This document shows, piece by piece, positions 1 to 64,000 of a stretch of 64,000 nt of DNA; the stretch's first letter is position 1; every line of letters starts with the position of its first letter. The notes below the pieces were generated by a model. That model did no database searches. It had not been told where the DNA came from and saw only the letters and a program-made list of their open reading frames with translations. Position numbers and translations under genes: made by a program. Location of the stretch: contig NZ_JALJRZ010000004.1 of the NCBI RefSeq assembly GCF_024519435.1, positions 124,001 to 188,000 of the forward strand, in the 5' to 3' direction. Source of the DNA: Terrabacter sp. Ter38 (lineage in GTDB: Bacteria > Actinomycetota > Actinomycetes > Actinomycetales > Dermatophilaceae).

Positions 1-549
1 GTCGACGAGGCGCGCGGCCGTGCCGTCCCACCACGCGTAGGACTGGTGCCGGGCGGCTGCCGTGCCGCTGCGCGCGAGGTCGGTGAGCCACCGCGCGAAG
101 TCGTCCATGCCGTCGTCCATGAGGGCGAGCCGCTCCTCGAGGCGCTTCGCCGCGGCTGCAGGGTCGGGGGTCCTCGGCGGGCGGGCGGCGTCCCCCGCGG
201 CCTTCGACTCGGCCCGGGCCGAGCGCTCTGCTGCCCACTCCTGGGCGAACCCGGCCACCTCGGTCGCCTCGGCGACCGACCCCGACCCGTCGACCCAGAG
301 GATCAGGAGCGCGAGCCCGTGCTTGCACGGGAACTTGCGGCTCGGGCACGAGCACCGGAACGCCGGCGCCGTGAGGTCGATGCTCACCTGGTAGGGCGTC
401 TTGCCCGACCCCTGGCACTTGCCCCAGAGCAACGTCTCGGTGGAGCCGGTGTCGGACCACGGCCCCGGGCGCGCGAGCCTCCGGGCAGCGGCCAGCGACG
501 AGGCGTCGGGAGCCAGACCGGCCACCTGCTGGGAAGTCCATCGCGTCAT
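1..549 (-). CDS. SWIM zinc-finger domain protein (C-terminus cut by window edge)
   Basis: Reading the minus strand from the ATG at 549 gives an open frame running off the left edge (about 183 codons visible). Around residues 60-72 it has a C-x-C-x(6)-C-x-H cluster (CSCPSRKFPCKH), the signature of SWIM zinc fingers, which bind DNA or protein partners. The downstream part is Ala/Arg/Glu-rich and probably helical. An in-frame GTG lies 6 bases upstream of the ATG, and a GGGAGGTG stretch about 20 bases upstream may be the ribosome site. SWIM proteins of this kind often accompany SNF2 helicase or VWA/AAA genes, but the partner would lie outside the window. Family assignment is firm; cellular role is unknown. 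Confidence 0.75.
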   Translation of the reverse strand, partial: MTRWTSQQVAGLAPDASSLAAARRLARPGPWSDTGSTETLLWGKCQGSGKTPYQVSIDLTAPAFRCSCPSRKFPCKHGLALLILWVDGSGSVAEATEVAGFAQEWAAERSARAESKAAGDAARPPRTPDPAAAAKRLEERLALMDDGMDDFARWLTDLARSGTAAARHQSYAWWDGTAARLVD

Positions 550-600
550 GACTCGCACATCATGACCGACACCTCCCACACCCGTGGGCGGACCGCCGTA

Positions 601-660
601 TGCCGTGTCAGCGCGTGCCGTGTCAGCGCGTGCCGTGTCGGCGCGTGCCGTGTCGGCGCG
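601..660. repeat. Four tandem 15-bp units
   Basis: Exactly four head-to-tail copies of a 15-bp unit: two of TGCCGTGTCAGCGCG, then two of TGCCGTGTCGGCGCG, differing at one position. They fill the space between the stop of the BldC-like gene (664) and the upstream region of the SWIM gene (549). The array is preceded by the window-wide GTATGCC heptamer. There are no unique spacers, so it is not CRISPR. It may be a simple slippage product or a set of iterated binding sites. Confidence 0.85.
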
Positions 661-663
661 CGG

Positions 664-918
664 TCAGGCGTCGCCGGCCGCGCTACGGGTGCGGTCGGCG
701 TCACCCTCGCGGACGAGCCGCTCCAGGTGCGCCATGACGCTGGCGCGCTCGAACCGCCGGTGACCGCCGGGCGTCCGGGTCGAGGCCAGCAGGCCCACCC
801 GCGCCCACCGGGTGATGGTGGCCGGAGAGACCCGGAAGATCCGGGCGACCTCGTGCGGAGCCATGAGCTCCCGGTCATCGCCGTCGTGCCCGTGGCCGGA
901 TGAGTGTGCTGTCGCCAT
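664..918 (-). CDS. BldC-like MerR-type single-domain DNA-binding protein
   Basis: 84 residues from the ATG at 918; a longer upstream start adds 18 unconserved residues. The core (ELMAPHEVARIFRVSPATIT, then RWARVGLL, then GGHRRF) is a MerR/excisionase-type winged helix closely resembling BldC, the small developmental regulator of Streptomyces. In BldC the helix-turn-helix contacts the major groove and the GGHRR wing contacts the backbone; BldC binds direct repeats cooperatively. The N-terminus is His/Gly/Asp-rich and the C-terminus is a short helix. It is a cytosolic transcription factor. It has no effector domain, although an unfused B12-binding protein lies 600 bp away. Confident family call; targets unknown. 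Confidence 0.8.
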   Translation of the reverse strand: MATAHSSGHGHDGDDRELMAPHEVARIFRVSPATITRWARVGLLASTRTPGGHRRFERASVMAHLERLVREGDADRTRSAAGDA

Positions 919-1022
919 GGTGCTGCCCCTGTATCCCCTGTGCGCCACGTCCCCCGACGCGCGATCAACCACACCATACCCACCCTTGGCAGCCGCCAGT
1001 CGGCGAACCGAGCGACGGGCCG

Positions 1023-1191
1023 GGAGACCGACAGGGCCGCGTCGGCGGGCCTGACCTCGAGGCCGCGTGCGAGGTGGGCAGCAGCCCTGCGGTGACTAGA
1101 GGTGCGCGAACGTCGCGATGCCGGCAGAACCGAGCCCGACGAGGATGCGGCGGTACTCGCGGCTCGCGGGGAGGCGTCCGGCCGAGGTCAT
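1023..1191 (-). pseudogene. Decayed 5' remnant of an MFS transporter gene
   Basis: From the ATG at 1191 the minus strand reads a typical MFS N-terminus (REYRRILVGLGSAGIATFAHL) and then hits TAG at 1096-1098, where the family normally has Tyr. Across three frames the rest is still recognisable: SPQG, then LLP after a shift, then ARGLEVRPADAALSVS after a second shift, matching the usual LYSPQGLLP...ARGL.V.PADAALSVS pattern of YnfM/Bcr-type drug transporters. The similarity ends near 1023. So at least one nonsense change and two frameshifts are present and most of the gene is gone. It is not expected to make a product. Confidence 0.7.
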
Positions 1192-1232
1192 GCGCTCGAC
1201 GCCAGGTCGTTCAGATCGTGCGCACGCCTCGC

Positions 1233-1409
1233 TCAGCCGGCCATCCTGACCACGACGGTGATGAGGCCGGCGACGAGGAGCGCGGCGGCGGCGATGCCCG
1301 CGAAGACGAGCCCGATCCGCGGGTCGCGGCCCTTGCGGCCGGGTCCCTCGACGGGCTCCGACCCGACCTGGTCGACGAGGTGCTGCGGGCCGTTCGGTCC
1401 TGCGTTCAT
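1233..1409 (-). CDS. Small single-span membrane protein
   Basis: 58 residues from the ATG at 1409, with GGAG six bases upstream. The N-terminal 30 residues are polar (Gly/Pro/Glu/Arg-rich, presumably cytoplasmic). A basic stretch (GRKGRDPR) follows, then one hydrophobic helix, LVFAGIAAAALLVAGLITVVV, at about 34-54, ending RMAG. The positive-inside pattern suggests N-in, C-out. No family recognised. It sits between the MFS remnant and the B12-binding protein gene on the same strand, about 100 bp downstream of the latter, so it could be co-transcribed with it. Confidence 0.6.
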   Translation of the reverse strand: MNAGPNGPQHLVDQVGSEPVEGPGRKGRDPRIGLVFAGIAAAALLVAGLITVVVRMAG

Positions 1410-1510
1410 GGGAGCTCCATCGGTCGGGTCCTGCGGTCACGGTGCCTGGGCACGGCAAACGAGCCTATCGCCGAACAGGTCACGCGCGTCGTGGGCGGGC
1501 CGGCCCGTCG

Positions 1511-2179
1511 TCAGACAGCCGCGGACTCGTCGATCTCCCTGGCGGAGTCGCCGAGGGCCGCGTGGAGGGTGCGGGCGCCGCGGACGGGGTCGCCGAGGAG
1601 GCGGGTCGCGTGGCAGAGCTGGGCGGCGTCGTCGGTGGCGCCCGCCGCCGCGACGTGCACGGGCGTGGAGCGGGCGACGCGGCGCAGCGCGGGCGCGTGG
1701 GCGGCGAAGGCGGTGGCCCGGCGTGCCGCGACGACGACGACCTCGGGCTGGAGCGTCCGGCAGGTCAGGGCGAGCTCTGCGGAGGGTGTGTCGGCCCCGA
1801 GGTAGCAGGTGCGCCAGCCGAGGCGCGAGAGCACGATCGCGGTGGCCATGAGCCCGAACTCGTGCTGCTCGCCGGGCATGCACGCGAGCACGGCGAGGGG
1901 ACCCTCGGGGCGTTCGTCGGCCCCCATGAGCACCGAGAGCCGCGAGCGCAGGACGTTGCTCGCGAAGTGCTCCTGGGCCACGCCGATCGACCCGGTCGAC
2001 CAGCGTTCGCCGAGCTCCTGGAGGTAGGGCAGCACGACGAGGGAGAGGGCGTCCTCGACGCCGAGCTCGTCGAAGACCTGGGTCAGCACGCGGTGGCCGC
2101 CGGTCTCGTCGAACGCCTCGAGCGTGTGCTCGAGGTGGTTCATCCACTCGCGCGGCGTAGTGCGGGGCGACGTCGGCAT
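1511..2179 (-). CDS. Stand-alone B12-binding photosensor-type protein
   Basis: 222 residues, cytosolic. The N-terminal half is the helical B12-binding-2 (cap) domain and the C-terminal half the Rossmann-like B12-binding domain. Trp60 followed by nine residues and Glu70-His71 gives the W-x9-EH motif that in CarH/LitR photoreceptors packs over the upper face of adenosylcobalamin and governs light response. E104-x-H106-x-x-G109 is the E/D-x-H-x-x-G motif whose His is the lower cobalt ligand. Unlike CarH/LitR it lacks an N-terminal MerR DNA-binding domain; only about 10 residues precede the cap domain. It may act through a partner such as the BldC-like protein, or regulate by protein contact; both are inferences. 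The last 30 residues, after the Rossmann fold, are poorly conserved. Confidence 0.85.
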   Translation of the reverse strand: MPTSPRTTPREWMNHLEHTLEAFDETGGHRVLTQVFDELGVEDALSLVVLPYLQELGERWSTGSIGVAQEHFASNVLRSRLSVLMGADERPEGPLAVLACMPGEQHEFGLMATAIVLSRLGWRTCYLGADTPSAELALTCRTLQPEVVVVAARRATAFAAHAPALRRVARSTPVHVAAAGATDDAAQLCHATRLLGDPVRGARTLHAALGDSAREIDESAAV

Positions 2180-2333
2180 GGCGGGCTCCTCACCGGCGGG
2201 ACGGGGACCCGGGACGTCACCCGGGTCCGAACTGACGCGACGTACCCAGTCGGGCCGTCGTCGTCACCGACCGTGACCCAATCGTGGCCGGGCGCGCCGC
2301 ACCGGCACCAGCGAGCCGGCCCGGGGGCTGACG

Positions 2334-2576
2334 CTAGAGGTCGCTCATCATCGAGACGGAGCACGACCCAGCTCGCGTGGGCACGTGGTGCGGGGTCGAC
2401 GCCGACGGCAGGCGCACGTCGGCGAGGGATGTCGTGACGACGGGGGCGGCCGGGGCCGCCGTCCGGGGAGCGGCGACGGCCGACGATCCGGCCAGGGCCG
2501 TGAGGGCGACGAGTGCCGAGCCCGCGACGGCGGTCAGGGCGCTGCGACGGGTCAACCTGCTGCGGCGCGTGTCCAT
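2334..2576 (-). CDS. Small exported protein with Tat-type signal
   Basis: 80 residues from the ATG at 2576. The N-terminus (MDTRRSRLTRRSALTAVAGS followed by a hydrophobic Ala/Leu stretch and SSAVAA) is a good twin-arginine signal peptide with a likely cleavage site after AVA at about residue 36. The remaining 45 or so residues are Ala/Pro/Thr-rich, end in MMSDL and match no family I know. The ribosome site is weak. It lies on the same strand as its neighbours. The signal peptide is the only strong evidence; it could be the start of a longer, truncated exported protein. Confidence 0.5.
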   Translation of the reverse strand: MDTRRSRLTRRSALTAVAGSALVALTALAGSSAVAAPRTAAPAAPVVTTSLADVRLPSASTPHHVPTRAGSCSVSMMSDL

Positions 2577-2639
2577 CCGTCCAGTGTGCGCCCGTCCGGC
2601 CGCCGGGTCCATGGGTGACCCGGCGGCCGGACGGCCTCG

Positions 2640-3632
2640 TCATCCGGCCGGGAGGCGGGTGACCCAGAAGGGTGCCGTGTCGGGCGAGGGGATCCCGAAG
2701 CGAGCGTTGACGACCCACAGCGACCCGAGCGCGGCCGTGGCGGTCGACGGCACGTCGAGTCCGGCGTCGGTGAGTGTGGCGACCCACCGGCCCCGCAGCT
2801 CACCGGCGTGGGTGTGGAGCCGCACGACGCTGACGTCCTGGGGGCCGCTCCCGCGCACGTTGTAGAGGGTTCGGCCCACGAGCTCCAGCCCGTCGCCGCT
2901 CGTGATCGGCGGTCCTCCGGAAACGGGGATCTGGCGGGCGACGCCAGACGATCCGTCGACCTGCCAGAGGCCTCCCACGCGGCTGTGGTTCAGGACGATG
3001 GGTCCGTGTGGCAGGGTGCGGACTCCGTTGGCGTTGAAGGTGTTCGGGGGACTTGTCGGCCAGTCGCCGGTGAGGTTCATGAACTCGGCTGGGGCCCCGG
3101 ACGGGCGGCCGAGGCGGGTGAGTCGCACGATCGTGAGGCGGTCGACGTTCGAGTCGGTGGCCCACACCGCGCGACGGGTGACGACGAGGTCGTTGAGGAA
3201 CCCGGCCCCGGGGACGACGGTGTCGCCGACGACGGCTCCCGACCGGGCGTCCACCGCCCAGACGTGTCCGACGGCGCCGAGCGAGCCCACGGCCCAGACG
3301 AGCCCGGTGCGGGCGTCGAAGTAGAGGCCGCGCAGCGAGCGACCGGCCTCGGGAGCGAGGAGCGTGCGGACGACTCCGGTGCGGAGGCTGCCCGTGACGA
3401 TGCGCCCATCGGCCACGGAGCCGACGTAGAAGGTCGCTCTGGGGCCGGACGTGATGCCCTCGGGGCGGGTCCCGACCGGCAGGTCGAGGCGCGCCGGGAG
3501 GCGGCCGCGGCGATGGCCCTGCTCGGCGGAGGCGACGGGAACAGTCAGGGCGGTGACGGCGACGGCAGCAGCCGAGCCGAGGACGAGGCGACGCGAGGGA
3601 GTGCCATGGTGCACGGCGAGGTGGTTGTCCAT
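2640..3632 (-). CDS. Secreted SMP-30/gluconolactonase-like beta-propeller protein
   Basis: 330 residues from the ATG at 3632. TPSRRLVLGSAAAVAVTALT followed by VPVASA is a Tat-like signal peptide, cleaved near residue 37. The mature part has repeated blades: LPVGTRPEGITSG, FYVGSVADGRIVTG, GLVWAVG, NDLVVTRRAVWATDS, NANGVRTLPHGPIVLNHS. This is the pattern of the secreted propeller family often misnamed 'superoxide dismutase' in actinobacterial annotations. Propellers of this group bind a divalent metal and hydrolyse lactones or bind ligands; the substrate here is unknown. It is followed about 60 bp downstream by the small Tat-exported protein gene on the same strand. An upstream in-frame ATG at 3656 adds 8 unlikely residues. 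Confidence 0.75.
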   Translation of the reverse strand: MDNHLAVHHGTPSRRLVLGSAAAVAVTALTVPVASAEQGHRRGRLPARLDLPVGTRPEGITSGPRATFYVGSVADGRIVTGSLRTGVVRTLLAPEAGRSLRGLYFDARTGLVWAVGSLGAVGHVWAVDARSGAVVGDTVVPGAGFLNDLVVTRRAVWATDSNVDRLTIVRLTRLGRPSGAPAEFMNLTGDWPTSPPNTFNANGVRTLPHGPIVLNHSRVGGLWQVDGSSGVARQIPVSGGPPITSGDGLELVGRTLYNVRGSGPQDVSVVRLHTHAGELRGRWVATLTDAGLDVPSTATAALGSLWVVNARFGIPSPDTAPFWVTRLPAG

Positions 3633-3913
3633 CCTCCATGGTGAGCGGACGGCCAACCGGAAATCGAGGGGCGTCCGGTGAACCTTTGGCCCGGGTGTGT
3701 CGTTGCATCGGGCCGCCGCACCCGGAGACCAGGACGTACGCCGCCGGGCCAGGCCCGGCCAGGCCAGACGTCAGCGGCAGAGGTCGAGCTGAGCGTCTGC
3801 CCGGCGTCCCCTAGAGAGGCGTCGAGGTCGGCGTCGGAGTCGGGGAGGCCGATCTTCTTCTTCATGAATCCGTCACGCACGTCCCCCGCAGCGGTACCTG
3901 AGAAGGGCTGCCG
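3633..3913. other. Gap between exported-protein genes
   Basis: 281 bp without a gene I can support. It should hold the promoter of the propeller gene (minus strand). A minus-strand frame starting at 3865 begins MKKKIGLPDSDADLDASLGD but soon turns Arg/Pro-rich and runs through the start of the propeller gene. GC-rich repeats of GGCC(A/C)GGCC type occur around 3760-3775. Confidence 0.4.
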
Positions 3914-4912
3914 TCAGGCGGTGAGCGTGGCCCAGGTGCGTGCGCCCACGATGCCGTCGGCGGTGAGGCCGCGGGACTGCTGGAAGGCCTGCGTCTTCGT
4001 CGCGGTCATCGCGCCGAAGACGCCGTCGGCGGTGAGGGTGTAGCCGCGGTGGGTCAGCAGCTTCTGTGCCGCGACGACGGCCTGGCCGCTCGATCCGCGC
4101 TTGACGGCGACGACGAGTGCCGACCACGTCTTCGGTCCGACGACTCCGTCGGCCGTGAGGCCCGTGGAGCGCTGGAACGAGATGACGCGGCCCTGGGTCG
4201 TCGGTCCGAAGGAGCCGTCGACGGTGAGGCTGAACCCGCGCTGGCGCAGCAGGTGCTGGATGGCCGTGACGCGGAAGCCGCTCGCCCCGCGCTTGACCGT
4301 GGTCCAGGCGATCGGGGCGGGTGTCGGGGTGCCGACCCCGCCGCCGATCCGCTGGGCGAGGGCCGCGAGGCGAGCGTCCCCGGGACGGACGTTGATCTCG
4401 AAGTGCATCTCGTCCTTGCGGCCCGAGTAGTCGCCACCCCAGCGCACGACTCCGTTGCACGCGTTCAGGATCGAGCGGATGTGCGAACGCTGCGTCGCCG
4501 TGAAGGTGCCCGACGTGCCGAGCGGGTGGCGCGGGGCGTTGAGGTCGATGGCCGTGCCGCTCGAGTGGTTCGACAGGGTGGTGCTGCCCGAGATCGGTCG
4601 GTAGCTGTGGCCCCAGCACCAGCCCTTGACGAGCGACTCGACCTCGCTGTTGAAGCGGCGGGCGACGTAGCCGAGGACGACGTGGACGTCACCACGGCGG
4701 ACGCCGGCCGGGAAGGTCGCGGCACCGACAGCCAGGGTGGCCAGCGGGACGGTCGACGACGAGCCGGCGGGCCAGCCGTTCTGCGACGTGGCGGCCTGGG
4801 CAGCGGTGGCCGTGGCGGCGACGAGGCCGCCGCCGATGAGGAGGCCGCCGGCGCCGCGGATCAGCGTGCGGCGCCCCACGGCGGGACTGGAGGTTTCGTG
4901 GAGCTCACACAT
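3914..4912 (-). CDS. Secreted M15-type peptidase with two peptidoglycan-binding domains
   Basis: 332 residues. GRRTLIRGAGGLLIGGGL is a Tat-type signal (cleavage near residue 41). Residues 60-175 form an M15/VanY-like D-Ala-D-Ala carboxypeptidase or endopeptidase domain: SNHSSGTAIDLN gives zinc ligands His116 and Asp123 in the S-x-H-x-x-G-x-A-x-D motif, and DEMHFEI gives His170. Two PG_binding_1 repeats follow (about 205-268 and 269-331), each with an SGxxVxxxQxLL...ADGxxG pattern. The protein should bind and trim peptide stems in the cell wall outside the membrane. The start at 4912 was chosen because it places the signal peptide at the N-terminus. Confidence 0.9.
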   Translation of the reverse strand: MCELHETSSPAVGRRTLIRGAGGLLIGGGLVAATATAAQAATSQNGWPAGSSSTVPLATLAVGAATFPAGVRRGDVHVVLGYVARRFNSEVESLVKGWCWGHSYRPISGSTTLSNHSSGTAIDLNAPRHPLGTSGTFTATQRSHIRSILNACNGVVRWGGDYSGRKDEMHFEINVRPGDARLAALAQRIGGGVGTPTPAPIAWTTVKRGASGFRVTAIQHLLRQRGFSLTVDGSFGPTTQGRVISFQRSTGLTADGVVGPKTWSALVVAVKRGSSGQAVVAAQKLLTHRGYTLTADGVFGAMTATKTQAFQQSRGLTADGIVGARTWATLTA

Positions 4913-4968
4913 GACGACCCCTGAGCGTGTGTCGGTGGCTGGACGCGGGCGCGTCCGCAGCGCCGACG

Positions 4969-5964
4969 CTAGGGGCGAGCGGCGTTGCGGTACATGGGGA
5001 GAACTCCCCGACCGGAGGCCACGAGCGCGTCGCCCAGGGCAGTGCGCCAGTAGAGCACCTCGCGTCCCGACCGTCGGCGCAGCACGCTGCCCGAGGCGAG
5101 CAGCACCTTGAGGTGGTCGCCGACCGAGCCGAGCGGCATACCCGTACGGGCGACGAGCGCGCTCGTGCTCGACGGTCCGTCGAGGGCGCGGAGCAGCCGC
5201 GCGCGAGCGCTGCCGACAAGGCGCTCGAGCCCGTCGTCTGCCTGGCCGTCGACCTCGGCGAGGGCTCCGGTCACGGGGTAGTAGATGGCGTAGCGACGGG
5301 GGAGATCCCAGCCGACCCACGTGGCGGTGCCGTGGGCGGGCACGAAGTAGAGGTCGGCGTCGTCGTCGAGGACGCGCGAGGGCAGGTCGTAGCGGTTGAT
5401 CCGGAGCTGGCCGTTGCCGAGCCACTCGCGGTCGCGGCCGAGGTCGCGCAGCACGGCGGCCCAGCCGTAGGTCGCGAGGCGCGCCGTCCGCGACACGATG
5501 TCGGCACGCAGGATGCGCTCGCGGCGGCCCCAGTCGCTGGCGAGGGCGTGCGTCCACACCCACTCGAGCAGCTGGGCAGCCTGCTCGGCCGTGCCCGGTC
5601 GGCTGAGGACGCGGGGTAGCGACGCCTCGGGGGTGCTCTCGCGCAGGTAGGTGCGAACTCGCTTGTCCCCCAAGGCTCGCACGTCATCGACCTCGCCGGC
5701 GAAGCTGCGGCCCGGACCGTCGGGCGGGAGTGCGAGCCAGTCGGAGATCCATCCCGTGCGCCAGCTGTGGTCGAGGACGGCACGCCGCACGGGGTGCTCG
5801 GCGAGCATCGCCTCGAACGACTCGCGGTGCGCGGCGGCGAAGGCCCGCCCCGCGGCGTCGCTGGGCCGCACCAGGTCGTTGAGGGCGGCGACCGTCTCGA
5901 TGCGGGGGGACACGACGAAGCGGCTCCGTGCCAGCAGGTCGGCCGAGATCCGCCACGTCCCCAT
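4969..5964 (-). CDS. DUF5937 ArsR-type transcriptional regulator
   Basis: 331 residues. The first 240 match the DUF5937 region of actinobacterial ArsR-type regulators (start MGTWRISADLLARSRFVVSP; WVGWDLPRRYAIYYPVTG at the end). A C-terminal winged helix-turn-helix (LVGSARARLLRALDGPSSTS, then MPLGSVGDHLKVLLASG) follows. It is divergent from the MFS exporter at 6014 with only 49 bp between them, so it very likely controls that gene and itself. These proteins are typically repressors of a neighbouring exporter; the inducer is unknown. Confidence 0.85.
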   Translation of the reverse strand: MGTWRISADLLARSRFVVSPRIETVAALNDLVRPSDAAGRAFAAAHRESFEAMLAEHPVRRAVLDHSWRTGWISDWLALPPDGPGRSFAGEVDDVRALGDKRVRTYLRESTPEASLPRVLSRPGTAEQAAQLLEWVWTHALASDWGRRERILRADIVSRTARLATYGWAAVLRDLGRDREWLGNGQLRINRYDLPSRVLDDDADLYFVPAHGTATWVGWDLPRRYAIYYPVTGALAEVDGQADDGLERLVGSARARLLRALDGPSSTSALVARTGMPLGSVGDHLKVLLASGSVLRRRSGREVLYWRTALGDALVASGRGVLPMYRNAARP

Positions 5965-6013
5965 GTTTCGCCTCCGTCCGAAAGATTAGCGGCCCGGGCC
6001 ACGAGTCGTCAGG

Positions 6014-7231
6014 GTGGAGCGAGTGAAGACCTACCGCCAGCTGTTCGCCATCCGTGAGTTCCGGGTCCTCTTCCTCGTCCAGTGCATCAACATCGGGGCG
6101 TATGCCGTCGCGTCCCTCGCGCTTGGCACCATCACGTTCGCGGCCACGGGGTCGCCGGTCCTGACGGCCCTCGCGATGTTCGGCGCGCCACTCATGCGCA
6201 TCGTCGGCCAGACCCTCTTCGGCTCCGGCTCCGACCTCGTCCGTCCGCGCACCGCGCTGCTGCTCGTCTTCACGACGACGACGGTCACCGACCTGTTGCA
6301 GGCGATCCCGGGTCTGGCCTGGGGGTGGCGTTTCGCCCTGCTGGCCGTCGGCCCGCTCATCACCTCGGCGCTCGGCGGCAGCATGATGGCGCTCGTCTCC
6401 GACATCCTCCCGCCCGACGGCTTCATCCTGGGCCGGGCGACGATGAACATCGCGGTCGGCGGCATGCAGATCGTCGGCTACGGCATCGGCGGTCTGCTCC
6501 TCATCACCTTCACGACGACCCAGCTCTTCCTCGGCTCGGGTGTGGCGCTCCTCGTCGCGGTCGTGCTGCTGCGCCTCGGCCTCGCGGACCACCCTCCGCG
6601 GCACGCGGCCACCTCTCTCGTGCGCCGCACCCGCGAGGTCAACCGCGCCCTGCTCGGGTCGCGCGTCATCCGTCCGCTCTACCTGACGTTGTGGGTGCCC
6701 AACGGGCTCATCGTCGGGTGCGAGGCGCTCTTCGTGCCGTTCGCGGGCGAGCGTGCGGGCTACCTCTTCGCCGTCACCGCGGCGGGGATGCTGCTCGGCG
6801 ACGTCGTCGTCGGGCGCTTCCTCGCCGTGGCCGTGCGCGACCGGCTCATCGGCCCGCTGCGGCTCCTGCTCGCGGTCCCCTACCTCGCCTTCTTCGCCGT
6901 CCCGTCGCTGCCGTATGCCGCCGCGCTGGCCTTCGTGGCGTCCGTGGGCTACTCCGCGAGCCTGCCCCTGCAGGAGCGGCTGGTGACCCACACCGACGCG
7001 CAGGCACGGGGTCAGGTCTTCGGGTTGCAGGGCACGGGCCTCATGGTGGGCCAGGCCCTCGGGGCGCTGCTGGGGGGCGTCGTCGCGACCGCGCTGGGGA
7101 TGGGACCGGTCGCGGCCGCGCAGGCGATGGGCGTCATGGCCGTCGCCTCGGTGGTCGTCTCGGTCGCCCTCACGCCCGGTCTGCGTCGGTCGCGCCCCGG
7201 GGTCGCCGTGCGCGAGGGCGCGCCGGCCTGA
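6014..7231 (+). CDS. MFS transporter (12 TM, drug-efflux type)
   Basis: 405 residues starting GTG (VERVKTYRQLFAIREFRVLF). It has twelve hydrophobic segments with the usual central loop after TM6 (ADHPPRHAATSLVRRTREVN, about 195-215). The protein begins in the cytoplasm just before TM1. The charged A-loop motif between TM2 and TM3 is replaced by GSGSDLVRPR, a common MFS variant. The family is otherwise generic; paired with the divergent DUF5937 regulator it is probably an efflux pump. Substrate cannot be read from sequence. Confidence 0.85.
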   Translation: MERVKTYRQLFAIREFRVLFLVQCINIGAYAVASLALGTITFAATGSPVLTALAMFGAPLMRIVGQTLFGSGSDLVRPRTALLLVFTTTTVTDLLQAIPGLAWGWRFALLAVGPLITSALGGSMMALVSDILPPDGFILGRATMNIAVGGMQIVGYGIGGLLLITFTTTQLFLGSGVALLVAVVLLRLGLADHPPRHAATSLVRRTREVNRALLGSRVIRPLYLTLWVPNGLIVGCEALFVPFAGERAGYLFAVTAAGMLLGDVVVGRFLAVAVRDRLIGPLRLLLAVPYLAFFAVPSLPYAAALAFVASVGYSASLPLQERLVTHTDAQARGQVFGLQGTGLMVGQALGALLGGVVATALGMGPVAAAQAMGVMAVASVVVSVALTPGLRRSRPGVAVREGAPA

Positions 7232-7237
7232 CCGCCT

Positions 7238-10200
7238 TCATCCGGTCACGAGCCCGCGTCGCCGCGCGATGGCGGCCGCCTCGGTGCGTCCGGAGGCTCC
7301 GAGCTTGGCCAGCAGGTTGGACACGTGGACGCTCACGGTCTTGGTGCTGATGTAGAGCTGCTTGCCGATCTGGCCGTTGGTCAGGCCCTCTGCCAGCAGC
7401 GCGAGCACCTCGAGCTCGCGCGGGGTGAGGTCGACGGTCACGCCGCCGGGGCGCACCGCGTCGAGCTCGGCGAGGAGCGGCTTGGCCTCGAGCCTGACGG
7501 CCTCCTCGCGGGCCAGCTCGGCGACCGCGCGGGACTCGACGTCCTCGCCCGCGGCGCGCAGGGCCTCGGCGAGCCGCGCCCGCGAGCGGGCTGTCTCGAA
7601 GACGTGGCCGTAGCGCTCGAACGCCGCGACGCTCTCGCGCCACGCGTCGACGAGCTCGGTCACCGGTGGCGGCTCCTCGACCCCGGCGACCCGCTGCAGC
7701 CGCAGCACCTCCGCCTCGAGCCGTGCGGTCCACGCCCACGTCTCGCGGCTCGTGTCCTCGAGGGACTCGGCGGCCGCGCGTTCGAACTTCGGACGGCTCG
7801 CCTTCTCCACGGCGGGCCGCAGCTCGCTGATGCGGCGCCCGCGCTCGGCGAGCTCGTCGACGACGGCGACGGCGCGGGCCCGGAGCGGAGGGTCGGCCCG
7901 CGGGACGAGGGCGGCCGCCTGCCCGGCCACCAGCGCGGCGAGTCGCACGACGGCGTGGTACTCACCCCATGTCGAGTCGAGCACGTCGACCGCGGCCTCC
8001 GTGAGGTCGAGCAGGCCGGCGAGGTCGCCCGCGTCGCCGAGGACGTCGACGGCGGGCATGACGGTGAGCACGACGCACAGGCCGTCGACGGGCCACCACT
8101 CGCGCAGCGCCGCGATGAGGTCGGGGTCGACGGGGTCTCCGCGACCGGCGTGCACGAGCAGCGCGGCGCCGGTGAAGATGGTGCGCCCCGGCTGCGGCGC
8201 CGGTCGCCCCGTGAGGTCGAGGCGGCGAGCCGCGCCGTCCCAGTCACCGAGCTCGTAGGCCGTGAGGCCGCCGAGGAGGCGGCACTCCTGCCCCCACGGT
8301 GCCCACTCGCGGTGCATCCGGCGTGCAACGGCGGCGCCGCGGTCGTAGAGCTCGAGCGACCCGGGCAGGTCGCCGCGCCGGTGCGCGAGCGACGCGAGCT
8401 GGTGGACGGCGCGGAGCAGCAGCGGGTCGTCGGGGTCGATGTCGGCCACGATCGAGCGCAGGTGCGTCTCGACCGAGTCGAGGTCCTGCTGCGCCTCGAG
8501 GATGCGCGCCATGATCGTGCGCACCTCGGCGAGCGCACCGCCGAGGCCGAGGCGCTCGGCGAGCAGCGACACCTCGTTGCCGACGACCGCGGCCTCGACG
8601 AACGAGCCGTTGTCGACGAGCGCCTGCACCCGGGCGACGAGCACCCGGACCCGGCGCTCGTCGGCCTCCTCGCCGATGAGTGACAGGGCCTCGTCGGTCA
8701 GGGCGATGGAGTCGATGGGCAGGTCGAGGATGCGGGAGCGGATGACGAGGGTCGAGAGCAGGTCGGCGCGCGCGCCCGGGTCCTGGGCCGTGCCGGGGTG
8801 GTCGAGCCGGTCGCGCAGCAGGTCCATGGCGCGGATCGGCTCACCGGCGACCATCGCCGCACGCGACGCCCGAAGGGTCACCTCGTCGCGTTCGGGATCG
8901 TCCTCGTCGAGCCACGTGAGGGCGCGCTCCAGGAGCAGCAACGCCTCCTGCGGGCCTCCGACGGCCATGGCGGCCTCGGCCGCCGCGCGGCTCGCGCGGA
9001 CCGCCGTCGGCAGGTCGCCCACGGCCGCGGCGTGGCGGGCGAGCTCCGAGGCGGGGGCGAGCTCGGGGCGCTCGGCCAGCACGGCGGCATACGCCCGGTG
9101 GAGGCGGAGGCGCTCTCCCGGAAGGAGGCTGTCGGCGACGGCCTCGCCGAGGAGGGCGTGGCGGAAGGTGTAGGCCGGGGGCCAGCGGGCCTCGAGGACG
9201 TGGTGCTCCACCGCGGCGGCCAGCGCGGCCTCGAGCGTCTCGTCGGGGAGGTCGACGACCCGGGAGAGGAGGTCGTGGCCGATGAACTGCCCGCCCTTGA
9301 GGGCGACGGCTCGGAGCACGCGCTGGGCGGTGTCGTCGAGCTGCTCGACGCGGGCGCGGAGCACGCGGCTCAGGCCCCCGGTCAGGCCCTGGCCGGCGGC
9401 GGCGCTGGCGACGAGCTCCTCGGCGAAGAAGGGGTTGCCCTCGGAACGGCGCGCGATCTCGGCGTTCGTCGCGGCGTCGGTGGGGGCGCCCTCGATGCCG
9501 GAGACGAGCTCTCGCACGGCGTCGTCGGGGAGCGGGGCGAGCTCGACGTGCTCGAGCCCCGCGATGCGCGCCCACACGGCGAGCGTCTCGTGCAGGGGGT
9601 GGCGGCGGTAGAGGTCGTCGGAGCGGTAGGTCACGACGAGGCCGACCGCGTGCGTGAAACCGCGGGTCAGCAGGAGGGTGATGAGGTCGCGCGAGGAGTG
9701 GTCGGCCCAGTGGACGTCCTCGACGACGAGGAGGGACGGCTGGGCGTCGCCGAGCGCGGACAGCAGCGCGTGAACGGCCTCGGCGACCTGGCCGGGGTCG
9801 GTGCTCCGTCCGGAACGGTCCCGGTCGGGTGTGTCGGTGCGCCCCGGAAGCAGGTGGCCGAGGCTCGGATGCGTCTCGAGCACGCGCTCGACGACCTCGG
9901 GATGGCCCGCGTCGATAGTGCCGACGAGCTCGACGAAGGGCAGGTAGGCGAGGCTGCTGCCCGCCTGGCCGACGCAGTGACCGACAGCGGTGAACCAGTC
10001 GGCCGCGGTGGCCTCGGCCACGAGGTGCCCCACGATGCGGGACTTGCCGATGCCGGCGTCGCCGGACAGCACGACGACGCCACCGGGCCGGGCACCCGGG
10101 GTGGGGAGCAGTCCGATGGCGTCGGCGAGACGGGACAGGTCGGTGTCCCGCCCGATGAGGGGGCCCGTGCTGAGCGGCATACGCCGAATCATCGCGTACT

Positions 10201-10252
10201 CCGCCGACAGGGGCGGATCGGACGGCGACACGGGTCGCGTCGCCGTCGTCAC
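7238..10252 (-). CDS. LAL-family (large ATP-binding LuxR) transcriptional regulator
   Basis: 1004 residues from the GTG at 10252. An N-terminal AAA/STAND ATPase has Walker A GDAGIGKS at 64-71 and Walker B LLVVEDVHW. A long helical TPR-like middle region follows, and a C-terminal LuxR helix-turn-helix of about 65 residues (TPRELEVLALLAEGLTNGQI, then STKTVSVHVSNLLAKLG). This size and order is typical of LAL/MalT-type activators that sense a ligand with the middle region and hydrolyse ATP. The GTG overlaps the stop of the small gene at 10249-10407 (GTGA), implying translational coupling; starts at Met21 or Met25 are possible. It converges with the MFS gene, leaving 6 bp between stops. Confidence 0.9.
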   Translation of the reverse strand: MTTATRPVSPSDPPLSAEYAMIRRMPLSTGPLIGRDTDLSRLADAIGLLPTPGARPGGVVVLSGDAGIGKSRIVGHLVAEATAADWFTAVGHCVGQAGSSLAYLPFVELVGTIDAGHPEVVERVLETHPSLGHLLPGRTDTPDRDRSGRSTDPGQVAEAVHALLSALGDAQPSLLVVEDVHWADHSSRDLITLLLTRGFTHAVGLVVTYRSDDLYRRHPLHETLAVWARIAGLEHVELAPLPDDAVRELVSGIEGAPTDAATNAEIARRSEGNPFFAEELVASAAAGQGLTGGLSRVLRARVEQLDDTAQRVLRAVALKGGQFIGHDLLSRVVDLPDETLEAALAAAVEHHVLEARWPPAYTFRHALLGEAVADSLLPGERLRLHRAYAAVLAERPELAPASELARHAAAVGDLPTAVRASRAAAEAAMAVGGPQEALLLLERALTWLDEDDPERDEVTLRASRAAMVAGEPIRAMDLLRDRLDHPGTAQDPGARADLLSTLVIRSRILDLPIDSIALTDEALSLIGEEADERRVRVLVARVQALVDNGSFVEAAVVGNEVSLLAERLGLGGALAEVRTIMARILEAQQDLDSVETHLRSIVADIDPDDPLLLRAVHQLASLAHRRGDLPGSLELYDRGAAVARRMHREWAPWGQECRLLGGLTAYELGDWDGAARRLDLTGRPAPQPGRTIFTGAALLVHAGRGDPVDPDLIAALREWWPVDGLCVVLTVMPAVDVLGDAGDLAGLLDLTEAAVDVLDSTWGEYHAVVRLAALVAGQAAALVPRADPPLRARAVAVVDELAERGRRISELRPAVEKASRPKFERAAAESLEDTSRETWAWTARLEAEVLRLQRVAGVEEPPPVTELVDAWRESVAAFERYGHVFETARSRARLAEALRAAGEDVESRAVAELAREEAVRLEAKPLLAELDAVRPGGVTVDLTPRELEVLALLAEGLTNGQIGKQLYISTKTVSVHVSNLLAKLGASGRTEAAAIARRRGLVTG

Positions 10253-10407
10253 CGCGCGCGGCCCGGGTTGTTCTCATCTCGGGAGACGCGCGCCATGGTG
10301 CGCCGCATGATCTCGAGCGACGAGTCGCGGCGGACGCGACGACGCCTGGGGTAGCGGGACTCGATCTCGACCTGGACGGTGCGGAAGTCGATGTGCTGGG
10401 TGGTCAT
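10249..10407 (-). CDS. Small basic protein leading the LAL operon
   Basis: 52 residues from the ATG at 10407, preceded by AGAGGAAAG at good spacing. The sequence (MTTQHIDFRTVQVEIESRYP, then RRRRVRRDSSLEIMRR) is polar, with a dense arginine patch and probable helices; no family recognised. The stop overlaps the GTG of the 1004-aa LAL regulator by 4 bases. It is therefore translated first and its ribosomes may feed the regulator. It could be a modulator of the LAL protein or mainly a leader for coupled translation. Its promoter should lie in the 10408-10553 gap with three CTGAGGTAG repeats. Confidence 0.6.
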   Translation of the reverse strand: MTTQHIDFRTVQVEIESRYPRRRRVRRDSSLEIMRRTMARVSRDENNPGRAR

Positions 10408-10454
10408 GGTCTTTCCTCTGTTCGTGCCGTTCTGGACTCCTCCAGACTCGGCCG

Positions 10455-10549
10455 CTGAGGTAGACCCCCACATCGGACGACCGCCCTATCCCTGCCTGCC
10501 GACTACCTCAGATCCGATGGCGTATGCCGGGTGGACCCGTCTGAGGTAG
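10455..10549. promoter_or_regulatory. Three copies of CTGAGGTAG upstream of the LAL operon
   Basis: The 9-mer CTGAGGTAG occurs at 10455-10463 and 10541-10549 and inverted (CTACCTCAG) at 10503-10511, all within 95 bp. The two direct copies extend to CTGAGGTAGRCCC. CATCGGA (10471-10477) and its complement TCCGATG (10513-10519) lie between them. The array sits directly upstream of the small-protein/LAL operon and just after the stop of the lysE-type gene, so it is a good candidate operator for the LAL regulator itself. This is inference from position. Confidence 0.55.
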
Positions 10550-10553
10550 GCCC

Positions 10554-11150
10554 TCAGCCGAGGAGGAGGGTGGTGGCGATGGTGAACATGACGATGGCGA
10601 TCGCGACGTCGAGCACACGCCACGTCGCCGGGCGCGCGAAGAGCGGCGCGAGCAGGCGGGCGCCGTAGCCGAGCGAGGTGAACCACGCGACGCTGGCGAG
10701 GGCGGCCCCGCCGGCGAACCACCACCGTCCATCCGGACCGTGCTGGTTGGCGAGCGACCCGACGAGCAGCACGGTGTCGAGGTAGACGTGCGGGTTGAGC
10801 CACGTGAGCGCGACGACGGTCGCGAGCACGCCGCTGCGCGATCGCTGGGTCCCGCCGGCCTCGAGGCCCTTGGGGTGCCGCGCGTTGCGCAGGCACAGCA
10901 GCCCGTAGCCGACGAGGTATGCCGCCCCGACCCACCGCACGACCGTCAGCAGTTCCGGGTGGGCCGTGAGCAGACCCCCGACGCCGAGCACGCCGGCGAG
11001 GACGAGGACCGCATCACTGATCGCGCAGACGGAGACGACCAGCCCGACGTGGTGGCGCGCGAGGCCGGTGCGGAGCACGTAGGCGTTCTGGGCTCCGATG
11101 GCCACGATGAGCGAGGCCATCGTGAGGAAGCCGGGGAGGAGGGAGGTCAC
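10554..11150 (-). CDS. LysE/ArgO-type basic amino-acid exporter
   Basis: 198 residues, about six TM segments. FLTMASLIVAIGAQNAYVLR near the start and LTWLNPHVYLDTVLLVGSLA in the middle are the hallmark motifs of LysE/ArgO exporters, which export lysine or arginine with a proton or hydroxyl gradient. It is divergent from a LysG/ArgP-type regulator with 70 bp between, the classical arrangement in Corynebacterium (lysEG). Lysine versus arginine preference cannot be decided here. Confidence 0.88.
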   Translation of the reverse strand: MTSLLPGFLTMASLIVAIGAQNAYVLRTGLARHHVGLVVSVCAISDAVLVLAGVLGVGGLLTAHPELLTVVRWVGAAYLVGYGLLCLRNARHPKGLEAGGTQRSRSGVLATVVALTWLNPHVYLDTVLLVGSLANQHGPDGRWWFAGGAALASVAWFTSLGYGARLLAPLFARPATWRVLDVAIAIVMFTIATTLLLG

Positions 11151-11176
11151 GCCCTCGACGGTAGAGGGACCGCGAC

Positions 11177-11214
11177 CTTCAGTGAAGCGAAGGTTTCTTC
11201 AGCATCATTAGCAT
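11177..11214. promoter_or_regulatory. LysG/ArgP-type operator and promoter region
   Basis: Two adjacent dyads lie in the lysE-lysG gap: CTTCAGTGAAG (11177-11187) and GAAGGTTTCTTC (11189-11200). These are the kind of interrupted palindromes used by LysR-type regulators between divergent genes. TAGCAT (11209-11214) is a likely -10 box for the regulator, 6 bases before its ATG, which implies a leaderless transcript. Confidence 0.6.
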
Positions 11215-11220
11215 GGCTTC

Positions 11221-12165
11221 ATGCGGCTGCAACCCGAGCACCTCGCGACCCTCCTCGCCATCATCGACTCCGGAACCTTCGACGCGGCGGCCCGTCGGCT
11301 GCACGTGACACCGTCGGCCGTGAGCCAGCGGGTCAAGGCGCTCGAGGCCGAGGTCGGCCAGGTCGTCGTCGTGCGCAGCACCCCGTGCCGCGCCACGGGC
11401 GCGGGCGAGACTCTCGTCCGGCTCGCCCGTCAGCAGGGCCTGCTCGAGTCGGAGGCGCTCGCGGGTCTCGTCGCCGACGGCCGGTCCCGGGTCGACCTGC
11501 CGATCGTCGTCAATGCCGACTCGATGTCGACGTGGTTCGGTGCGGTCCTGACCGAGGCGGCCGCGTGGGACGACGTCGTGCTGCGCCTGCGGGTCGAGGA
11601 CCAGGACCACTCGGCTCGGCTGCTCCGGTCCGGTGAGGTGCTCGGCGCCGTGACGTCCGACCCGACGCCGGTCCAGGGCTGCTCGACCGAGCCACTCGTC
11701 ATGATGCGCTACCTGCCGGCGGCGGCCCCGCGGCTCGCGGACCGGCATCGCGCTGGACGTGGGATCAACTGGGCTGCAATGCCCCTCGTGCGTTTCAACG
11801 ACAAGGATGACATCCAGCAGCGCATCCTCGACCGGCACGGCGTGGACGCTGCCCCGCCGACGCACGAAGTGCCCGACGGGGGCGGCTTCGTGACCGCGGT
11901 CCGCTCCGGGCTCGGCTGGGGTGCGCTCCTGACGACCCAGCTCGGGCCGTTGCTCGACGCCGGTGACCTCGTGCGACTCGGGTCGCGCGACCACGTCGAC
12001 GTCCAGCTCTACTGGCAGCGGTGGCGGCTGTCCTCGGCGCACCTCGACCGGCTGAGCGAGTCGGTCAGGAGGGCTGCGTCGTCTGCGGCACCGCGTCGCC
12101 CGACGGCCCGGCGCTCGACGGCGCGTCGGCCAGCCAGGCCCGCCATGCGGCATACCCCCCGATGA
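11221..12165 (+). CDS. LysG/ArgP-type LysR-family regulator
   Basis: 314 residues. An N-terminal winged helix (MRLQPEHLATLLAIIDSGTF, then AARRLHVTPSAVSQRVKALE) is typical of ArgP/IciA/LysG. The effector domain includes VMMRYLPAAAP and PLVRFNDKDDIQQRIL as in the family. It should activate the divergent exporter when basic amino acids accumulate. The last 25-30 residues are Arg/Pro/Ala-rich and extend about 100 bp into the convergent rhodanese gene, so a shorter ancestral C-terminus is likely. Confidence 0.88.
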   Translation: MRLQPEHLATLLAIIDSGTFDAAARRLHVTPSAVSQRVKALEAEVGQVVVVRSTPCRATGAGETLVRLARQQGLLESEALAGLVADGRSRVDLPIVVNADSMSTWFGAVLTEAAAWDDVVLRLRVEDQDHSARLLRSGEVLGAVTSDPTPVQGCSTEPLVMMRYLPAAAPRLADRHRAGRGINWAAMPLVRFNDKDDIQQRILDRHGVDAAPPTHEVPDGGGFVTAVRSGLGWGALLTTQLGPLLDAGDLVRLGSRDHVDVQLYWQRWRLSSAHLDRLSESVRRAASSAAPRRPTARRSTARRPARPAMRHTPR

Positions 12166-12496
12166 CGTCGGTGGCGCGGTCGATGCCGAGGTCCTGGAGC
12201 GCGGCGGCCGCCAGGCTGGACGTGTAGCCCTCTTGGCAGAGGACGATGACCTCGAGGTCGTGGCTCGCGACCGGCAGCGACGCGTCGCTCGAGGGGTCGA
12301 GGCGCCACTCGAGGACGTTGCGCTCGATCACCGTCACGAAGGGCAGCTCGCCCTCGACCGCACGCTGTGCCGCGGGCCGGATGTCGACGACGAGCGCGCC
12401 GTCCGCACGTGCCGCCTCGGCCTGCTCGGGCGTGAGCCGGTGGAGGCGACCGCGGGCCTCTGCGAGGACCTCGTCGATGGTGCGGGGTCGGGACAT
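12065..12496 (-). CDS. Rhodanese-like domain protein
   Basis: 143 residues from the ATG at 12496. A single rhodanese fold spans about 25-130: DGALVVDIRPAAQRAVEGEL, HDLEVIVLCQEGYTSSLAAA and IGGYAAWRAWL. The active-site loop C-Q-E-G-Y-T-S carries the catalytic cysteine, so it may transfer sulfane sulfur. Small rhodaneses of this type act in the cytosol on thiol persulfides. Its 3' end overlaps the 3' end of the LysG gene on the other strand by about 100 bp. Confidence 0.85.
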   Translation of the reverse strand: MSRPRTIDEVLAEARGRLHRLTPEQAEAARADGALVVDIRPAAQRAVEGELPFVTVIERNVLEWRLDPSSDASLPVASHDLEVIVLCQEGYTSSLAAAALQDLGIDRATDVIGGYAAWRAWLADAPSSAGPSGDAVPQTTQPS

Positions 12497-12676
12497 GGTC
12501 GGGCCTCTCGGGACGGGTAGCGGCGGGTCGGCACCCTTGGGTTGGGCACGTCCACCGTGCCACACGGCCGGCGTCGGCGCGTGCGACCCGACGCCCCTCC
12601 GTGCTGGCGGGATGTGGGGGACATCTGACCGGAAAACCGGCGGCGCCCTGTCGGTGTCGACGCCTACGGTCGTCGG

Positions 12677-13609
12677 GTGACCGTGGACTCCCGCACTGCA
12701 TCCCAGGCCCCGCCCAGCGCCAGCCGTGCGAGGTGGCTCGTCGTGGCTGCGGTGGCCGTCACGCTCCTGCTGTGGGCGTCCGCATTCGTCGCGATCCGCC
12801 ACCTCGGCAGAGACGTCCCGCCCGGCGCGCTGTCGCTCGGGCGCCTGCTCGTCGCGTCGGTCGCCCTCGGGGTGCTCGTCTTCCGACGCCCCCGGACCTG
12901 GCCGGCCCGTCGGGACTGGCCCCTGCTGCTGCTCTGCGGCGTCGGCTGGTTCGGCATCTACAACCTCGCCCTCAACGAGGCCGAACGGCGCATCGACGCC
13001 GGCACCTCCGCGCTCATCGTGCAGATCGGGCCGATCATCGTCGCCCTCCTCGCCACGGTCTTCCTCGGCGAGAAGATGACCCGCTGGCTGCTCATCGGCA
13101 TGGCCGTCGGCTTCGCGGGAGTCGTCGTCATCGCGCGCGGCTTCTCCTCAGGTGGCTCCGGCGACATGGTGGGCGTGTGGCTCGCCGTCCTGGCCGCGGT
13201 GACGTATGCCGTGGGCGTCCTGGCACAGAAGCCCCTCCTCGGGCGGTTGCCGGGTCCCGAGGTCACGTGGCTCGCCTGCGTCATCGGCGCCGTCGTGTGC
13301 CTGCCATGGAGTGGCGAGCTCGTGAGCGTGGTGCGCGACAGCGACCCGAGCACCTTGTGGTGGATCGCCTACCTCGGCATCTTCCCGACCGCGATCGCCT
13401 TCTCGACGTGGGCCTACGTCCTGGCGCGCAGCGACGCCGGCAGGCTGACCCTGACGACGTTCCTCGTGCCGTTCATCGCGACGCTCATCGCCTGGGCCCT
13501 GCTCTCCGAGGTGCCACCGCCCCTGACGTTCGTCGGTGGGGCGCTGTGCATCGCGGGAGTGTTGCTGACGCGGCGCAAGCCCCGAGTGGCTCCGACCGCC
13601 GAGGAGTGA
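12677..13609 (+). CDS. EamA/DMT-family transporter
   Basis: 310 residues starting GTG. Ten TM helices are arranged as two EamA repeats (about 20-150 and 165-300). Motifs include LLWASAFVAIRHLGRD, the repeat-1 end FLGEKMTRWLLIGMAVGFAG and the repeat-2 end LLSEVPPPLTFVGGALCIAG. DMT proteins of this kind export amino acids or metabolites; the substrate is unknown. TACGGT at 12665-12670, six bases before the GTG and without a Shine-Dalgarno, suggests a leaderless mRNA. Confidence 0.88.
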   Translation: MTVDSRTASQAPPSASRARWLVVAAVAVTLLLWASAFVAIRHLGRDVPPGALSLGRLLVASVALGVLVFRRPRTWPARRDWPLLLLCGVGWFGIYNLALNEAERRIDAGTSALIVQIGPIIVALLATVFLGEKMTRWLLIGMAVGFAGVVVIARGFSSGGSGDMVGVWLAVLAAVTYAVGVLAQKPLLGRLPGPEVTWLACVIGAVVCLPWSGELVSVVRDSDPSTLWWIAYLGIFPTAIAFSTWAYVLARSDAGRLTLTTFLVPFIATLIAWALLSEVPPPLTFVGGALCIAGVLLTRRKPRVAPTAEE

Positions 13610-13680
13610 AGTAGCTCCGATCGCCTTGCGACGCAAGGGGATCGGATCAGATTAAGATGTGGACAAGGCTTCCATTTCAG

Positions 13681-13696
13681 TCGAATATTTGTTCTA
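13681..13696 (+). promoter_or_regulatory. LexA (SOS) box upstream of the DUF222/HNH gene
   Basis: TCGAATATTTGTTCTA matches the actinobacterial LexA palindrome TCGAAC-N4-GTTCGA at 10 of 12 defined positions (C6 to T and G15 to T differ). It sits in an AT-rich patch 40 bp before the preferred GTG start. Several mycobacterial 13E12/DUF222 genes are known to carry LexA boxes and to be damage-induced, which supports the call. Confidence 0.7.
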
Positions 13697-13735
13697 ATGG
13701 AGGGAGTCGGCGACCCGAGTGGGAGGAGTGAGTTC

Positions 13736-15199
13736 GTGCCATTCCTCGACACCGGGCGTCCGGCGCCCGACGCGACATCCGGGGGCAGCAGCCTCAATCC
13801 TCGCGTGGTCTGGCTCCTCGGTCAGGCCAAGTCGGGCGCCGAGCGCGCGCCGGCGAGTCGTGCGGCCTCCCTGGACGACGAGGCCGACGCGGTGCTGGCG
13901 CAGATCGAGCGGCTCGAGGTCCAGAAGGCTCGTCTCGAGGGCCGTCTCGTCGATGCCTACGCAGCACTGCACTCCGTCGAGGAGCAGCAGCTGGCCCGGC
14001 TGACGACGAGCACTCCGGTCCCGATCACGGCCGACCAGGTCGCCGCGCAGGAGATCGCCTGTGCGACCGGTGTGGGCGCGGGCGAGGTCGCCCGAAGGCT
14101 CGAGTTCGCCACCGCACCCCGGCGTCACCGGGTGCTGCGTGAACTGCTGCGGGCCGGCGCCGTCAGTCTCCAGCGAGCCCTGCGCGTCGTCGTCGAGACG
14201 CGCGCGCTCGGTGACGACGTCCTCCCCGACCTCGAGGCCACGGTGCTCGCGCCGGCGCCGGACGGCTCGGTCGCCTCGGCGCGCCTCTTCGCCACCCGGC
14301 TGCAGCGGTGTGTCCGCTCGGCCGACTCCCGCGCCGCCGAGGAGCGCCGCCAGTCCTCCCGTCTGCGTCGCACGGCGTACGGCCGCCTCGTCGAGGACGG
14401 CATGGGGACCTTCACCGTCGTCGCGCCGGCCGAGCGGGTCGTCGGCGTGCTCGACCGGGTCGACGCCCTGGCCCGCACCGCCCGAGCAGCCGGCGACGAC
14501 CGCAGCATCGACCAGCTCAGGAGCGACCTGCTCTGCGATCTCGCCCTCTTCGGCGTCGTCCCGTCCGGCACGGGTGTCGCTGACGAGGGGTCGCCGGGTA
14601 CCGGCCTGCTGTCCGACGCCGCACCCGCGACCGTCCGCATCGTCGTGCCGTTCGAGGTCGCCGTCGGGATGTCGGACGCGGCGTGCGAGCTGCCCGGCCA
14701 CGGCTGGGTCACAGCCGCCCACGCCCGGCAGATCATGACCGCACCGGGTTCGGTCTGGCAGCGCCTCGCCGTCGCCGTCGATACCGGCCGCGCCCTCGAG
14801 CTCTCCACCGACTGCTACCGCCCGACCGCCGCGATGGTCGAGCACGTGCGAGCCGTCGACGGCGTCTGCCGCGCACCCGGCTGCCAGGTCCCGGCCGACC
14901 GGTGCGACCTCGACCACCTCGTCCCGTGGCCGACCGGCCCGACCCACGTCTCCAACTCCGACTCCCTGAGCCGGGGCTGCCACAACGGCAAGACCGCCGG
15001 CGTCTGGCAGGTCGAGCGGGTCCGCGACGACGGCATCGCGTGGTCCTCGCTCGCGGGTCGCGACTACATCACCTATCCGAGGGACTGGCGCGAGGCCCTC
15101 CGCGACCCCGGCTCGGGCCCGCCCGGACCGATCGTCCCCGTGCCTTCCACGTCGGCTTCCACCGTGGCCCCTCCCGGTGCCGATCCGCCGCCCTTCTAG
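13736..15199 (+). CDS. DUF222 (13E12-type) HNH endonuclease family protein, SOS-linked
   Basis: 487 residues. The GTG at 13736 is chosen because GGGAGGAG (13721-13728) lies 7 bases upstream; the in-frame ATG at 13697 directly abuts the LexA box and has no ribosome site. The N-terminal and middle regions are the helical DUF222 domain. The C-terminal HNH module (about 375-420) contains CRAPGC, CDLDHLVPW and GCHNGKT: the conserved His of DHL is the general base and the Cys pairs form the zinc site. These multicopy actinobacterial proteins are thought to be DNA-damage-responsive nucleases, but activity is poorly established. Confidence 0.88.
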   Translation: MPFLDTGRPAPDATSGGSSLNPRVVWLLGQAKSGAERAPASRAASLDDEADAVLAQIERLEVQKARLEGRLVDAYAALHSVEEQQLARLTTSTPVPITADQVAAQEIACATGVGAGEVARRLEFATAPRRHRVLRELLRAGAVSLQRALRVVVETRALGDDVLPDLEATVLAPAPDGSVASARLFATRLQRCVRSADSRAAEERRQSSRLRRTAYGRLVEDGMGTFTVVAPAERVVGVLDRVDALARTARAAGDDRSIDQLRSDLLCDLALFGVVPSGTGVADEGSPGTGLLSDAAPATVRIVVPFEVAVGMSDAACELPGHGWVTAAHARQIMTAPGSVWQRLAVAVDTGRALELSTDCYRPTAAMVEHVRAVDGVCRAPGCQVPADRCDLDHLVPWPTGPTHVSNSDSLSRGCHNGKTAGVWQVERVRDDGIAWSSLAGRDYITYPRDWREALRDPGSGPPGPIVPVPSTSASTVAPPGADPPPF

Positions 15200-15226
15200 T
15201 CCGACGTGCGCCGAGCGGGTGGCGTG

Positions 15227-15619
15227 TCAGTCACCCGTGACGGTCGTGAGGCAGAAGGGGTGGCCGGCGGGGTCGACGAGGACCCGCCATGCCGAGGGGG
15301 CCGGCTGGTGATTGGCCTCGGCTGCGCCGAGCGCTACGGCTCGCGCCACGCCGTCATCGAGGTCGGTGACGAGGATGTCGAGGTGCACCTGCTGCTGCTG
15401 TCCGGGCCCCGGCCAGGTCGGTCGGACGTGGTCGGTGGCGCGCATCATCGTGACGGCGAGCCCGCCGTCGGACAGTGACACGACCCCGCCGTCCAGGCTC
15501 TCGTAGGCGCGCGGAAGCCCGAGCAGGGCGCCGTAGAAGTCGGCGAGGGCCGACGGGTCCGGGCAGTCGAATGAGACGGAGGCGAGCCGGCCGACGGGTG
15601 GCGGCGTGGAGGACGTCAT
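15227..15619 (-). CDS. VOC (glyoxalase/bleomycin resistance) superfamily protein
   Basis: 130 residues with two beta-alpha-beta-beta-beta repeats: LASVSFDCPDPSALADFYGA with LLGLP, then QVHLDILVTDLDDGVARAVA ending DPAGHPFCLTT. His in QVHLDI and the C-terminal acidic position would be metal ligands. The family includes glyoxalases, dioxygenases and antibiotic-binding proteins; this small actinobacterial type has no assigned substrate. It is convergent with the DUF222 gene. Confidence 0.82.
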   Translation of the reverse strand: MTSSTPPPVGRLASVSFDCPDPSALADFYGALLGLPRAYESLDGGVVSLSDGGLAVTMMRATDHVRPTWPGPGQQQQVHLDILVTDLDDGVARAVALGAAEANHQPAPSAWRVLVDPAGHPFCLTTVTGD

Positions 15620-15690
15620 GGGGTCACCCTGTCACCTGGCTCGGACGGTCCTGGCCCTCCGAAGGGTGGCGGTGGGCCCAGCGTGGCCGG

Positions 15691-15768
15691 ATGAGGCTCC
15701 CGGCCGACAGCCATGTGCACAGCGAGTGGTCGTAGGACGCGGCCCACGGATCGATGGACCGCTCGTGC
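15691..15768 (+). pseudogene. Decayed 5' remnant of a PHP-domain phosphatase gene
   Basis: ATG at 15691 reads MRLPADSHVHSEWS and then TAG (15733-15735) where intact actinobacterial PHP-family histidinol-phosphatase-like proteins have Trp. It continues in the same frame as DAAHGSMDRSC, matching the usual HSEWSWDA..GSMERTC start. The HxH metal-binding pair of the PHP domain is still visible (His8, His10). Recognisable similarity ends soon after. It looks like the broken first 25 codons of a gene otherwise lost between the VOC gene and the small membrane protein. Confidence 0.65.
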
Positions 15769-15818
15769 CTGCGACCTGTGGGCGCGCGTCGACTGACGGC
15801 ACGCGACCGGTGCGGGAC

Positions 15819-15980
15819 TCAGTGGCCGGAGGGCACGTCGTGTAGGACGCGCTCCATGTCGCGGTCGACCTCGGCGTCGGCGCCGAAGGGAGCGCGCGGC
15901 AGTGAGAACGTCCGGCGGTGGTGCGGCTCGAGGGCCGCGACGATGGCGATGATCATGACGAGGAAGAAGATGATGTCCAT
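15819..15980 (-). CDS. Small membrane protein divergent from the GlxA-type regulator
   Basis: 53 residues from the ATG at 15980. An N-terminal membrane anchor (MDIIFFLVMIIAIVAALEP) is followed by a polar tail with PRAPFGADAEVDRDMERVLH. No family recognised and the ribosome site is weak. Its start lies 92 bp from the start of the divergent GlxA-type regulator across a region with nested dyads, so it may be that regulator's target. Confidence 0.55.
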   Translation of the reverse strand: MDIIFFLVMIIAIVAALEPHHRRTFSLPRAPFGADAEVDRDMERVLHDVPSGH

Positions 15981-16017
15981 GGCAGAAAGTCTGCGCCCAT
16001 CATGATCCCGCCACGAG

Positions 16018-16053
16018 TGGCAGAACTGTCGATGATCGACAAGATCCTGCCAA
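16018..16053. promoter_or_regulatory. Nested inverted repeats between divergent genes (probable GlxA operator)
   Basis: TGGCAG (16018-16023) and CTGCCA (16048-16053) flank TGTCGATGATCGACA (16027-16041), itself a perfect 6-bp dyad around TGA. The whole lies between the small membrane protein start (15980) and the regulator start (16072). It is the natural binding site for the AraC/GlxA-type regulator. The half-site GACAAGATCCTGCCA resembles motifs I recall upstream of other GlxA-type genes; that is from memory. Confidence 0.5.
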
Positions 16054-16071
16054 TCGTGGCATGCTGGCCGG

Positions 16072-17034
16072 ATGCTGCGCACCATCGCCGTCATCGCCCA
16101 GGAGCCCGTGGCCATGTTCGAGCTCGGCGTCCTCTGTGAGGTCTTCGGCATCGACCGCACCGACGACGGCGTCCCGGCCTTCGACTTCCGCGTCTGCTCG
16201 GCACGCCCCGGCGAGGTGCTCCGCACGACGAGCGGCCTCAGCATCGTTGCGCCCTTCCCCCTCGAGGCCGCCCGGGGCGCCGACCTCGTCGCCATCCCCG
16301 GCGGAGCCGTCGACGGTCCCTACGACCCGGACGTCCTCGACATCCTCCGCGACACCGCGGCGAACGGCGGTCGCGTCCTCTCCGTCTGCTCAGGCGCCTT
16401 CCAGCTCGCCGCCGCCGGCCTGCTCGACGGTCGTGAGTGCACGACCCACTGGAGGTATGCCGCGCGGCTGGCGGACGAGCACCCTCGCGCCTGCGTGGAC
16501 CTCGACGTCCTCTACGTCGAGGACGGCCCGGTCCTGACGAGCGCTGGCACGGCTGCAGGCATCGACGCGTGCCTGCACCTCGTGCGCACCGAGCTCGGCT
16601 CGGAGGTCGCGACCCGCATCGCGCGCCGCATGGTCGTCCCGCCGCACCGCTCCGGTGGGCAGCGCCAGTTCGTCGAGACGCCCGTCCCGTCCGAGCCGTG
16701 CGAGGGCCTCCAGGACGTCATGGAGTGGGTCGCGGAGCGCCTCGACGAGGAGCACTCGATCCCCTCGCTCGCCAAGCGGGCGGCCATGTCGGAGCGCACC
16801 TTCGCGCGCCGCTTCACCGCCGAGGTCGGGACGACCCCGCACAAGTGGCTGACGAGCCAGCGGGTGCTGCGGGCCCGCCACCTGCTCGAGTCGACGGACC
16901 TCGACATCGAGCGGATCGCCCGGGAGAGCGGCTTCGCGACGGCCGCCGTGCTGCGGCACCACTTCCTGCGCGAGATCGGCATCCCACCGGTCGCCTACCG
17001 CCGAGCCTTCACGAAGCAGCCCGCCTCGGCCTGA
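16072..17034 (+). CDS. GlxA-family transcriptional regulator (DJ-1/PfpI + AraC HTH)
   Basis: 320 residues. The N-terminal DJ-1/PfpI domain (about 1-170) has the nucleophile elbow VLSVCSGAFQLAAAG, with Cys in the usual place. The C-terminal AraC domain (about 215-315) has two helix-turn-helix units (SIPSLAKRAAMSERTFARRF and DIERIARESGFATAAVLRHH) and ends VAYRRAF. It is a cytosolic regulator that probably senses a small metabolite through the DJ-1-like domain. Dyads upstream suggest autoregulation and control of the divergent small membrane protein gene. Confidence 0.9.
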   Translation: MLRTIAVIAQEPVAMFELGVLCEVFGIDRTDDGVPAFDFRVCSARPGEVLRTTSGLSIVAPFPLEAARGADLVAIPGGAVDGPYDPDVLDILRDTAANGGRVLSVCSGAFQLAAAGLLDGRECTTHWRYAARLADEHPRACVDLDVLYVEDGPVLTSAGTAAGIDACLHLVRTELGSEVATRIARRMVVPPHRSGGQRQFVETPVPSEPCEGLQDVMEWVAERLDEEHSIPSLAKRAAMSERTFARRFTAEVGTTPHKWLTSQRVLRARHLLESTDLDIERIARESGFATAAVLRHHFLREIGIPPVAYRRAFTKQPASA

Positions 17035-17091
17035 CCTCGCGATCACCGCGGCGGTCATGGCGGCGGTCACGAGCCGGACCGACCGGCCGGC

Positions 17092-18555
17092 TCAGCGGTT
17101 GCGGCGGGCGATCGCGGTCGAGAGCGCGGTCGCGAAGCCGCACCACACGGCATACGGCGACAGGGCGATGCCCGCGCCCTTGCTGACGGTGCCGGCGCGG
17201 CGGGCGAGGTCGGCCGCGCTCGCCGTGAGCAGCGCCGCCTCCGCGGCCGCCACCCACGGCTTGCGCACGCGCCAGAAGAGGACGCTCCACGCCGTGTTGA
17301 GGGCGAGGTTGGTGCCGAAGGCCTTGAGATAGGCGTTGCGCCCCTCGGTGTCGCCGGCCTTGTCGTACGCGTTGAGCGCCGTCGCCGACGTGGCCGCGAT
17401 GTCCGCGTAGAGCGCGGTCCACACCACGGGGAAGGCGAGCGTCGGGGGCTGCCAGTCCGGTAGGTCGAGCGAGCGGTACCAGCGTGAGTCGGGTTGCGTG
17501 GCAAGCGAACCCGCGACCGCGCTCGCGACCGTCGCGGCGCTCGTCAGGGCGAGGTTGCGCATCGCAGTGTCGGGCTCGGCGGTGCGCATCGCCGACCGCA
17601 CCGCCGTGTCGAAGTCGATGAATCCGCCGGGGACGTCGACGTGCTCCCGGATGTCGTCCTCCTTGGCGACGACCTCGTGGACGAGGCTGCCGACGAGCGG
17701 CTTGGCCAGCCCCGCCGAGATCGGGGTGACGAGCCCGACCCAGTGGCTCGCGAGACGCGGCGTCAGCACCGGCACGGTCACGACGACCGGGCGGCGCCGG
17801 CCCGTCGCGTCGGAGAAGCGGGCGATCATCTCGCGGTAGGTCAGCACCTCGGGGCCGCCGATGTCGAAGGTGCGGTTGACCTCGGGCGGCAGGCTGCCGG
17901 CGCCGACGAGCAAGGTCACGACGTCGTCGATGGCGATCGGCTGGATCCTGTTGTCGAGCCACTTCGGCGCGACCATCGCCGGCAGGCGGGTCGTGAGGTA
18001 GCGCAGCATGTCGAACGACGCCGACCCGTCACCGAGCACGACAGCGGCCTGGAGCACCGCGGTCGGCACGCCCGAGTCGAGCAGGATGCGCCCGACCTCG
18101 ACGCGCGAGGCGAGGTGTGGCGAGAGCACCTCGTCATCGGGGTGGAGGCCGCCGAGGTAGACGATGCGCGAGACCCCGGCCTCCTTCGCCGCTTCCGAGA
18201 AGATCGTCGCCGCCTCGCGGTCGCGCTCCTGGAAGTCGGGCTGGTCGTCCATCGAGTGCACGAGGTACCACGCCGCGTCGACGTCCTCGAGCGCGCGGCG
18301 CATGTCGTCGGCGGAAGCGACATCGCCCTCGGCGACCTCGACCCGGTCGGCCCACGGCTTGTCGTCCATCGAGGCCCGGCGGCGGGTCAGAACCCGTACC
18401 GTCCAGCCCTCGTCGAGCAGCCGCGGCACGACCTGGCCACCGACGTAGCCGGAGGCGCCGGTGACGAGAGCACGTCGCCGGGTGCCGCCGGTGCTGTCGG
18501 TGCTGTCGGTGCCGTCGGTGCCGTCGGGGGTGGTGGCGTTCGGGGTGGGAGTCAT
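17092..18555 (-). CDS. Short-chain reductase/epimerase fused to a TspO/MBR domain
   Basis: 487 residues with two parts. Residues 28-330 are an atypical NAD(P)-binding SDR (glycine motif GASGYVGG at 33-40; YLGGLHP; QPIAIDDV; FDIGGPEVLTYREM), like NmrA/YbjT-type quinone-related reductases. Residues 335-487 are a TspO/MBR membrane domain: W-Y-R-S-L-D-L-P-D-W-Q-P-P at 359-371, PVVWTALY at 376-383, NTAWSVLFW and SPYAVWCGFATALS at 466-479. TspO proteins bind porphyrins and respond to photo-oxidative stress. A low-complexity DGT/DST tract forms the N-terminus. It is the last gene of the six-gene light-response operon, starting 4 bp after the CPBP gene. Confidence 0.88.
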   Translation of the reverse strand: MTPTPNATTPDGTDGTDSTDSTGGTRRRALVTGASGYVGGQVVPRLLDEGWTVRVLTRRRASMDDKPWADRVEVAEGDVASADDMRRALEDVDAAWYLVHSMDDQPDFQERDREAATIFSEAAKEAGVSRIVYLGGLHPDDEVLSPHLASRVEVGRILLDSGVPTAVLQAAVVLGDGSASFDMLRYLTTRLPAMVAPKWLDNRIQPIAIDDVVTLLVGAGSLPPEVNRTFDIGGPEVLTYREMIARFSDATGRRRPVVVTVPVLTPRLASHWVGLVTPISAGLAKPLVGSLVHEVVAKEDDIREHVDVPGGFIDFDTAVRSAMRTAEPDTAMRNLALTSAATVASAVAGSLATQPDSRWYRSLDLPDWQPPTLAFPVVWTALYADIAATSATALNAYDKAGDTEGRNAYLKAFGTNLALNTAWSVLFWRVRKPWVAAAEAALLTASAADLARRAGTVSKGAGIALSPYAVWCGFATALSTAIARRNR

Positions 18556-18559
18556 GGGG

Positions 18560-19279
18560 TCACCTGGTGAGCTCGAGGGCGGGTGGGAGGAGCAGGAGCA
18601 TCCCCGTCGACCACACGACGTGCGTGATGATCGGGCCGAGGAAGCCGCCCGTGACGCGGCGCTGCAGGGCGGTCACGAGACCGATGACGGCGGCCGCCAG
18701 GACGAGCAGGGGGATGCCGCTGCCGACGGTGGTCAGGGCGTAGAGCAGGGTCGTCAGGGCCACCTGGTGATGCGGGAGGGCGGCGTAGAGAGCGCCGCGG
18801 AAGTAGAGCTCCTCGACGACACCGTTGACGAAGGTGATGGCGAGCACGGCCGTGAACGCCCCGAAGCGGGCGTGGTCGAGCAGCTGGTCGACCGGCTCGC
18901 GCAGCACGGGGATCCGCGCGACGACGAGCGCACCGACGAGGAAGAGGACGAGGAGCAGCACCCCGAGCACGAGGGACTGGACGATGGGCCGTGCCTTCTC
19001 GCCGCGGCGCGTGTGCCCCATGCCCGCGTGCAGCGGACCGGAGAGGAGGGCGCCGACGAGCCACACCGCTGCGAGAGCGAGCGTGGCGACGTAGAAGAGC
19101 GGGTCGCCCGGCGTGATCCGCAGCGCCCACGCCAGCACCGCGGTGCCCACGACGAAGGTGAGCGCGACGACGATCTGGCGGCGCCGGAAGACGTCGTCGG
19201 GGTCGCGGTGGTCGCGGTCCACCTTCTCGATGAGCGCGGCGTTGACGAACGCACGCAGCTCGGTCACGGGGCCCCGCAT
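18560..19279 (-). CDS. CPBP-family intramembrane protease
   Basis: 239 residues, several TM helices. The CPBP/Rce1-like (ABI) signature E-E-x3-R is present as VVEELYFRG (Glu156, Glu157, Arg161), and a later helix has ITHVVWS with the expected histidine. Such proteins are intramembrane glutamic endopeptidases. It follows the photolyase by 8 bp and precedes the SDR-TspO gene by 4 bp, so it is probably part of the same operon. Substrate unknown; processing of a regulator or of the TspO protein would be speculation. Confidence 0.85.
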   Translation of the reverse strand: MRGPVTELRAFVNAALIEKVDRDHRDPDDVFRRRQIVVALTFVVGTAVLAWALRITPGDPLFYVATLALAAVWLVGALLSGPLHAGMGHTRRGEKARPIVQSLVLGVLLLVLFLVGALVVARIPVLREPVDQLLDHARFGAFTAVLAITFVNGVVEELYFRGALYAALPHHQVALTTLLYALTTVGSGIPLLVLAAAVIGLVTALQRRVTGGFLGPIITHVVWSTGMLLLLPPALELTR

Positions 19280-19287
19280 CTCGTCTC

Positions 19288-20646
19288 CTAGCCTCGGGCG
19301 CGCTCGTAGCGGGCCAGGGTCTCCTTGCGCTCGTCATCATGGTCGACGACACGCTGGGGATACCCGTGGTCGTACCCGTTGTCGTGCTTCCACGGCTCGT
19401 GGGCCGCGCCCGCCGGCAGGTGTGCGAGCTCCGGAACCCAGCGCCGGACGTACTCCCCGTCAGGGTCGAACTTCTTCCCATGCGTCACTGGGTTGAAGAC
19501 GCGGAAGTAGGGCGACGCGTCGGTGCCCGTGCCGGCGACCCACTGCCAGCCGTGGTTGTTGGAGGCGATGTCGCCGTCGATGAGGTGGTCGAGGAAGTGC
19601 TGCGCCCCGACCGGCCACCAGACGTGGAGGTCCTTGGTGAGGAAGCTCGCCGTGATCATCCGGAGGCGGTTGTGCATCCAGCCTTCCGCGATCAGCTGGC
19701 GCATGCCGGCGTCGACGATGGGGTAGCCGGTGCGCCCCTCGCGCCACGCGTCGACCAGCCGGTCGGTCTCGGCGCCCGAGTCGTAGGGGAGCTTCGTCAG
19801 CTCGGGCCGCAGGTCGTGCCACGCCGAGTCCGGGTGGTGCCACAGCACGTCGGCGTAGAACTCGCGCCAGATCAGCTCGGTGACGAAGGTGCTCGCCGCC
19901 TGAGACCGCCCGGCCGAGTGCGCCGCGATGTCGGCGAGGATCGTGCGGGGGTGGATCTCGCCGTACTTGAGTGGCGCCGACAGTCGGCTCGTCGTGTCGA
20001 GGTCGGGACGGTCGCGTTCCTTGTCGTATGCCGTGAGCCCGTCGTGGAGGAAGCTCTCCCACCGCTTCAGCGCGGCGGCCTCGCCGGCCTCCATGTCCGG
20101 TGCCTCGGGCAGCGGGTCGCTGCGGACGTCGCCGCGCAGCCAGGGGATGCGCTTGGGGCGGGGCGCCGGAGCAGGCCGCCCGTGCTGGTGCCACGCCTTC
20201 GAGAACGGCGTGAAGACCTTGTACGGCGACCCCGACTGGTTGACGATGCGACCCGGCCCGACGGCATACGGCGTCCCCGTGGCGACGAGCTCGCGCCGGT
20301 CCTCGGCGAGGGCCTTCTCGACGGCCTCGTCGCGGCGGCGGCCGTACGGCGTCGTCTCCCGCGAGACGTGCACCTGCTGCACGCCGCCCTGCGCGGCCAG
20401 CTCGGGGATGACGTCGACGGGGTCGCCGCGCCGGACGACGAGCGCCCCGCGGGTGTCCTTCTGGAGCGAGGCGACCGACGCGAGCAGCCGGCGAGCGCGG
20501 GGCGTGTCGGTCTCGAGCAGGCGCGGATCGAGGACGAAGACGGGCAGGACGTGGCTCGCGGCGTCGACGGCTGCGAGCAGCGCCGGGTGGTCGTGCAGCC
20601 GCAGGTCGCGGCGGAACCACAGGATCGACGTCGTCGACGGAGCCAT
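19288..20646 (-). CDS. phrB: Deoxyribodipyrimidine (CPD) photolyase, class I
   Basis: 452 residues. The N-terminal antenna alpha/beta domain begins SILWFRRDLRLHDHPALLAA. The C-terminal FAD domain has WMHNRLRMITASFLTKDL, DLHVWWPVGAQHFLDHLIDG and NNHGWQWVAGTGTDASPYFR, which are the FAD and CPD contact regions of class I photolyases. It splits UV-induced cyclobutane dimers with blue light. The ATG at 20644-20646 overlaps the stop of the fatty-acid methyltransferase gene, so translation is coupled. It is in the LitR-adjacent operon, as in other actinobacteria where photolyase is light-induced. Confidence 0.93.
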   Translation of the reverse strand: MAPSTTSILWFRRDLRLHDHPALLAAVDAASHVLPVFVLDPRLLETDTPRARRLLASVASLQKDTRGALVVRRGDPVDVIPELAAQGGVQQVHVSRETTPYGRRRDEAVEKALAEDRRELVATGTPYAVGPGRIVNQSGSPYKVFTPFSKAWHQHGRPAPAPRPKRIPWLRGDVRSDPLPEAPDMEAGEAAALKRWESFLHDGLTAYDKERDRPDLDTTSRLSAPLKYGEIHPRTILADIAAHSAGRSQAASTFVTELIWREFYADVLWHHPDSAWHDLRPELTKLPYDSGAETDRLVDAWREGRTGYPIVDAGMRQLIAEGWMHNRLRMITASFLTKDLHVWWPVGAQHFLDHLIDGDIASNNHGWQWVAGTGTDASPYFRVFNPVTHGKKFDPDGEYVRRWVPELAHLPAGAAHEPWKHDNGYDHGYPQRVVDHDDERKETLARYERARG

Positions 20647-21935
20647 CACGAGGCCGCGGCTGCGGCACCCTCTCGCTCGAAGCGCACCTGGGCGACGTCG
20701 AGGTAGCCGGTGGCGAATCCCGCCTCGCAGTAGGCGAGGTAGAACTCCCACTTGCGACGGAAGGTCTCGTCGAAGCCGAGGGCGTGCACCTCGGGCCAGC
20801 GGGCGAGGAAGGTCTCGCGCCAGCGCCGCAGGGTCTCGGCGTAGTCCGCGCCGAAGGCCTCGACGGCCGACATGCGCAGCGTCGTCGTGGCGTCGGTCGT
20901 CTCGCTCATCGCCTGGAGGCTCGGGATGAGCCCACCGGGGAAGATGTGCTTCTGGATCCAGCCGTAGGAGTGCTTCGTCGCCATGAGCCGCTCGTGCGAC
21001 ATGAGGATCGCCTGGACGGCGGCGATGCCACCCGGGGCGAGGCGCTCGTCGATGGTGCGGAAGTACGTCTCCCAGTACTCCTCGCCGACGGCCTCGATCA
21101 TCTCGACGCTGACGACGGCGTCGTAGACACCCTCGACCTCGCGGTAGTCCTGGATGCGGATGTCGACGGTGTCGGTGAAGCCGGCGTCGGCCACGCGCTG
21201 CCGGGCGAGTGCCGCCTGCTCCTTGGAGAGCGTCACGCTGGTGACGGTGGCACCTCGCCGCGCCGCCTCCAGGGCCAGAGTGCCCCAGCCGGTGCCGATC
21301 TCGAGCACGCGGCTGTCCTGGCCGACCTTGGCCATGTCGAGGATCGCGTGGACCTTGCGCAGCTGCGCCTCCTCGAACGACTGCGTGCGCAGCGGCTGGT
21401 CCTCGTCGAAGATCGCCGAGCTGTAGCTCATCGTCTCGTCGAGAAAGGTCGCGAAGAGGTCGTTGGACAGGTCGTAGTGCGCCTCGATGTTGCGGCGCGA
21501 CCCGAGCAGCGAGTTGTTCTGGATCGTCGGGATGCGGCGGTCGACGAAGCCGCGCAGCCGCAGCCACCCCTGGGGGACGGCCGTCGTCATGCGCTCGGCG
21601 AAGGGCACGAGCAGCTCGGCGAGGTCGGTGCCCTCGGCAGCCTTCCAGTCCCCGGCCATGTAGGCCTCGCCGATCCCGATCTTGGGGTGGTGCGCGAGCC
21701 GCTCGAAGACCGCGGTCGGGCGCACGATCTCGAGCCCGGGGCGGTCGGTTCGACGCGTGGCGCCACCGAGGAGCGAGCCGTCCGGCATGACGACGTCGAC
21801 CGGGACGCGCTTGGCCACCTGGGCGAGGATGCTCCGAGCCAGGCGGGCGCGCACGCACAGGACGCGCAGGGTGGGCCGGCGCAGGCACAGCGGCTGGGCC
21901 ATGTTCTGGAGCGCGGTGGGGGACTGGGCGGTCAT
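20646..21935 (-). CDS. Cyclopropane-fatty-acid-phospholipid synthase family methyltransferase
   Basis: 429 residues. The N-terminal helical part (about 30-140) precedes a SAM-binding fold with motif LEIGTGWGTLALEAARRGA. Also visible are the family motifs IEAHYDLSNDLF, YSSAIF, VSVEMIEAVGEEYW and FPGGLIPS. It methylates unsaturated acyl chains of membrane phospholipids to cyclopropane or methyl-branched products. In the Rhodobacter photo-oxidative regulon the homologue CfaA/UfaM works with an FAD protein, which parallels the neighbours here. Start ATG at 21935 overlaps the DUF1365 stop by 4 bases. Confidence 0.9.
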   Translation of the reverse strand: MTAQSPTALQNMAQPLCLRRPTLRVLCVRARLARSILAQVAKRVPVDVVMPDGSLLGGATRRTDRPGLEIVRPTAVFERLAHHPKIGIGEAYMAGDWKAAEGTDLAELLVPFAERMTTAVPQGWLRLRGFVDRRIPTIQNNSLLGSRRNIEAHYDLSNDLFATFLDETMSYSSAIFDEDQPLRTQSFEEAQLRKVHAILDMAKVGQDSRVLEIGTGWGTLALEAARRGATVTSVTLSKEQAALARQRVADAGFTDTVDIRIQDYREVEGVYDAVVSVEMIEAVGEEYWETYFRTIDERLAPGGIAAVQAILMSHERLMATKHSYGWIQKHIFPGGLIPSLQAMSETTDATTTLRMSAVEAFGADYAETLRRWRETFLARWPEVHALGFDETFRRKWEFYLAYCEAGFATGYLDVAQVRFEREGAAAAAS

Positions 21936-22687
21936 CGGACGGCCTCCTGGGGGTGTCGGGGGCGAGGCATCACGGGCAGACGGCGCAACCACAGCCGTAT
22001 GCCGTGTACCCGGATGAGGGCCGTCACTCTCTGCGTGACGAGGCCGTGACGTCGGACGAGGCGGAGCAGCGCACGGGTCGTGGCCGGCTCCGGGGTGCCG
22101 CGGGTGACGGCGGTCATGATCCGCTCGCCGTCGCGGTCGAGCGCCACCGTCACGCTGACGGCACCGGGCTCGAGGACGAGGCGGACGGCATACTCCCCGC
22201 GGGTGTCGTTGAAAGGGGAGACGTAGAAGGCCTTGCCGACGGTCGCCGTGCCGTCGTCGTGGACGTCGAGGAGGTAGGCGTGGCGCTCGCCGTACGTGTT
22301 GTGCACCTCGAAGACGACGGCGACGAGCGAGCCGTCGGGACGCAGGCACCAGAAGACCGACAGCGGGTCGAAGGTGTGGCCGAGCACCCGCGCGTTGGCG
22401 AGCATGAGGACGCGGTCCTCGGTGGCCAGCGACACACCACGCGCCCCGAGGAAGCGCTCGACGTCGCCGCGGATGCCACCCCCGAGCCGACCCCCGTCGA
22501 GGTGGTCTCGGACGTCGAAGCGCGCGAGCAGCCTTGCGGGCCAAGGGAGCCGGGGCAGATGGTCGACGTCGACGAGCCACTGGTAGTGACCGTACGTGAA
22601 GCTGTGGTGCAGCGGGGTGCGGCGCGCGTGGGCCACGGTGCCGTCGACGAGCGCGGGCACCGCGGGCGGCGTCAGGACGGGCGTCAC
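21932..22687 (-). CDS. DUF1365 family protein
   Basis: 251 residues. Characteristic segments: VPALVDGTVAHARRTPLHHS, FTYGHYQWLVDVD, LGHTFDPLSVFWCLRPDGSL, VFEVHNTYGERHAYLL, KAFYVSPFND. The function is unknown, but the gene is nearly always found with an FAD-dependent amine-oxidase-like gene and a cyclopropane-fatty-acid synthase, suggesting a shared lipid-modification pathway. It overlaps both neighbours by 4 bases. No signal peptide is evident. Confidence 0.88.
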   Translation of the reverse strand: MTPVLTPPAVPALVDGTVAHARRTPLHHSFTYGHYQWLVDVDHLPRLPWPARLLARFDVRDHLDGGRLGGGIRGDVERFLGARGVSLATEDRVLMLANARVLGHTFDPLSVFWCLRPDGSLVAVVFEVHNTYGERHAYLLDVHDDGTATVGKAFYVSPFNDTRGEYAVRLVLEPGAVSVTVALDRDGERIMTAVTRGTPEPATTRALLRLVRRHGLVTQRVTALIRVHGIRLWLRRLPVMPRPRHPQEAVR

Positions 22688-23967
22688 CAGAGCACCCCGA
22701 AGGACTGTGCGGCTTCCACGCCGGAGCGGCAGCCGTCCTCGTGGAAGCCCCAGCCGAGGTGCGCGCCGGCGAAGGCCAGGCGGTCGCCGCCGCCCTCGCG
22801 CAGGCGCGACGCGGCCTCGACGGCCTCACGCGTGAAGATCGGGTGGTCGTAGGACATCCGCGCCGTCACGAGGGACTCGTCGATGCTGCCGGCCGGGTTG
22901 AGGGTCACGACGTGGTCGTCGGCGTCGGTGATGCCCTGGAGGCGGTTCATCCAGTAGCTGACGGTGACGTCGGGGGCCGGGGCGTCGCACGCGTGCATGC
23001 GGTAGTTCCACGAGGCCTTGGCCTGGCGCGGCTTCGGCAGGACCGACGAGTCGCGGTGCAGCCAGGTCTCGTTGCGGGAGTAGCGGATCGCCGAGAGGTC
23101 GCGCTTCTCGTCAGGCGTCGCGTCGGCGAGCAGGTCGAGGGCCTGGTCGGCGTGCGTGGCGATGACGGCGCGGTCGAAGGTCGCCGTCCGCCCGTCGCGC
23201 ACGAGCACGTCGACGCCGTCGTCGTGCCTCGTCACGGCGGTCACCGGGCTCTCCTTGCGCACGTCGGGCAGGCGCTCGACGAGCCGGTCGACGTAGGTCG
23301 CCGACCCGCCGGTGACGGTGCGCCACGTGGGCGACCCCGTCACCGTCAGCATGCCGTGGTGGTCGAGGAACCGGAAGAGGTGACGCGCCGGGTAGGACGA
23401 CGCGTCGAGGTCGCCGCAGGACCAGACGCAGGCCACGAGCGGGATCGCGAAGTGGCGCACGAAGTAGTCGGAGAAGCCCTGGTCGGTGAGGAACTCGCCC
23501 CATGTCGGGTCCTGCGACTCGTCGGCGAGGAGGGCGCGCGCCGCCGCGTGGAAGCGCGGGACGTCGCGGAGCATCCGGATGAAGCGGGGGTCGGCGAGGC
23601 GGCGCTTCTGGGCGAACATGCCCTTGGGACCGCGCCCCCCGGCATACGACAGGCCACACCCCTCGCACGTGATGCTCATGCTCATCTCGGTGGGCTGGGT
23701 CGGCACGTCGAGCTCGCTGAACAGGCGCAGCAGGTGCGGGTAGGTCTTCTCGTTGTGCACGATGAAGCCGCTGTCGATGCGCAGGCTGCCGTCGCGTCCG
23801 GGGACGTCGTGGGTGTGCGCGTGTCCGCCGAGCCGTGTGTCGCTCTCGAAGAGGGTGACGTCGTGCGTCGCGCTGAGCACGTGGGCGGCGGTCAGGCCGG
23901 ACACGCCGGCGCCGATGACGGCTGCGGTCGGTCTGGTCGATGGGGTGGGTCGGTTCGGTCGAGTCAC
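22684..23967 (-). CDS. FAD/NAD(P)-binding oxidoreductase (COG2907, amine-oxidase fold)
   Basis: 427 residues from the GTG at 23967, which has CAGGAGG five bases upstream. The dinucleotide motif AVIGAGVSGLTAAHVLSATH lies at the N-terminus. It is followed by FESDTRLGGHAHTH, IDSGFIVHNEKTYPHL, and a C-terminal FAD motif region GDRLAFAGAHLGWGFHEDGC. This COG2907 type is the first gene of the operon and a companion of CFA synthase and DUF1365; the Rhodobacter homologue has been implicated in furan fatty-acid formation. Oxidation or desaturation of a methylated lipid is a reasonable inference. Confidence 0.88.
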   Translation of the reverse strand: MTRPNRPTPSTRPTAAVIGAGVSGLTAAHVLSATHDVTLFESDTRLGGHAHTHDVPGRDGSLRIDSGFIVHNEKTYPHLLRLFSELDVPTQPTEMSMSITCEGCGLSYAGGRGPKGMFAQKRRLADPRFIRMLRDVPRFHAAARALLADESQDPTWGEFLTDQGFSDYFVRHFAIPLVACVWSCGDLDASSYPARHLFRFLDHHGMLTVTGSPTWRTVTGGSATYVDRLVERLPDVRKESPVTAVTRHDDGVDVLVRDGRTATFDRAVIATHADQALDLLADATPDEKRDLSAIRYSRNETWLHRDSSVLPKPRQAKASWNYRMHACDAPAPDVTVSYWMNRLQGITDADDHVVTLNPAGSIDESLVTARMSYDHPIFTREAVEAASRLREGGGDRLAFAGAHLGWGFHEDGCRSGVEAAQSFGVLW

Positions 23968-24061
23968 CGAGGCCTCCTGGCTGATGTGGTCCCGTGTGGT
24001 TCGGCGCGGAGCCCCGACCGGATGGTTCCGACGGTTCGAGTGACGGAGGTCGCGTCGTGCG

Positions 24062-24115
24062 TTGTCCATCCTTCGTCCACACCGTAGAGTGGCTGTACAA
24101 GGTCTGTCAAAGGTT
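24062..24115. promoter_or_regulatory. Divergent promoters with 11-bp direct repeats (candidate LitR operator)
   Basis: Plus strand: TTGTCC (24062-24067), 17 bp, TAGAGT (24085-24090), reading to the SRPBCC-litR-cobK genes. Minus strand: TTGACA (complement of 24105-24110), 18 bp, TACGGT (complement of 24081-24086), reading to the FAD oxidoreductase operon. Overlapping them are two adjacent imperfect 11-bp repeats, TGTACAAGGTC (24094-24104) and TGTCAAAGGTT (24105-24115). The TGTACA core is reminiscent of CarH/LitR sites, and a bound tetramer here would block both promoters. Confidence 0.6.
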
Positions 24116-24124
24116 GGAGAACGC

Positions 24125-24580
24125 ATGGAGATCGAGCGCAGCGTCACGGTGGCACACCCGGTCGACCGTGTGTTCGCGTACCTCAGCGACTTCACGAACA
24201 CCACGGAATGGGACCCCGGGACCGTCCGCACCGAGCGGGTGTCGGGCGACGGAGGCCTCGGCACGCGCTACCACAACGTGTCGAAGTTCCTCGGCCGTGA
24301 GACCGAGCTCGACTACATGGTCATCGAGCACGTCCCCGACGAACGGTTCGCGCTGCGGGGCGAGAACGCGACGGTCGTCGCCAAGGACACGATGACCTTC
24401 GTGCGCACCGTGACCGGCTCGGGAGCAGCCGCGGGCGAGGGCACGACGGTGACCTACCGGGCGGACTTCGAGTTCAAGGGCATCGCCAAGCTCGCCGCAC
24501 CGCTGCTCGCGCCGGCGTTCAAGAAGCTCGGCGACGAGGCCGAGCAGGGGATGCGGGACGCGTTGAGCAGGCTGGGGTAG
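24125..24580 (+). CDS. SRPBCC-family protein
   Basis: 151 residues. A polyketide-cyclase/START-like fold: MEIERSVTVAHPVDRVFAYL, TTEWDPGTVRTERVSGDGG, then a C-terminal helix KLGDEAEQGMRDALSRLG. These proteins bind hydrophobic ligands in a deep cavity; here a lipid or carotenoid-like ligand would suit the operon, but that is a guess. The ribosome site GGAGAACGC precedes the ATG. Three bases separate it from litR, so they are co-transcribed. Confidence 0.85.
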   Translation: MEIERSVTVAHPVDRVFAYLSDFTNTTEWDPGTVRTERVSGDGGLGTRYHNVSKFLGRETELDYMVIEHVPDERFALRGENATVVAKDTMTFVRTVTGSGAAAGEGTTVTYRADFEFKGIAKLAAPLLAPAFKKLGDEAEQGMRDALSRLG

Positions 24581-24583
24581 CGG

Positions 24584-25519
24584 ATGTACACCATCAAGCG
24601 TGCCGCGGAGCTGACCGGGATCAGCGTCGCCACCCTGCGCGCCTGGGAGCGCCGCTACGGCGTCGTCAGCCCGCAGCGCTCCGACGGCGGCTACCGGCTC
24701 TACGGTCCGGAGGACGTCAGGGCCCTCGCGATCATGAACTCCCTCGTCAACGAGGGTTGGTCGGCCCGCGAGGCTGCCGCCGAGACGACCCGCCGGCTCT
24801 CGAGCCGCGATCCCGCCGGTCGCCAGGCCCCCTTCGGCCGCGTTGACCGCGAGGGCCGCGGCAGCCGCGTCGCGCCGCTGCGACCCGGCGGGCGCTACCA
24901 GTCCGAGGACGCCGAGGCGTTCATCCGCGCGGCCGAGCGACTCGACTCCGCGTCCGCGACGGCGGTGCTCGATGCGCGCTTCGCGCTCGGCACGTTCGAG
25001 CACGTCGTCGACGACTGGCTCATGCCGACCCTCCAGCTCGTCGGTGAGGAGTGGGCGCACGGCCGGCTCACGGTCGCCGGTGAGCACCTCGTCTCGTATG
25101 CCGTCCAGCGCCGTCTGGCAGCCGCCTACGAGGCCGCGTCGGGCCGGGTCGACGGCCCGACCCTCCTCATCGGTCTGCCACCCGGTTCCCGTCACGAGCT
25201 CGGTCTGCTCGCCTTTGCCGTGGCCGCGCGTCGGGCCGGCTTCGCGACGGTCTACGTCGGCGCCGACCTGCCCGTCGATGACTGGCTGCGCGCGATCGAG
25301 GCTCGAGGGGCGACCGGCATGGTCATGGCCGTGCCGCGCAACATCGACATCGCCTCGGCGCAGGAGATCGTCGACACCGTGGCCCGCGTCCACCCGGAGG
25401 TCGTCATCGGGCTCGGCGGCAGCCAGCAGAACGAGATCAGCGGACCGTGCGTGCACCTCGGCCACTCGATCACCGTCGCCGTGGGCGAGATGACGCGCCG
25501 CCTGCGCGTCCCCGCCTGA
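24584..25519 (+). CDS. litR: LitR/CarH-type B12-dependent light-responsive MerR regulator
   Basis: 311 residues. N-terminal MerR winged helix (YTIKRAAELTGISVATLRAW, then GGYRLYGPEDV) at 2-45, linker, then B12-binding-2 cap domain (about 110-190) and Rossmann B12 domain (about 190-300). Trp157-x9-Glu167-His168 is the CarH photosensing motif; S202-R-H204-E-L-G207 carries the lower-axial His, with Ser in place of the usual Asp/Glu. In the family, tetramers with adenosylcobalamin repress in the dark and fall apart in light. It sits between an SRPBCC gene and cobK and faces a photolyase/lipid operon, which are its expected targets. Confidence 0.92.
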   Translation: MYTIKRAAELTGISVATLRAWERRYGVVSPQRSDGGYRLYGPEDVRALAIMNSLVNEGWSAREAAAETTRRLSSRDPAGRQAPFGRVDREGRGSRVAPLRPGGRYQSEDAEAFIRAAERLDSASATAVLDARFALGTFEHVVDDWLMPTLQLVGEEWAHGRLTVAGEHLVSYAVQRRLAAAYEAASGRVDGPTLLIGLPPGSRHELGLLAFAVAARRAGFATVYVGADLPVDDWLRAIEARGATGMVMAVPRNIDIASAQEIVDTVARVHPEVVIGLGGSQQNEISGPCVHLGHSITVAVGEMTRRLRVPA

Positions 25520-25520
25520 C

Positions 25521-26261
25521 GTGCGCGTCCTCGTCCTCGGAGGCACGGGGGAGGCGCGGGACCTCGCGGGTCGCCTCGTCGAGCGCGGCGACGACGTGGT
25601 GTCGAGCCTCGCCGGACGGGTCAGCGCCCCGGCCTTGCCGGTCGGCGAGGTCCGCACCGGAGGCTTCGGCGGTGTCGACGGTCTGGCCGACCACCTCATG
25701 ACGCACGGCTATGACGTCGTCGTCGACGCGACCCACCCCTTCGCCGCGCGGATCACGGGCAATGCCGTCGCCGCCTGCGGCCGGGTCGGCCTGCCGCTCG
25801 TCCGACTCCAGCGGCCGGGGTGGTGCCACCACCCGCTCGCCGGGGAGTTCACCTGGGTCGAGGACGTCGAGGCCGCGCGGGTCGCGGCCGAGGCCCTCGG
25901 GGTCCGGCCGTTCCTCACGACCGGGCGACAGCAGCTCGAGACCTTCGCCGCGTGGGACGACCGCTACGTCCTGGCGCGGGTCGTCGACCCGCCCGACTGG
26001 GACGTGCCCTCCTCCTGGGAGGTGCTGAGGGCGCGCGGACCCTACCCCTACGCCGCCGAGCGCGAGCTCCTCGAGAGCCGGGCCGTCGACGTGCTCCTCA
26101 CCAAGGACTCCGGCGGCGCCCTGACGGAGGACAAGCTCGCTGCCGCGCACGACCTCGGGGTGCCCGTCGTCGTGGTGCGGCGGCCGCCGGTGCCCGACGG
26201 CGTGGCCGTCGTCGAGTCGGTGGGGGATGCCGTGGTCGCCATCGGCGCGAAACCGGCCTGA
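25521..26261 (+). CDS. cobK: Precorrin-6A reductase
   Basis: 246 residues, starting GTG one base after the litR stop. Family motifs: LVLGGTGEARDLAGRL at the N-terminus, VVVDATHPFAARITGNAVAA, LVRLQRPGW, TTGRQQLETFA, and LLTKDSGGALTEDKLAAA near the C-terminus. CobK uses NADPH to reduce precorrin-6A to precorrin-6B in the aerobic corrin pathway. Its position directly behind a B12 photosensor gene, apart from the main cob operons, is unusual. No riboswitch is seen upstream. Confidence 0.92.
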   Translation: MRVLVLGGTGEARDLAGRLVERGDDVVSSLAGRVSAPALPVGEVRTGGFGGVDGLADHLMTHGYDVVVDATHPFAARITGNAVAACGRVGLPLVRLQRPGWCHHPLAGEFTWVEDVEAARVAAEALGVRPFLTTGRQQLETFAAWDDRYVLARVVDPPDWDVPSSWEVLRARGPYPYAAERELLESRAVDVLLTKDSGGALTEDKLAAAHDLGVPVVVVRRPPVPDGVAVVESVGDAVVAIGAKPA

Positions 26262-26290
26262 CGGCATACGACCTCGCGTAGGTTCGAGAG

Positions 26291-28075
26291 GTGAGCGCGG
26301 ACCTGCAGCAGCGGGCGCGGTGGGAGCGGCTGCTCCCGGGCGTGGCGGTCCTGCGCCGTTACGACACGGTGTGGTTGCGCGGCGACGTGCTGGGCGGCAT
26401 CACCGTCGCCGCCTACCTCGTGCCGCAGGTCCTCGCCTATGCGGAGGTGGCCGGGCTACCTGCCGTGACGGGGCTGTGGGCCGTCGGGCCGGGGCTGCTC
26501 GTCTACGCGGTGCTCGGGTCCTCGAGGCAGCTGTCGGTCGGGCCCGAGTCGACGACGGCGCTCATGACGGCTGCCGGCGTGGGTGCCCTCGTGACGGCCG
26601 GCGGCGGCATGGCGATGCGCCAGGAGATGGCTGCGCTCCTCGCGATCGCCGTCGGTCTCATCTGCCTCGTCGGCTTCGTGACGCGGCTCGGCTTCCTCTC
26701 CGACCTGCTGTCCAAGCCGGTGCTCGTCGGCTACATGGCCGGCATCGCGGCGCTCATGATCGTCAGCCAGCTCGGCAAGGTGACCGGGCTCCACGTCGAG
26801 GGCGACTCCTTCCTCCAGGAGGTGAGGTACGCCATCACGCACCTCGGCGACGTCCACGTGCCGACGGTGCTGCTGGCGCTCGTCGTGCTCGTCGTGCTGC
26901 TCGCCTTCCAGCGCCTGGCGCCGCAGTGGCCCGGGCCGCTCATCGCGATGCTCGGGTCGACGCTGGTCGTCGACGTCCTCGACCTCGCCGACCGGTTCGG
27001 GATCACGCTCGTCGGCCCCGTGCCGGACGGGCTCCCGTCGTTCTCACTGCCCGACGTGTCCGAGGTCGACGTGTGGGCCCTGCTCCCCGCGGCCCTGGGC
27101 GTCGCGCTCGTCGCGTACTCGGACAACGTGCTGACCGGGCGGGCCTTCGCCGGTCGCCACCGCGAGACCATCGACAGCGACCAGGAGTTCCTCGCCCTCG
27201 GCGGCGCCAACGTCGCGACCGGTTTGCTCCAGGGCTTCCCGATCAGCTCGAGCGGCAGCCGCACCGTCATCGCCGACTCGATGGGGGCGCGCACCCAGCT
27301 GCACTCCCTCGTCTCACTCGTCCTCGTCATCGCGACCCTGCTCTGGCTCGGGCCGGTCATCGCGGCCTTCCCGACCGCGGCGCTCGGCGCCGTCGTCGTC
27401 TACGCCGCGATCCGCCTCGTCGACATCGCCGAGATGCGACGCATCGGCGCGTTCCGGCGCAGCGAGCTCGTGCTGGCACTCGCGACGACCGCCGCCGTGC
27501 TCCTCTTCGGGGTGCTGCCCGGCATCGGGGCGGCGATCGCGCTCTCGGTGCTCGACCTGCTGCGCCGCATCGTCCACCCGCACGACGGGGTGCTCGGCTA
27601 CGTGCCCGACGTCGCCGGCATGCACGACATCGACGACCACCCGAACGCCGTGCAGGTGCCCGGGCTCGTCGTCTACCGCTACGACTCGCCCCTCTTCTTC
27701 GCCAACTCCGACGACTTCGTGCGCCGTGCCCTCACGGTCGTCGACGAGGCGGCTCGCCACGCGGGGGTCGAGTGGTTCCTGCTCAACGCCGAGGCCAACA
27801 CCGAGGTCGACCTCACGGCCGTCGACGCGCTCGAGACCCTGCGCTCCACCCTCGCCGACCGGGAGATCCGCTTCGCCATGGCACGCGTCAAGGAGGACAT
27901 GCGTGCCTCGCTCGAGGCGGGGGGCTTCATCGAGAAGGTCGGGACGGACCTCATCTTCCCCACCCTGCCGACCGCCGTCGCCGCGTATGCCGCGTGGTAC
28001 GAGCGCGAGCACGGCTCCGGGCCGCCGGGGTTGCGCATCCCACCCGTGCCGGCCCAGCCGGAGCCGGACGCCTAG
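26291..28075 (+). CDS. SulP-family anion transporter with STAS domain
   Basis: 594 residues. It has a SulP membrane domain (YDTVWLRGDVLGGITVAAYL near the start; about 11-14 hydrophobic segments; PISSSGSRTVIADSMGARTQ in the middle) and a C-terminal STAS domain from about 460 (VQVPGLVVYRYDSPLFFANS...LLNAEANTEVDLTAVDAL). The family carries sulfate, bicarbonate or other anions. TAGGTT at 26279-26284, six bases before the GTG, suggests a leaderless transcript separate from cobK. Confidence 0.9.
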   Translation: MSADLQQRARWERLLPGVAVLRRYDTVWLRGDVLGGITVAAYLVPQVLAYAEVAGLPAVTGLWAVGPGLLVYAVLGSSRQLSVGPESTTALMTAAGVGALVTAGGGMAMRQEMAALLAIAVGLICLVGFVTRLGFLSDLLSKPVLVGYMAGIAALMIVSQLGKVTGLHVEGDSFLQEVRYAITHLGDVHVPTVLLALVVLVVLLAFQRLAPQWPGPLIAMLGSTLVVDVLDLADRFGITLVGPVPDGLPSFSLPDVSEVDVWALLPAALGVALVAYSDNVLTGRAFAGRHRETIDSDQEFLALGGANVATGLLQGFPISSSGSRTVIADSMGARTQLHSLVSLVLVIATLLWLGPVIAAFPTAALGAVVVYAAIRLVDIAEMRRIGAFRRSELVLALATTAAVLLFGVLPGIGAAIALSVLDLLRRIVHPHDGVLGYVPDVAGMHDIDDHPNAVQVPGLVVYRYDSPLFFANSDDFVRRALTVVDEAARHAGVEWFLLNAEANTEVDLTAVDALETLRSTLADREIRFAMARVKEDMRASLEAGGFIEKVGTDLIFPTLPTAVAAYAAWYEREHGSGPPGLRIPPVPAQPEPDA

Positions 28076-28085
28076 CCTTGCGGGC

Positions 28086-28544
28086 ATGCACCTCGACCCA
28101 CCCACCGGGCCGCCGACCGTCGTCTCCATCCACGTCGCCAAGGGTCGCCGGCTGCCGACGCGCTCGGTCCCGAGGGTCGAGGCCGAAGCGGGGGCCGGGC
28201 TCGTGGGGGACCGCTACCACGGCAGCCGGCACCGGCACGTGACGATCCAGTCGGTGCCCGACCTCGAGGCAGCGGCCGCCGACCTCGGGCGCCCGGTCGA
28301 GCCGGGGCTGACGCGACGCAACCTGACGATCTCGGGCGGGACGATCCCCACGAGGCCGGGCGACCGCATCACCATCGGCGACGTCGAGCTCGAGGTCGTG
28401 CGCATCGCGGCGCCCTGTCGCCTCCTCGACGACAACCTCGGCCCGGGCGCGGCGCGGGCGCTGCACGCGCGGGCCGGGACGGTCTTCCGGCTGCTGACGT
28501 CCGGGACGATCAGCGTCGGCGACGAGGTCGACCTCGCTCCCTGA
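28086..28544 (+). CDS. MOSC-domain protein
   Basis: 152 residues. MOSC fold: VVSIHVAKGRRLPTRSVPRV, GLVGDRYHGSRHRHVTIQSV, PGLTRRNLTISG, GDRITIGDVELEVVRIAAPC with the conserved Cys (APCRLLDD), and a C-terminal GTISVGDEV. MOSC domains bind sulfur at the Cys and act in molybdenum cofactor sulfuration or mARC-like reductases. This stand-alone form has no defined substrate. TAGCCT (28073-28078) seven bases before the ATG, coinciding with the sulP stop, suggests a leaderless start. Confidence 0.87.
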   Translation: MHLDPPTGPPTVVSIHVAKGRRLPTRSVPRVEAEAGAGLVGDRYHGSRHRHVTIQSVPDLEAAAADLGRPVEPGLTRRNLTISGGTIPTRPGDRITIGDVELEVVRIAAPCRLLDDNLGPGAARALHARAGTVFRLLTSGTISVGDEVDLAP

Positions 28545-28608
28545 CCGCCCTTCTCCCGGTCCGCCCGCAGTTGGGCGCCACGTGGTCGGTTCCTGCGGTC
28601 GGCGCAGG

Positions 28609-29562
28609 TCAGGTGGCGCGGCGGCGCGCCGGACGGCGGGTTGTCGCGGTGCAGGCGATGACCACCGCGACGGCGAGGGAGCCGACGCTGACGCGCTGCG
28701 CGAGGCGAGCGGCCGGGGTGATGTCGTGGGCCCTCGCCGCCGGGCCGTCGCCCAGGGTGCCGCGGTCCTCGATCTCGCCCTCGTAGCTGTTCGAGCCACC
28801 GAGCCGCACCCCGAGCACACCGGCGAAGGACGCCTCGACGACGCCGCCGTTGGGGCTCGGGTGGGCCGGGGCGTCACGCCGGATCGCCCTCCAGCCGGCG
28901 ACAGCTCGTTCCCTCGACTCGGCGCTCGCCAGAGCCAGTCCGGCCGCGACCCGCGCCGGGACCCAGTTGACGACGTCATCGAGCCTCGCTGCGGCCCAGC
29001 CGAACTCGCGGTAGCGGTCGTTGCGGTGACCGACCATCGCGTCGAGCGTGTTGACGGCTCGATAGCCGAGCAGGCCGGGGACGCCGAGAAGGCCACCCCA
29101 CAGGAGCGGTGCGACGACGGCGTCGGACGTGTTCTCGGCGAGCGACTCGATGCAGGCGCGCGCGACATCGTCGGCGTCGAGCCGCGTCGTGTCCCGCCCG
29201 ACGAGGTTGCGCACCTGCACACGGGCGGCCGCGAGGTCACCCTGCCGCAGCTGGCCGTCGATCGCGGACGCCTCCCGCGTCAGTGAGCGACCGCCGAGCA
29301 CGGCCCATGTCGCCGCAGCGGTCACGAGGGTGTGGGCGACGCGGCTCCTCCGGGTCGACCGCTCCGCCAGGACGCCGAGGCCGACGGTGGTGCCCACGAG
29401 CAGCGCGACGTGCGAGACGCCGCGAGCCCGATGGACGGCATACGTCCGCCCCTCGAGGGCCGTTGCAGCCGAGCCGAACCCGGCCACGGGGTGCCAGCGG
29501 CGCGGGTCCCCGAACGCCTGGTCGAGCGCCCAGCCCAGGACCAGTCCGGCGGAGCGGCTCAT
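28609..29562 (-). CDS. cobD: Adenosylcobinamide-phosphate synthase
   Basis: 317 residues, multi-span membrane protein of the CobD/CbiB family: LGWALDQAFGDPRRWHPVAG, RNLVGRDTTRLDADDVARAC, ESLAENTSDAVVAPLLWGGL, YRAVNTLDAMVGHRNDRYRE and HPSPNGGVVEASFAGVLGVR are all family landmarks. It attaches the (R)-1-amino-2-propanol phosphate arm to adenosylcobyric acid. It overlaps cobA by 4 bases and ends the chlID-cobO-cobB-cobC-cobA-cobD operon. The C-terminal 20 residues are Arg/Thr-rich and unconserved. Confidence 0.93.
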   Translation of the reverse strand: MSRSAGLVLGWALDQAFGDPRRWHPVAGFGSAATALEGRTYAVHRARGVSHVALLVGTTVGLGVLAERSTRRSRVAHTLVTAAATWAVLGGRSLTREASAIDGQLRQGDLAAARVQVRNLVGRDTTRLDADDVARACIESLAENTSDAVVAPLLWGGLLGVPGLLGYRAVNTLDAMVGHRNDRYREFGWAAARLDDVVNWVPARVAAGLALASAESRERAVAGWRAIRRDAPAHPSPNGGVVEASFAGVLGVRLGGSNSYEGEIEDRGTLGDGPAARAHDITPAARLAQRVSVGSLAVAVVIACTATTRRPARRRAT

Positions 29563-30569
29563 CGCAGGACGTCGAGGGCTGCGACGTCACCGATGACGAC
29601 GACGGCAGGGGCGCCGAGACCGTCACGGCGGGCGGTGGCGTCGATGTCGCGCAGGGATGCTCGGACCGTTCGCATGCTCGGCAGCCCCGCGTCGGCCACG
29701 ACGGCCGCAGGGGTGTTCGGCGACAATCCCTCGGCGACGAGGGTCTCGGCGACGGCTCCCAGCGTGGCGACGCCCATGAGCACGACGATCGTGGTGCGGC
29801 TCCGCGCGATGGCCGCCCAGTCGAGCGTGCTGCGGGGGTCGCCCGGCGGCACGTGGGCGCTGACGACGGTGAATCCCTGCACGAGGCTGCGGTGCGTGAC
29901 GGGGATGCCGGCGAGGGCCGGTGCGGCGATGCTCGACGAGATGCCCGGGATGACGACGACGGGGATGCCGCGCGCCGCGCAGGCCTCGGCCTCCTCACCG
30001 CCGCGGCCGAATACGAAGTTGTCGCCTCCCTTGAAGCGCAAGACGTTCTGACCAGCGAGTGCGTGCTCGACGAGGAGGTCGTTGATCCGGTCCTGCGGTG
30101 TGAAGTCGCCGCGCGGGATCTTGCCGACGTCGACGACGTGCACGTCGTCGCGGGCGTGCCGCAGCGCGCTGAGCGGCGCGAGCCGGTCATGGACGATCAC
30201 GTCGGCCTGCCGGATGGCCTCGATCCCGGCGACGGTCAGCAGGCCGGGGTCGCCGAGGCCGCCTCCGAGGAGCGTCACCGTCCCGACCACCGGCCGGCCT
30301 TCTGCGACAGCGACGTCCGGGGTCGGCGCGGGAGACGTCGACGGGTCCCCGCGGAGGACGACGTCGTATGCCGTCGGGTCGGCCTGCGGGACGAGCGTGA
30401 CGAGCCCGCGTTCGGCGAGGTCGCGCAGCGACGTCGGCAGGTCGTCGAGCGCCGCGGCGACGGTCACGCGGGCCCCGTCGCCCAGGAGCGCGTGGACCGT
30501 CGCGACCGAGTGCGGTGCGATGCGCGCGACGAGGACCGAGAGGCCGGAGAAGCTCAGCTCAGGCGACAT
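29559..30569 (-). CDS. cobA: Uroporphyrinogen-III C-methyltransferase with degenerate CysG-like N-terminus
   Basis: 336 residues. Residues 95-335 form a complete SUMT: VTLLGGGLGDPGLLTVAGIE, VIVHDRLAPLSALRHA, VGKIPRGDFTPQDRINDLLV, LRFKGGDNFVFGRGGEEAEA, PGISSSIAAPALAGIPVTHR. It makes precorrin-2 from uroporphyrinogen III with SAM. The first 90 residues resemble the start of the siroheme-synthase NAD domain (GLSVLVAR...VHALLGDGARVTV) but the glycine-rich loop is lost (ARIAPHS instead of GGG) and most of the domain is missing, so dehydrogenase/ferrochelatase activity is unlikely. Confidence 0.9.
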   Translation of the reverse strand: MSPELSFSGLSVLVARIAPHSVATVHALLGDGARVTVAAALDDLPTSLRDLAERGLVTLVPQADPTAYDVVLRGDPSTSPAPTPDVAVAEGRPVVGTVTLLGGGLGDPGLLTVAGIEAIRQADVIVHDRLAPLSALRHARDDVHVVDVGKIPRGDFTPQDRINDLLVEHALAGQNVLRFKGGDNFVFGRGGEEAEACAARGIPVVVIPGISSSIAAPALAGIPVTHRSLVQGFTVVSAHVPPGDPRSTLDWAAIARSRTTIVVLMGVATLGAVAETLVAEGLSPNTPAAVVADAGLPSMRTVRASLRDIDATARRDGLGAPAVVVIGDVAALDVLR

Positions 30570-31620
30570 GGCGCACTCTCCTCAGGTCGTCGAGCGCCGC
30601 AGCGATGCTGCGTGAGGTCTCGGGGTCACGCACCGCGAGTCGGATCCACGTCGGGCCGAGTCCGGGGAACGTCTCGCCCCGGCGCACGGCGAACCCGAGG
30701 CGGGCGAGGCCCTCGCGGACGGACCCTGCACCGAGAGGGCTCGTGTCCACGAGGACGAAGGGCGCTGTCGACGGGGCCGCGGTGCGGAGCCCGACAGCGG
30801 CGAGCTCGTGCACGAGGACCGCACGGTCGGCGGCGAAGGCGACGGCCGCTTCCTCGGCCTCGGCGACGGCGCGCTCGGACAGGCAGGCGACCGTGGCGGC
30901 GATGGCCGGGCTCGAGACGGACCACGGCGGTTGCACGTCGCGCAGGGCGGCGACGAGCGCGGGGTCGCCGACGACGTAGCCGGCGCGCAGACCGGCCAGG
31001 CCCCACGTCTTCGTCAGCGACCGGACGACGATCAGGCCCTCGAGGTCGGGGCCGACGACCGACTCGGACTCGCCCGGCACAGCGTCCATGAAGGCTTCGT
31101 CGACGACGACGACGCGACCGCTGCGGCGCAGCGACCGCACGGCGCCGGAGGGGTGCAGCACACCCGTGGGGTTCGTCGGGTTGCCGACGAACACGAGGTC
31201 GGCGTCGGCGTGCTCACCCGCCGGGGCGAAGGACGACGGGTCGAGGCGGAAGCCGTCCTCGTGCTGCAGCACGCACCGTCCGACCGGGCGACCGGCGGCG
31301 ACGAGGGCTGCCTCGGGCTCGGTGAACTGCGGGTGCACGACGACCGGGCGGCTGCCGGCGACCGCCCGGGCGACGAGCGTGAACGCCTCGGCCCCGCCCG
31401 CGGTCGGCAGCACGCACTCGGGGTCGACGCGGTGCCGTCGCGCGACGGCAGCGACCGCCGGTGCCGGGTCCGGGTATCTCCCGAGGTCCTGAAGGGAGTC
31501 CGCGATGACGTCGGCCAGCCATGGCGGCGGCGCGGGCAGCCGGACGTTGACGGCGAGGTCGACGAGACCCGGGACGACGTCCCGGTCACCGTGGTGGTGC
31601 AGGTCGACCGGGGCGCTCAC
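30559..31620 (-). CDS. cobC: L-threonine-O-3-phosphate decarboxylase-type aminotransferase (CobC)
   Basis: 353 residues from the GTG at 31620. Class I/II PLP-fold: DLAVNVRLPAPPPWLADVIA, TAGGAEAFTLVARAV, FVGNPTNPTGVLHPSG, VVVDEAFMD, and the PLP lysine in VVRSLTKTWGLAGLRAGYVV. Members in cob clusters decarboxylate threonine phosphate to the aminopropanol phosphate linker used by CobD, or are annotated as histidinol-phosphate aminotransferase-like. It overlaps the cobB stop by 4 bases (GTGA) and its stop lies 11 bases inside cobA. Confidence 0.88.
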   Translation of the reverse strand: MSAPVDLHHHGDRDVVPGLVDLAVNVRLPAPPPWLADVIADSLQDLGRYPDPAPAVAAVARRHRVDPECVLPTAGGAEAFTLVARAVAGSRPVVVHPQFTEPEAALVAAGRPVGRCVLQHEDGFRLDPSSFAPAGEHADADLVFVGNPTNPTGVLHPSGAVRSLRRSGRVVVVDEAFMDAVPGESESVVGPDLEGLIVVRSLTKTWGLAGLRAGYVVGDPALVAALRDVQPPWSVSSPAIAATVACLSERAVAEAEEAAVAFAADRAVLVHELAAVGLRTAAPSTAPFVLVDTSPLGAGSVREGLARLGFAVRRGETFPGLGPTWIRLAVRDPETSRSIAAALDDLRRVRHVA

Positions 31621-33074
31621 GACGCCCTCCGGCCCGGGGCGGTCGTGACGGCATACGCGTGGACGGCCTCGGCGAAGCAGGCGGCCAGCCGGGGGTGACC
31701 CGCCCAGTGGGTGTGGAGGTAGGACGCGTGCAGGGTGGCGCGGCCGGTGCCGGCGGGGTCGAGGGCGAAGCCGTCGGGCGTCCCGTCGAGCAGCCAGGCG
31801 GCCGAGCCGGGCCGCTGCCCCGCGCCGACGGTCGTCCGGTGGAACTCGTGGCCTGTCACGCGGGTGCCGGCCACCCCGAGCACCGAGTCGCCGGGAGCGA
31901 TGGCGGTGCGGTAGCCGAGGGTCAGGCGAGGGCCCATGGCCCCCGCCGTCGGGATCGCGCCGACCATCTCGTGGCCGTCGACGGACTCGGAGAGGTAGAG
32001 CATGCCCGCACACTCGGCCACGGTCGGCAGTCCCGACTGCACGGAGTCCAGGATGTCGTGCCGCAGAAGGGAGTTCGCCGACAGGTCCTCGGCGTGGACC
32101 TCGGGGAAGCCGCCGCCGAGGTAGAGCCCGGCCGTGCCCGCGGGCAGCGACCGGGCGTGGAGCGGGTCGAAGACCACCGGTTCGAGGCCCGCGGCCCGGA
32201 GCAGCTCGTCGGTCTCCGCATAGCGGAAGGTGAAGGCACGGCCGCCCGCGACGGCCACGACGGGGCGCCGCCCGGTCGAGGCCGGACGGGCGGCCTCGCC
32301 GAGGACGGTGGCGGCGTCCCATGCCGGGACGTCGAGGTCGGGGGCCGACCGGGCGATCGACAGGACCGCGTCGAGGTCGACGTGCTCGGCCACGCGTTCG
32401 GCGAGCCGCCGCACCGACCGGGCGGCCTCTTCGCGCTCGGCGGCGGGCACGAGACCGAGGTGGCGCGACGGCGCCTCGATGCCGGCGTCGCGCGGCAGCA
32501 CTCCGAGGACCGGGACCCCGGTGGCCTCGAGTGCCGACCAGACCTCGCGCGTGTGCCGGCCCGACGCCGCCTTGTTGAGGACGACCCCGGCGACGTGGAC
32601 CCCGGGCTCGAAGGTCGCGAGACCGTGGACGATCGCAGCCGCGGTGCGCGTCATGTGGCTGACATCGAGGGCGAGCACGACCGGCGTGCGGGTCAGCATC
32701 GCGACGTGCGCGGTCGAGGCGTAGCCGTCGCCGCCGATCCTCCCGTCGAAGAGGCCCATGACGCCCTCGACGACGGCGACGTCGGTCGGTCCGCCGGCCT
32801 TCGCGCCGTGCACGAGGAGCGGCGCCACCTGGTCCTGGCCGCAGAGGAACGGGTCGAGGTTGCGCCCGGGTCGGCCCGTGGCGAGCGCGTGGTAGCCGGG
32901 GTCGATGAAGTCCGGGCCCACCTTGAAGCCCGAGACCCCGAGGCCCCGGGCGCGCAGCGCGGCCATGAGCCCGGTCGCCACGGTCGTCTTGCCGTGGCCC
33001 GAGCCGGGGGCGGCGACGACGAGGCGCGGAAGCACCGTGACGGCCGCGTCGACGGCGCTGCTGAAGGCGTTCAC
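31617..33074 (-). CDS. cobB: Hydrogenobyrinic/cobyrinic acid a,c-diamide synthase
   Basis: 485 residues from the GTG at 33074. The N-terminal dethiobiotin-synthase-like ATPase has the P-loop PGSGHGKTTVATGLMAAL and GPDFIDPGYH. The C-terminal class I glutamine amidotransferase domain has LYLGGGFPEVHAEDLSAN and the Cys nucleophile in VAECAGMLYLSES. It amidates the a and c side chains using glutamine and ATP, giving the substrate for the CobN chelatase in the aerobic route. It overlaps cobO and cobC by GTGA junctions. Confidence 0.93.
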   Translation of the reverse strand: MNAFSSAVDAAVTVLPRLVVAAPGSGHGKTTVATGLMAALRARGLGVSGFKVGPDFIDPGYHALATGRPGRNLDPFLCGQDQVAPLLVHGAKAGGPTDVAVVEGVMGLFDGRIGGDGYASTAHVAMLTRTPVVLALDVSHMTRTAAAIVHGLATFEPGVHVAGVVLNKAASGRHTREVWSALEATGVPVLGVLPRDAGIEAPSRHLGLVPAAEREEAARSVRRLAERVAEHVDLDAVLSIARSAPDLDVPAWDAATVLGEAARPASTGRRPVVAVAGGRAFTFRYAETDELLRAAGLEPVVFDPLHARSLPAGTAGLYLGGGFPEVHAEDLSANSLLRHDILDSVQSGLPTVAECAGMLYLSESVDGHEMVGAIPTAGAMGPRLTLGYRTAIAPGDSVLGVAGTRVTGHEFHRTTVGAGQRPGSAAWLLDGTPDGFALDPAGTGRATLHASYLHTHWAGHPRLAACFAEAVHAYAVTTAPGRRAS

Positions 33075-33682
33075 CACTCGATCCCTCGCTGTCCCTTCTG
33101 GCCCGCGTCGAACGGGTGCTTGACCTTCGTCATCTCGGTCACGAGGTCGGCGAGGTCGAGGACGGCTTGCGGGCAGCGACGTCCGGTGACGACGACGTGC
33201 TGGTGGCCCGGGCGGTCGCGCAGGGTCGCGACGACGTCGTCGACGTCGATCCACCCCCACGCCATCGGGTAGGTGAACTCGTCGAGCACGTAGACCGCGT
33301 GCGTCTCGGCAGCGAGCCGGCGCTTGATCTCGGCCCACCCCTCGCGAGCCGCCTCCGCGTGGTCGTCCTCGGTGCCCTCCTTGCGGGTCCAGGACCAGCC
33401 GGCGCCCATCTTGTGCCACTCCATCGGACCGCCCCTGCCGGTCTCGCGGTGCAGATCGGCGAGGGTCTCGACGGCGGTCTGCTCGCCGATGCGCCACTTC
33501 GCGCTCTTGACGAACTGGAACACACCGACCGACCAGCCCTGGTTCCAGCCGCGGAGGGCCAGACCGAAGGCGGCGGTCGACTTCCCCTTGCCGTCGCCGG
33601 TGTTGACGATGAGCAGGGGTCGGTTGCGCCGCTGGCGCGTGGTGAGGCCGTCCTCGGGGACGGTCGTCGGCTGGCCGCGCAT
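33071..33682 (-). CDS. cobO: Corrinoid adenosyltransferase
   Basis: 203 residues. The CobO/CobA(BtuR) family is clear from the P-loop NTGDGKGKSTAAFGLALRGW, GVFQFVKSAKW, HKMGAGWSWTRK, VLDEFTYPMAWGWIDVDDVV and VVTGRRCPQAVLDLADLVTEM, ending KGQRGIEW. It transfers the 5'-deoxyadenosyl group of ATP to Co(I) corrinoids, producing the adenosyl form used by the B12 photosensors nearby. The ATG at 33682 overlaps the chlID stop (TGATG); an in-frame GTG lies directly before it. Confidence 0.93.
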   Translation of the reverse strand: MRGQPTTVPEDGLTTRQRRNRPLLIVNTGDGKGKSTAAFGLALRGWNQGWSVGVFQFVKSAKWRIGEQTAVETLADLHRETGRGGPMEWHKMGAGWSWTRKEGTEDDHAEAAREGWAEIKRRLAAETHAVYVLDEFTYPMAWGWIDVDDVVATLRDRPGHQHVVVTGRRCPQAVLDLADLVTEMTKVKHPFDAGQKGQRGIEW

Positions 33683-35793
33683 CACGCGGCCCGCTCACGG
33701 GAGGCGTGCGCGGCGCGCACGATGGCCGACGCGGCGAGGTCGCCGACGGGCAGGTGGTCGGCGCCGAGGTGCTCGGCAAGCCGGGCTGCCAGCCCCATCC
33801 GGAAGCGCCCCGACTCGCAGTCGAGGACGACACTCTCGACCCCTTCGCCGCGCAGCGCGGTGGCGACGCGCGCGGCACGGCCCAGCGCGTCGGCGCCGCT
33901 CGTGGCCCGGCCGTCCGTGACGACGACGAGGAGCGCGCGCCGGTTCGGGTCACGCAGGCGCTCGACGCGCAACGTGTCGTATGCCGTCGCGAGCCCCTCC
34001 GCGAGCGGTGTCCGTCCGCCGTGGGGGAGGTCGCGAAGCCGCCGGGCTGCGATGTCGACCGAGCCGGTCGGCGGCAGGGTGAGCTCGGCGTCGGACCCGC
34101 GGAAGGTGACGAGGCCGACCTTGTCGCGTCGCTGGTAGGCGTCGAGGAGCAGCGAGAGCACCGCAGACTTCACGGCCTCCATCCGCTTGCGGGCGGCCAT
34201 CGAGCCGGACGCGTCGACGCAGAGCAGCACGAGGTTGGACTCCCGACCCTGCAGGACCGACCGGCGCAGGTCGCCGGGGAGCACTCGCAGGCGTCCCGAC
34301 CAATCGCTCGTGGGGCCGCGCCCCGCGGCCGCGCGGATCGTCGCGGGCACGTGGACCGGACCGGTGCGGGCGGTTGTCGATCCGACGCGGCGTCCGGTGC
34401 TCGTCAGGGCGGCCGAGCGGCGTCCCGGGTCACCCTGTCCGATTCCCTTGGCGCGCAGCATGTTCGCCCGGTACGGCTCGTCGGCGGCGCTGATTCCCGA
34501 CGCGGCAGCCACGCCCGCAGGCGCCTCCGCCGACTCCGTCTCGCCATCGCCCCGCTCGTGCTCCGCCCGCTGCGGCTCGGGCTGTCGTGGCGACTCCTGC
34601 CCGTGGGTCCGTCCCGTCTCCGACGACGTGCTCGGCCGCGCCTCGCCGTCGTGGGCCGGTTCGTCGTCGCCGGGCTCCGGCTCGCCGCCGTCACCTGGGT
34701 CGGGCTCGGGCTCGGGATCCGGCTGGTCGTCGCCGAGGAGCTCGTCGAGGAGGTCCTCGTCGATGCCGGGAGAGTCGAAGGGGTTGCGGCGCCGTCGGTG
34801 CGGCAGTGCCAGCCGGGCCGCCGCCCGGACGTCGGCGACGGTGACCACCGTGCGGCCCGACCAGGCCGCGTGGGCGACGGCGGCGCGGGCCGTGACGATG
34901 TCGGCGCGCAGACCGTCGACCTCGAAACCGGCGCAGACGACCGCGATCCGGGTCAGCATCTCGTCCGTCAGGGTCACGTCCCCGACCCGCGACCGGGCGT
35001 CGGCGATCCGTGCGCGCAGCGCCTCCTGGTCGTGCTCGAACCGGGCCGCGAACGCAGCCGGCGAGGCATCGAAGGCCAGCCGTCGGCGTACGACCTCGGC
35101 GCGCAGCGCGGGCTCCCGGGGCGCGGCGACCTCGACGGTCAACCCGAAGCGGTCGAGCAGCTGCGGGCGCAGCTCACCCTCCTCGGGGTTCATCGTCCCG
35201 ACGAGGACGATCCGTGCGGCGTGCGAGACCGAGACGCCGTCGCGTTCGACGGTGTTGCGGCCCATGGCCGCTGCGTCGAGCAGCAGGTCGACGAGGTGGT
35301 CGTGGAGGAGGTTGACCTCGTCGACGTAGAGGATGCCGCGGTTCGCGGCCGCGAGCAGGCCCGGCTGGTATGCCGTCTCGCCGCGTCCCAGCGCCCGCTC
35401 GAGGTCGAGCGAGCCGACGACACGGTCCTCGGTGGCGCCGATCGGCAGCTCGACGAGGCGGGCCGCTCGGGTGCCGGCCTCGGCGTGCGGGTCGTGCGGC
35501 CCGTCGGGGCAGCCGGCTCCGTCGCCCGGCGCGCAGCCGAAGCGGCAGCCTTCGACGACCTGCTGGCTGGGGAGCACGGCAGCGAGCCCGCGCACCATCG
35601 TCGACTTGGCCGTGCCCTTCTCGCCGCGCACGAGCACGCCGCCCACCTCGGGCGAGACCGCCGTGAGGACGAGCGCCAGGGCCAGGTCGTCGGAACCGAC
35701 GACGGCCGAGAAGGGGAAGGTGTCGGGTGGTGACCCGTGCTGGTCTAGGTCGTTCGGGACGTCGTTCTCGACGTCGTTCGAGCCGTCGCGCAT
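33682..35793 (-). CDS. Fused ChlI-ChlD-type chelatase subunit (cobaltochelatase partner of CobN)
   Basis: 703 residues. Residues 20-340 are an AAA+ ChlI-like ATPase: VRGEKGTAKSTMVRGLAAVL (Walker A), ILYVDEVNLLHDHLVDLLLD (Walker B), GTMNPEEGELRPQLLDRFGL. An acidic, proline-rich linker spans about 355-450. The C-terminus is a VWA domain with MIDAS motif LCVDASGSMAARKRM and GGRTPLAEGLATAYD. In actinobacteria this fused protein replaces CobS/CobT and drives cobalt insertion by CobN. It is first in a six-gene operon and preceded by a cobalamin riboswitch. GGAGG lies 11 bases before the ATG. Confidence 0.92.
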   Translation of the reverse strand: MRDGSNDVENDVPNDLDQHGSPPDTFPFSAVVGSDDLALALVLTAVSPEVGGVLVRGEKGTAKSTMVRGLAAVLPSQQVVEGCRFGCAPGDGAGCPDGPHDPHAEAGTRAARLVELPIGATEDRVVGSLDLERALGRGETAYQPGLLAAANRGILYVDEVNLLHDHLVDLLLDAAAMGRNTVERDGVSVSHAARIVLVGTMNPEEGELRPQLLDRFGLTVEVAAPREPALRAEVVRRRLAFDASPAAFAARFEHDQEALRARIADARSRVGDVTLTDEMLTRIAVVCAGFEVDGLRADIVTARAAVAHAAWSGRTVVTVADVRAAARLALPHRRRRNPFDSPGIDEDLLDELLGDDQPDPEPEPDPGDGGEPEPGDDEPAHDGEARPSTSSETGRTHGQESPRQPEPQRAEHERGDGETESAEAPAGVAAASGISAADEPYRANMLRAKGIGQGDPGRRSAALTSTGRRVGSTTARTGPVHVPATIRAAAGRGPTSDWSGRLRVLPGDLRRSVLQGRESNLVLLCVDASGSMAARKRMEAVKSAVLSLLLDAYQRRDKVGLVTFRGSDAELTLPPTGSVDIAARRLRDLPHGGRTPLAEGLATAYDTLRVERLRDPNRRALLVVVTDGRATSGADALGRAARVATALRGEGVESVVLDCESGRFRMGLAARLAEHLGADHLPVGDLAASAIVRAAHASRERAA

Positions 35794-35862
35794 GTGACTG
35801 CGAGCCTCCTGCGGGTGCCGCGCCCGCGTCGGTGGACCGGACGCGCCCGGCGGGCGCGACCA

Positions 35863-35980
35863 GCGACGGGAGATGCCCTGGCTTCCGCCGACCGCGTGGT
35901 CGGAGGTTCACAGTGGCGGGACCGCTCCGGATTCGCACCGGATTCCTCTCCCAGTCGCCAGCGGCAGTCTGCCACGTCGC
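35863..35980 (-). ncRNA. Cobalamin riboswitch upstream of chlID operon
   Basis: On the minus strand: the GAATCCGG/TGCGAATCCGG element, then GCGGTCCCGCCACTGT, then the B12 box GGAAGCCAGGGCATCTC, closed by P1 pairing GCGACG (complement of 35975-35980) with CGTCGC (complement of 35863-35868). These are the conserved core elements of the class-I cobalamin aptamer. About 70 bases separate it from the ATG and include GC-rich hairpins (GCGCCCGCCGGGCGC; GCGGG...CCCGC) ending right before AGGAGG, so B12 probably blocks ribosome access. Confidence 0.92.
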
Positions 35981-36001
35981 AGGGGTGCGGCGCCCGGCGG
36001 C

Positions 36002-36754
36002 TCAGGCCGACTGTGCCACGGTGCCGGTCTCGGGGCCCGTCTCGGCGTCGGTCGGCATGATCGACACGATGGCCCGCCACACGGCGGTCGATGTCGTGGG
36101 CACCAGCGCGGGACCGTGCTCGTCGGCCTCGACCCGCAGCAGTCCCGCGTCGACGTCGACCCATGCGAGTCGACGCACGACCGTGCGGTCCCGCGCCTGG
36201 AAGGCGATGTCGACGACCGACAGCTGCCACCGTCCGGTACGCACGGCCGCGCTGGCGCGGGGCCACGGCGCGAGCAGGCCGGCGAGGGCCTCGCTGCCGG
36301 CGGTGCGGGCAGCCACGGAGTTGGAGGCGAGGTCGTCGAGCAGCGACTCGTCTACGACGGCCGACGCCGCGTCGAGACGGGGCCGGGCCTGCAGCCCGGT
36401 CAGCTGCGCGATGGTCGTCGGCACGAACTCGGTGCTCACGGCCGCGAAGTCATAGGTGCCGTCGGCGAGGTCGGTGAGCATGGCGCTGACGAAGGCCACC
36501 CAGGCCTGGTGGAGGCGCACTCCGTCGGGTCGGGTGACGAGCACCTGGAGCGAGCCGAGCGAGCTGGTGACGGCGGCCAGGGCGTTGCGCAGGACGGGGT
36601 GCGGGGCACCGTCGGCGACCGCGCCGGCGTCGCTGAGGCGCTCCACGACGTCCTCGCAGGCGCCCTCCGGGTCGGTGGCGTACTCCACGAGGGTGATGAA
36701 GGCGTCGGCGTCGAGTCGCAGCCGGGTGGTCGAGGCGTCGAACGTCACGCTCAT
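36002..36754 (-). CDS. Conserved hypothetical protein
   Basis: 250 residues from the ATG at 36754, overlapping the upstream gene by 4 bases (ATGA). No signal peptide or TM helix. N-terminal TRLRLDADAFITLVEYATDP is followed by helices and a C-terminal beta-rich half (VVRRLAWVDVDAGLLRVEAD, AVWRAIVSIMPTDAE). I do not recognise the family. The pair with 36751-37260 lies between the chlID riboswitch and cobL but nothing in it suggests corrin chemistry. Confidence 0.7.
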   Translation of the reverse strand: MSVTFDASTTRLRLDADAFITLVEYATDPEGACEDVVERLSDAGAVADGAPHPVLRNALAAVTSSLGSLQVLVTRPDGVRLHQAWVAFVSAMLTDLADGTYDFAAVSTEFVPTTIAQLTGLQARPRLDAASAVVDESLLDDLASNSVAARTAGSEALAGLLAPWPRASAAVRTGRWQLSVVDIAFQARDRTVVRRLAWVDVDAGLLRVEADEHGPALVPTTSTAVWRAIVSIMPTDAETGPETGTVAQSA

Positions 36755-37260
36755 GCGGGCACCAGACCGTCGGTGCGCATGACGAGGCTCGCCGCGACGG
36801 CATCGAGGACGGGTGCCAGCTGCGCGAGTCGCGGGGTGGCGACACGGGCGGTCAGCGTGAGACCCGTGCCGTCGACGAGGGTCGTCCACGACTCGGTGGT
36901 CACGGACTCATGGGCAGGGGTCGAGTGGGTCGTCAGCCGGCGGAGCCCGACGTGGCCGCCCACGGTGACCTCCTCGTGGTCCAGCAGGAGATAGCCGTCG
37001 AGCTCCTGCGACTCCCGGCGCTGGGTCGTGCGCTGCCACTCGGCGAGCGAGCCCTGCACGTCTGCGAACGTGAGGACCACGTTGGTCCGGAAGCGGTCGG
37101 AGTCGTCCGGCTCGACGGCGGCGACGACGTCCCCGTCCGGCGAGAGCTCGATCGCGTCCCAGTGCTCGGGCACGGCGAACGACACCCCGCCCCCGCGCGC
37201 GCTCATCGTGGTCAGTCGGGCCGTCGGGACCTGCTCCGATCCCTGGTGGACGTCGGTCAT
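36751..37260 (-). CDS. Conserved hypothetical protein, LpqN/DcrB-like fold
   Basis: 169 residues; ATG at 37260 chosen because GGGAGG lies 8 bases upstream. The pattern VSFAVPEHWDAIELSPDGDV, TNVVLTFADVQGSLAEW, VTVGGHVGLRRLTTH and a final APVLDAVAASLVM resembles the Mog1/PsbP-like fold of mycobacterial LpqN and E. coli DcrB, but without their signal peptide, so it is cytosolic. It is co-transcribed with the following hypothetical gene. Role unknown; PsbP-like domains usually mediate protein contacts. Confidence 0.68.
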   Translation of the reverse strand: MTDVHQGSEQVPTARLTTMSARGGGVSFAVPEHWDAIELSPDGDVVAAVEPDDSDRFRTNVVLTFADVQGSLAEWQRTTQRRESQELDGYLLLDHEEVTVGGHVGLRRLTTHSTPAHESVTTESWTTLVDGTGLTLTARVATPRLAQLAPVLDAVAASLVMRTDGLVPA

Positions 37261-37401
37261 CTGGTGTTCCTCCCCTGTCGCCATCTGGCTGCCAGCCGTC
37301 CCCCGACGACGTGCGATAAACATCATGGGGCCGAGGTGGGGCGTATCGGGCCGGAACGGTCATAACGAATGCCCCCGGATCGTCGCGCTAGGGTCGCCGC
37401 T

Positions 37402-38631
37402 GTGATCGAGGTGGTCGGCGTGGGTGCGTCCGGGCTGGAGTCCCTCGGCCCCGACGGCCGCCGGCTCGTCGACGAGGCCGAGGTCGTCGTCGGCGGTGAG
37501 CGGCATCTCGCGATGCTCGGGGTCCGTCCTGGCCGGCGCCTCGTGCCGTGGCCGTCGCCCTTGCTCCCGGCCCTGCAGCGCGTCCTCGACGACGTCGGCA
37601 CCGGTCGGGTCGTCGTGCTCGCGAGCGGGGACCCGCTCGTCTCGGGCATCGGGTCGACCCTCGTGCGCGAGCTGGGTGTCGACGCGGTGCGCATCCACCC
37701 CGGTGTCTCGTCGGTTGCCCTCGCCCGAGCCCGGATGCATTGGGCCGCAGAGGATTCCGATGTCGTAACCCTCCTGGGGCGTGACGTCGACCGGCTGCGC
37801 CGGGACCTGGCGCCGCGGGCCCGGCTCGTCGTGCTGACGTCGGGCGACGACGCCCCCGCACGCATCGCCTCGCTGCTCGTCGAGGAGGGGTATGCCGGCA
37901 GCCGGCTCACGGTGCTCGGTCACCTCGGTTCACCGGCGGAGTCGCGCATCGACGGGGTGGCCGCATCATGGGACGGCCGTCCCGCCCCTCGGCTGAGCCT
38001 CGTCTGCGTCGAGTGCGAGCCCCATCCCGAGCGGAGCCCGAGGTCGCTCGTGCCGGGACTCGACGAGACGGCATACGACCACGACGGGCAGCTGACGAAG
38101 CGCGTCGTGCGGGCGGCCGCGCTGGCCCACCTCGCCCCGCAGCCCGGCGACGTCATGTGGGACCTCGGCGCCGGCGCCGGGTCGGTCGGCATCGAGTTCG
38201 CACGGCAGCACCCGCGCAACGAGGTCCACTCGGTCGAGCGTGACCCGGAGCGGGCCGAGCGGGTGCGGCGCAATGCCCGTGCGCTCGGGGTGCCCGGGGT
38301 GCGGGTCGTCGAGGCGGCGTCGATCGGCGCGGTCGCGGAGCTGCCTCGTCCGGACGCCGTCTTCGTCGGCGGCGGAGCCACCGGCCCGCTGCTCGACGCG
38401 TGCTGGGCGGCGCTCGTGCCGGGGGGACGGCTCGTCGTCCACGGCGTCACGGTCGAGACCGAGGTGCTGCTCCACGAGGTGCGGGCGCGGTTCGGTGGAT
38501 CGATGACCCGGATCGCCGTCGAGGACCTCGACACGATCGGGTCGTTCCACGGCTGGAAGCCGGGGCGGTCGATCGTGCAATGGTCGGTGGAAAAACCGGT
38601 GACACAGACGGATTCGGAGACTGAGGCATGA
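37402..38631 (+). CDS. cobL: Precorrin-6B C5,15-methyltransferase (decarboxylating)
   Basis: 409 residues. The N-terminal half (1-200) is the CbiE-like tetrapyrrole methylase (IEVVGVGASGLESLGPDGRR, GGERHLAMLG, LASGDPLVSGIGSTL). The C-terminal half (about 210-400) is a CbiT-like SAM domain (ALAHLAPQPGDVMWDLGAGA, GSVGIEFAR, VFVGGGATGPLLDACW). It methylates C5 and C15 and decarboxylates the acetate on ring C. The GTG at 37402 is chosen because it begins the conserved strand and TAGGGT (37389-37394) lies 7 bases upstream as a leaderless -10 box. Confidence 0.93.
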   Translation: MIEVVGVGASGLESLGPDGRRLVDEAEVVVGGERHLAMLGVRPGRRLVPWPSPLLPALQRVLDDVGTGRVVVLASGDPLVSGIGSTLVRELGVDAVRIHPGVSSVALARARMHWAAEDSDVVTLLGRDVDRLRRDLAPRARLVVLTSGDDAPARIASLLVEEGYAGSRLTVLGHLGSPAESRIDGVAASWDGRPAPRLSLVCVECEPHPERSPRSLVPGLDETAYDHDGQLTKRVVRAAALAHLAPQPGDVMWDLGAGAGSVGIEFARQHPRNEVHSVERDPERAERVRRNARALGVPGVRVVEAASIGAVAELPRPDAVFVGGGATGPLLDACWAALVPGGRLVVHGVTVETEVLLHEVRARFGGSMTRIAVEDLDTIGSFHGWKPGRSIVQWSVEKPVTQTDSETEA

Positions 38632-39392
38632 CGGTCCACTTCATCGGTGCCGGCCCGGGTGCCGCCGACCTGCTGACGCTCCGCGCGGTGCGGCTCGTCG
38701 GGGAGGCGCAGGTGTGTCTCTATGCCGGCACCTACATCGGGTCGGAGGTGCTCGCGCACTGCCCCGAGGGAGCCGAGCTCGTCGACACCCAGCACCTCGA
38801 TCTCGACGCCATCACCGAGCACTGCGTCCGCGCGCACGCGGCCGGCCACGACGTGGCACGGCTGTGCTCCGGCGACCCGTCGCTCTACTCCGCCGTCGCC
38901 GAGCAGACCCGGCGGCTCGACCGCGCGGGGGTGCCGTGGGACGTGACGCCCGGCGTTCCCGCGTACGCCGCTGCTGCGGCCCTCATCGGTCGCGAGCTGA
39001 CGGTTCCGGAGGTCGCGCAGTCCGTCGTGCTGACCCGGGCGCACCGCGACTCGACGCAGATGCCCGAGACGGAGTCGCTCGCCCACTTCGCGCGGTCCCG
39101 GGCCACGCTCGTGCTGCACCTCGCGATACGCCGCACGCGCGAGCTCATGGCGTCTCTCGTCGGCGACTACGGGGACGACTGCCCCGTGGTCGTCGTCGCC
39201 GACGCCGAGCAGCCGGACCAGCTCGTGCTGCGCGGCACGCTGGCCGACATCGCCGACCAGGTCGAGGCCGCCGGACTGCGCCAGGCCGCGGTCATCCTCG
39301 TCGGACGCGCGCTCGCCGCGCGCGACACCGACGACTTCGTCGAGTCGCACCTCTACGGCACGCGGATCACCCGAAACACGCCGGGCGCCTAG
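38628..39392 (+). CDS. cobM: Precorrin-4 C11-methyltransferase
   Basis: 254 residues, overlapping the cobL stop by ATGA. Motifs of the CobM/CbiF family: VHFIGAGPGAADLLTLRAVR, CLYAGTYIGSEVLAHCP, RLCSGDPSLYSAVAEQTRRL, DVTPGVPAYAAAAALIGREL, ATLVLHLAIRRTRELM. It methylates C11 of precorrin-4 to give precorrin-5, the substrate of CobF encoded about 12 kb downstream. About 45 bases separate its stop from the P1 stem of the next riboswitch. Confidence 0.93.
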   Translation: MTVHFIGAGPGAADLLTLRAVRLVGEAQVCLYAGTYIGSEVLAHCPEGAELVDTQHLDLDAITEHCVRAHAAGHDVARLCSGDPSLYSAVAEQTRRLDRAGVPWDVTPGVPAYAAAAALIGRELTVPEVAQSVVLTRAHRDSTQMPETESLAHFARSRATLVLHLAIRRTRELMASLVGDYGDDCPVVVVADAEQPDQLVLRGTLADIADQVEAAGLRQAAVILVGRALAARDTDDFVESHLYGTRITRNTPGA

Positions 39393-39435
39393 GGTCCCCG
39401 TGGCGTGTTCGGACGGGCTGTGTCAGGATGCGAGT

Positions 39436-39597
39436 GCCGCAGTGCACGGGAAGTCGGTGTGATTCCGACGTGGTCCTCGCCACTGTGACCAGGGAGCAAG
39501 TCCCCACCATTCGCCACTGGTGACCTCAGGTTGACGCCGGGTCGCTGGGAAGGCTGGGGAGGCGTGACGATCTGGAAGCCAGGAGACCGGCTGCGGC
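39436..39597 (+). ncRNA. Cobalamin riboswitch upstream of cbtB
   Basis: Core elements in order: GGGAAGTCGGTGTGATTCCG, TGGTCCTCGCCACTGTGA, a long variable arm, and the B12 box TCTGGAAGCCAGGAGACCGG at 39571-39590. P1 is formed by GCCGCAG (39436-39442) and CTGCGGC (39591-39597). It ends 43 bases before the cbtB ATG, fitting B12 repression of cobalt uptake. TAGGGT at 39390-39395 could be the -10 box, overlapping the cobM stop. Confidence 0.92.
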
Positions 39598-39639
39598 GCG
39601 ATCTGTCCACGAGGCATGGAACGAAAGGGTCAATCTGCC

Positions 39640-39846
39640 ATGACCACTGCTGCATCGGCGTCTGCCGTCTCCCCGTCCACCAGCGTCCGCGTCCCCGTCT
39701 GGGCGTGGGCCCTGCTGGCGTTCGCCGTCTTCGCGCTCTATGTCGTCTCGCAGGAGAACGGGGCCCTGCTCAGCGCTTCCGCTGCGCAGATGCTCCACGA
39801 GCTGACGCATGACGCGCGTCACGCTCTCGGCGTCCCCTGCCACTGA
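39640..39846 (+). CDS. cbtB: CbtB-family cobalt transporter small subunit
   Basis: 68 residues from the ATG at 39640 (an upstream in-frame ATG at 39616 is less likely; GAAAGGG precedes 39640). One TM helix (VPVWAWALLAFAVFALYVVS) is followed by a histidine-rich tail HELTHDARHALGVPCH, the metal-binding end typical of CbtB. With CbtA it forms a B12-regulated cobalt importer in the membrane. The riboswitch directly upstream agrees with this role. Confidence 0.9.
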   Translation: MTTAASASAVSPSTSVRVPVWAWALLAFAVFALYVVSQENGALLSASAAQMLHELTHDARHALGVPCH

Positions 39847-39847
39847 G

Positions 39848-40621
39848 GTGGGCCTGAGCTTCGGCTCCGTGCTGCGGCGCGGGGTCCTTGCCGGCGTGTC
39901 CGCAGGTCTCGCGGCCGCCGTCGTCATCTGGTTCGTCGTCGAGCCGGTCATCCGTCGGGCCCTCGCCATCGAGGACGTGCGCTCGATGCACGGCGGCCAG
40001 TCGGCGCCCGCCGGTCTGCCGGCCCACGGTGGCGACGAGCCCCTCGTGTCCCGGGCCGTCCAGGTCGTCGGAGGCGCCGTCACGGCGGTGCTCGTCGGGG
40101 TCGCCGTCGGGGTCATCTTCGCCGTCGTCTTCGCCAGGATGCGCGAGCGGCTCCCCGGTCGGGGCGACTTCGGCCGATCGATGGTGCTCGCCACGATCGG
40201 CTTCGCAGCCGTGAGTCTCCTTCCGGCACTGAAGATCCCATCGAACCCACCGGCAGTGGGCAACCCGGAGACTGTCGGGCAGCGCACGATGCTGTATGCC
40301 GTCGTCCTCCTCCTCGGGGTCGTGGTCGCCCTGCTCGTGCCGGTGCTCGACCAGCGTCTCGCGGCGCGTGGGACGGTGCCGTCCACTCGGTGGGCCGTCG
40401 ACGTCGTCGCGACCGTCGTTCTCGTCGTGCTCGTGCTGGTGCTCGTGCCGGGCTCGCCCGACGCAGTGCCTCCCGACGTGCCGGCGGGCCTGATCTGGGA
40501 CTTCCGGCTCGCCTCCCTCGCACAGCTCGCGACGATGTGGCTCACGCTGGGTCTCGTCTTCGGGCTGCTCCTGGAACGGGTCGCCGCGCCCCAGCGGGCT
40601 CTCACGTCCGTGTCGGCGTGA
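39848..40621 (+). CDS. cbtA: CbtA-family cobalt transporter
   Basis: About 257 residues if started at the GTG at 39848, just after the cbtB stop; that gives the short lead before VLRRGVLAGVSAGLAAAVVI usual for CbtA. An ATG at 39809 inside cbtB would add 13 residues. Five or so TM helices, a His/Asp-rich first loop (RSMHGGQSAPAGLPAHGGDE) and GDFGRSMVLATIGFAAVSLL with LKIPSNPPAVGNPETVGQRT are family features. It is the permease component of cobalt uptake and overlaps the next gene by GTGA. Confidence 0.88.
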   Translation: MGLSFGSVLRRGVLAGVSAGLAAAVVIWFVVEPVIRRALAIEDVRSMHGGQSAPAGLPAHGGDEPLVSRAVQVVGGAVTAVLVGVAVGVIFAVVFARMRERLPGRGDFGRSMVLATIGFAAVSLLPALKIPSNPPAVGNPETVGQRTMLYAVVLLLGVVVALLVPVLDQRLAARGTVPSTRWAVDVVATVVLVVLVLVLVPGSPDAVPPDVPAGLIWDFRLASLAQLATMWLTLGLVFGLLLERVAAPQRALTSVSA

Positions 40622-41025
40622 CGGCATACGAGAACGCCTCTGCTGACAGCGATTCCACCCGCACGTGCATGGTGCGCGTGTGCCGCGACTGCTGTTGCGG
40701 CACGGAAGGCAAGCACCCCGGGGTCGACCACGACGGGCTCCTGGCCCGCCTCGAGGTCGGCACCCGCGGGAGCGCCCGCGTGCTGCGGAGTGCGTGCCTG
40801 CTCGCCTGCGACGAGTCGAACGTCGTCGTCGTGACGCCGTCGGTGGTCGGTCGCCGCGCCGGCGGTCGGCCCGTGTGGGTGCGCGCCGTGCTCGACGACG
40901 AGACGGTCGACGCGGTCACCGGGTGGGTCGCGCTCGGCGGCCCGGGTGTCGCGGACGTGCCGGCGCCGCTCGCGCAGCAGGTGTTCGCCCCGAGCGGGCT
41001 GTCGCTGACGTGGACGGCGGTCTGA
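40618..41025 (+). CDS. (2Fe-2S) ferredoxin-like protein of the cobalt/B12 operon
   Basis: 135 residues from the GTG overlapping the cbtA stop. Cysteines CRDCCCGTEGKH near residue 20 and CLLACDESN near residue 60 fit a thioredoxin-fold [2Fe-2S] ferredoxin. Such proteins are common in actinobacterial cbt/cob loci and are proposed electron donors or cobalt-handling proteins. It is under the cbtB riboswitch by position. A possible partner is CobG, an iron-sulfur monooxygenase, but this is inference. Confidence 0.8.
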   Translation: MTAYENASADSDSTRTCMVRVCRDCCCGTEGKHPGVDHDGLLARLEVGTRGSARVLRSACLLACDESNVVVVTPSVVGRRAGGRPVWVRAVLDDETVDAVTGWVALGGPGVADVPAPLAQQVFAPSGLSLTWTAV

Positions 41026-41034
41026 GGCGCCGCG

Positions 41035-41325
41035 TCAGGAGTCGGTGCGGACGTCCAGCCCCACCTCGACGGTGTCGCCCTCCTCGACGTCCTCGGCGCG
41101 ACGGACGGCGACCTTGAGGGGGACGACGTAGCGGCCGTCCTTGGGCCACAACGACGTCGTCCACCGGGTGCGCCCGATGCGTGCGGTGACCGGGATCATG
41201 CCCCAGCCATAGCTGACGTGGGCCACGTCGTGGAGCGCCTGCGACTCGTCCTCGGGCACGGTGACGAAGTAGTAGGGCGACGGACCTCGCCACTCCCAGA
41301 CCTCGGCGCTGAACTCCAGCTCCAT
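41035..41325 (-). CDS. DUF1905 domain protein
   Basis: 96 residues from the ATG at 41325. A small beta-barrel: MELEFSAEVWEWRGPSPYYF, VTVPEDESQALHD, GWGMIPVTARIGRTRWTTSL, WPKDGRYVVPLKVAVRRAED, EGDTVEV. DUF1905 domains occur alone or with YdeI-like domains; function unknown. It is convergent with the ferredoxin gene and unrelated to corrin synthesis as far as can be seen. Confidence 0.85.
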   Translation of the reverse strand: MELEFSAEVWEWRGPSPYYFVTVPEDESQALHDVAHVSYGWGMIPVTARIGRTRWTTSLWPKDGRYVVPLKVAVRRAEDVEEGDTVEVGLDVRTDS

Positions 41326-41431
41326 GCCCACAGGATGGCACCGATGTCGGTCCGCTCGACGTGGTCTGCGACAGCCTGCGGTCGCTGACATCGTGGCGAG
41401 ATGAACATTCCTCCGGCTGAGCCAGCGGGGG

Positions 41432-42961
41432 TCACGGGACGAAGCGGGGGGTCCAGACCTGGCCGGCGCCGGTGCGGCGGGTGCCGGACGCGCAGACGAT
41501 GACGAGGCACTTCATGTCTATCGTCGCCGGGTCTAGGTCGGCGAGGGTCGTCACCGTGAGGGACTCCTCGGCTCGGCCGACGTCGCGACCCACGACGACG
41601 ACGGTGGCTGGGTCGCGTTCCTCGAGGAACACCTCGCGGGCGCGGGCCACCTGCTCGGTCCGGCTGCGTGAGGCGGGGTTGTAGAGAGCGACGACGAGGT
41701 CGGCCGACGCGGCGGCCCGCAGGCGCCTCTCGATGACGTGCCACGGCTTGAGCCGGTCGGAGAGCGACATGATGGCGAAGTCGCCGCCCAGGGGTGCGCC
41801 GGCTCGAGCCGCCACGGCCTGGGCTGCAGTGACTCCGGGTAGCACGCGCACGGGCACGTCGGTGTAGCCGTGCATCTCAGCCGCCTCGAAGACCGCCGAC
41901 GCCATGCCGAAGACTCCGGCGTCGCCACCGGAGACGACCGCGACCCGCTCGCCCTTGCGGGCCAGCTCGAGGGCGTCCCGGGCGCGGTCCACCTCGACCG
42001 TGTTGCCGGAGGCGTGACGGGTGAGGCCCTCGCGCTGCGGGACCCGGTTGACGTAGGGCGCGTAGCCGACGACGTGACCGACCTCGGCGAGCGCGACCGA
42101 CGCCTCCGGGGTGAGCCAGCGGTCGGGGCCGGGTCCGAGGCCGATGACGACGACCTCGCCCTGGGCGTCGTCCACCGGACCTTCTTGCGGGACAGCCAGA
42201 TCGCTGATGCCAGAGGATGCCGCACGCCCGGCCGCGTCGGCCCGCAGGTCGCGACCGGGGACGACGACCATCGACATGTACGGCACCGTCGAGGCGTCGA
42301 CCTCGGCGACGGGGAGCACCCGCTCGGCATCGGAGCTGGCCCGCTCGACGTAGCGCGCCTCGTCGAGCCGTCCGGCCTGGTGCAAGGCGTCGCGGACGTT
42401 CTCGAAGGTGCGGCCGAGCTTCATCACGACCGCAGCCTCGGTGTCGGCGAGCCGGCGCGCGAGCTCCGGCACCGGCAGCGTCCCGGGCAGGATGGTCAGC
42501 ACGTCCTCGTGCCGGCAGAGGCCGGTGGCAACGGCGGCCGCCGACCCGCTGACCGACGTGACACCCGGGACGACCGCGGTGTCGTAGCGGTCGGCGAGAC
42601 GGTCGTGGAGGTACATGTAGGTGCCGTAGAAGAGCGGGTCCCCCTCGGCGAGGACGACGACGTTGCGGCCCGAGTCCAGATGTGCGGCAAGGCGATCGGT
42701 CGACTCGTCGTAGAAGTCGGCCATGAGGCCGTGGTAGCCGAGTGGGTGGTCCGTCGCGCCGGTGGTGACGGGGTAGACGAGCAGCTCCTCGACGACTCCC
42801 TCACGGAAGTACGAGGCGGCGATGCGTCGGGCGATCGAGTCGCCCCGCGGCCCGCTGTGGAACGCGAGGACGTCGGCCTCGCCGATGAGCCGCGCGGCCT
42901 TGACCGTGACGAGCTCGGGGTCGCCCGGCCCGACGCCGACGCCGCGGAGCCAGCCGGTCAC
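41432..42961 (-). CDS. cobIJ: Fused precorrin-2 C20-methyltransferase / precorrin-3B C17-methyltransferase
   Basis: 509 residues from the GTG at 42961, overlapping the cobH stop (GTGA). Residues 1-245 are CobI: LRGVGVGPGDPELVTVKAAR, LAEGDPLFYGTYMYLHDRLA, PGVTSVSGSAAAVATGL. Residues 265-509 are CobJ: VVIGLGPGPDRWLTPEASVA, VGYAPYVNRVP, VSGGDAGVFGMASAVFEAAE, LPGVTAAQAVAARAGAPLGG, ALYNPASRSRTEQVARAREV. The fusion makes precorrin-3A, then after CobG ring-contracts to precorrin-4. Fused CobIJ is usual in actinobacteria. Confidence 0.95.
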   Translation of the reverse strand: MTGWLRGVGVGPGDPELVTVKAARLIGEADVLAFHSGPRGDSIARRIAASYFREGVVEELLVYPVTTGATDHPLGYHGLMADFYDESTDRLAAHLDSGRNVVVLAEGDPLFYGTYMYLHDRLADRYDTAVVPGVTSVSGSAAAVATGLCRHEDVLTILPGTLPVPELARRLADTEAAVVMKLGRTFENVRDALHQAGRLDEARYVERASSDAERVLPVAEVDASTVPYMSMVVVPGRDLRADAAGRAASSGISDLAVPQEGPVDDAQGEVVVIGLGPGPDRWLTPEASVALAEVGHVVGYAPYVNRVPQREGLTRHASGNTVEVDRARDALELARKGERVAVVSGGDAGVFGMASAVFEAAEMHGYTDVPVRVLPGVTAAQAVAARAGAPLGGDFAIMSLSDRLKPWHVIERRLRAAASADLVVALYNPASRSRTEQVARAREVFLEERDPATVVVVGRDVGRAEESLTVTTLADLDPATIDMKCLVIVCASGTRRTGAGQVWTPRFVP

Positions 42962-43626
42962 AGCTCCTCCTCGCGGGCCAGGGCGTTGACGGCAGCGGCC
43001 GCGAGGGCTGAGCCACCGCGCCGACCGTGCACGACGAGCCATGGGATGTCGAAGGGGTTGTCGGCCAGGGCGACCTTCGCCTCCGCGGAGCCGATGAAGC
43101 CGACGGGGATGCCGATGATGGCGGCCGGGCGCGGGCCACCGTCGGCGATGGTCTCGAGGAGGTGGAAGAGCGCCGTGGGCGCGTTGCCGATGGCGACCAC
43201 GGCGCCGTCGACCCGGTCGCCCCAGAGCGAGACGGCGGCCGCGGATCGCGTCGTGCCCCAAGCCTGTGCGAGAGCCGGAACCCGCTCGTCGCGCAGCGTG
43301 CAGACGACCTCGTTGTCGCGGGGCAGCCGGGCCCGGGTGATGCCGGAGGCGATCATGTGCGCATCGGTGAGGATGGGCGCACCGGACCGCAACACGGTCC
43401 GCGCGGCCGTGACGAGTCGGGGGTGCACGGCGATGTGCTCGGTGAGGTCGACGTCGCCACTCGCGTGCACCATGCGGACGACCACGACTCGGGCGTCCTC
43501 GGGAAGGTGGTCGAGCCGGGCCTCCCGCCGGATCGTCGCGAACGACCGGCGATAGATCTCCGCCCCGTCCGTGACGTAGTCGTAGCGGCGCGTCGGCGCC
43601 TGCCGTGTCTCGGTGGTCACGTCCAT
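42958..43626 (-). CDS. cobH: Precorrin-8X methylmutase
   Basis: 222 residues. CobH/CbiC motifs: YVTDGAEIYRRSFATIRREA, VVVRMVHASGDVDLTEHI with the catalytic His, ILTDAHMIASGITRARLP, VAIGNAPTALFHLLE, GIPVGFIGSAEAK. It moves a methyl group from C11 to C12 to give hydrogenobyrinic acid. Its ATG lies 10 bases inside the end of cobG and its stop overlaps cobIJ, forming a tight cobG-cobH-cobIJ unit. Confidence 0.95.
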   Translation of the reverse strand: MDVTTETRQAPTRRYDYVTDGAEIYRRSFATIRREARLDHLPEDARVVVVRMVHASGDVDLTEHIAVHPRLVTAARTVLRSGAPILTDAHMIASGITRARLPRDNEVVCTLRDERVPALAQAWGTTRSAAAVSLWGDRVDGAVVAIGNAPTALFHLLETIADGGPRPAAIIGIPVGFIGSAEAKVALADNPFDIPWLVVHGRRGGSALAAAAVNALAREEEL

Positions 43627-44750
43627 GAGGACTCCTGCTCGGCGATGGTGGACAAGGCTTGCTCGGTGGACCGCGGGGCCAGCACGTCGACGTATGCCGT
43701 CGCGGGCGTTCCGCACCGACGCTCGCACCCGCTGACGTGCACGGGGAGGTGGCCGCCCGGCAGGACCGGGGCGAGGTCGCGGGCCAGGGCTCGGGTGTCG
43801 AGAGCGGACCGGGCGCACCCCGGGAGGCCGGTGCAGGCGTGCAGCCGGGTCCAGGGTGAGCCGGCGTGGGTCACCAGGCCCGCTGCCTCGAGCTCGGGCA
43901 GTGCTGCGGCGGCCTTCTCGATGACGAGCGAGCGCCACGGAGTCACGAGCACGCGGTCCGTGACTCCGGCGAGCGTGGCGACGTGGCCGGGTCGGAGCAG
44001 GCCGAGTGGCACGGCCACGACGGCGTGGTCGCCGACTGAGCCGAGCGGGCGTTCCGGCCGACGTGGCAGGTCGAGCTCGGCCGTCGGCTCGGGTCCGAGC
44101 GGCACCGCGAGCTCGTTGACGTGCCAGATGGATTCGTCGCCACCGGCCGCTTGCACGAACTGGTGCGCGAGGGCGACCAGCCGGGGGACGGCGGCCGCCA
44201 GCGGCACCTCCCAGCCGCGGTCGATGGCACCAGCCAGCACGACGCAGCGACCGGGACCGGTCGCGAACACGCCGAGGTCGAAGGACTCGCCCACGACGTC
44301 ACCACGGCCGTCGTCGAGGACGAGGAGGAAGCGGCCGCCGAGGCGGGAGAGGGCGGGATCGGTGCGGAGCGCGGCGTCGAGGGCGCGGGTCACGGGACGC
44401 AGGTCACAGTGTCCGGCGCCGTCGAGGCCGGAGAGTGGCGAGGCGACGATGTTGCGGACGAGCTCGTGGGTCGCCGAGGGGACGAGTCCCGTCGCCCGGA
44501 TCGCGTCACGGATCCGCGGCGTCAGCGGGTCGGGGAGCCCGCGCAGCTGCAGGGCCCCACGCGACGTCAGTTGGATCGCCGGATCCGGCTGTCCGGCAAC
44601 GACATCCATGAGATCGGACAGGGCCTCGATGCGCACCGGCTGGCCGGCAGGACGGAGCCGCACGATCGAGCCGTCGACCGCGACGAAGGGTCGCCCGACA
44701 CCGGGACAGGCGTCGCCTGCCCGGCGCTCTCGGCTCGACGGGGCGGTCAC
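43617..44750 (-). CDS. cobG: Precorrin-3B synthase (Fe-S monooxygenase)
   Basis: 377 residues if started at the GTG at 44750, or 380 from the ATG at 44759. The earlier ATG overlaps a TAGCAT -10 box, so a leaderless GTG start is preferred. Nitrite/sulfite-reductase-like repeats are present (LRPAGQPVRIEALSDLMDVV, IQLTSRGALQLRGL). The [4Fe-4S] cysteines are CTGLPGC and SGCERRCG near the C-terminus. CobG hydroxylates C20 with O2, which makes this the aerobic pathway. Confidence 0.9.
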   Translation of the reverse strand: MTAPSSRERRAGDACPGVGRPFVAVDGSIVRLRPAGQPVRIEALSDLMDVVAGQPDPAIQLTSRGALQLRGLPDPLTPRIRDAIRATGLVPSATHELVRNIVASPLSGLDGAGHCDLRPVTRALDAALRTDPALSRLGGRFLLVLDDGRGDVVGESFDLGVFATGPGRCVVLAGAIDRGWEVPLAAAVPRLVALAHQFVQAAGGDESIWHVNELAVPLGPEPTAELDLPRRPERPLGSVGDHAVVAVPLGLLRPGHVATLAGVTDRVLVTPWRSLVIEKAAAALPELEAAGLVTHAGSPWTRLHACTGLPGCARSALDTRALARDLAPVLPGGHLPVHVSGCERRCGTPATAYVDVLAPRSTEQALSTIAEQESSWT

Positions 44751-44757
44751 GCGGCAC

Positions 44758-44785
44758 ATGCTAGGCCCGAGCCCGGCGAGGTCAA
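44758..44785 (-). promoter_or_regulatory. cobG-cobH-cobIJ promoter
   Basis: On the minus strand TTGACC (complement of 44780-44785), 16 bp, TAGCAT (complement of 44758-44763). The -10 box overlaps the ATG at 44759 and lies 7 bases before the in-frame GTG at 44750, the spacing seen at other apparent leaderless starts here. The promoter lies back-to-back with that of cobN. Confidence 0.55.
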
Positions 44786-44811
44786 GCCGGCCGTCCCGGG
44801 CTATGGTGGGG

Positions 44812-44917
44812 CCAGCGTCGTCGATCCAGGAACCCGGTGAGAATCCGGGACGGTCCCGCCACTGTGAGTCGCCACCCGTGAGGGAGGCGGTGAGTCAGGA
44901 ACTGCCGGCAGCGCTTC
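44812..44917 (+). ncRNA. Cobalamin riboswitch upstream of cobN
   Basis: CCAGGAACCCGGTGAGAATC, then GGGACGGTCCCGCCACTGTGA, a short arm, and the B12 box GAGTCAGGAACTGCC at about 44891-44905 are the aptamer core (outer limits approximate). After it, GCGGGG (44933-44938) can pair with CCCCGC (44947-44952) directly before the ribosome site GAGGAG of cobN, a likely expression platform. TATGGT at 44802-44807 is a plausible -10 box. Confidence 0.9.
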
Positions 44918-44964
44918 TCTTTCCTTTCGACCGCGGGGCGCGGACACCCCGCCGAGGAGTTCCA

Positions 44965-47900
44965 GTGACGCGCATCGCGCTGCTCTCGACGTCTGACACC
45001 GACCTGCTGTGTGCCCGCGGGAGCGGTGCCGACTACCTGGTCGCCAACCCTTCGCGTCCCGGACACACGTCCCTGGCCGAGGCCATCGAGGCTGCCGACA
45101 TCGTCGTGGCCCGCATCCTCGGCGGCCCCCAGGACCTCTGCGAGGGCTTCCGCCGGATCCGGGCCACGGACACGCCGATGGTCGTGCTCGGTGGCGAGCA
45201 GACCCCGCACGCCGCCCTCATGGAGCTCTCGACCGTCGCGCCCGGCGTCGTCGCCGAGGCCCATCGCTACCTCGCCGAGGGCGGCGCGGCCAACCTCCGG
45301 GAGCTGCACGCCTTCCTCGGCGACACGCTCCTCATGACGGGCGAGGGTTTCGAGCCACCCGTCACCCTGCCGACGTGGGGCGTCCTCGACCGCCCGGAGC
45401 CCCAGCCTGCGGCCGGGGGTGACCTCCGTCCTCGAGTCGGGATCCTCTTCTACCGGGCCCAGTTCGCCGCCGAGAACACCGCCTACGTCCACGCCCTCGC
45501 CGACGCCGTCGACGCGGCCGGAGGTGTCGGCGTGCCGGTCCACGTCTCGTCACTGCGCGACGCCCCCGCCGACCTGCTCGAGCACCTCACGGCATACGAC
45601 GTCCTCGTGACGACGGTGCTCGCAGCGGGCGGCACCAGGCCGGGCACGGCGAGCGCCGGCGAGGACGACGAGGCGTGGGACGTGCAGGCACTGGCCGCCC
45701 TCGACGTCCCGATCATCCAGGGCCTCTGCCTGACGTGGAGCCGCGACCAGTGGGACGCGAGCGACGACGGGATGAGCCCGCTCGACGTCGCGACGCAGGT
45801 CGCCGTGCCCGAGTTCGACGGCCGCATCATCGGAGGGGTCTTCTCCTTCAAGGAGACCGACGCCGACGGCCTGCCGCACTACGTGCCGGACCCCGAGCGT
45901 TGCGCGCGCCTCGCCACGCTCGCCGTCAACCACGCCCGCCTGCGCCACACCCCGCCGGCCGAGCGGCGGATCGCGGTCGTCCTGTCGGCCTACCCGTCCA
46001 AGCACTCGCGCATCGGCAACGCCGTCGGTCTCGACACGCCGGTCTCGATCATCCGGCTGCTGCGGGCGATGCGCGACGCCGGCTACGACCTCGGCGAGCC
46101 GGGCGAGATCCCCGGCACCGGGCCGCTCGAGCCGGTCGACGGCGAGTCGCCCGACACGACCGCGGGCAACGCCCTCATCCATGCCCTCATCGAGGCCGGT
46201 GGGCAGGACGAGGACTGGCTGACGCAGGCGCAGCTGAGCGGCCATCCGGTGCGCATCCCGGCCGCCCGCTACCGCGAGCACTTCGACGCGCTGCCCGACG
46301 GGCTGCGCGACGCCGTCACGAGGCACTGGGGCGCGGCGCCCGGCGAGGTCTTCGTCGACCGCCACACCGACCCCGACGGCGAGCTCGTCGCGGCGAGCAT
46401 CCGCGCCGGCAACGTCGTCGTCCTCGTCCAGCCCCCGCGCGGCTTCGGCGAGAACCCCATCGCGATCTACCACGACCCCGACCTCCCGCCGACCCACCAC
46501 TACCTCGCCGTCTACGACTGGCTCGCAAGGCAGTTCGGCGCCCACGCCGTCGTCCACATGGGCAAGCACGGCAACCTCGAGTGGCTGCCCGGCAAGAACC
46601 TCGCGCTGTCCGCCGCGTGTGGGCCCGACGCGACGATCGGCTCGATTCCCCTCGTCTACCCCTTCCTCGTCAACGACCCCGGCGAGGGCAGCCAGGCCAA
46701 GCGCCGCGCCCACGCGACGATCGTCGACCACCTCGTGCCCCCGATGGCGCGCGCCGAGTCCTACGGCGACATCGCCCGACTCGAGCAGCTGCTCGACGAG
46801 TACGGCAACGTCTCCGTCATGGACCCGGCCAAGGCGCCGGCCCTGCGCGCCGAGATCTGGACGCTCATCCAGTCCGCTCAGATGCACCACGACCTGGGGC
46901 TCGAGGACCGGCCCGACGACGATGCCTTCGACGAGTTCGTCATGCACGTCGACGGCTGGCTCTGCGAGGTCAAGGACGTCCAGATCAGGGACGGACTCCA
47001 TGTTCTTGGCGAGGCCCCCACGGGGGAGGGCCTCGCCAACCTCGTACTCGCGATCCTGCGGGCCAACCAGGTCTTCGCCGGTGCCGTGGGCGCCGTGCCG
47101 GGACTTCGGACGGCGCTCGGGTTGAGTGAGGGGCAATCCGAGCGCTCGTCCGTCGACGACGCCGAGGAGCAGGCGAGCGCACTCGTCGCCGCTCTCGCCG
47201 AGGCCGACTGGGACGAAGCCGCGGTGCCAGGCGTCGTGCGCGACCGGCTGGGCGCCGACCCGCAGGCAGACACCGATGGCGTATGCCGTTCCCTCGCGTT
47301 CGCGTGCCGCGAGGTCGTCCCGCGGTTGCGGGCGACGACGGGCGAGATCGACGCGGTGCTCCATGCGCTCGACGGCGGCTACGTCCCGGCCGGGCCCTCG
47401 GGGTCGCCCCTGCGCGGCCTCGTCAACGTGCTGCCGACCGGGCGCAACTTCTACTCCGTCGACCCGAAGGCGATCCCGAGCCGACTCGCCTGGGAGACCG
47501 GACAGCGCCTCGCGGATGACCTGCTCGCCCGGCACCGGGCCGACACGGGCGAGTGGCCGCGGTCGGTCGGTCTCTCGGTGTGGGGCACGTCGGCGATGCG
47601 CACGTCGGGCGACGACATCGCCGAGGTGCTGGCGCTCCTCGGCGTGCGCCCCCGCTGGGACGAGATGTCGCGCCGGGTCGTCGGGCTCGACGCCATCCCG
47701 CTCCCCGAGCTCGGCCGGCCGCGCATCGACGTCACGGTCCGCATCTCCGGCTTCTTCCGCGACGCCTTCCCGCACGTCATCGCCATGCTCGACGACGCCG
47801 TGCAGCTCGTGGCCGACCTCGACGAGTCCCCCGACGACAACTACCTCCGGGCCCACGTCGCCGGCGATCTCGCCGAGCACGGTGACGCCCGCCGCGCCAC

Positions 47901-48618
47901 GACCCGGATCTTCGGCAGCAAGCCCGGCTCCTACGGCGCCGGCATCCTCCCGCTCATCGAGTCGGGCAACTGGCGCTCGGACGCCGACCTCGCGGAGGTC
48001 TACGCGACGTGGGGCGGCTTCGCCTACGGGCGCGAGCTGGACGGCATACCTGCTCGGGCCGACATGGAGCGCACCTACGCGCGGATGGACGTCGCCGCCA
48101 AGAACATCGACACGCGCGAGCACGACATCGCCGACAGTGACGACTACTTCCAGTACCACGGCGGCATGGTCGCCACGGTCCGCGCGCTCACCGGGCGCGA
48201 GCCCAAGGCGTACGTCGGCGACTCCACGACGCCGGACGCGGTGCGCACCCGCAGCCTCACCGAGGAGACGGCGCGCGTCTTCCGGGCGCGGGTCGTCAAC
48301 CCGCGCTGGATCGCGGCGATGCGGCGGCACGGCTACAAGGGCGCGTTCGAGCTCGCGGCGACCGTCGACTACCTCTACGGCTTCGACGCGACGGCCGGGG
48401 TCGTGACCGACTGGATGTACGAGCAGCTCGCCCGGACCTACGTGCTCGACAAGGAGAACCGCGACTTCCTCCAGCACGCCAACCCGTGGGCGCTGCACGG
48501 CATGATCGAGCGGCTCCACGAGGCCGTCGACCGCGGCCTATGGGAGGAGCCGGACCCCCAACTGATGGCGGACCTCCAGCAGGTCTACCTCGACGTCGAG
48601 GGCGACCTCGAGGACTGA
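44965..48618 (+). CDS. cobN: Cobaltochelatase large subunit
   Basis: 1217 residues from the GTG at 44965 with GAGGAG five bases upstream. CobN/BchH-type landmarks: LLSTSDTDLLCARGSGADYL, LFYRAQFAAENTAYVHALAD, LSAYPSKHSRIGNAVGLDTP, VVHMGKHGNLEWLPGKNLAL, PFLVNDPGEGSQAKRRAHAT, WGTSAMRTSGDDIAEVLALL, FGSKPGSYGAGILPLIESGN. It inserts Co(II) into hydrogenobyrinic a,c-diamide using ATP with the fused ChlID subunit. Length is normal. Single-gene unit under its own riboswitch. Confidence 0.95.
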   Translation: MTRIALLSTSDTDLLCARGSGADYLVANPSRPGHTSLAEAIEAADIVVARILGGPQDLCEGFRRIRATDTPMVVLGGEQTPHAALMELSTVAPGVVAEAHRYLAEGGAANLRELHAFLGDTLLMTGEGFEPPVTLPTWGVLDRPEPQPAAGGDLRPRVGILFYRAQFAAENTAYVHALADAVDAAGGVGVPVHVSSLRDAPADLLEHLTAYDVLVTTVLAAGGTRPGTASAGEDDEAWDVQALAALDVPIIQGLCLTWSRDQWDASDDGMSPLDVATQVAVPEFDGRIIGGVFSFKETDADGLPHYVPDPERCARLATLAVNHARLRHTPPAERRIAVVLSAYPSKHSRIGNAVGLDTPVSIIRLLRAMRDAGYDLGEPGEIPGTGPLEPVDGESPDTTAGNALIHALIEAGGQDEDWLTQAQLSGHPVRIPAARYREHFDALPDGLRDAVTRHWGAAPGEVFVDRHTDPDGELVAASIRAGNVVVLVQPPRGFGENPIAIYHDPDLPPTHHYLAVYDWLARQFGAHAVVHMGKHGNLEWLPGKNLALSAACGPDATIGSIPLVYPFLVNDPGEGSQAKRRAHATIVDHLVPPMARAESYGDIARLEQLLDEYGNVSVMDPAKAPALRAEIWTLIQSAQMHHDLGLEDRPDDDAFDEFVMHVDGWLCEVKDVQIRDGLHVLGEAPTGEGLANLVLAILRANQVFAGAVGAVPGLRTALGLSEGQSERSSVDDAEEQASALVAALAEADWDEAAVPGVVRDRLGADPQADTDGVCRSLAFACREVVPRLRATTGEIDAVLHALDGGYVPAGPSGSPLRGLVNVLPTGRNFYSVDPKAIPSRLAWETGQRLADDLLARHRADTGEWPRSVGLSVWGTSAMRTSGDDIAEVLALLGVRPRWDEMSRRVVGLDAIPLPELGRPRIDVTVRISGFFRDAFPHVIAMLDDAVQLVADLDESPDDNYLRAHVAGDLAEHGDARRATTRIFGSKPGSYGAGILPLIESGNWRSDADLAEVYATWGGFAYGRELDGIPARADMERTYARMDVAAKNIDTREHDIADSDDYFQYHGGMVATVRALTGREPKAYVGDSTTPDAVRTRSLTEETARVFRARVVNPRWIAAMRRHGYKGAFELAATVDYLYGFDATAGVVTDWMYEQLARTYVLDKENRDFLQHANPWALHGMIERLHEAVDRGLWEEPDPQLMADLQQVYLDVEGDLED

Positions 48619-48675
48619 GCCGCGCGCTCGTCTCATTGCGGGGACGCGGCGGCGCCCCGGGTCCTACCGTGGGGC

Positions 48676-49155
48676 ATGGTTGGTCGATCGGGAGGTCGGG
48701 CGGTGCGTGGCCTCGTGGCAGTCGCAATCGTCGTGATGATGGCCGGGCTGGCCGGCTGTGGCGACGACTCCGGTGGAGGGGACGATTCCTCCGGTGCCGG
48801 CGACCAGGGACGTGAGAAGGGCTGCGAGCTCGCGATGTCGAGCCTGGCCAGCGGTTTGCAGGAGTATGCGCGGACCCGCGTGGTGGGCGACTTCCTCGAA
48901 GCCATCGCCATGCCGGCGTCGGTCCCGTGCCGCAACGCGATCGCCAACATCCAGCAAGGGCGGGCGGTGACCTTCGACCTGCTGCGGCCGAACGGGGAGA
49001 TCCTCGAGCTCCCCGTCTCGCCGCGCGTCGTGCAGTACCCGGTCGCGGTGCCGACAGTGCCGGCGTCCGACGACAGGACGGCCCGCTGCTCCGCCACCTT
49101 CGGTGGGACGTTTCTCTACAACCCGTGCCTCAACGGCGACATCGACCCGTTCTGA
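48676..49155 (+). CDS. Putative lipoprotein
   Basis: 159 residues. An N-terminal signal (VRGLVAVAIVVMMAGLAGC) ends in a lipobox L-A-G-C with Cys28, then a flexible Asp/Gly/Ser-rich stretch. The mature part has four further cysteines (KGCELAM, VPCRNAI, RCSATF, NPCLNG) that could form two disulfides. No family recognised. TACCGT (48665-48670) five bases before the ATG suggests a leaderless mRNA. It follows cobN by 57 bp but probably has its own promoter. Confidence 0.75.
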   Translation: MVGRSGGRAVRGLVAVAIVVMMAGLAGCGDDSGGGDDSSGAGDQGREKGCELAMSSLASGLQEYARTRVVGDFLEAIAMPASVPCRNAIANIQQGRAVTFDLLRPNGEILELPVSPRVVQYPVAVPTVPASDDRTARCSATFGGTFLYNPCLNGDIDPF

Positions 49156-49173
49156 CGCTCGGGATCTCGGGCC

Positions 49174-49656
49174 CTAGCTGAGGATCCCGTGGCGCGCGTT
49201 CCAGCGCCTCGCACCCGCTGCCGCGTCGACCATGCCCCACACCCAGAAGCCGAAGACGCCGACGATCCCGACGACGACGATGACGAGCACGCAGCTGATG
49301 AGGTAGCCGATGAGGATCCCGACGCCCTTGGCCACGTCGCCGTTGATCATGCTGCCGAGGCCTGGCAGGAAGAACGACGCGAGCACGGAGAGCGCCGGGC
49401 TCTTCGGTGCCACCTGGGCGTAGTAGACCGGGGTGCCGACCATTCCGGGAGGGCCTGGGGAGGGTGTCGGCGGCGGCCAGTCGGCTGGTCCCCACGGCGC
49501 GCCCGATGCCTGGTGCGGCAGCCCGTGGACATCGGTCGCCGCGACCGGAGGCGCCATCGGGGGCCGGGTGTGCGGTGTCCACGCGCGTCCGTCCCAGTAG
49601 CGCTCGCCCTCGCCGGCCGGGTACCAGCCGGGAGGAGCCGAAGGTCCTTGGTTCAT
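49174..49656 (-). CDS. DUF2510 protein with C-terminal TM2-like membrane region
   Basis: 160 residues from the ATG at 49656. N-terminal DUF2510 motif (PPGWYPAGEGERYWDGRAWT, then PHTRPP) at about 8-35, then a Pro-rich linker (about 36-85). Two hydrophobic segments follow (SVLASFFLPGLGSMINGDVA, and GYLISCVLVIVVVGIVGVFG with FWVWGMVDAA), as in TM2-domain proteins. It is a membrane protein with a small cytoplasmic W-rich domain; function unknown. Convergent with the lipoprotein gene, 18 bp apart. Confidence 0.82.
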   Translation of the reverse strand: MNQGPSAPPGWYPAGEGERYWDGRAWTPHTRPPMAPPVAATDVHGLPHQASGAPWGPADWPPPTPSPGPPGMVGTPVYYAQVAPKSPALSVLASFFLPGLGSMINGDVAKGVGILIGYLISCVLVIVVVGIVGVFGFWVWGMVDAAAGARRWNARHGILS

Positions 49657-49742
49657 GAGCGAGTTCCTCCTCAGCCTCGTCAGTGTCCTGACCTCCAGAG
49701 CGTATGTCGGGACGTGGCCACGTCCGGCCGTTTTGTCGGCGG

Positions 49743-50336
49743 TCATGGTGCCTCCTCGTCGGCGGCCTCGGCCTCGGGCAGGACGGGCTGGTCGGTGGGG
49801 TAGAGGCCGACGGCGAGGCCGTAGACGGTGTCGCCCGAGCGCGGCAGGGCGGTGAACTCGCGCACGAGTCCCTCGACGCGGCGCCAGAACTCCGACGCGC
49901 TCTCCCTCGGGATCCGGACGTGCCGCAGCGTCGAGTAGAGCGTGTCGTCCTCGTGGGCCGGGACCGACTCGGCTGCGGCGACCGAGAGCCCGTTGACGCA
50001 GACGGGGACCGTCGGGTCGCCCGGGTGGCGGGACACACCGATGGTGATGGTGCGGCCGGTCCGGCCGTAGAAGCGCTCGTCGATGGCGCGCACCCGGCGG
50101 GTCCGCACGACGCGCAGCATGCCGGCGTCGACGAGCACGCCCACGTGGTGGGCGACGGTGCTCCTCGGCCGACCGACGGCGGCGGCGAGCTCGGCCACGG
50201 TGGCCGCCCGCTCGAGCACGAGGTCGAGGATCGAGGAACGCAGCGGGTCGGCGATGGCGCGCAGCTGGGCAGGCGTCGTCAGCTCCACCGCGTCGGGGAG
50301 CTCGTAGTCGGGAAGCTGCGGGCTATTGATCGACAT
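49743..50336 (-). CDS. ArsR-type winged-helix regulator
   Basis: 197 residues. N-terminal HTH_20/ArsR fold: LRAIADPLRSSILDLVLERA, ATVAELAAAVGRPRSTVAHH, VGVLVDAGMLRVVRTRRVRA, then a C-terminal region (about 100-190) usual for this actinobacterial group. Divergent from the dienelactone-hydrolase-like gene with 61 bp between. Its start codon lies inside one copy of a 12-bp direct repeat, pointing to autoregulation. Confidence 0.85.
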   Translation of the reverse strand: MSINSPQLPDYELPDAVELTTPAQLRAIADPLRSSILDLVLERAATVAELAAAVGRPRSTVAHHVGVLVDAGMLRVVRTRRVRAIDERFYGRTGRTITIGVSRHPGDPTVPVCVNGLSVAAAESVPAHEDDTLYSTLRHVRIPRESASEFWRRVEGLVREFTALPRSGDTVYGLAVGLYPTDQPVLPEAEAADEEAP

Positions 50337-50364
50337 TGTTGGATCAGTCTAGATTGTTGGATCA
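50326..50364 (+). promoter_or_regulatory. Promoter with two 12-bp direct repeats (candidate ArsR-type operator)
   Basis: ATTGTTGGATCA occurs at 50335-50346 and 50353-50364, 18 bp start to start. They overlap a plausible promoter for the hydrolase gene, TTGATC (50326-50331), 18 bp, TAGATT (50350-50355). The first repeat also covers the regulator's start codon on the other strand, so one site could repress both genes. Confidence 0.55.
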
Positions 50365-50397
50365 ACAGCAGGGAAACCATCGAGCACAGGAGCAAGC

Positions 50398-50973
50398 ATG
50401 GCCGACGTCCTCCTCCTCCACCACGCCCAGGGCCAGACCCCGGGCTTCCTCGCCTTCGCCGACGCCCTCCGCGCCGCAGGCCACACGGTCCACACGCCCG
50501 ACCTCTACGGCGGCGAGAGCTTCGCGACCCTCGACGAGGGGATGGCCAAGGCCCGCTCGATCGGCTTCGGCACCCTCCAGGAGCAGGGGGTCGCTGCCGC
50601 CGAGGGCCTCCCCGACGGCCTCGTCTACGCCGGCTTCTCGCTCGGTGTCATGGCGGCGCAGCGGCTCGCCCAGACCCGGCCGGGCGCGCGCGGCGCCGTC
50701 CTGCTCGACTCGGCCATCCCGCTCGGCGAGTTCGCCCCCGACTGGCCCGCGGGCGTCCCCGTGCAGATCCACGGCGGCGAGGCCGACGAGTTCTTCGTGG
50801 ACGAGGGGGACGTCGACGCGGCTCGCGCCGTGGTCGCCGCCGCCGAGGACGGGGAGCTCTTCACGTATGCCGGGTGCGGCCACCTCTTCGCCGATGCGAG
50901 CACGACGGCCTACGACCCCGAGGCCGCCGCACTCGTGCAGCAGCGCGTCCTCGACTTCCTCGCCCGGGTCTGA
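50398..50973 (+). CDS. Dienelactone-hydrolase-family alpha/beta hydrolase
   Basis: 191 residues. ADVLLLHHAQGQTPGFLAFA (oxyanion strand), HTVHTPDLYGGESF, nucleophile elbow YAGFSLGVMAAQ with Ser instead of the Cys of true dienelactone hydrolases, acid loop EADEFFVDEGD, and catalytic His in YAGCGHLFAD. A cytosolic hydrolase of unknown substrate. It is paired with the divergent ArsR-type regulator, so probably induced by a substrate-like compound. Confidence 0.85.
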   Translation: MADVLLLHHAQGQTPGFLAFADALRAAGHTVHTPDLYGGESFATLDEGMAKARSIGFGTLQEQGVAAAEGLPDGLVYAGFSLGVMAAQRLAQTRPGARGAVLLDSAIPLGEFAPDWPAGVPVQIHGGEADEFFVDEGDVDAARAVVAAAEDGELFTYAGCGHLFADASTTAYDPEAAALVQQRVLDFLARV

Positions 50974-50977
50974 GGGT

Positions 50978-52354
50978 TCAGGCCGGGGTCTCTGGACTCA
51001 AGGCCTCGCGGGTCAGGCAGTAGTAGATCTCGTCGGAGCGGGTGCCGTCCGGGTTGGGCAGACGGCCGCTGAGCCGCCCCTCGGCCCGGAAGCCGGCCTT
51101 GGCGGCCACCCGGCCCGAGGCCTCGTTGCCCACCTTGTGGCCGAGCTCGAGCCGGGCGATTCCTGTCTCCTCGAGCGCCCACCGCGACACGAGTCGCAGG
51201 GCCCGGGTCGTGAAGCCGCGCCCCCGGAAGGCCGGGAGCACGCCGTAGCCGATGAGCCCCGTGCCGGGCGGTCCCATCCGCAGGACGCCGATGACGCCCG
51301 CACCCTCACCGGAGGCGGCGTCGACGACGACGAACCGCGCCGCCCGCCCGCGGCGCCACTCGAGCGTGGCCGAGGCCGCCCTGCGGCGCGCCTCGTCGTC
51401 GGTCAGCGGCTGGCCCGCGAAGTCCCAGCGCAGCGACTCCTCGTTGTTGTGCTCGTCCCGCACCGTCTCCCAGTCGGCAGCGGTCATGCGCCGCAGCGTG
51501 ACGACTCCGTCGGTCAGCGGCTCCGTCTGCGGGAAGGGGCTCGGGCGGGGGCCGGTCGGCGCGTCCGCCGGCGGCCGGAGCAGGTAGGTGTCCATGACCC
51601 AGCCGTGGCGCTCGCGGGCCTCGGCGCGCAGGCGCCGCACCTCGCCGACGACGTCGGCGAGACGTCCGTGCACGAGCAGCTCGTCGGGCGTGCCGAGGTA
51701 GGCGCCCCACCAGAGCTCGAGGTCGGGGAACGCGCCCGCGAGCTCGGCGCACGCGAGGTGCCCGTCGAGCATGACGACGACGTCACCGAGCGAGGGGTCG
51801 TACTCGTCGAGGAGCCGCCGGCCGGTCGTGATGTGGATCGGCGCGCCGATCCGGTTGAGCGGGATGCGGTGCCGCGCGGCGAGCAGCTGCGGCGCGCTGA
51901 TCCCGGCGATGACGTCGTGCTCGACGGTGAGCCCTGCTGCGGCGTACCGCTCGACGAGCGCGTCGACGACCCGGATCGTCGAGTCGTAGAAGGCCGGGTC
52001 GCCCCACACGAGGAAGCCGACCGTGGTCTCGCCGTCGTGGAGCCCGTCGATGACGTCGGCGTACGCGTCCACGCGCGCCGCGTGCCAGTCGCGCACCCCG
52101 CGGTCGTATGCCGTCGCGTCGCGTTCGGCGTCCGGCCCCCGTGGCGGGTCGGTGACCTCCACGACGCGGTACGGGTGCGCGGAGGGGATGAGCGTGTCGC
52201 ACACGGCCTGCCGGGCGGCGACGAGATCGGACTTCGCCTCGCCCTTGTCGGCCACGAGGAAGACGTCGACGGTGGCCAGCGCGCGGGCCGCCTCGCCGGT
52301 CACGTGCCCCGGGTCGCCCATGCCGATCCCGATGACACGGATGCGCTCGATCAT
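50978..52354 (-). CDS. cobF: Precorrin-6A synthase (deacetylating) fused to a GNAT acetyltransferase
   Basis: 458 residues in one uninterrupted frame. Residues 1-262 are CobF: IRVIGIGMGDPGHVTGEAAR, VFLVADKGEAKSDLVAARQA, LVWGDPAFYDSTIRVVD, VIAGISAPQLLAARHRIPLN, ending HGWVMDTYLLR. A Pro-rich linker (263-279) leads to a RimJ/RimL-like GNAT domain (280-450): GVVTLRRMTAADWETVRDEH, GVIGVLRMGPPGTGLIGYGV, LPAFRGRGFTTRALRLVSRW, ARLELGHKVGNEASGRVAAK. CobF methylates precorrin-5 at C1 with loss of acetate; the GNAT substrate is unknown. Overlaps the cobQ stop by 4 bases. Confidence 0.92.
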   Translation of the reverse strand: MIERIRVIGIGMGDPGHVTGEAARALATVDVFLVADKGEAKSDLVAARQAVCDTLIPSAHPYRVVEVTDPPRGPDAERDATAYDRGVRDWHAARVDAYADVIDGLHDGETTVGFLVWGDPAFYDSTIRVVDALVERYAAAGLTVEHDVIAGISAPQLLAARHRIPLNRIGAPIHITTGRRLLDEYDPSLGDVVVMLDGHLACAELAGAFPDLELWWGAYLGTPDELLVHGRLADVVGEVRRLRAEARERHGWVMDTYLLRPPADAPTGPRPSPFPQTEPLTDGVVTLRRMTAADWETVRDEHNNEESLRWDFAGQPLTDDEARRRAASATLEWRRGRAARFVVVDAASGEGAGVIGVLRMGPPGTGLIGYGVLPAFRGRGFTTRALRLVSRWALEETGIARLELGHKVGNEASGRVAAKAGFRAEGRLSGRLPNPDGTRSDEIYYCLTREALSPETPA

Positions 52355-53868
52355 GCCGTGGCTCCCATCCGGGTGAAGGACAGGAGGGCGTCGATGTCGA
52401 CGTGCTCCTCGAGGGCGTCGGCCAAGGTGTCGAGCATCCGCTCGCGCCGCCCCGCGAAGCCCGGGGCGCCGGCATGGGGCCGCCACTGGGACCCTGCCAC
52501 GAGGGCGACCTGGGCGAGCCAGGCTCGACGGAAGTCGTCGCTCTCGAAGGCGCCGTGCCACATGGTGCCCCACACCTGGTCGACGTTCCAGCCGTCGAGG
52601 AAGCCCTGCGCTGCAGGCGAGTCCGCGGTCGCGGGCTGCCCGTCGGGCAGCCGTCGGGCGATGCCGTGGTGGATCTCGTAGGCCGTGTCCACGGTGTGGT
52701 GGCCCCACGACCCCTCGGGCCGCGCCAGCACCTTCGACTCGCCGAACTCGACCCGCACGGGCAGGTGCCCGAGGCCGCGCACGACCCCCACGCGGCCCTC
52801 GACGTCGTCCTCGATCTCGTGCCCGAGCATCTGGTACCCGCCGCACACGCCGAGCACCGGACGCCCGGCTGCGACGCGGCGGCCGACGACCTCATCGAGA
52901 CCGCGCTCACGCAGCCACTCGAGATCGCTTGCCGTCGAACGGGATCCGGGCAGGACCAGGAGGTCGGCGGCCTCGGCGACGGCCGGGTCGATCGTCACGA
53001 GGACGTCGACGCCGGGTTCGGCAGCCAGGGCGTCGACGTCGGTGGCGTTCGAGATGCGGGGCAGCCGGATGACAGCCACCTTGAGCCGGTCGCGAGACGT
53101 GGCGGACAGGGCGGTCGAGGCCCTCCAGTGACCGACCTCGAGGGTGTCCTCGCTGTCGAGCCACACGTCGAGCAACCACGGGATGACGCCGTGGAAGGGC
53201 ACGCCCGTGCGGTCCGTGATGGCGTCAAGCCCCGGCTCCAGCACGGACACGTCCCCGCGGAACTTGTTGATGACGAAGGACTTGAGCAGCGCGCGGTCGT
53301 CGTCGTCGAGCAGGGCCCACGTGCCGTACAGCGAGGCGAGGATGCCGCCGCGGTCGATGTCACCGACGACGACGACCGGCAGGCCGAACTCGCGGGCCAG
53401 GCCCATGTTGACGTAGTCGCCCGAGCGGAGGTTGATCTCAGCGGGGGAGCCGGCGCCCTCGCACACGACGAGCTCGTACGCGTCGGCGAGCTCGCGGTAG
53501 GCCGCGAACGCGGCGTCGGCCAGGTGGGCCCGCCCGGCGGCATACTGCCCCGCCTCGAGCGTTCCGGCCGGTTCGCCCCGCACGACGATGAACGACCGGC
53601 GGTCGGTGCCCGGCTTGAGCAGGACTGGGTTCATCGCCGTGGTCGGCTCGACCCGGGCCGCGACGGCCTGGAGCCACTGCGCCCGGCCGATCTCGCCTCC
53701 GTCGAGGCAGACCATCGAGTTGTTCGACATGTTCTGCGCCTTGAACGGGGCGACCCGCACCCCACGGCGCGCGAGGGCGCGGCACAGTCCGGCGACGATG
53801 ACGGACTTGCCGGCGTCGGACGACGTGCCGGCGACGAGGAGGCCGGAGGGGGCGGCGGGCGTGGGCAC
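52351..53868 (-). CDS. cobQ: Cobyric acid synthase
   Basis: 505 residues from the GTG at 53868 (AGGA seven bases upstream). N-terminal ATPase: LLVAGTSSDAGKSVIVAGLC, VAPFKAQNMSNNSMVCLDGG, VVVGDIDRGGILASLYGTWA, SFVINKFRGDVSVLEPG. C-terminal glutamine amidotransferase: nucleophile PVLGVCGGYQMLGHEIEDDV and GTMWHGAFESD with the catalytic His. It performs the four amidations that convert adenosylcobyrinic diamide to cobyric acid. It is first in a two-gene unit with cobF; no riboswitch lies in the 56-bp leader. Confidence 0.95.
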   Translation of the reverse strand: MPTPAAPSGLLVAGTSSDAGKSVIVAGLCRALARRGVRVAPFKAQNMSNNSMVCLDGGEIGRAQWLQAVAARVEPTTAMNPVLLKPGTDRRSFIVVRGEPAGTLEAGQYAAGRAHLADAAFAAYRELADAYELVVCEGAGSPAEINLRSGDYVNMGLAREFGLPVVVVGDIDRGGILASLYGTWALLDDDDRALLKSFVINKFRGDVSVLEPGLDAITDRTGVPFHGVIPWLLDVWLDSEDTLEVGHWRASTALSATSRDRLKVAVIRLPRISNATDVDALAAEPGVDVLVTIDPAVAEAADLLVLPGSRSTASDLEWLRERGLDEVVGRRVAAGRPVLGVCGGYQMLGHEIEDDVEGRVGVVRGLGHLPVRVEFGESKVLARPEGSWGHHTVDTAYEIHHGIARRLPDGQPATADSPAAQGFLDGWNVDQVWGTMWHGAFESDDFRRAWLAQVALVAGSQWRPHAGAPGFAGRRERMLDTLADALEEHVDIDALLSFTRMGATA

Positions 53869-53924
53869 CTGACCATCCTGCCGGACGACCCCGTCATGCC
53901 ACCCGACGGTCCTACGCTGCACAC

Positions 53925-54431
53925 ATGCAGCTGCGCCCGGTCGACGACGCCAACCCGGTCCAACGCGCCCTACGGTCCGTCGTCGCCTCCCGGCCGGGTG
54001 CGTGGGTCTCGAAGCGCGTGCTCCACCGGCTCGACCTGCTGGCCCACCGGCTCGCGCCCGGACGGACGCTGCCGAGCCAGTGGCTCGCCGCCGTGCCCGT
54101 CGGGATGCTGACGACGACGGGGGCACGGTCAGGGCAGCCCCGCACCGTGCCGCTCATGCTCGCGCCGCTCGACGACGGGTGGGGCGTCATCGCCTCCCGC
54201 TACGGCTCGGCGACACCGCCGGCGTGGTACTTCAACCTCCGCGCGCACCCGCAGGCCTCGCTCGAGGTCGACGGTGTCGTGCACCGCGTGCGGGCCGAGC
54301 AGGTGCAGGGGCCGGACAAGGAGCGCGTGCGTGAGGCGGCGCTCGAGTACTACCGCGGCTACACGGCCTACGAGGAACGCGCCGGCGGGCGCGACCTCGG
54401 CTTCTTCGTGCTGCACCCCGAGCGCGACTGA
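53925..54431 (+). CDS. Ddn-family nitroreductase (F420-type)
   Basis: 168 residues. MLTTTGARSGQPRTVPLMLA, VIASRYGSATPPAWYFNLRA and HPQASLEVDG are the signature of the deazaflavin (F420)-dependent nitroreductase/Ddn split-barrel family. Such enzymes reduce quinones or xenobiotics in the cytosol or at the membrane. TACGCT (53913-53918), six bases before the ATG, suggests a leaderless start. Divergent from cobQ. Confidence 0.88.
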   Translation: MQLRPVDDANPVQRALRSVVASRPGAWVSKRVLHRLDLLAHRLAPGRTLPSQWLAAVPVGMLTTTGARSGQPRTVPLMLAPLDDGWGVIASRYGSATPPAWYFNLRAHPQASLEVDGVVHRVRAEQVQGPDKERVREAALEYYRGYTAYEERAGGRDLGFFVLHPERD

Positions 54432-54448
54432 GCGCGCTCGGGGTGCAG
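54411..54448. terminator. Bidirectional terminator hairpin
   Basis: CTGCACCCCGAGCGC (54411-54425) and its exact complement GCGCTCGGGGTGCAG (54434-54448) form a perfect 15-bp stem with an 8-base loop that includes the stop codon of the nitroreductase gene. It lies between convergent genes. There is no U-tract, as is common for actinobacterial terminators. Confidence 0.8.
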
Positions 54449-54470
54449 GTGGGGCCGGTGGGTGACCGGT

Positions 54471-55181
54471 CTACTCCGGGTCGCCGTCGGCGAGCAGGCG
54501 GTACAGCTTGCGTCGGGTCTCCGTGAGGATCTCCGCCGCCTCCGCCCGCTGCTGGGAGGTGCCGGTCGTGACGACCTGCCACATCCCGCCCATGACCTGG
54601 CCGACGAGCGGCATGAGGTCCTGGGCACCGCCGGAGGGCCGGGGTGGCTCCTCCTCGGTCGACTCCTCGAAGGGCCGCCAGGTGGCGGCCATCTCCTCGG
54701 CGTTCTCCTCGACGTAGGCGCGGCCCGCGTCGGTGAGGCGCAGCAGACGCCGGCCCTCGACGTCGCGGCCCTCGACGAGGCCCTCGTCCTCGAGCTGCTG
54801 GACGGTCGGGTAGACCGAGCCGGGGCTCGGCTTCCACGCGCCGTTCGTGCGCTCGGAGATCTGCTGGATGAGCTGGTAGCCGTTCATCTCGTCGCCCGCG
54901 AGGACGTCGAGGATGGCGGCGCGGACGTCGCCGCGTCGGGCGCGCGGTCCGCGGCGTCCGCCGAACTCGGAGCCGAAGCCGGGTCCGCCGAAGTGGCGGA
55001 CGAGGTCGGCGACCCACGGGGGCGGACCGGGGCGGCCACGGCCGCCCGGGCCGGGTCCTCCGGGACCGCCCCAGGGGCCGCGACCGGGTCCGAAGCCGGG
55101 GCCGTTGCCCTGGCCTCCCCAGCCGCCGCCCCAGGTGCCGTCCCAGCCGGACTCTCGTCGGTGGTGGTGGTGTCCGTGCAT
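54471..55181 (-). CDS. PadR-family regulator with His/Gly-rich N-terminus
   Basis: 236 residues from the ATG at 55181. The first 75 residues are low-complexity (MHGHHHHRRESGW, then long GGPGG/PGRG runs), possibly metal-binding or disordered. Residues 85-175 are the PadR winged helix (GDVRAAILDVLAGDEMNGYQ, LIQQISERTNG, SPGSVYPTVQQLEDEGLVEG, YVEENAEE). A C-terminal helical region completes the dimer. The family senses small molecules or stress; a perfect inverted repeat upstream is its likely operator. No obvious target besides itself lies nearby. Confidence 0.88.
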   Translation of the reverse strand: MHGHHHHRRESGWDGTWGGGWGGQGNGPGFGPGRGPWGGPGGPGPGGRGRPGPPPWVADLVRHFGGPGFGSEFGGRRGPRARRGDVRAAILDVLAGDEMNGYQLIQQISERTNGAWKPSPGSVYPTVQQLEDEGLVEGRDVEGRRLLRLTDAGRAYVEENAEEMAATWRPFEESTEEEPPRPSGGAQDLMPLVGQVMGGMWQVVTTGTSQQRAEAAEILTETRRKLYRLLADGDPE

Positions 55182-55211
55182 GGTGGTTCTCCTTCTACGA
55201 ACGCGACTCAC

Positions 55212-55250
55212 GAACAGTCGCGATAGGTCGACGATATATCGCGACTGTTC
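55212..55250. promoter_or_regulatory. Perfect 14-bp inverted repeat (PadR operator)
   Basis: GAACAGTCGCGATA (55212-55225) and TATCGCGACTGTTC (55237-55250) are exact complements with an 11-bp spacer, 31 bp upstream of the PadR start. The central TATATCGCGA-like core is similar to operators of other actinobacterial PadR proteins, as I recall. It is the strongest dyad in the window. Confidence 0.8.
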
Positions 55251-55338
55251 GCCATGCAACCATCTGTGCGAGACCGGCGCGAGTGGGTACGGGCGACGTG
55301 GGTGCGAAGCTCGCGCCGTGCGAGCCCGCAGGCTTCCG

Positions 55339-55382
55339 CCGTATCCAGCCCTCTACGGCATCCGCTAGATGTCTGGATACGG
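55339..55382. promoter_or_regulatory. 10-bp inverted repeat in the padR/ATPase gap
   Basis: CCGTATCCAG (55339-55348) and CTGGATACGG (55373-55382) are exact complements, 24 bp apart, about 115 bp before the anti-sigma-type ATPase gene. The divergent gap from 55251 to 55496 has no gene I can support. The repeat could be an operator or an RNA hairpin; nothing further can be said from sequence. Confidence 0.55.
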
Positions 55383-55496
55383 ACGAATCGGCAGGTCAGC
55401 GCCACGGGAAAAACTCACACTTCATTGAGGTACGGCGCTGGTTTCGTTAGCGTTCGACGACGGGGGCATGCGAATCGCCCGTGAGGAGGACTTGAC

Positions 55497-56012
55497 GTGG
55501 CGAGCACACAGGGGAGCGGCTCGGCGTCCCACACCGACGTGGACGCCCGACGAGCCAACGCGATCGCGAGGAGATCCATGACCAACGTCCCGGCCGTTCC
55601 GCTGGGCGAGAAGCGCACGGTCCGCATCCAGTGGGCGCCGTCCGCGGCTCCTCGGATCCGCAAGGAGCTCGTCGAGGACCTCCTGGCCCGCGAGGTCTCG
55701 CCACAGGTCATCGACGAGGCCGAGATCGTCGTCAGTGAGCTCGTCGCCAACGCCATCCGACACGCCAAACCCCTCTCCGACGGTGCGATCCGCATCCACT
55801 GGAAGGTGAAGAACAACGTCGTCGAGGTCGAGGTCTCCGACGGCGGCGGTCCGACCGCCCCGCGCCCCGCCCCGCCGACCATGTGGGCCCCGGGTGGACG
55901 AGGCCTGCGCATCGTCCGCTCCCTCGCCCACGAGTGGGGTGTCATCGAGGAGTCCCACGGCCGCACCGTCTGGGCCTCGCTCGGCGGTCCCTCGCGCCGC
56001 CGCTCGCACTGA
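55497..56012 (+). CDS. Anti-sigma-type ATP-binding protein (HATPase_c_2)
   Basis: 171 residues; GTG start with GAGGAGGA eight bases upstream. GHKL ATPase fold: N-box DEAEIVVSELVANAIRHAKP, G1 box VEVEVSDGGGPTAP, G2 box PGGRGLRIVRSLAHEWGV. Small proteins of this type in actinobacteria act as anti-sigma or RsbW-like serine kinases in general stress circuits. No sigma factor or anti-anti-sigma gene is adjacent, so the partner is elsewhere. The 21-base gap to the next gene suggests co-transcription. Confidence 0.87.
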   Translation: MASTQGSGSASHTDVDARRANAIARRSMTNVPAVPLGEKRTVRIQWAPSAAPRIRKELVEDLLAREVSPQVIDEAEIVVSELVANAIRHAKPLSDGAIRIHWKVKNNVVEVEVSDGGGPTAPRPAPPTMWAPGGRGLRIVRSLAHEWGVIEESHGRTVWASLGGPSRRRSH

Positions 56013-56032
56013 GCCGAGCGGCAGCCCGCGCC

Positions 56033-57502
56033 GTGTCCCTGCCCGACCCGGCGCTCGTCGTCCTCGTCGGGGCCTCCGGCTCGGGCAAGTCGACGTGGGC
56101 GGCCTCGCGCTACCGCGACGCCGAGGTCGTCTCGTCGGATGCTCTGCGCGCCGTCGTCGGCAGCGGCGAGCACGACCTCGACGCCTCGGCCGACGCCTTC
56201 GCGCTGCTCGAGCAGGTCGTCGCCGCCCGCCTCGGTCGCCGCCTCACCACCGTCGTCGACACGCTCGGCACCGACGCCGGCCGGCGCCGCACCTGGCGGG
56301 ACGCCGCTCGGGCCGTGGGACTCCCGGCCGTCGCCGTCGTCCTCGACACCCCTGCGAGCGTGTGCCGTTCGCGCAACGCAGCTCGCGACCGCCCGGTCCC
56401 GGCCCGCGTCCTTACGAGCCAGCTCGCGTCGGTCTCGGCCACGGTCGACCTGCTCGAGGCCGAGGGATGGCAGGTCGTCCGCGTCGGACCGGACGACGAC
56501 CCCAACGAGTCGGATGTGGAGCCCGCTCGGGCATCGACGCCGCGGGCCACGCCATCGGGTCTGCGCGGTGTCGTGCTCCAGCTCTCGCGCTTCCCGGCCG
56601 ATGCTGACCTGCTCACCTGGCTGCGCGTCATGGCGGCCGCCGCCGAGGAGGCCGGGCTCGCCGGCCTCGCCCTCATGGACCACCTCATCCAGATCCCGCA
56701 GGTCGGCCGCCCATGGGACCCGATCCCCGAGCCCTGGGTGACCCTCGGCGCCCTCGCGGCGTGCACGACCCGCCTCCAGCTCGGCACCCTCGTCACGCCC
56801 GTCACCTTCAGGGCCCCGGGCATCACCGCCAAGGCCGCGGCGACGCTGTCGGCGCTGACGGGCGGGAGAACGTTCGTCGGCGTCGGGGCGGGCTGGTGGG
56901 AGCGCGAGCACGCGGCATACGGTGTCGGGTTCCCTTCTGCGCGAGAGCGACTCGACGCGCTGGAACTGGGCATCGAGACGATGAAAGCCCTCTGGGCTCC
57001 CGGCACGAAGCCGTATGCCGGACAGCGGGTGTCGCTGCCCGAGACGACGTCGTACCCCAGGCCGGTCGGCGAGATCCCGGTCATCGTGGGCGGTGGCGGC
57101 GACCGGACGCTCCGCATCGCGGCCCGGCTCGGCGACGGGTGCAACGTGCCCTCCGACGAGGTCGGCCTGGCCAAGGTGGTGCGCTACCTCGCGCTCGTGG
57201 GGCAGGCCGGTCGGGATCCGGCATCGGTGCACCCGACGGTGCTCGACCTGCCGCTCGTCGGCCGGGACCGCGACGACGTCTGGGCCCGGGTCGAGCGACA
57301 CCGGGGTCGGACGGCCGCAGCGACCTTCGCGGCGCGGCACCACGCCGGCACCGCGGCGGAGCACGCGACCCGTCTCTCAGGGCTGGCCGACCTCGGTGTC
57401 ACGACCGCCTTCGTCGCACCGGTCGGGCTCGACGGGCCCGACGACGTGCTGGCTCTCGCCCCGCTCGCGACCGCGTTCGGCCGACCCGGCCCCGGCCACT
57501 AG
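56033..57502 (+). CDS. P-loop kinase fused to LLM-class (F420-type) oxidoreductase
   Basis: 489 residues from the GTG at 56033. Residues 1-155 are a polynucleotide-kinase-like P-loop domain (LVVLVGASGSGKSTWAASRY, Walker A at 13-21; TTVVDTLGTDAGRRRTWRDA; VVLDTPASVCRSRNAARDRP as lid). Residues 176-489 are a luciferase-like TIM-barrel oxidoreductase (RGVVLQLSRFPADADLLTWL, TFRAPGITAKAAATLSALTG, FVGVGAGWWEREHAAYGVGF, IPVIVGGGGDRTLRIAARLG), as in F420-dependent enzymes. A short Thr/Pro linker joins them. Biochemical role unknown. Confidence 0.87.
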   Translation: MSLPDPALVVLVGASGSGKSTWAASRYRDAEVVSSDALRAVVGSGEHDLDASADAFALLEQVVAARLGRRLTTVVDTLGTDAGRRRTWRDAARAVGLPAVAVVLDTPASVCRSRNAARDRPVPARVLTSQLASVSATVDLLEAEGWQVVRVGPDDDPNESDVEPARASTPRATPSGLRGVVLQLSRFPADADLLTWLRVMAAAAEEAGLAGLALMDHLIQIPQVGRPWDPIPEPWVTLGALAACTTRLQLGTLVTPVTFRAPGITAKAAATLSALTGGRTFVGVGAGWWEREHAAYGVGFPSARERLDALELGIETMKALWAPGTKPYAGQRVSLPETTSYPRPVGEIPVIVGGGGDRTLRIAARLGDGCNVPSDEVGLAKVVRYLALVGQAGRDPASVHPTVLDLPLVGRDRDDVWARVERHRGRTAAATFAARHHAGTAAEHATRLSGLADLGVTTAFVAPVGLDGPDDVLALAPLATAFGRPGPGH

Positions 57503-57512
57503 GGTGGCGCGC

Positions 57513-58400
57513 ATGGGTAAGGCATCACGTCGACCGCGCAGCGAGCGCGCAGACCGTTCCGCACGTCCGCTTCCGGCCCCCTTCGTGGCGCGCCCCTTCG
57601 AGGGGCTTCCCAACGAGACCGACTGGGTCGCGATGCGCGAGATCGTCCCGGCCGCGACCGCCACGGTGCGCTTCGCGAAGGGCAAGGCGCCCGAGGCTGC
57701 GCCCGACGAGGTGACGATCGCGACGGTGCTCCCCCTGGCCTGGCCGGGCCTGCACCGCGAGAACGGCGAGGTGCTCGTCGGCATCCAGTCCGGCAATGCG
57801 AGCGGCGACACGAGCCGCGACATCGCCCAGGCGATCGCGCTCGCGGCCGTCGCCGAGGCCGGCTCGCCCGTGACGACGCTGCCGGTCTCGATGGCCGACA
57901 CCCCGCGCCTGCAGGACATCCTCGACACCGACGCGGCCTTCGAGATGGAGCTGCACGAGGGCTTCGACTTCTGGGTCGCCGACGCCGACCTCGACGCCGA
58001 CGGCAAGGAGTCGCTCGACCGCGCCAACGAGTCGGCCATCCCGACCGTCAGGCTCGACGCCGCGCCGTCCGCCTTCTGGTGCCGCATCGGCGAGCGCACC
58101 TACGTGCGTTGGGTGCTGCCGTTCGACGAGGACACCGCGACCGGCGCTCTGGCCCGCCTCCACGCCGCCGGCGAGAGCCACCTCGGCGAGGACGGCCGGC
58201 TGCTCGGCTGCTTCCGCTCGAGCGGGCTGCTCATCCCGGTGTGGGAGGTCGACCCCGGCTCGGCCGCCGCCGACTTCGAGGACGCCGTCGCGGCCATGAA
58301 GACGAAGATCGACACGGCGGCCGCCTCGACCGAGCCGCTCACCGCCGCCGAGCGCGGCGCCAAGGCCGGCCTCACCAACCGCCAGGTCACCCTCCGCTGA
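57513..58400 (+). CDS. DUF5926 family protein
   Basis: 295 residues. N-terminus basic (MGKASRRPRSERADRSARPL), then LPNETDWVAMREIVPAATAT, LPLAWPGLHRENGEVLVGIQ, WVLPFDEDTATGALARLHAA, LIPVWEVDPGSAAADFED. These are conserved in the actinobacterial DUF5926 family, often noted near topoisomerase or preprotein-translocase-like annotations but of unknown function. TAGGGT (57500-57505) seven bases before the ATG, overlapping the previous stop, suggests a leaderless promoter. Confidence 0.85.
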   Translation: MGKASRRPRSERADRSARPLPAPFVARPFEGLPNETDWVAMREIVPAATATVRFAKGKAPEAAPDEVTIATVLPLAWPGLHRENGEVLVGIQSGNASGDTSRDIAQAIALAAVAEAGSPVTTLPVSMADTPRLQDILDTDAAFEMELHEGFDFWVADADLDADGKESLDRANESAIPTVRLDAAPSAFWCRIGERTYVRWVLPFDEDTATGALARLHAAGESHLGEDGRLLGCFRSSGLLIPVWEVDPGSAAADFEDAVAAMKTKIDTAAASTEPLTAAERGAKAGLTNRQVTLR

Positions 58401-58414
58401 CAGGACGCTCGACG

Positions 58415-59146
58415 ATGACGACCCCGCCGCCCTCCGTCGCCGTCGTCATCCCGGCCAAGGACGAGTCGGCACGGATCGCCGAGACGATCCGCGGCGTGCG
58501 CACCATCCCCGGCGTCTCGGCGGTCGTCGTCGTCGACGACGGGTCGACCGACGGCACCGCCGTCATCGCCGCCCGCGAGGGCGCCGAGGTCGTGCGCCAC
58601 GTGCGCAACCACGGCAAGGCCGACGCGATGATGAGCGGCCTCGGTCGCGTGTCGGGGCTGCGTCGTGTCGGCAGACTCGACCCCGGCACATCGGTCCTGT
58701 TCGTCGACGCCGACCTCGAGGCCTCGGCCCCGGCCGTGGGCGCCCTCGTCGGGCCCGTCGCGCGCGGCGAAGCCGACCTGACGATCGCCACCCTGCCCGA
58801 GCAGCAGGGCAGCGCCGGCGGGCACGGCCTCGTCGTCGGCCTGGCCCGGCGCGGGATCGAGGAGCTCACCGGCTGGTCGCCGAAGCAGCCCCTGTCGGGC
58901 ATGCGGTGCCTCTCACCGGCCGCGATCGCCGCGGCCACGCCCTTCGCCCGCGGGTGGGGCGTCGAGGTCGGCATGACCGTCGACGTGCTCGACGCCGGCC
59001 TGACCATCCTCGAGGTGCCGTGCGACCTCCAGCATCGGGTCACCGGCACCGACTGGCGCGCGCAGGTGCACCGGGCCGGCCAGTACCGCGACGTCGCCCT
59101 CGCCCTCGGCGTCCGCCGGCTGCGTCGCCGCCTCGGCCCCGGCTGA
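58415..59146 (+). CDS. Family 2 glycosyltransferase
   Basis: 243 residues from the ATG at 58415. GT-A fold: VAVVIPAKDESARIAETIRG at the N-terminus, AVVVVDDGSTDGTAVIAARE, RNHGKADAMMSGL, DXD-like LFVDADLEAS, and QPLSGMRCLSPAAIAAATPF in the acceptor region. It resembles cytosolic glucosyl-3-phosphoglycerate/dolichyl-type GT2 enzymes and lacks TM segments. It lies 14 bp after DUF5926, so the two are probably co-transcribed. Confidence 0.87.
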   Translation: MTTPPPSVAVVIPAKDESARIAETIRGVRTIPGVSAVVVVDDGSTDGTAVIAAREGAEVVRHVRNHGKADAMMSGLGRVSGLRRVGRLDPGTSVLFVDADLEASAPAVGALVGPVARGEADLTIATLPEQQGSAGGHGLVVGLARRGIEELTGWSPKQPLSGMRCLSPAAIAAATPFARGWGVEVGMTVDVLDAGLTILEVPCDLQHRVTGTDWRAQVHRAGQYRDVALALGVRRLRRRLGPG

Positions 59147-59233
59147 CGTCCGGCGCCCGCATCTGGTGCCCCACGGGTCGAGGTGACAGGTCGCGGTCGG
59201 ACGCGGGCGGCACACCTCGAACGAAGGCTGCCC

Positions 59234-61426
59234 TCAGATGTGGTGGCGGTCGCGGCGTCGGCGCACGGGGGCGTTGCGCGCCTCGATGGACAGGAAGTGC
59301 ATGACCGCCGACACGACGAGCGGCACCGTGAAGATCGCCGCGACCGGCGGGATCGCCGCGCCCGAGTCGTTGGTGAGGAAGCCGATGACGGCCATGACGA
59401 TGACCGACAGCAGGCCGCGTCGCATGATCGGGGCCTCCTCGAGCAACCGGCGGAGCGGCTCGGTGCCGAGGATGCCGGGGCGCAGCACGATCATGACGAC
59501 GACCACCAGGAGGACGACGACGACGAGGAGCAGCACCGGCAGGTGCACGGAGAGGGAGACGTTGGCCCAGAGCTTGCGCGACATGACGTCCCAGGCACCG
59601 CCGTCGATGACGGTCTGGAGGAAGCGCCCCGGGTGCGAGCGCTCCGACTCCGGCCGGCGCCAGTCGAGATAGCAGACGAGTCCGACGACGAGGCCCGCGA
59701 CGAGCAGGACGAGCGACACGTTGCGCACCGACGTGCGCCAGCCCATGACGCCCATGAGGAGGAAGCCGAGCGCCGGCACGAGTGCGATCGGTCCACCGAA
59801 GTCGGCACCCCAGGCCGGGAGCACGTCCACGGCCAGCGCCACGCCCCCGATGACGACGACCGCGAAGACGGCGAGCCGCGGGGAGTCCCGCCTGACGAGA
59901 GCGTGCGCGATGGCGGCGCACAGCAGCAGGACGGCGGCGGCATACAACGCGAAGGCGACGTTGCCCATGCCGTAGAAGCGGCCTCCGACGAGCGGCTGGA
60001 GCCCGAAGATCGACGAGATCTGAAGGTGTGAACCGGTGAGCAGGTCGATGCCGATGACGCCCGCCGTGATCGCCGACATCGCGGCCAGCGGGCCGAGGGC
60101 CGAGCTGCTCCACGGGCCCTGCAGGCACGCGAGGGTCAGCACGGAGCTGATCGCGAGGACGAGCACGAGGAGCACCGCCACGAGCACGACGGTGTTCGTC
60201 GACCACCGCCACCACGGGACGAGGTTGGCCAGGAAGGTCGCGGCGGGCATCGCGGCCGAGACGAGCCCGACGAGGCGCACGAGGCGCAGCACCCGCGCGC
60301 GGGTGAAGCGGCGGTTCCACGGGCGGGCCCGGCGCATGACGAGCCACAGCACGAGCATCGCCAGGGCCGTGCCCACGAGCCAGATGAGCAGGAACGGTGC
60401 GACGACGTCGTGCATCGCGTCGGCCTTGGTGTCGATGTCGGTGAGCACCGTCAGCTTGACGGCGGCCGTCGACTCGCTGTTGTTGGCCGACGGCACGACG
60501 CTGAGCGCCCGGCCGCCGATGGCGGCCTGCGGCTCCACGCCGCCGCGCTGGAGGATCGTGGCCGTGATGTCGGAGAGCTGCGCGATCCCGACCATGCGCG
60601 TCGAGGCCGACGCGAGCAGGCCCGGGGCGTAGTGCGGGCCGCTCGCCGTGAGCAGCCGCAGACGCTCCTGCTGGTCCCGGTCGGCCAGCCCGACGACGAC
60701 GAGGTCGGCACCGTTGGGCATGGCGTCCATGACGAGCTCGATCCGGCGCTCGATGCCGTTGATCTGCTCGAGGTGCCGCGTCGGGTCGGGGTCGGTCGAG
60801 CTGATGCCACCGACGTCGACGATGCTGACCGGGCACTGCGCCAGGTCGGACACGAGGGTCGTCGCCTGGAAGGGGGAGTACTTCGCGACCTTGCCGTCCC
60901 CCGTCGCTGCGGCGAGGCCGGCGCCCGGGCCGACAGCCTGGATGCACGTCTTGGCCGCGGCGAAGCTGTCGCCGAGCAGTCCCAGCTGCGCCCGGAACTC
61001 CGCCTCGCGCGACGCCGTCGCGAGCGCGTCGAAACCGATGACTCGGTAGCCGGTCGTCGCGTCACCCGCGACGGGCGGCAGCGGCGTGCACTGCGGGCGG
61101 GACTCCGTCGTGTCCGGGCCGGCCGCCTCGCCGGCCGAGACGGTGGCCCAGCCGTCGGTCGGGCACGTCGTCAGCCGCAGGCTCTTGACCGACACGGACG
61201 CGGCCGAGCCGTCACGGAGCAGGCCCCAGAGGATGGGGGTGTCCTCGGCCGTGACGTCGTCCCACGAGAGGCCGCCGAGCCCCACGACGACGAGCGACTC
61301 GCCCGGTTTCGGCTGCGAGGTGGGCGGTACCGGGACCGTGGTGCGGTTGACGTACGCGACCGTGAGTGCAGCCACCATCACCAGGAGCAGGACGACGAGC
61401 GTCTTGACGGGGTGGCGGCGGATCAC
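59234..61426 (-). CDS. Large polytopic membrane protein with extracytoplasmic phosphatase-like domain
   Basis: 730 residues. TM1 at about 8-26, then an extracytoplasmic domain of about 300 residues (LVVVGLGGLSWDDVTAEDTP, DGSAASVSVKSLR, TDGWATVSAGEAAG, ADLVVVGLADRDQQ) whose layout resembles the alkaline-phosphatase superfamily, though the metal ligands are not convincing. About ten TM helices follow (from 345), including the short loop QPLVGGRFYGMGNVAFALYA. Conserved in actinobacteria next to glycosyltransferase and pheA genes; role unknown, perhaps envelope glycoconjugate transfer. Confidence 0.82.
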   Translation of the reverse strand: MIRRHPVKTLVVLLLVMVAALTVAYVNRTTVPVPPTSQPKPGESLVVVGLGGLSWDDVTAEDTPILWGLLRDGSAASVSVKSLRLTTCPTDGWATVSAGEAAGPDTTESRPQCTPLPPVAGDATTGYRVIGFDALATASREAEFRAQLGLLGDSFAAAKTCIQAVGPGAGLAAATGDGKVAKYSPFQATTLVSDLAQCPVSIVDVGGISSTDPDPTRHLEQINGIERRIELVMDAMPNGADLVVVGLADRDQQERLRLLTASGPHYAPGLLASASTRMVGIAQLSDITATILQRGGVEPQAAIGGRALSVVPSANNSESTAAVKLTVLTDIDTKADAMHDVVAPFLLIWLVGTALAMLVLWLVMRRARPWNRRFTRARVLRLVRLVGLVSAAMPAATFLANLVPWWRWSTNTVVLVAVLLVLVLAISSVLTLACLQGPWSSSALGPLAAMSAITAGVIGIDLLTGSHLQISSIFGLQPLVGGRFYGMGNVAFALYAAAVLLLCAAIAHALVRRDSPRLAVFAVVVIGGVALAVDVLPAWGADFGGPIALVPALGFLLMGVMGWRTSVRNVSLVLLVAGLVVGLVCYLDWRRPESERSHPGRFLQTVIDGGAWDVMSRKLWANVSLSVHLPVLLLVVVVLLVVVVMIVLRPGILGTEPLRRLLEEAPIMRRGLLSVIVMAVIGFLTNDSGAAIPPVAAIFTVPLVVSAVMHFLSIEARNAPVRRRRDRHHI

Positions 61427-61523
61427 GGGGGACAGACTACAAACCGAGCCTGTCCGCGGAGAGCGAGGTCACGGGCTGGAATCGAACGGCTCCGGACGAC
61501 CGGCGCGGCTACCCTTGCCGATC

Positions 61524-62024
61524 GTGGACGCCTCGACGCTGACGACCCTGGCCATCGCCGCCGTCGCCGTCGCGCTGCTCGCCCTCGCGCTCGCCGTCGG
61601 GGCCCAGCTGCGGCTCTCGCGGGTCCGGCGCGACTTCGCCGCTCTCGACGACGACGGCCAGACCGACATCGCGCGCGTGGCCGCCACCCAGAACCACCGC
61701 ATCGACCGGCTCACGGCTGAGCTGACCCGCCTGCGCGAGCACGTGGCCAGCGCCGAGGACGACGTGCGCCAGAGCCTGCGCAACGTGGCCGTCGTGCGCT
61801 ACGACGCCTTCGGGGACATGGGCGGGCGGCTGTCCTTCTCGGCCGCCATCGTCGACGACCTCGGGGACGGCATCGTCATCAGCTCGATCCACGCCCGTGG
61901 CGAGTCCCGTACGTATGCCAAGGGCATCGTCGGCGGGAAGTCGAGCATCACCCTGACCCCCGAGGAGCAGCAGGCGCTCGCCTCGGCGACCCGCCTGCCC
62001 GACCGGACGAAGGACGCCTCGTGA
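61524..62024 (+). CDS. DUF4446 family membrane-anchored protein
   Basis: 166 residues from the GTG at 61524. One N-terminal TM helix (TTLAIAAVAVALLALALAVG), a coiled-coil-like segment (RIDRLTAELTRLREHVASAE), then the DUF4446 core: NVAVVRYDAFGDMGGRLSFS, DDLGDGIVISSIHARGESRT, YAKGIVGGKSSITLTPEEQQ. Function unknown. TACCCT (61510-61515) eight bases before the GTG suggests a leaderless start. The stop overlaps pheA by 4 bases (GTGA). Confidence 0.88.
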   Translation: MDASTLTTLAIAAVAVALLALALAVGAQLRLSRVRRDFAALDDDGQTDIARVAATQNHRIDRLTAELTRLREHVASAEDDVRQSLRNVAVVRYDAFGDMGGRLSFSAAIVDDLGDGIVISSIHARGESRTYAKGIVGGKSSITLTPEEQQALASATRLPDRTKDAS

Positions 62025-62971
62025 CGCCGCCGCCCCTCACCCCGGACCAGCTGCACCGCTTCGGCTACCTCGGACCGCGCGGCACGTTCACGCAGATGGC
62101 CCTCGACGCCTGGGACGCGGCCGAGGGCCGCGACCACCTGCCGTTCGGCTCGGTCGACGCGGCGCTCGCGGCGCTGCGGGCCGGCGACATCGACGCGGCG
62201 ATGGTCCCGATCGAGAACTCCGTCGAGGGCGGCGTCTCCGCGACCCTCGACTCGCTGGCGACGGGCGAGCCCCTCGTCGTCATCGGCGAGGTGCTCGTCC
62301 CGATCACGTTCGTCCTCTGCGCCCGGCCGGGTCTGCCGCTCGACGCGGTCCGCACGGTCGGCACCCACTCGCACGCCTGGGCCCAGGTGCGCCGCTGGAT
62401 GGGGGCGCACCTGCCCGACGCGGAGTACCTCCCGACCCTGTCGACGGCTGCGAGCGCCGCCGCGCTCGGGCAGCCGGGCGACGTCATGTTCGACGCCGGT
62501 GTCTGCGCGCCCGTCGCGGCCCGCAACGAGGGGCTCGAGATCCTCGCCGACGACATCGGTGACAACGCGTCGGCCGTGACGCGCTTCGTCCTCGTCGCGC
62601 GACCGGGCACGCTGCCCGAGCCGACCGGCGCCGACAAGACGACGGTCGTGCTCTTCCAGCGCGACGACCACGCCGGCGGCCTGCTCGAGCTGCTCGAGCA
62701 GTTCGCGGTCCGCGGCGTCAACATGACCCGCCTCGAGTCGCGGCCCACGGGCGAGGCCATGGGCTCGTACTGCTTCTCCATCGACTTCGAGGGCCACGTC
62801 CTCGACGCGCGCGTCGGGGAGACCCTCATGGGCCTGCGGCGGGTGTGTGCCGAGGTGCGGTTCCTCGGGTCCTACCCGCGCGCCGACGGCGGTCGCCCCG
62901 ACGCCCGGCCCGGCACGTCCGACGACGACTTCGACCGGGCGAGGACCTGGCTCGACGACCTGCGCGCCTGA
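62021..62971 (+). CDS. pheA: Prephenate dehydratase
   Basis: 316 residues. The catalytic PDT domain (12-190) has FGYLGPRGTFTQMALDAWDA, AMVPIENSVEGGVSATLDSL and the catalytic region NASAVTRFVLVARP (TRF motif). The C-terminal ACT domain (about 205-290) has GGLLELLEQFAVRGVNMTRL and ESRPTGEAMGSYCFSIDFEG, the phenylalanine-binding ESRP motif. It converts prephenate to phenylpyruvate and is feedback-inhibited by Phe. The C-terminal 25 residues are an unconserved acidic tail. Confidence 0.95.
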   Translation: MTPPPLTPDQLHRFGYLGPRGTFTQMALDAWDAAEGRDHLPFGSVDAALAALRAGDIDAAMVPIENSVEGGVSATLDSLATGEPLVVIGEVLVPITFVLCARPGLPLDAVRTVGTHSHAWAQVRRWMGAHLPDAEYLPTLSTAASAAALGQPGDVMFDAGVCAPVAARNEGLEILADDIGDNASAVTRFVLVARPGTLPEPTGADKTTVVLFQRDDHAGGLLELLEQFAVRGVNMTRLESRPTGEAMGSYCFSIDFEGHVLDARVGETLMGLRRVCAEVRFLGSYPRADGGRPDARPGTSDDDFDRARTWLDDLRA

Positions 62972-63005
62972 CCGGCACTCCTCGGGAGGTCGGGCCGGCT
63001 CGGCG

Positions 63006-63797
63006 TCAGCCGATCGTCGCGCCCATCTTGAGCAGGAAGAGCGTCTCGTCGCCCACGACACCGTCGTCCCCGAGGCGGTTGGCCTGCTGGAATCGCTGGA
63101 CGGCCTTCTTCGTCTCGGCACCGAAGTCGCCGTCGACGGTGATCCTGGCGCCCGCGGCCCGCAGCGCCCGCTGGAGCGTCACGACGTCGGCTCCCTTCGA
63201 GCCGACCTTGAGCGTGTCGTCCCCGAGTGAGCGCGAGATGAGCAACACCCACATGCCGGCGTCGATGCGTCCCGGCTTGGGCGCCGGCCCCTCGAAGGTC
63301 TCCTCGACCTTGGTCACCGCCGCGCGGGTCTGGGCGCCGTAGACGCCGTCGACCGCTATGGGGCCGTAGTCGGCGTCGTTGAGGAAGCACTGGAGCGCCC
63401 GCACCGCCGCTTCCTTCGCGCCCGGCTCGAGCACGGGGTATGCCGGCAGGGTCCGCTCGCAAGCACCCGCGACGCTCCCCGGGTCGGTCGCCGTCGGCGC
63501 CGGTGTCGTCGGCGCCGGCGTCGTCGGCGTCGGCGTCGCGCTGGGCGTGGCCGACGGACGCGGGGTGGGTTTCGTCGGGGTGAGCGGGGCGGCCCTCACC
63601 GTCGGGATCGGCTCGGTGGAGCCGGGCTGGACGGTGCCCGTCGCCGTCGCCGCCGCCGTCGCCGTGGGCGACTCGACGGCGGACGTCGTCTGTGGCGTCG
63701 TGCCGCTGCAGGCAGCCAGCGTCAGGCCGAGCACGACCATCGTTGCGGCCGAGGCGAACCCGCGCGACCGATCGTGAGTGTTCCGAACGCCTGCCAT
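63006..63797 (-). CDS. Peptidoglycan-binding lipoprotein
   Basis: 263 residues from the ATG at 63797 (an in-frame ATG three codons upstream is possible). A signal ending VVLGLTLAAC gives a lipobox with Cys at about 30. A Thr/Pro/Ala-rich stalk (about 35-110, PTPTTPAPTTPAP) spans the wall, then two PG_binding_1-like repeats: AAVRALQCFLNDADYGPIAV with DGVYGAQTRAAV, and GADVVTLQRALRAAGARITV with DGDFGAETKKAVQRFQQAN. No catalytic domain. Anchored in the membrane, it probably binds cell-wall peptides. Convergent with pheA. Confidence 0.85.
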   Translation of the reverse strand: MAGVRNTHDRSRGFASAATMVVLGLTLAACSGTTPQTTSAVESPTATAAATATGTVQPGSTEPIPTVRAAPLTPTKPTPRPSATPSATPTPTTPAPTTPAPTATDPGSVAGACERTLPAYPVLEPGAKEAAVRALQCFLNDADYGPIAVDGVYGAQTRAAVTKVEETFEGPAPKPGRIDAGMWVLLISRSLGDDTLKVGSKGADVVTLQRALRAAGARITVDGDFGAETKKAVQRFQQANRLGDDGVVGDETLFLLKMGATIG

Positions 63798-63960
63798 GCC
63801 CTGCACCCTGACTCCCCTGAGCTCACGTCGCGCGGTCCCTGACGTCCGCCCACGTTCGAGAAGTATGCGCCGCCCGGAGGGAGCGCGCGAGCCCGACGCG
63901 CGGCGACGGCATACGCGCGCCGTGCCCGGCCGATGGCGGCCTGCGTTGTGGGCAGGGAAG

Positions 63961-63991
63961 GGGGCGCCGGTGCTGCCAGGCCCGGCGCCCC
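63961..63991. terminator. GC-rich hairpin at right edge
   Basis: GGGGCGCCGG (63961-63970) and CCGGCGCCCC (63982-63991) form a perfect 10-bp stem with an 11-base loop. It could end a gene beyond the window edge. There is no U-tract. The preceding 160 bp (63800-63960) hold no gene I can support, only one GGCATAC heptamer at about 63907 and presumably the lipoprotein promoter. Confidence 0.5.
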
Positions 63992-64000
63992 ACGGTCGGG

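Follow-up and report, generated by a model that had tools for sequence, protein, structure and literature searches.

In-frame fusion of the cobalamin-pathway gene cobF to a GNAT acetyltransferase domain in Terrabacter and related genera

CobF, the precorrin-6A synthase, is represented by the family model TIGR02434 and the structures 3nd1 and 2npn. Amino acids 1-260 of the protein described here reach the cut-off of this model and are encoded in a cob cluster, but unfused named CobFs (70 read) end no more than 20 aa past the CobF match, whereas this protein adds a GNAT of about 180 aa. The added part matches the full Acetyltransf_3 profile and shows, according to Foldseek, the same fold as RimJ/RimL-type GNATs (1nsl, RimL 1s7n and the M. 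smegmatis RimJ 6c30), from which it differs in having CobF as its N-terminal partner. Tandem GNAT-GNAT proteins (loci L267-L275) carry C-terminal GNATs 37-44% identical to the fused one and a Pro-rich linker of modest likeness; their N-terminal domain is a second GNAT, whereas that of the fusion is CobF, and the fusion is thus not a two-GNAT protein. Mycothiol synthase MshD, whose C-terminal GNAT is likewise preceded by a partner domain (excerpt of PMC4964394), offers a works-like analogy only, and no MshD model was among the profile matches of the window protein. Gene fusion within the B12 pathway is likewise seen in BluB/CobT2, and Terrabacter sp. DSM102553 was found through its bluB/cobT2 fusion (excerpt of PMC10038948); BluB and CobT2, however, act in succession on DMBI, whereas CobF and the GNAT seem to have no common pathway. 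The architecture combines known parts in a new way, and no report of a CobF-GNAT fusion was present among the literature matches listed, which consisted of titles and abstract openings, with most subscription journals lying outside.

The window is the whole stretch of DNA that was analysed, 64,000 nucleotides from Terrabacter sp. Ter38 (contig NZ_JALJRZ010000004.1, positions 124,001 to 188,000). The fusion gene and its parts are located in it as follows.

50978..52354, minus strand: cobF-GNAT fusion gene, 458 aa plus stop (profile matches; frame open in 9/9 genomes of the genus)
51575..52354, minus strand: CobF (precorrin-6A synthase) domain, aa 1-260 (TIGR02434, 2npn/3nd1, AF2 model)
51977..52006, minus strand: CobF motif WGDPAFYDST, aa 117-126 (damaged in genomes G048, G059, G049 and G050)
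51518..51574, minus strand: Pro-rich linker, aa 261-279 (alignment; modestly similar to the linker between the two domains of tandem GNATs)
51005..51517, minus strand: GNAT (Acetyltransf_3, RimJ/RimL-like), aa 280-450 (PF13302, Foldseek)
51209..51226, minus strand: acetyl-CoA pyrophosphate loop (P-loop) R377-G-R-G-F-T382 (alignment of 15 fused proteins)

The fusion gene begins with an ATG at 52354 and its stop codon ends at 50978. A plus-strand frame over 50978-52354 is also open; it does not begin with a start codon and was set aside. Compared with TIGR02434, the window protein yielded 288.3 bits (curated cut-off 195.8), with aa 4-260 aligned to positions 2-249 of the 250 in the profile, and the solved relatives of this half were 2npn (E 4.2e-52) and 3nd1 (E 3.3e-51). 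All 50 columns conserved in 35 CobFs are kept (50/50), and nothing else in the genome scores above the TIGR02434 cut-off. In the AF2 model of the fusion (mean pLDDT 89.4) the CobF half matched 3nd1 with a TMt of 0.88, on a slightly noisy basis, because the N-terminal 63-73 residues of 14 stand-alone GNAT rows in the input alignment fell under CobF columns. Regarding the GNAT half, PF13302 yielded 80.9 bits (cut-off 25.4; aa 285-423, profile positions 2-138 of 138) and PF00583 41.5 bits, and Foldseek matched RimL, RimJ and SpeG structures; the scores stayed far below the equivalog cut-offs of PRK10151 (RimL, 31.3 vs 184) and PRK10809 (RimJ, 18.0 vs 190). Six further fused proteins were scanned, all of which passed PF13302 (6/6), with PF00583 listed at 1e-6 in four of the six.

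The P-loop consensus of GNATs is Gln/Arg-x-x-Gly-x-Gly/Ala (excerpt of PMC4964394). Among the 15 fused proteins the first place is occupied by Arg in 14 (Ser in G003) and the fourth by Gly in all, G378-R-G380 being invariant (15/15); the last place is Thr in 14 and Ala in one, where the consensus of that excerpt has Gly or Ala. An earlier reading of the window from its letters alone (the sequence-only reading) had described a single frame that encodes a complete CobF, then a Pro-rich linker and a complete RimJ/RimL-like GNAT, which the profile matches bear out. It had also proposed an alignment check of the acetyl-CoA motif of the GNAT, by which the loop is near-consensus and departs in its last place.

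The surroundings of the fusion gene in the window are a cobalamin cluster with the following members.

52351..54126, minus strand: cobQ (cobyric acid synthase), upstream of the fusion (NF001989, 583 bits, aa 96-584)
45262..48561, plus strand: CobN cobaltochelatase domain (PF02514, 1321.6 bits), same cob cluster
42973..43560, minus strand: CbiC/CobH (PF02570, 239.6 bits), same cob cluster
41432..43261, minus strand: CobI and CobJ methyltransferases in a single ORF, aa 101-337 and 370-606 (NF004647 and TIGR01466, above cut-off)
37369..39392, plus strand: CobL (CbiE-CbiT) and CobM, same cob cluster
44780..44923, plus strand: cobalamin riboswitch upstream of the cobN domain (Rfam RF00174)
39423-39609, plus strand: cobalamin riboswitch (Rfam RF00174)
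35851-35971, minus strand: cobalamin riboswitch (Rfam RF00174)

CobK, cobA and cbiB are also present, and the CobM match lies barely over its cut-off (259.8 vs 259.65). The stop of cobQ overlaps the start of the fusion by 4 nt, as ATGA, and a GGAG precedes the cobF start. The true start of cobQ lies inside the ORF 52351..54126, because the NF001989 match spans aa 96-584. The three cobalamin riboswitches span about 9 kb. None adjoining cobQ/cobF-GNAT was detected at the gathering score in the window or in the loci L191, L192, L224 and L226.

The fusion occurs in 9/9 genomes of the genus, with the other eight proteins 80-96% identical to that of the window, and in 15 of the 186 family genomes, 84 of which have a CobF over 1e-40. 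The carriers are the nine members of the genus, G047 and G048 (both from one other genus), G107 (I. flavum), G049 (Intrasporangium calvum), G050 (PheN6) and G059 (a MAG); 11 of these 15 carry it intact and as their sole CobF at 1e-40. This GNAT, at an identity of at least 61%, was found in 15 family genomes and was fused to CobF in all of them (15/15). The architecture was read in 68 of the 84 CobF-bearing family genomes, and the remaining 16 (G040, G060, G061, G063, G065-G071, G073, G075, G098, G143, G183) were judged by the absence of the GNAT at 1e-20. Humibacillus, I. chromatireducens and G178 have CobF alone, without this GNAT at E 1e-20; relatives with separate genes had been named in the sequence-only reading as a possible refutation of the fusion, and these do not refute it. 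The search for the CobF+GNAT architecture that it had suggested was positive within the family, but in a class sample of 394 genomes it gave no case among the 143 others that bear CobF (1e-35, four candidates per genome, alignments running beyond CobF through stop codons, e.g. in G888 with two stops, being uncounted). Among the best 80 of the 198 named CobF loci, nine are fused (L053-L061), 70 end no more than 20 aa after the CobF match and one (L116) is cut by a contig end.

No stand-alone donor of the GNAT was found in the family (186 genomes, 1e-20, 18 candidates per genome), which yielded 15 fused matches and three unfused ones at 36-38%, or in the order (396 genomes, 1e-25, 8 candidates per genome), which yielded three matches, all fused. 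The scan of the class (374 genomes, 1e-18, 9 first-look candidates per genome scored) gave matches in 51 genomes besides that of the window, at identities of 33-49% with the higher values over part of the domain, and a best unfused E of 2.4e-29; copies in any of the three scans could be missed. The nine best unfused class matches (37-44% identity) are all C-terminal domains of two-GNAT proteins. In a midpoint-rooted tree of 45 GNAT domains the 15 fused rows form one clade (100/99), which a 100/98 branch places together with the tandem C domains and apart from the tandem N domains, although three long-branched single GNATs fall there as well. A Pro-rich linker before the GNAT is common to fusions and tandem GNATs, but single GNATs share its last letters, and the 'DGVV' start is found in them too. 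Because the nearest unfused GNATs found are C-terminal domains of tandem proteins, CobF may have taken the place of the N-terminal GNAT in a tandem GNAT protein, an origin to which we give about an even chance.

The fusion was probably made once. The copies of G059, G049 and G050 cluster in both halves, with 99/92 in the tree of GNAT domains and 97/94 in a smaller CobF tree. A single clade of fused CobF halves was not rejected (p-AU 0.286, or 0.309 without G049, G050 and G059), and free CobF trees require two label changes between fused and unfused. Humibacillus and G178 have an unfused cobF in the same slot as the fusion; the rpoB tree, built without G059 and G026 (rpoB absent or partial), did not resolve the branching order with these two, i.e. 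whether they represent the state before the fusion or have lost the GNAT. The tandem GNAT-GNAT proteins of L267-L275 measure about 370 aa and come from other actinobacterial families. Two of these loci, L268 (G728) and L269 (G637), have at about 1-2040 two adjacent ORFs with two GNAT-like stretches each, i.e. four RimJ/RimL-like domains, the first of the two ORFs being cut by the locus start.

The fate of the two halves can be compared in G047 and G048, which belong to the same genus. CobN, CbiC and 10 TP_methylases are present in G047, whereas CobN and CbiC were not found in the genome of G048 by profile search, and of its five TP_methylases the fifth is the fusion; the other four appear, by score and spacing, to pair with non-cob genes of G047. 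The fusion of G048 retains its slot between the same neighbours. Its CobF half has WGDAVLDDPT in place of WGDPALYDST, keeps 43 of the 50 conserved columns, just below the lowest leave-one-out value (46/53) of 35 CobFs taken as functional, and scores 197.5 bits against TIGR02434, 1.7 over the cut-off of 195.8. Regarding the columns invariant in the 11 intact fusions (156 in the CobF half and 70 in the GNAT half), G048 keeps 119/156 and 69/70, respectively. Between G047 and G048 the N/S counts are 102/71 in the CobF half and 14/36 in the GNAT half (Fisher p = 1.8e-4), corresponding to a dN/dS of 0.45 for CobF and 0.11 for the GNAT. The CobF excess of G048 reaches p<0.05 versus G047 only, i.e. 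one of the 11 intact fusions; its presence versus G047 alone and its absence versus the 10 more distant fusions are expected if the decay is recent. The cobQ of G048 corresponds to the ORF L224:12741-13838 (+) and lacks about 140 internal codons without loss of frame, as in a pathway caught mid-decay.

I. calvum (G049) and PheN6 (G050) have an intact unfused cobF (284.5 and 295.7 bits) that adjoins cobQ and cobN, and their fusions sit elsewhere. On one flank the I. calvum fusion has the neighbours of the Terrabacter slot (a PadR-type gene plus three others) but has lost cobQ; in PheN6 the PadR flank lies past the contig end. B12 genes are not wholly distant from these fusions, since a cbiB-like gene is found about 6 kb away in both, in I. 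calvum on the opposite flank. The fused CobF halves yielded 106.7 (G049) and 86.7 bits (G050), below the TIGR02434 cut-off of 195.8, and keep 29/50 and 27/50 of the conserved columns; of the invariant columns 71/156 and 59/156 are kept in the CobF half and 64/70 in the GNAT half of both. Between G049 and G050 the fused CobF half has N/S counts of 166/82; the GNAT half, at 53/62, differs from it with p = 2.1e-4, and the free CobF, at 45/70, with p = 7.6e-7. A CobF excess at p<0.05 was seen versus 10 of the 11 intact fusions for G049 and versus all 11 for G050. Both decayed halves are full-length and in frame, with a dN/dS of 0.69, and AF2 gave a CobF fold for that of I. calvum (mean pLDDT of the block about 73; TMt against 3nd1 0.77) from an alignment whose 11 rows besides the two decayed ones, intact CobFs among them, pull the model towards CobF. 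In the cob clusters of the two genomes (L228, L229) cobN adjoins cobF-cobQ. In the CobN tree I. calvum and PheN6 join I. chromatireducens with 99/97 and are separate from Terrabacter, Humibacillus and G178; unlike the CobN tree, the CobF trees place their free copy with G178. The cob cluster of I. calvum and PheN6 may have been replaced or rearranged.

As a control, the 55 pairs of the 11 intact fusions, all of which keep 50/50 conserved CobF columns, were counted in the same way. An odds ratio above 1 was found in three of them (none with p<0.05), these being the closest pairs with few differences, and an odds ratio below 1 with p<0.05 in nine. A relaxed CobF half thus accompanies the dispensability of CobF, as no control pair of intact fusions shows a significant excess. 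All N/S values are Nei-Gojobori estimates, which ignore transition bias and codon use, and the pairs share genomes and are non-independent. Each of the 17 pairs counted gave the GNAT half a dN/dS within 0.11-0.46; in four of the five pairs counted inside the genus, its identity was lower than that of the CobF half. G059 keeps 40/50 CobF columns and, of the invariant ones, 116/156 in the CobF half and 60/70 in the GNAT half; its CobF half yielded 198.8 bits (cut-off 195.8), and a CobF excess at p<0.05 was seen in 0 of its 11 pairs with intact fusions. It has a full-length cobQ, and the absence of CobN and CbiC proves little in this MAG, because it is 81% complete and rpoB is absent too. Among the genomes with intact fusions, CobN and CbiC were checked in G000, G047 and G107, the methylases also in G008, and CobN also in four named Terrabacter-type loci.

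From these data it seems likely that the fusion consists of two functionally independent enzymes in one chain, probably made once. In the ancestor of the Terrabacter/Intrasporangium calvum group, cobF would have been joined in frame to a GNAT domain. Where the fusion is the sole CobF (Terrabacter, I. flavum, G047), the intact CobF half would perform the expected ring-contraction step. The CobF half of the window protein is most likely active, since it is the sole CobF match in the genome and one Terrabacter strain makes B12: Terrabacter sp. DSM102553 does so in minimal medium, and a second Terrabacter strain tested made none (excerpt of PMC10038948; both strains are unmatched to the genomes compared here). 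The GNAT half would use acyl-CoA on an acceptor outside the products of corrin synthesis, because it is conserved without the pathway (G048) or beside a separate cobF (G049, G050). In G048, I. calvum and PheN6 the CobF half would be decaying by substitution while staying in frame. A scan of 15 genes, between 35 codons upstream and 11 codons downstream of the GNAT start, found no in-frame start preceded by one of six SD-like words; the scan is crude, and weak starts without an SD exist. Because no such internal start was found and the cobF start of the window has its GGAG, the GNAT most likely depends on the start of CobF, and this dependence alone can keep the CobF half in frame. Perhaps the CobF fold also serves the GNAT as an N-terminal scaffold.

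That two genes were joined by sequencing or assembly has next to no probability and is already refuted: the joint is open in 9/9 genomes of the genus, in 15 family genomes in all and in nine named records (L053-L061). With the frame open in the genus and in six more genomes of the family, the fusion is neither an assembly error nor chance, and the frameshift or missed stop at the joint that would have spoken against the sequence-only reading was not found. It is very improbable that the GNAT is degenerate and functionless, carried along by CobF. Such a GNAT would agree with the lower identity in four of five genus pairs, with the significantly greater change of the GNAT in 9/55 intact pairs and with the Thr that ends the P-loop in 14/15 proteins in place of the Gly or Ala of the excerpted consensus, but the GNAT dN/dS values of 0.11-0.46 in all 17 pairs, the difference between the halves in G047-G048 (0.11 vs 0.45) and the invariant G378-R-G380 (15/15) argue for constraint. 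A role of the GNAT in B12 synthesis, where it would acetylate a corrin intermediate or a Cob enzyme or re-use the acetate of CobF, is improbable, although the fusion is intact and the sole CobF at 1e-40 in 11/15 genomes, overlaps cobQ by 4 nt in the window, belongs to a CobF family named 'deacetylating' and has a cbiB-like gene about 6 kb away in I. calvum and PheN6. The substrate of a GNAT is acyl-CoA, not acetate; G025, G051 and G178 have CobN and CbiC yet lack this GNAT; and the domain is kept and constrained both in G048, without CobN, CbiC and paired cob methylases, and beside a separate intact cobF in G049 and G050. Both the link to acetate released by CobF and the proposal of corrins or Cob proteins as acceptors, put forward from the sequence alone, are unsupported for this last reason, and the option of a chance fusion kept for co-expression comes close to the reading favoured here.

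A further possibility, to be regarded as tentative, is that the GNAT needs a non-catalytic CobF fold as scaffold, dimeriser or ligand-sensing domain, the decayed copies being pseudoenzymes. This is a variant of two independent enzymes in one chain, and the two overlap. It is consistent with the constant association of the GNAT with a CobF half (15/15), with the full-length, in-frame decayed halves of I. calvum and PheN6, whose dN/dS of 0.69 is below 1, and with the CobF fold given by AF2 for the former (TMt 0.77 to 3nd1); the nine closest unfused GNATs also bear an N-terminal partner domain, and of the two GNATs of MshD the C-terminal one alone is considered active (excerpt of PMC4964394). Start-codon dependence alone, however, accounts for the retention of the frame, a dN/dS below 1 may reflect earlier constraint, and the 11 other rows of the AF2 alignment pull the model towards CobF. 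That the CobF fold was recruited as the N-terminal partner of the GNAT, replacing an N-terminal GNAT, and became a pseudoenzyme where the CobF reaction was dropped, is possible but doubtful.

On the preferred reading of two independent enzymes in one chain, the fusion provides a natural test of how joining two genes alters the fate of the halves, since among related species that do or do not need the fused CobF one half decays in place while the other stays constrained; the partners in a fusion can thus belong to different pathways. It also represents a warning against 'Rosetta stone' inference, as the fusion points to acetylation of corrins whereas the genomic evidence argues against this. 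The fused I. calvum protein could be misannotated as a precorrin-6A synthase, even though its score lies below the CobF cut-off and another cobF is present in the genome. If the scaffold role of the CobF fold is true, an enzyme of an intact pathway would have come to serve as a structural or sensory domain, and related species would still show both states.
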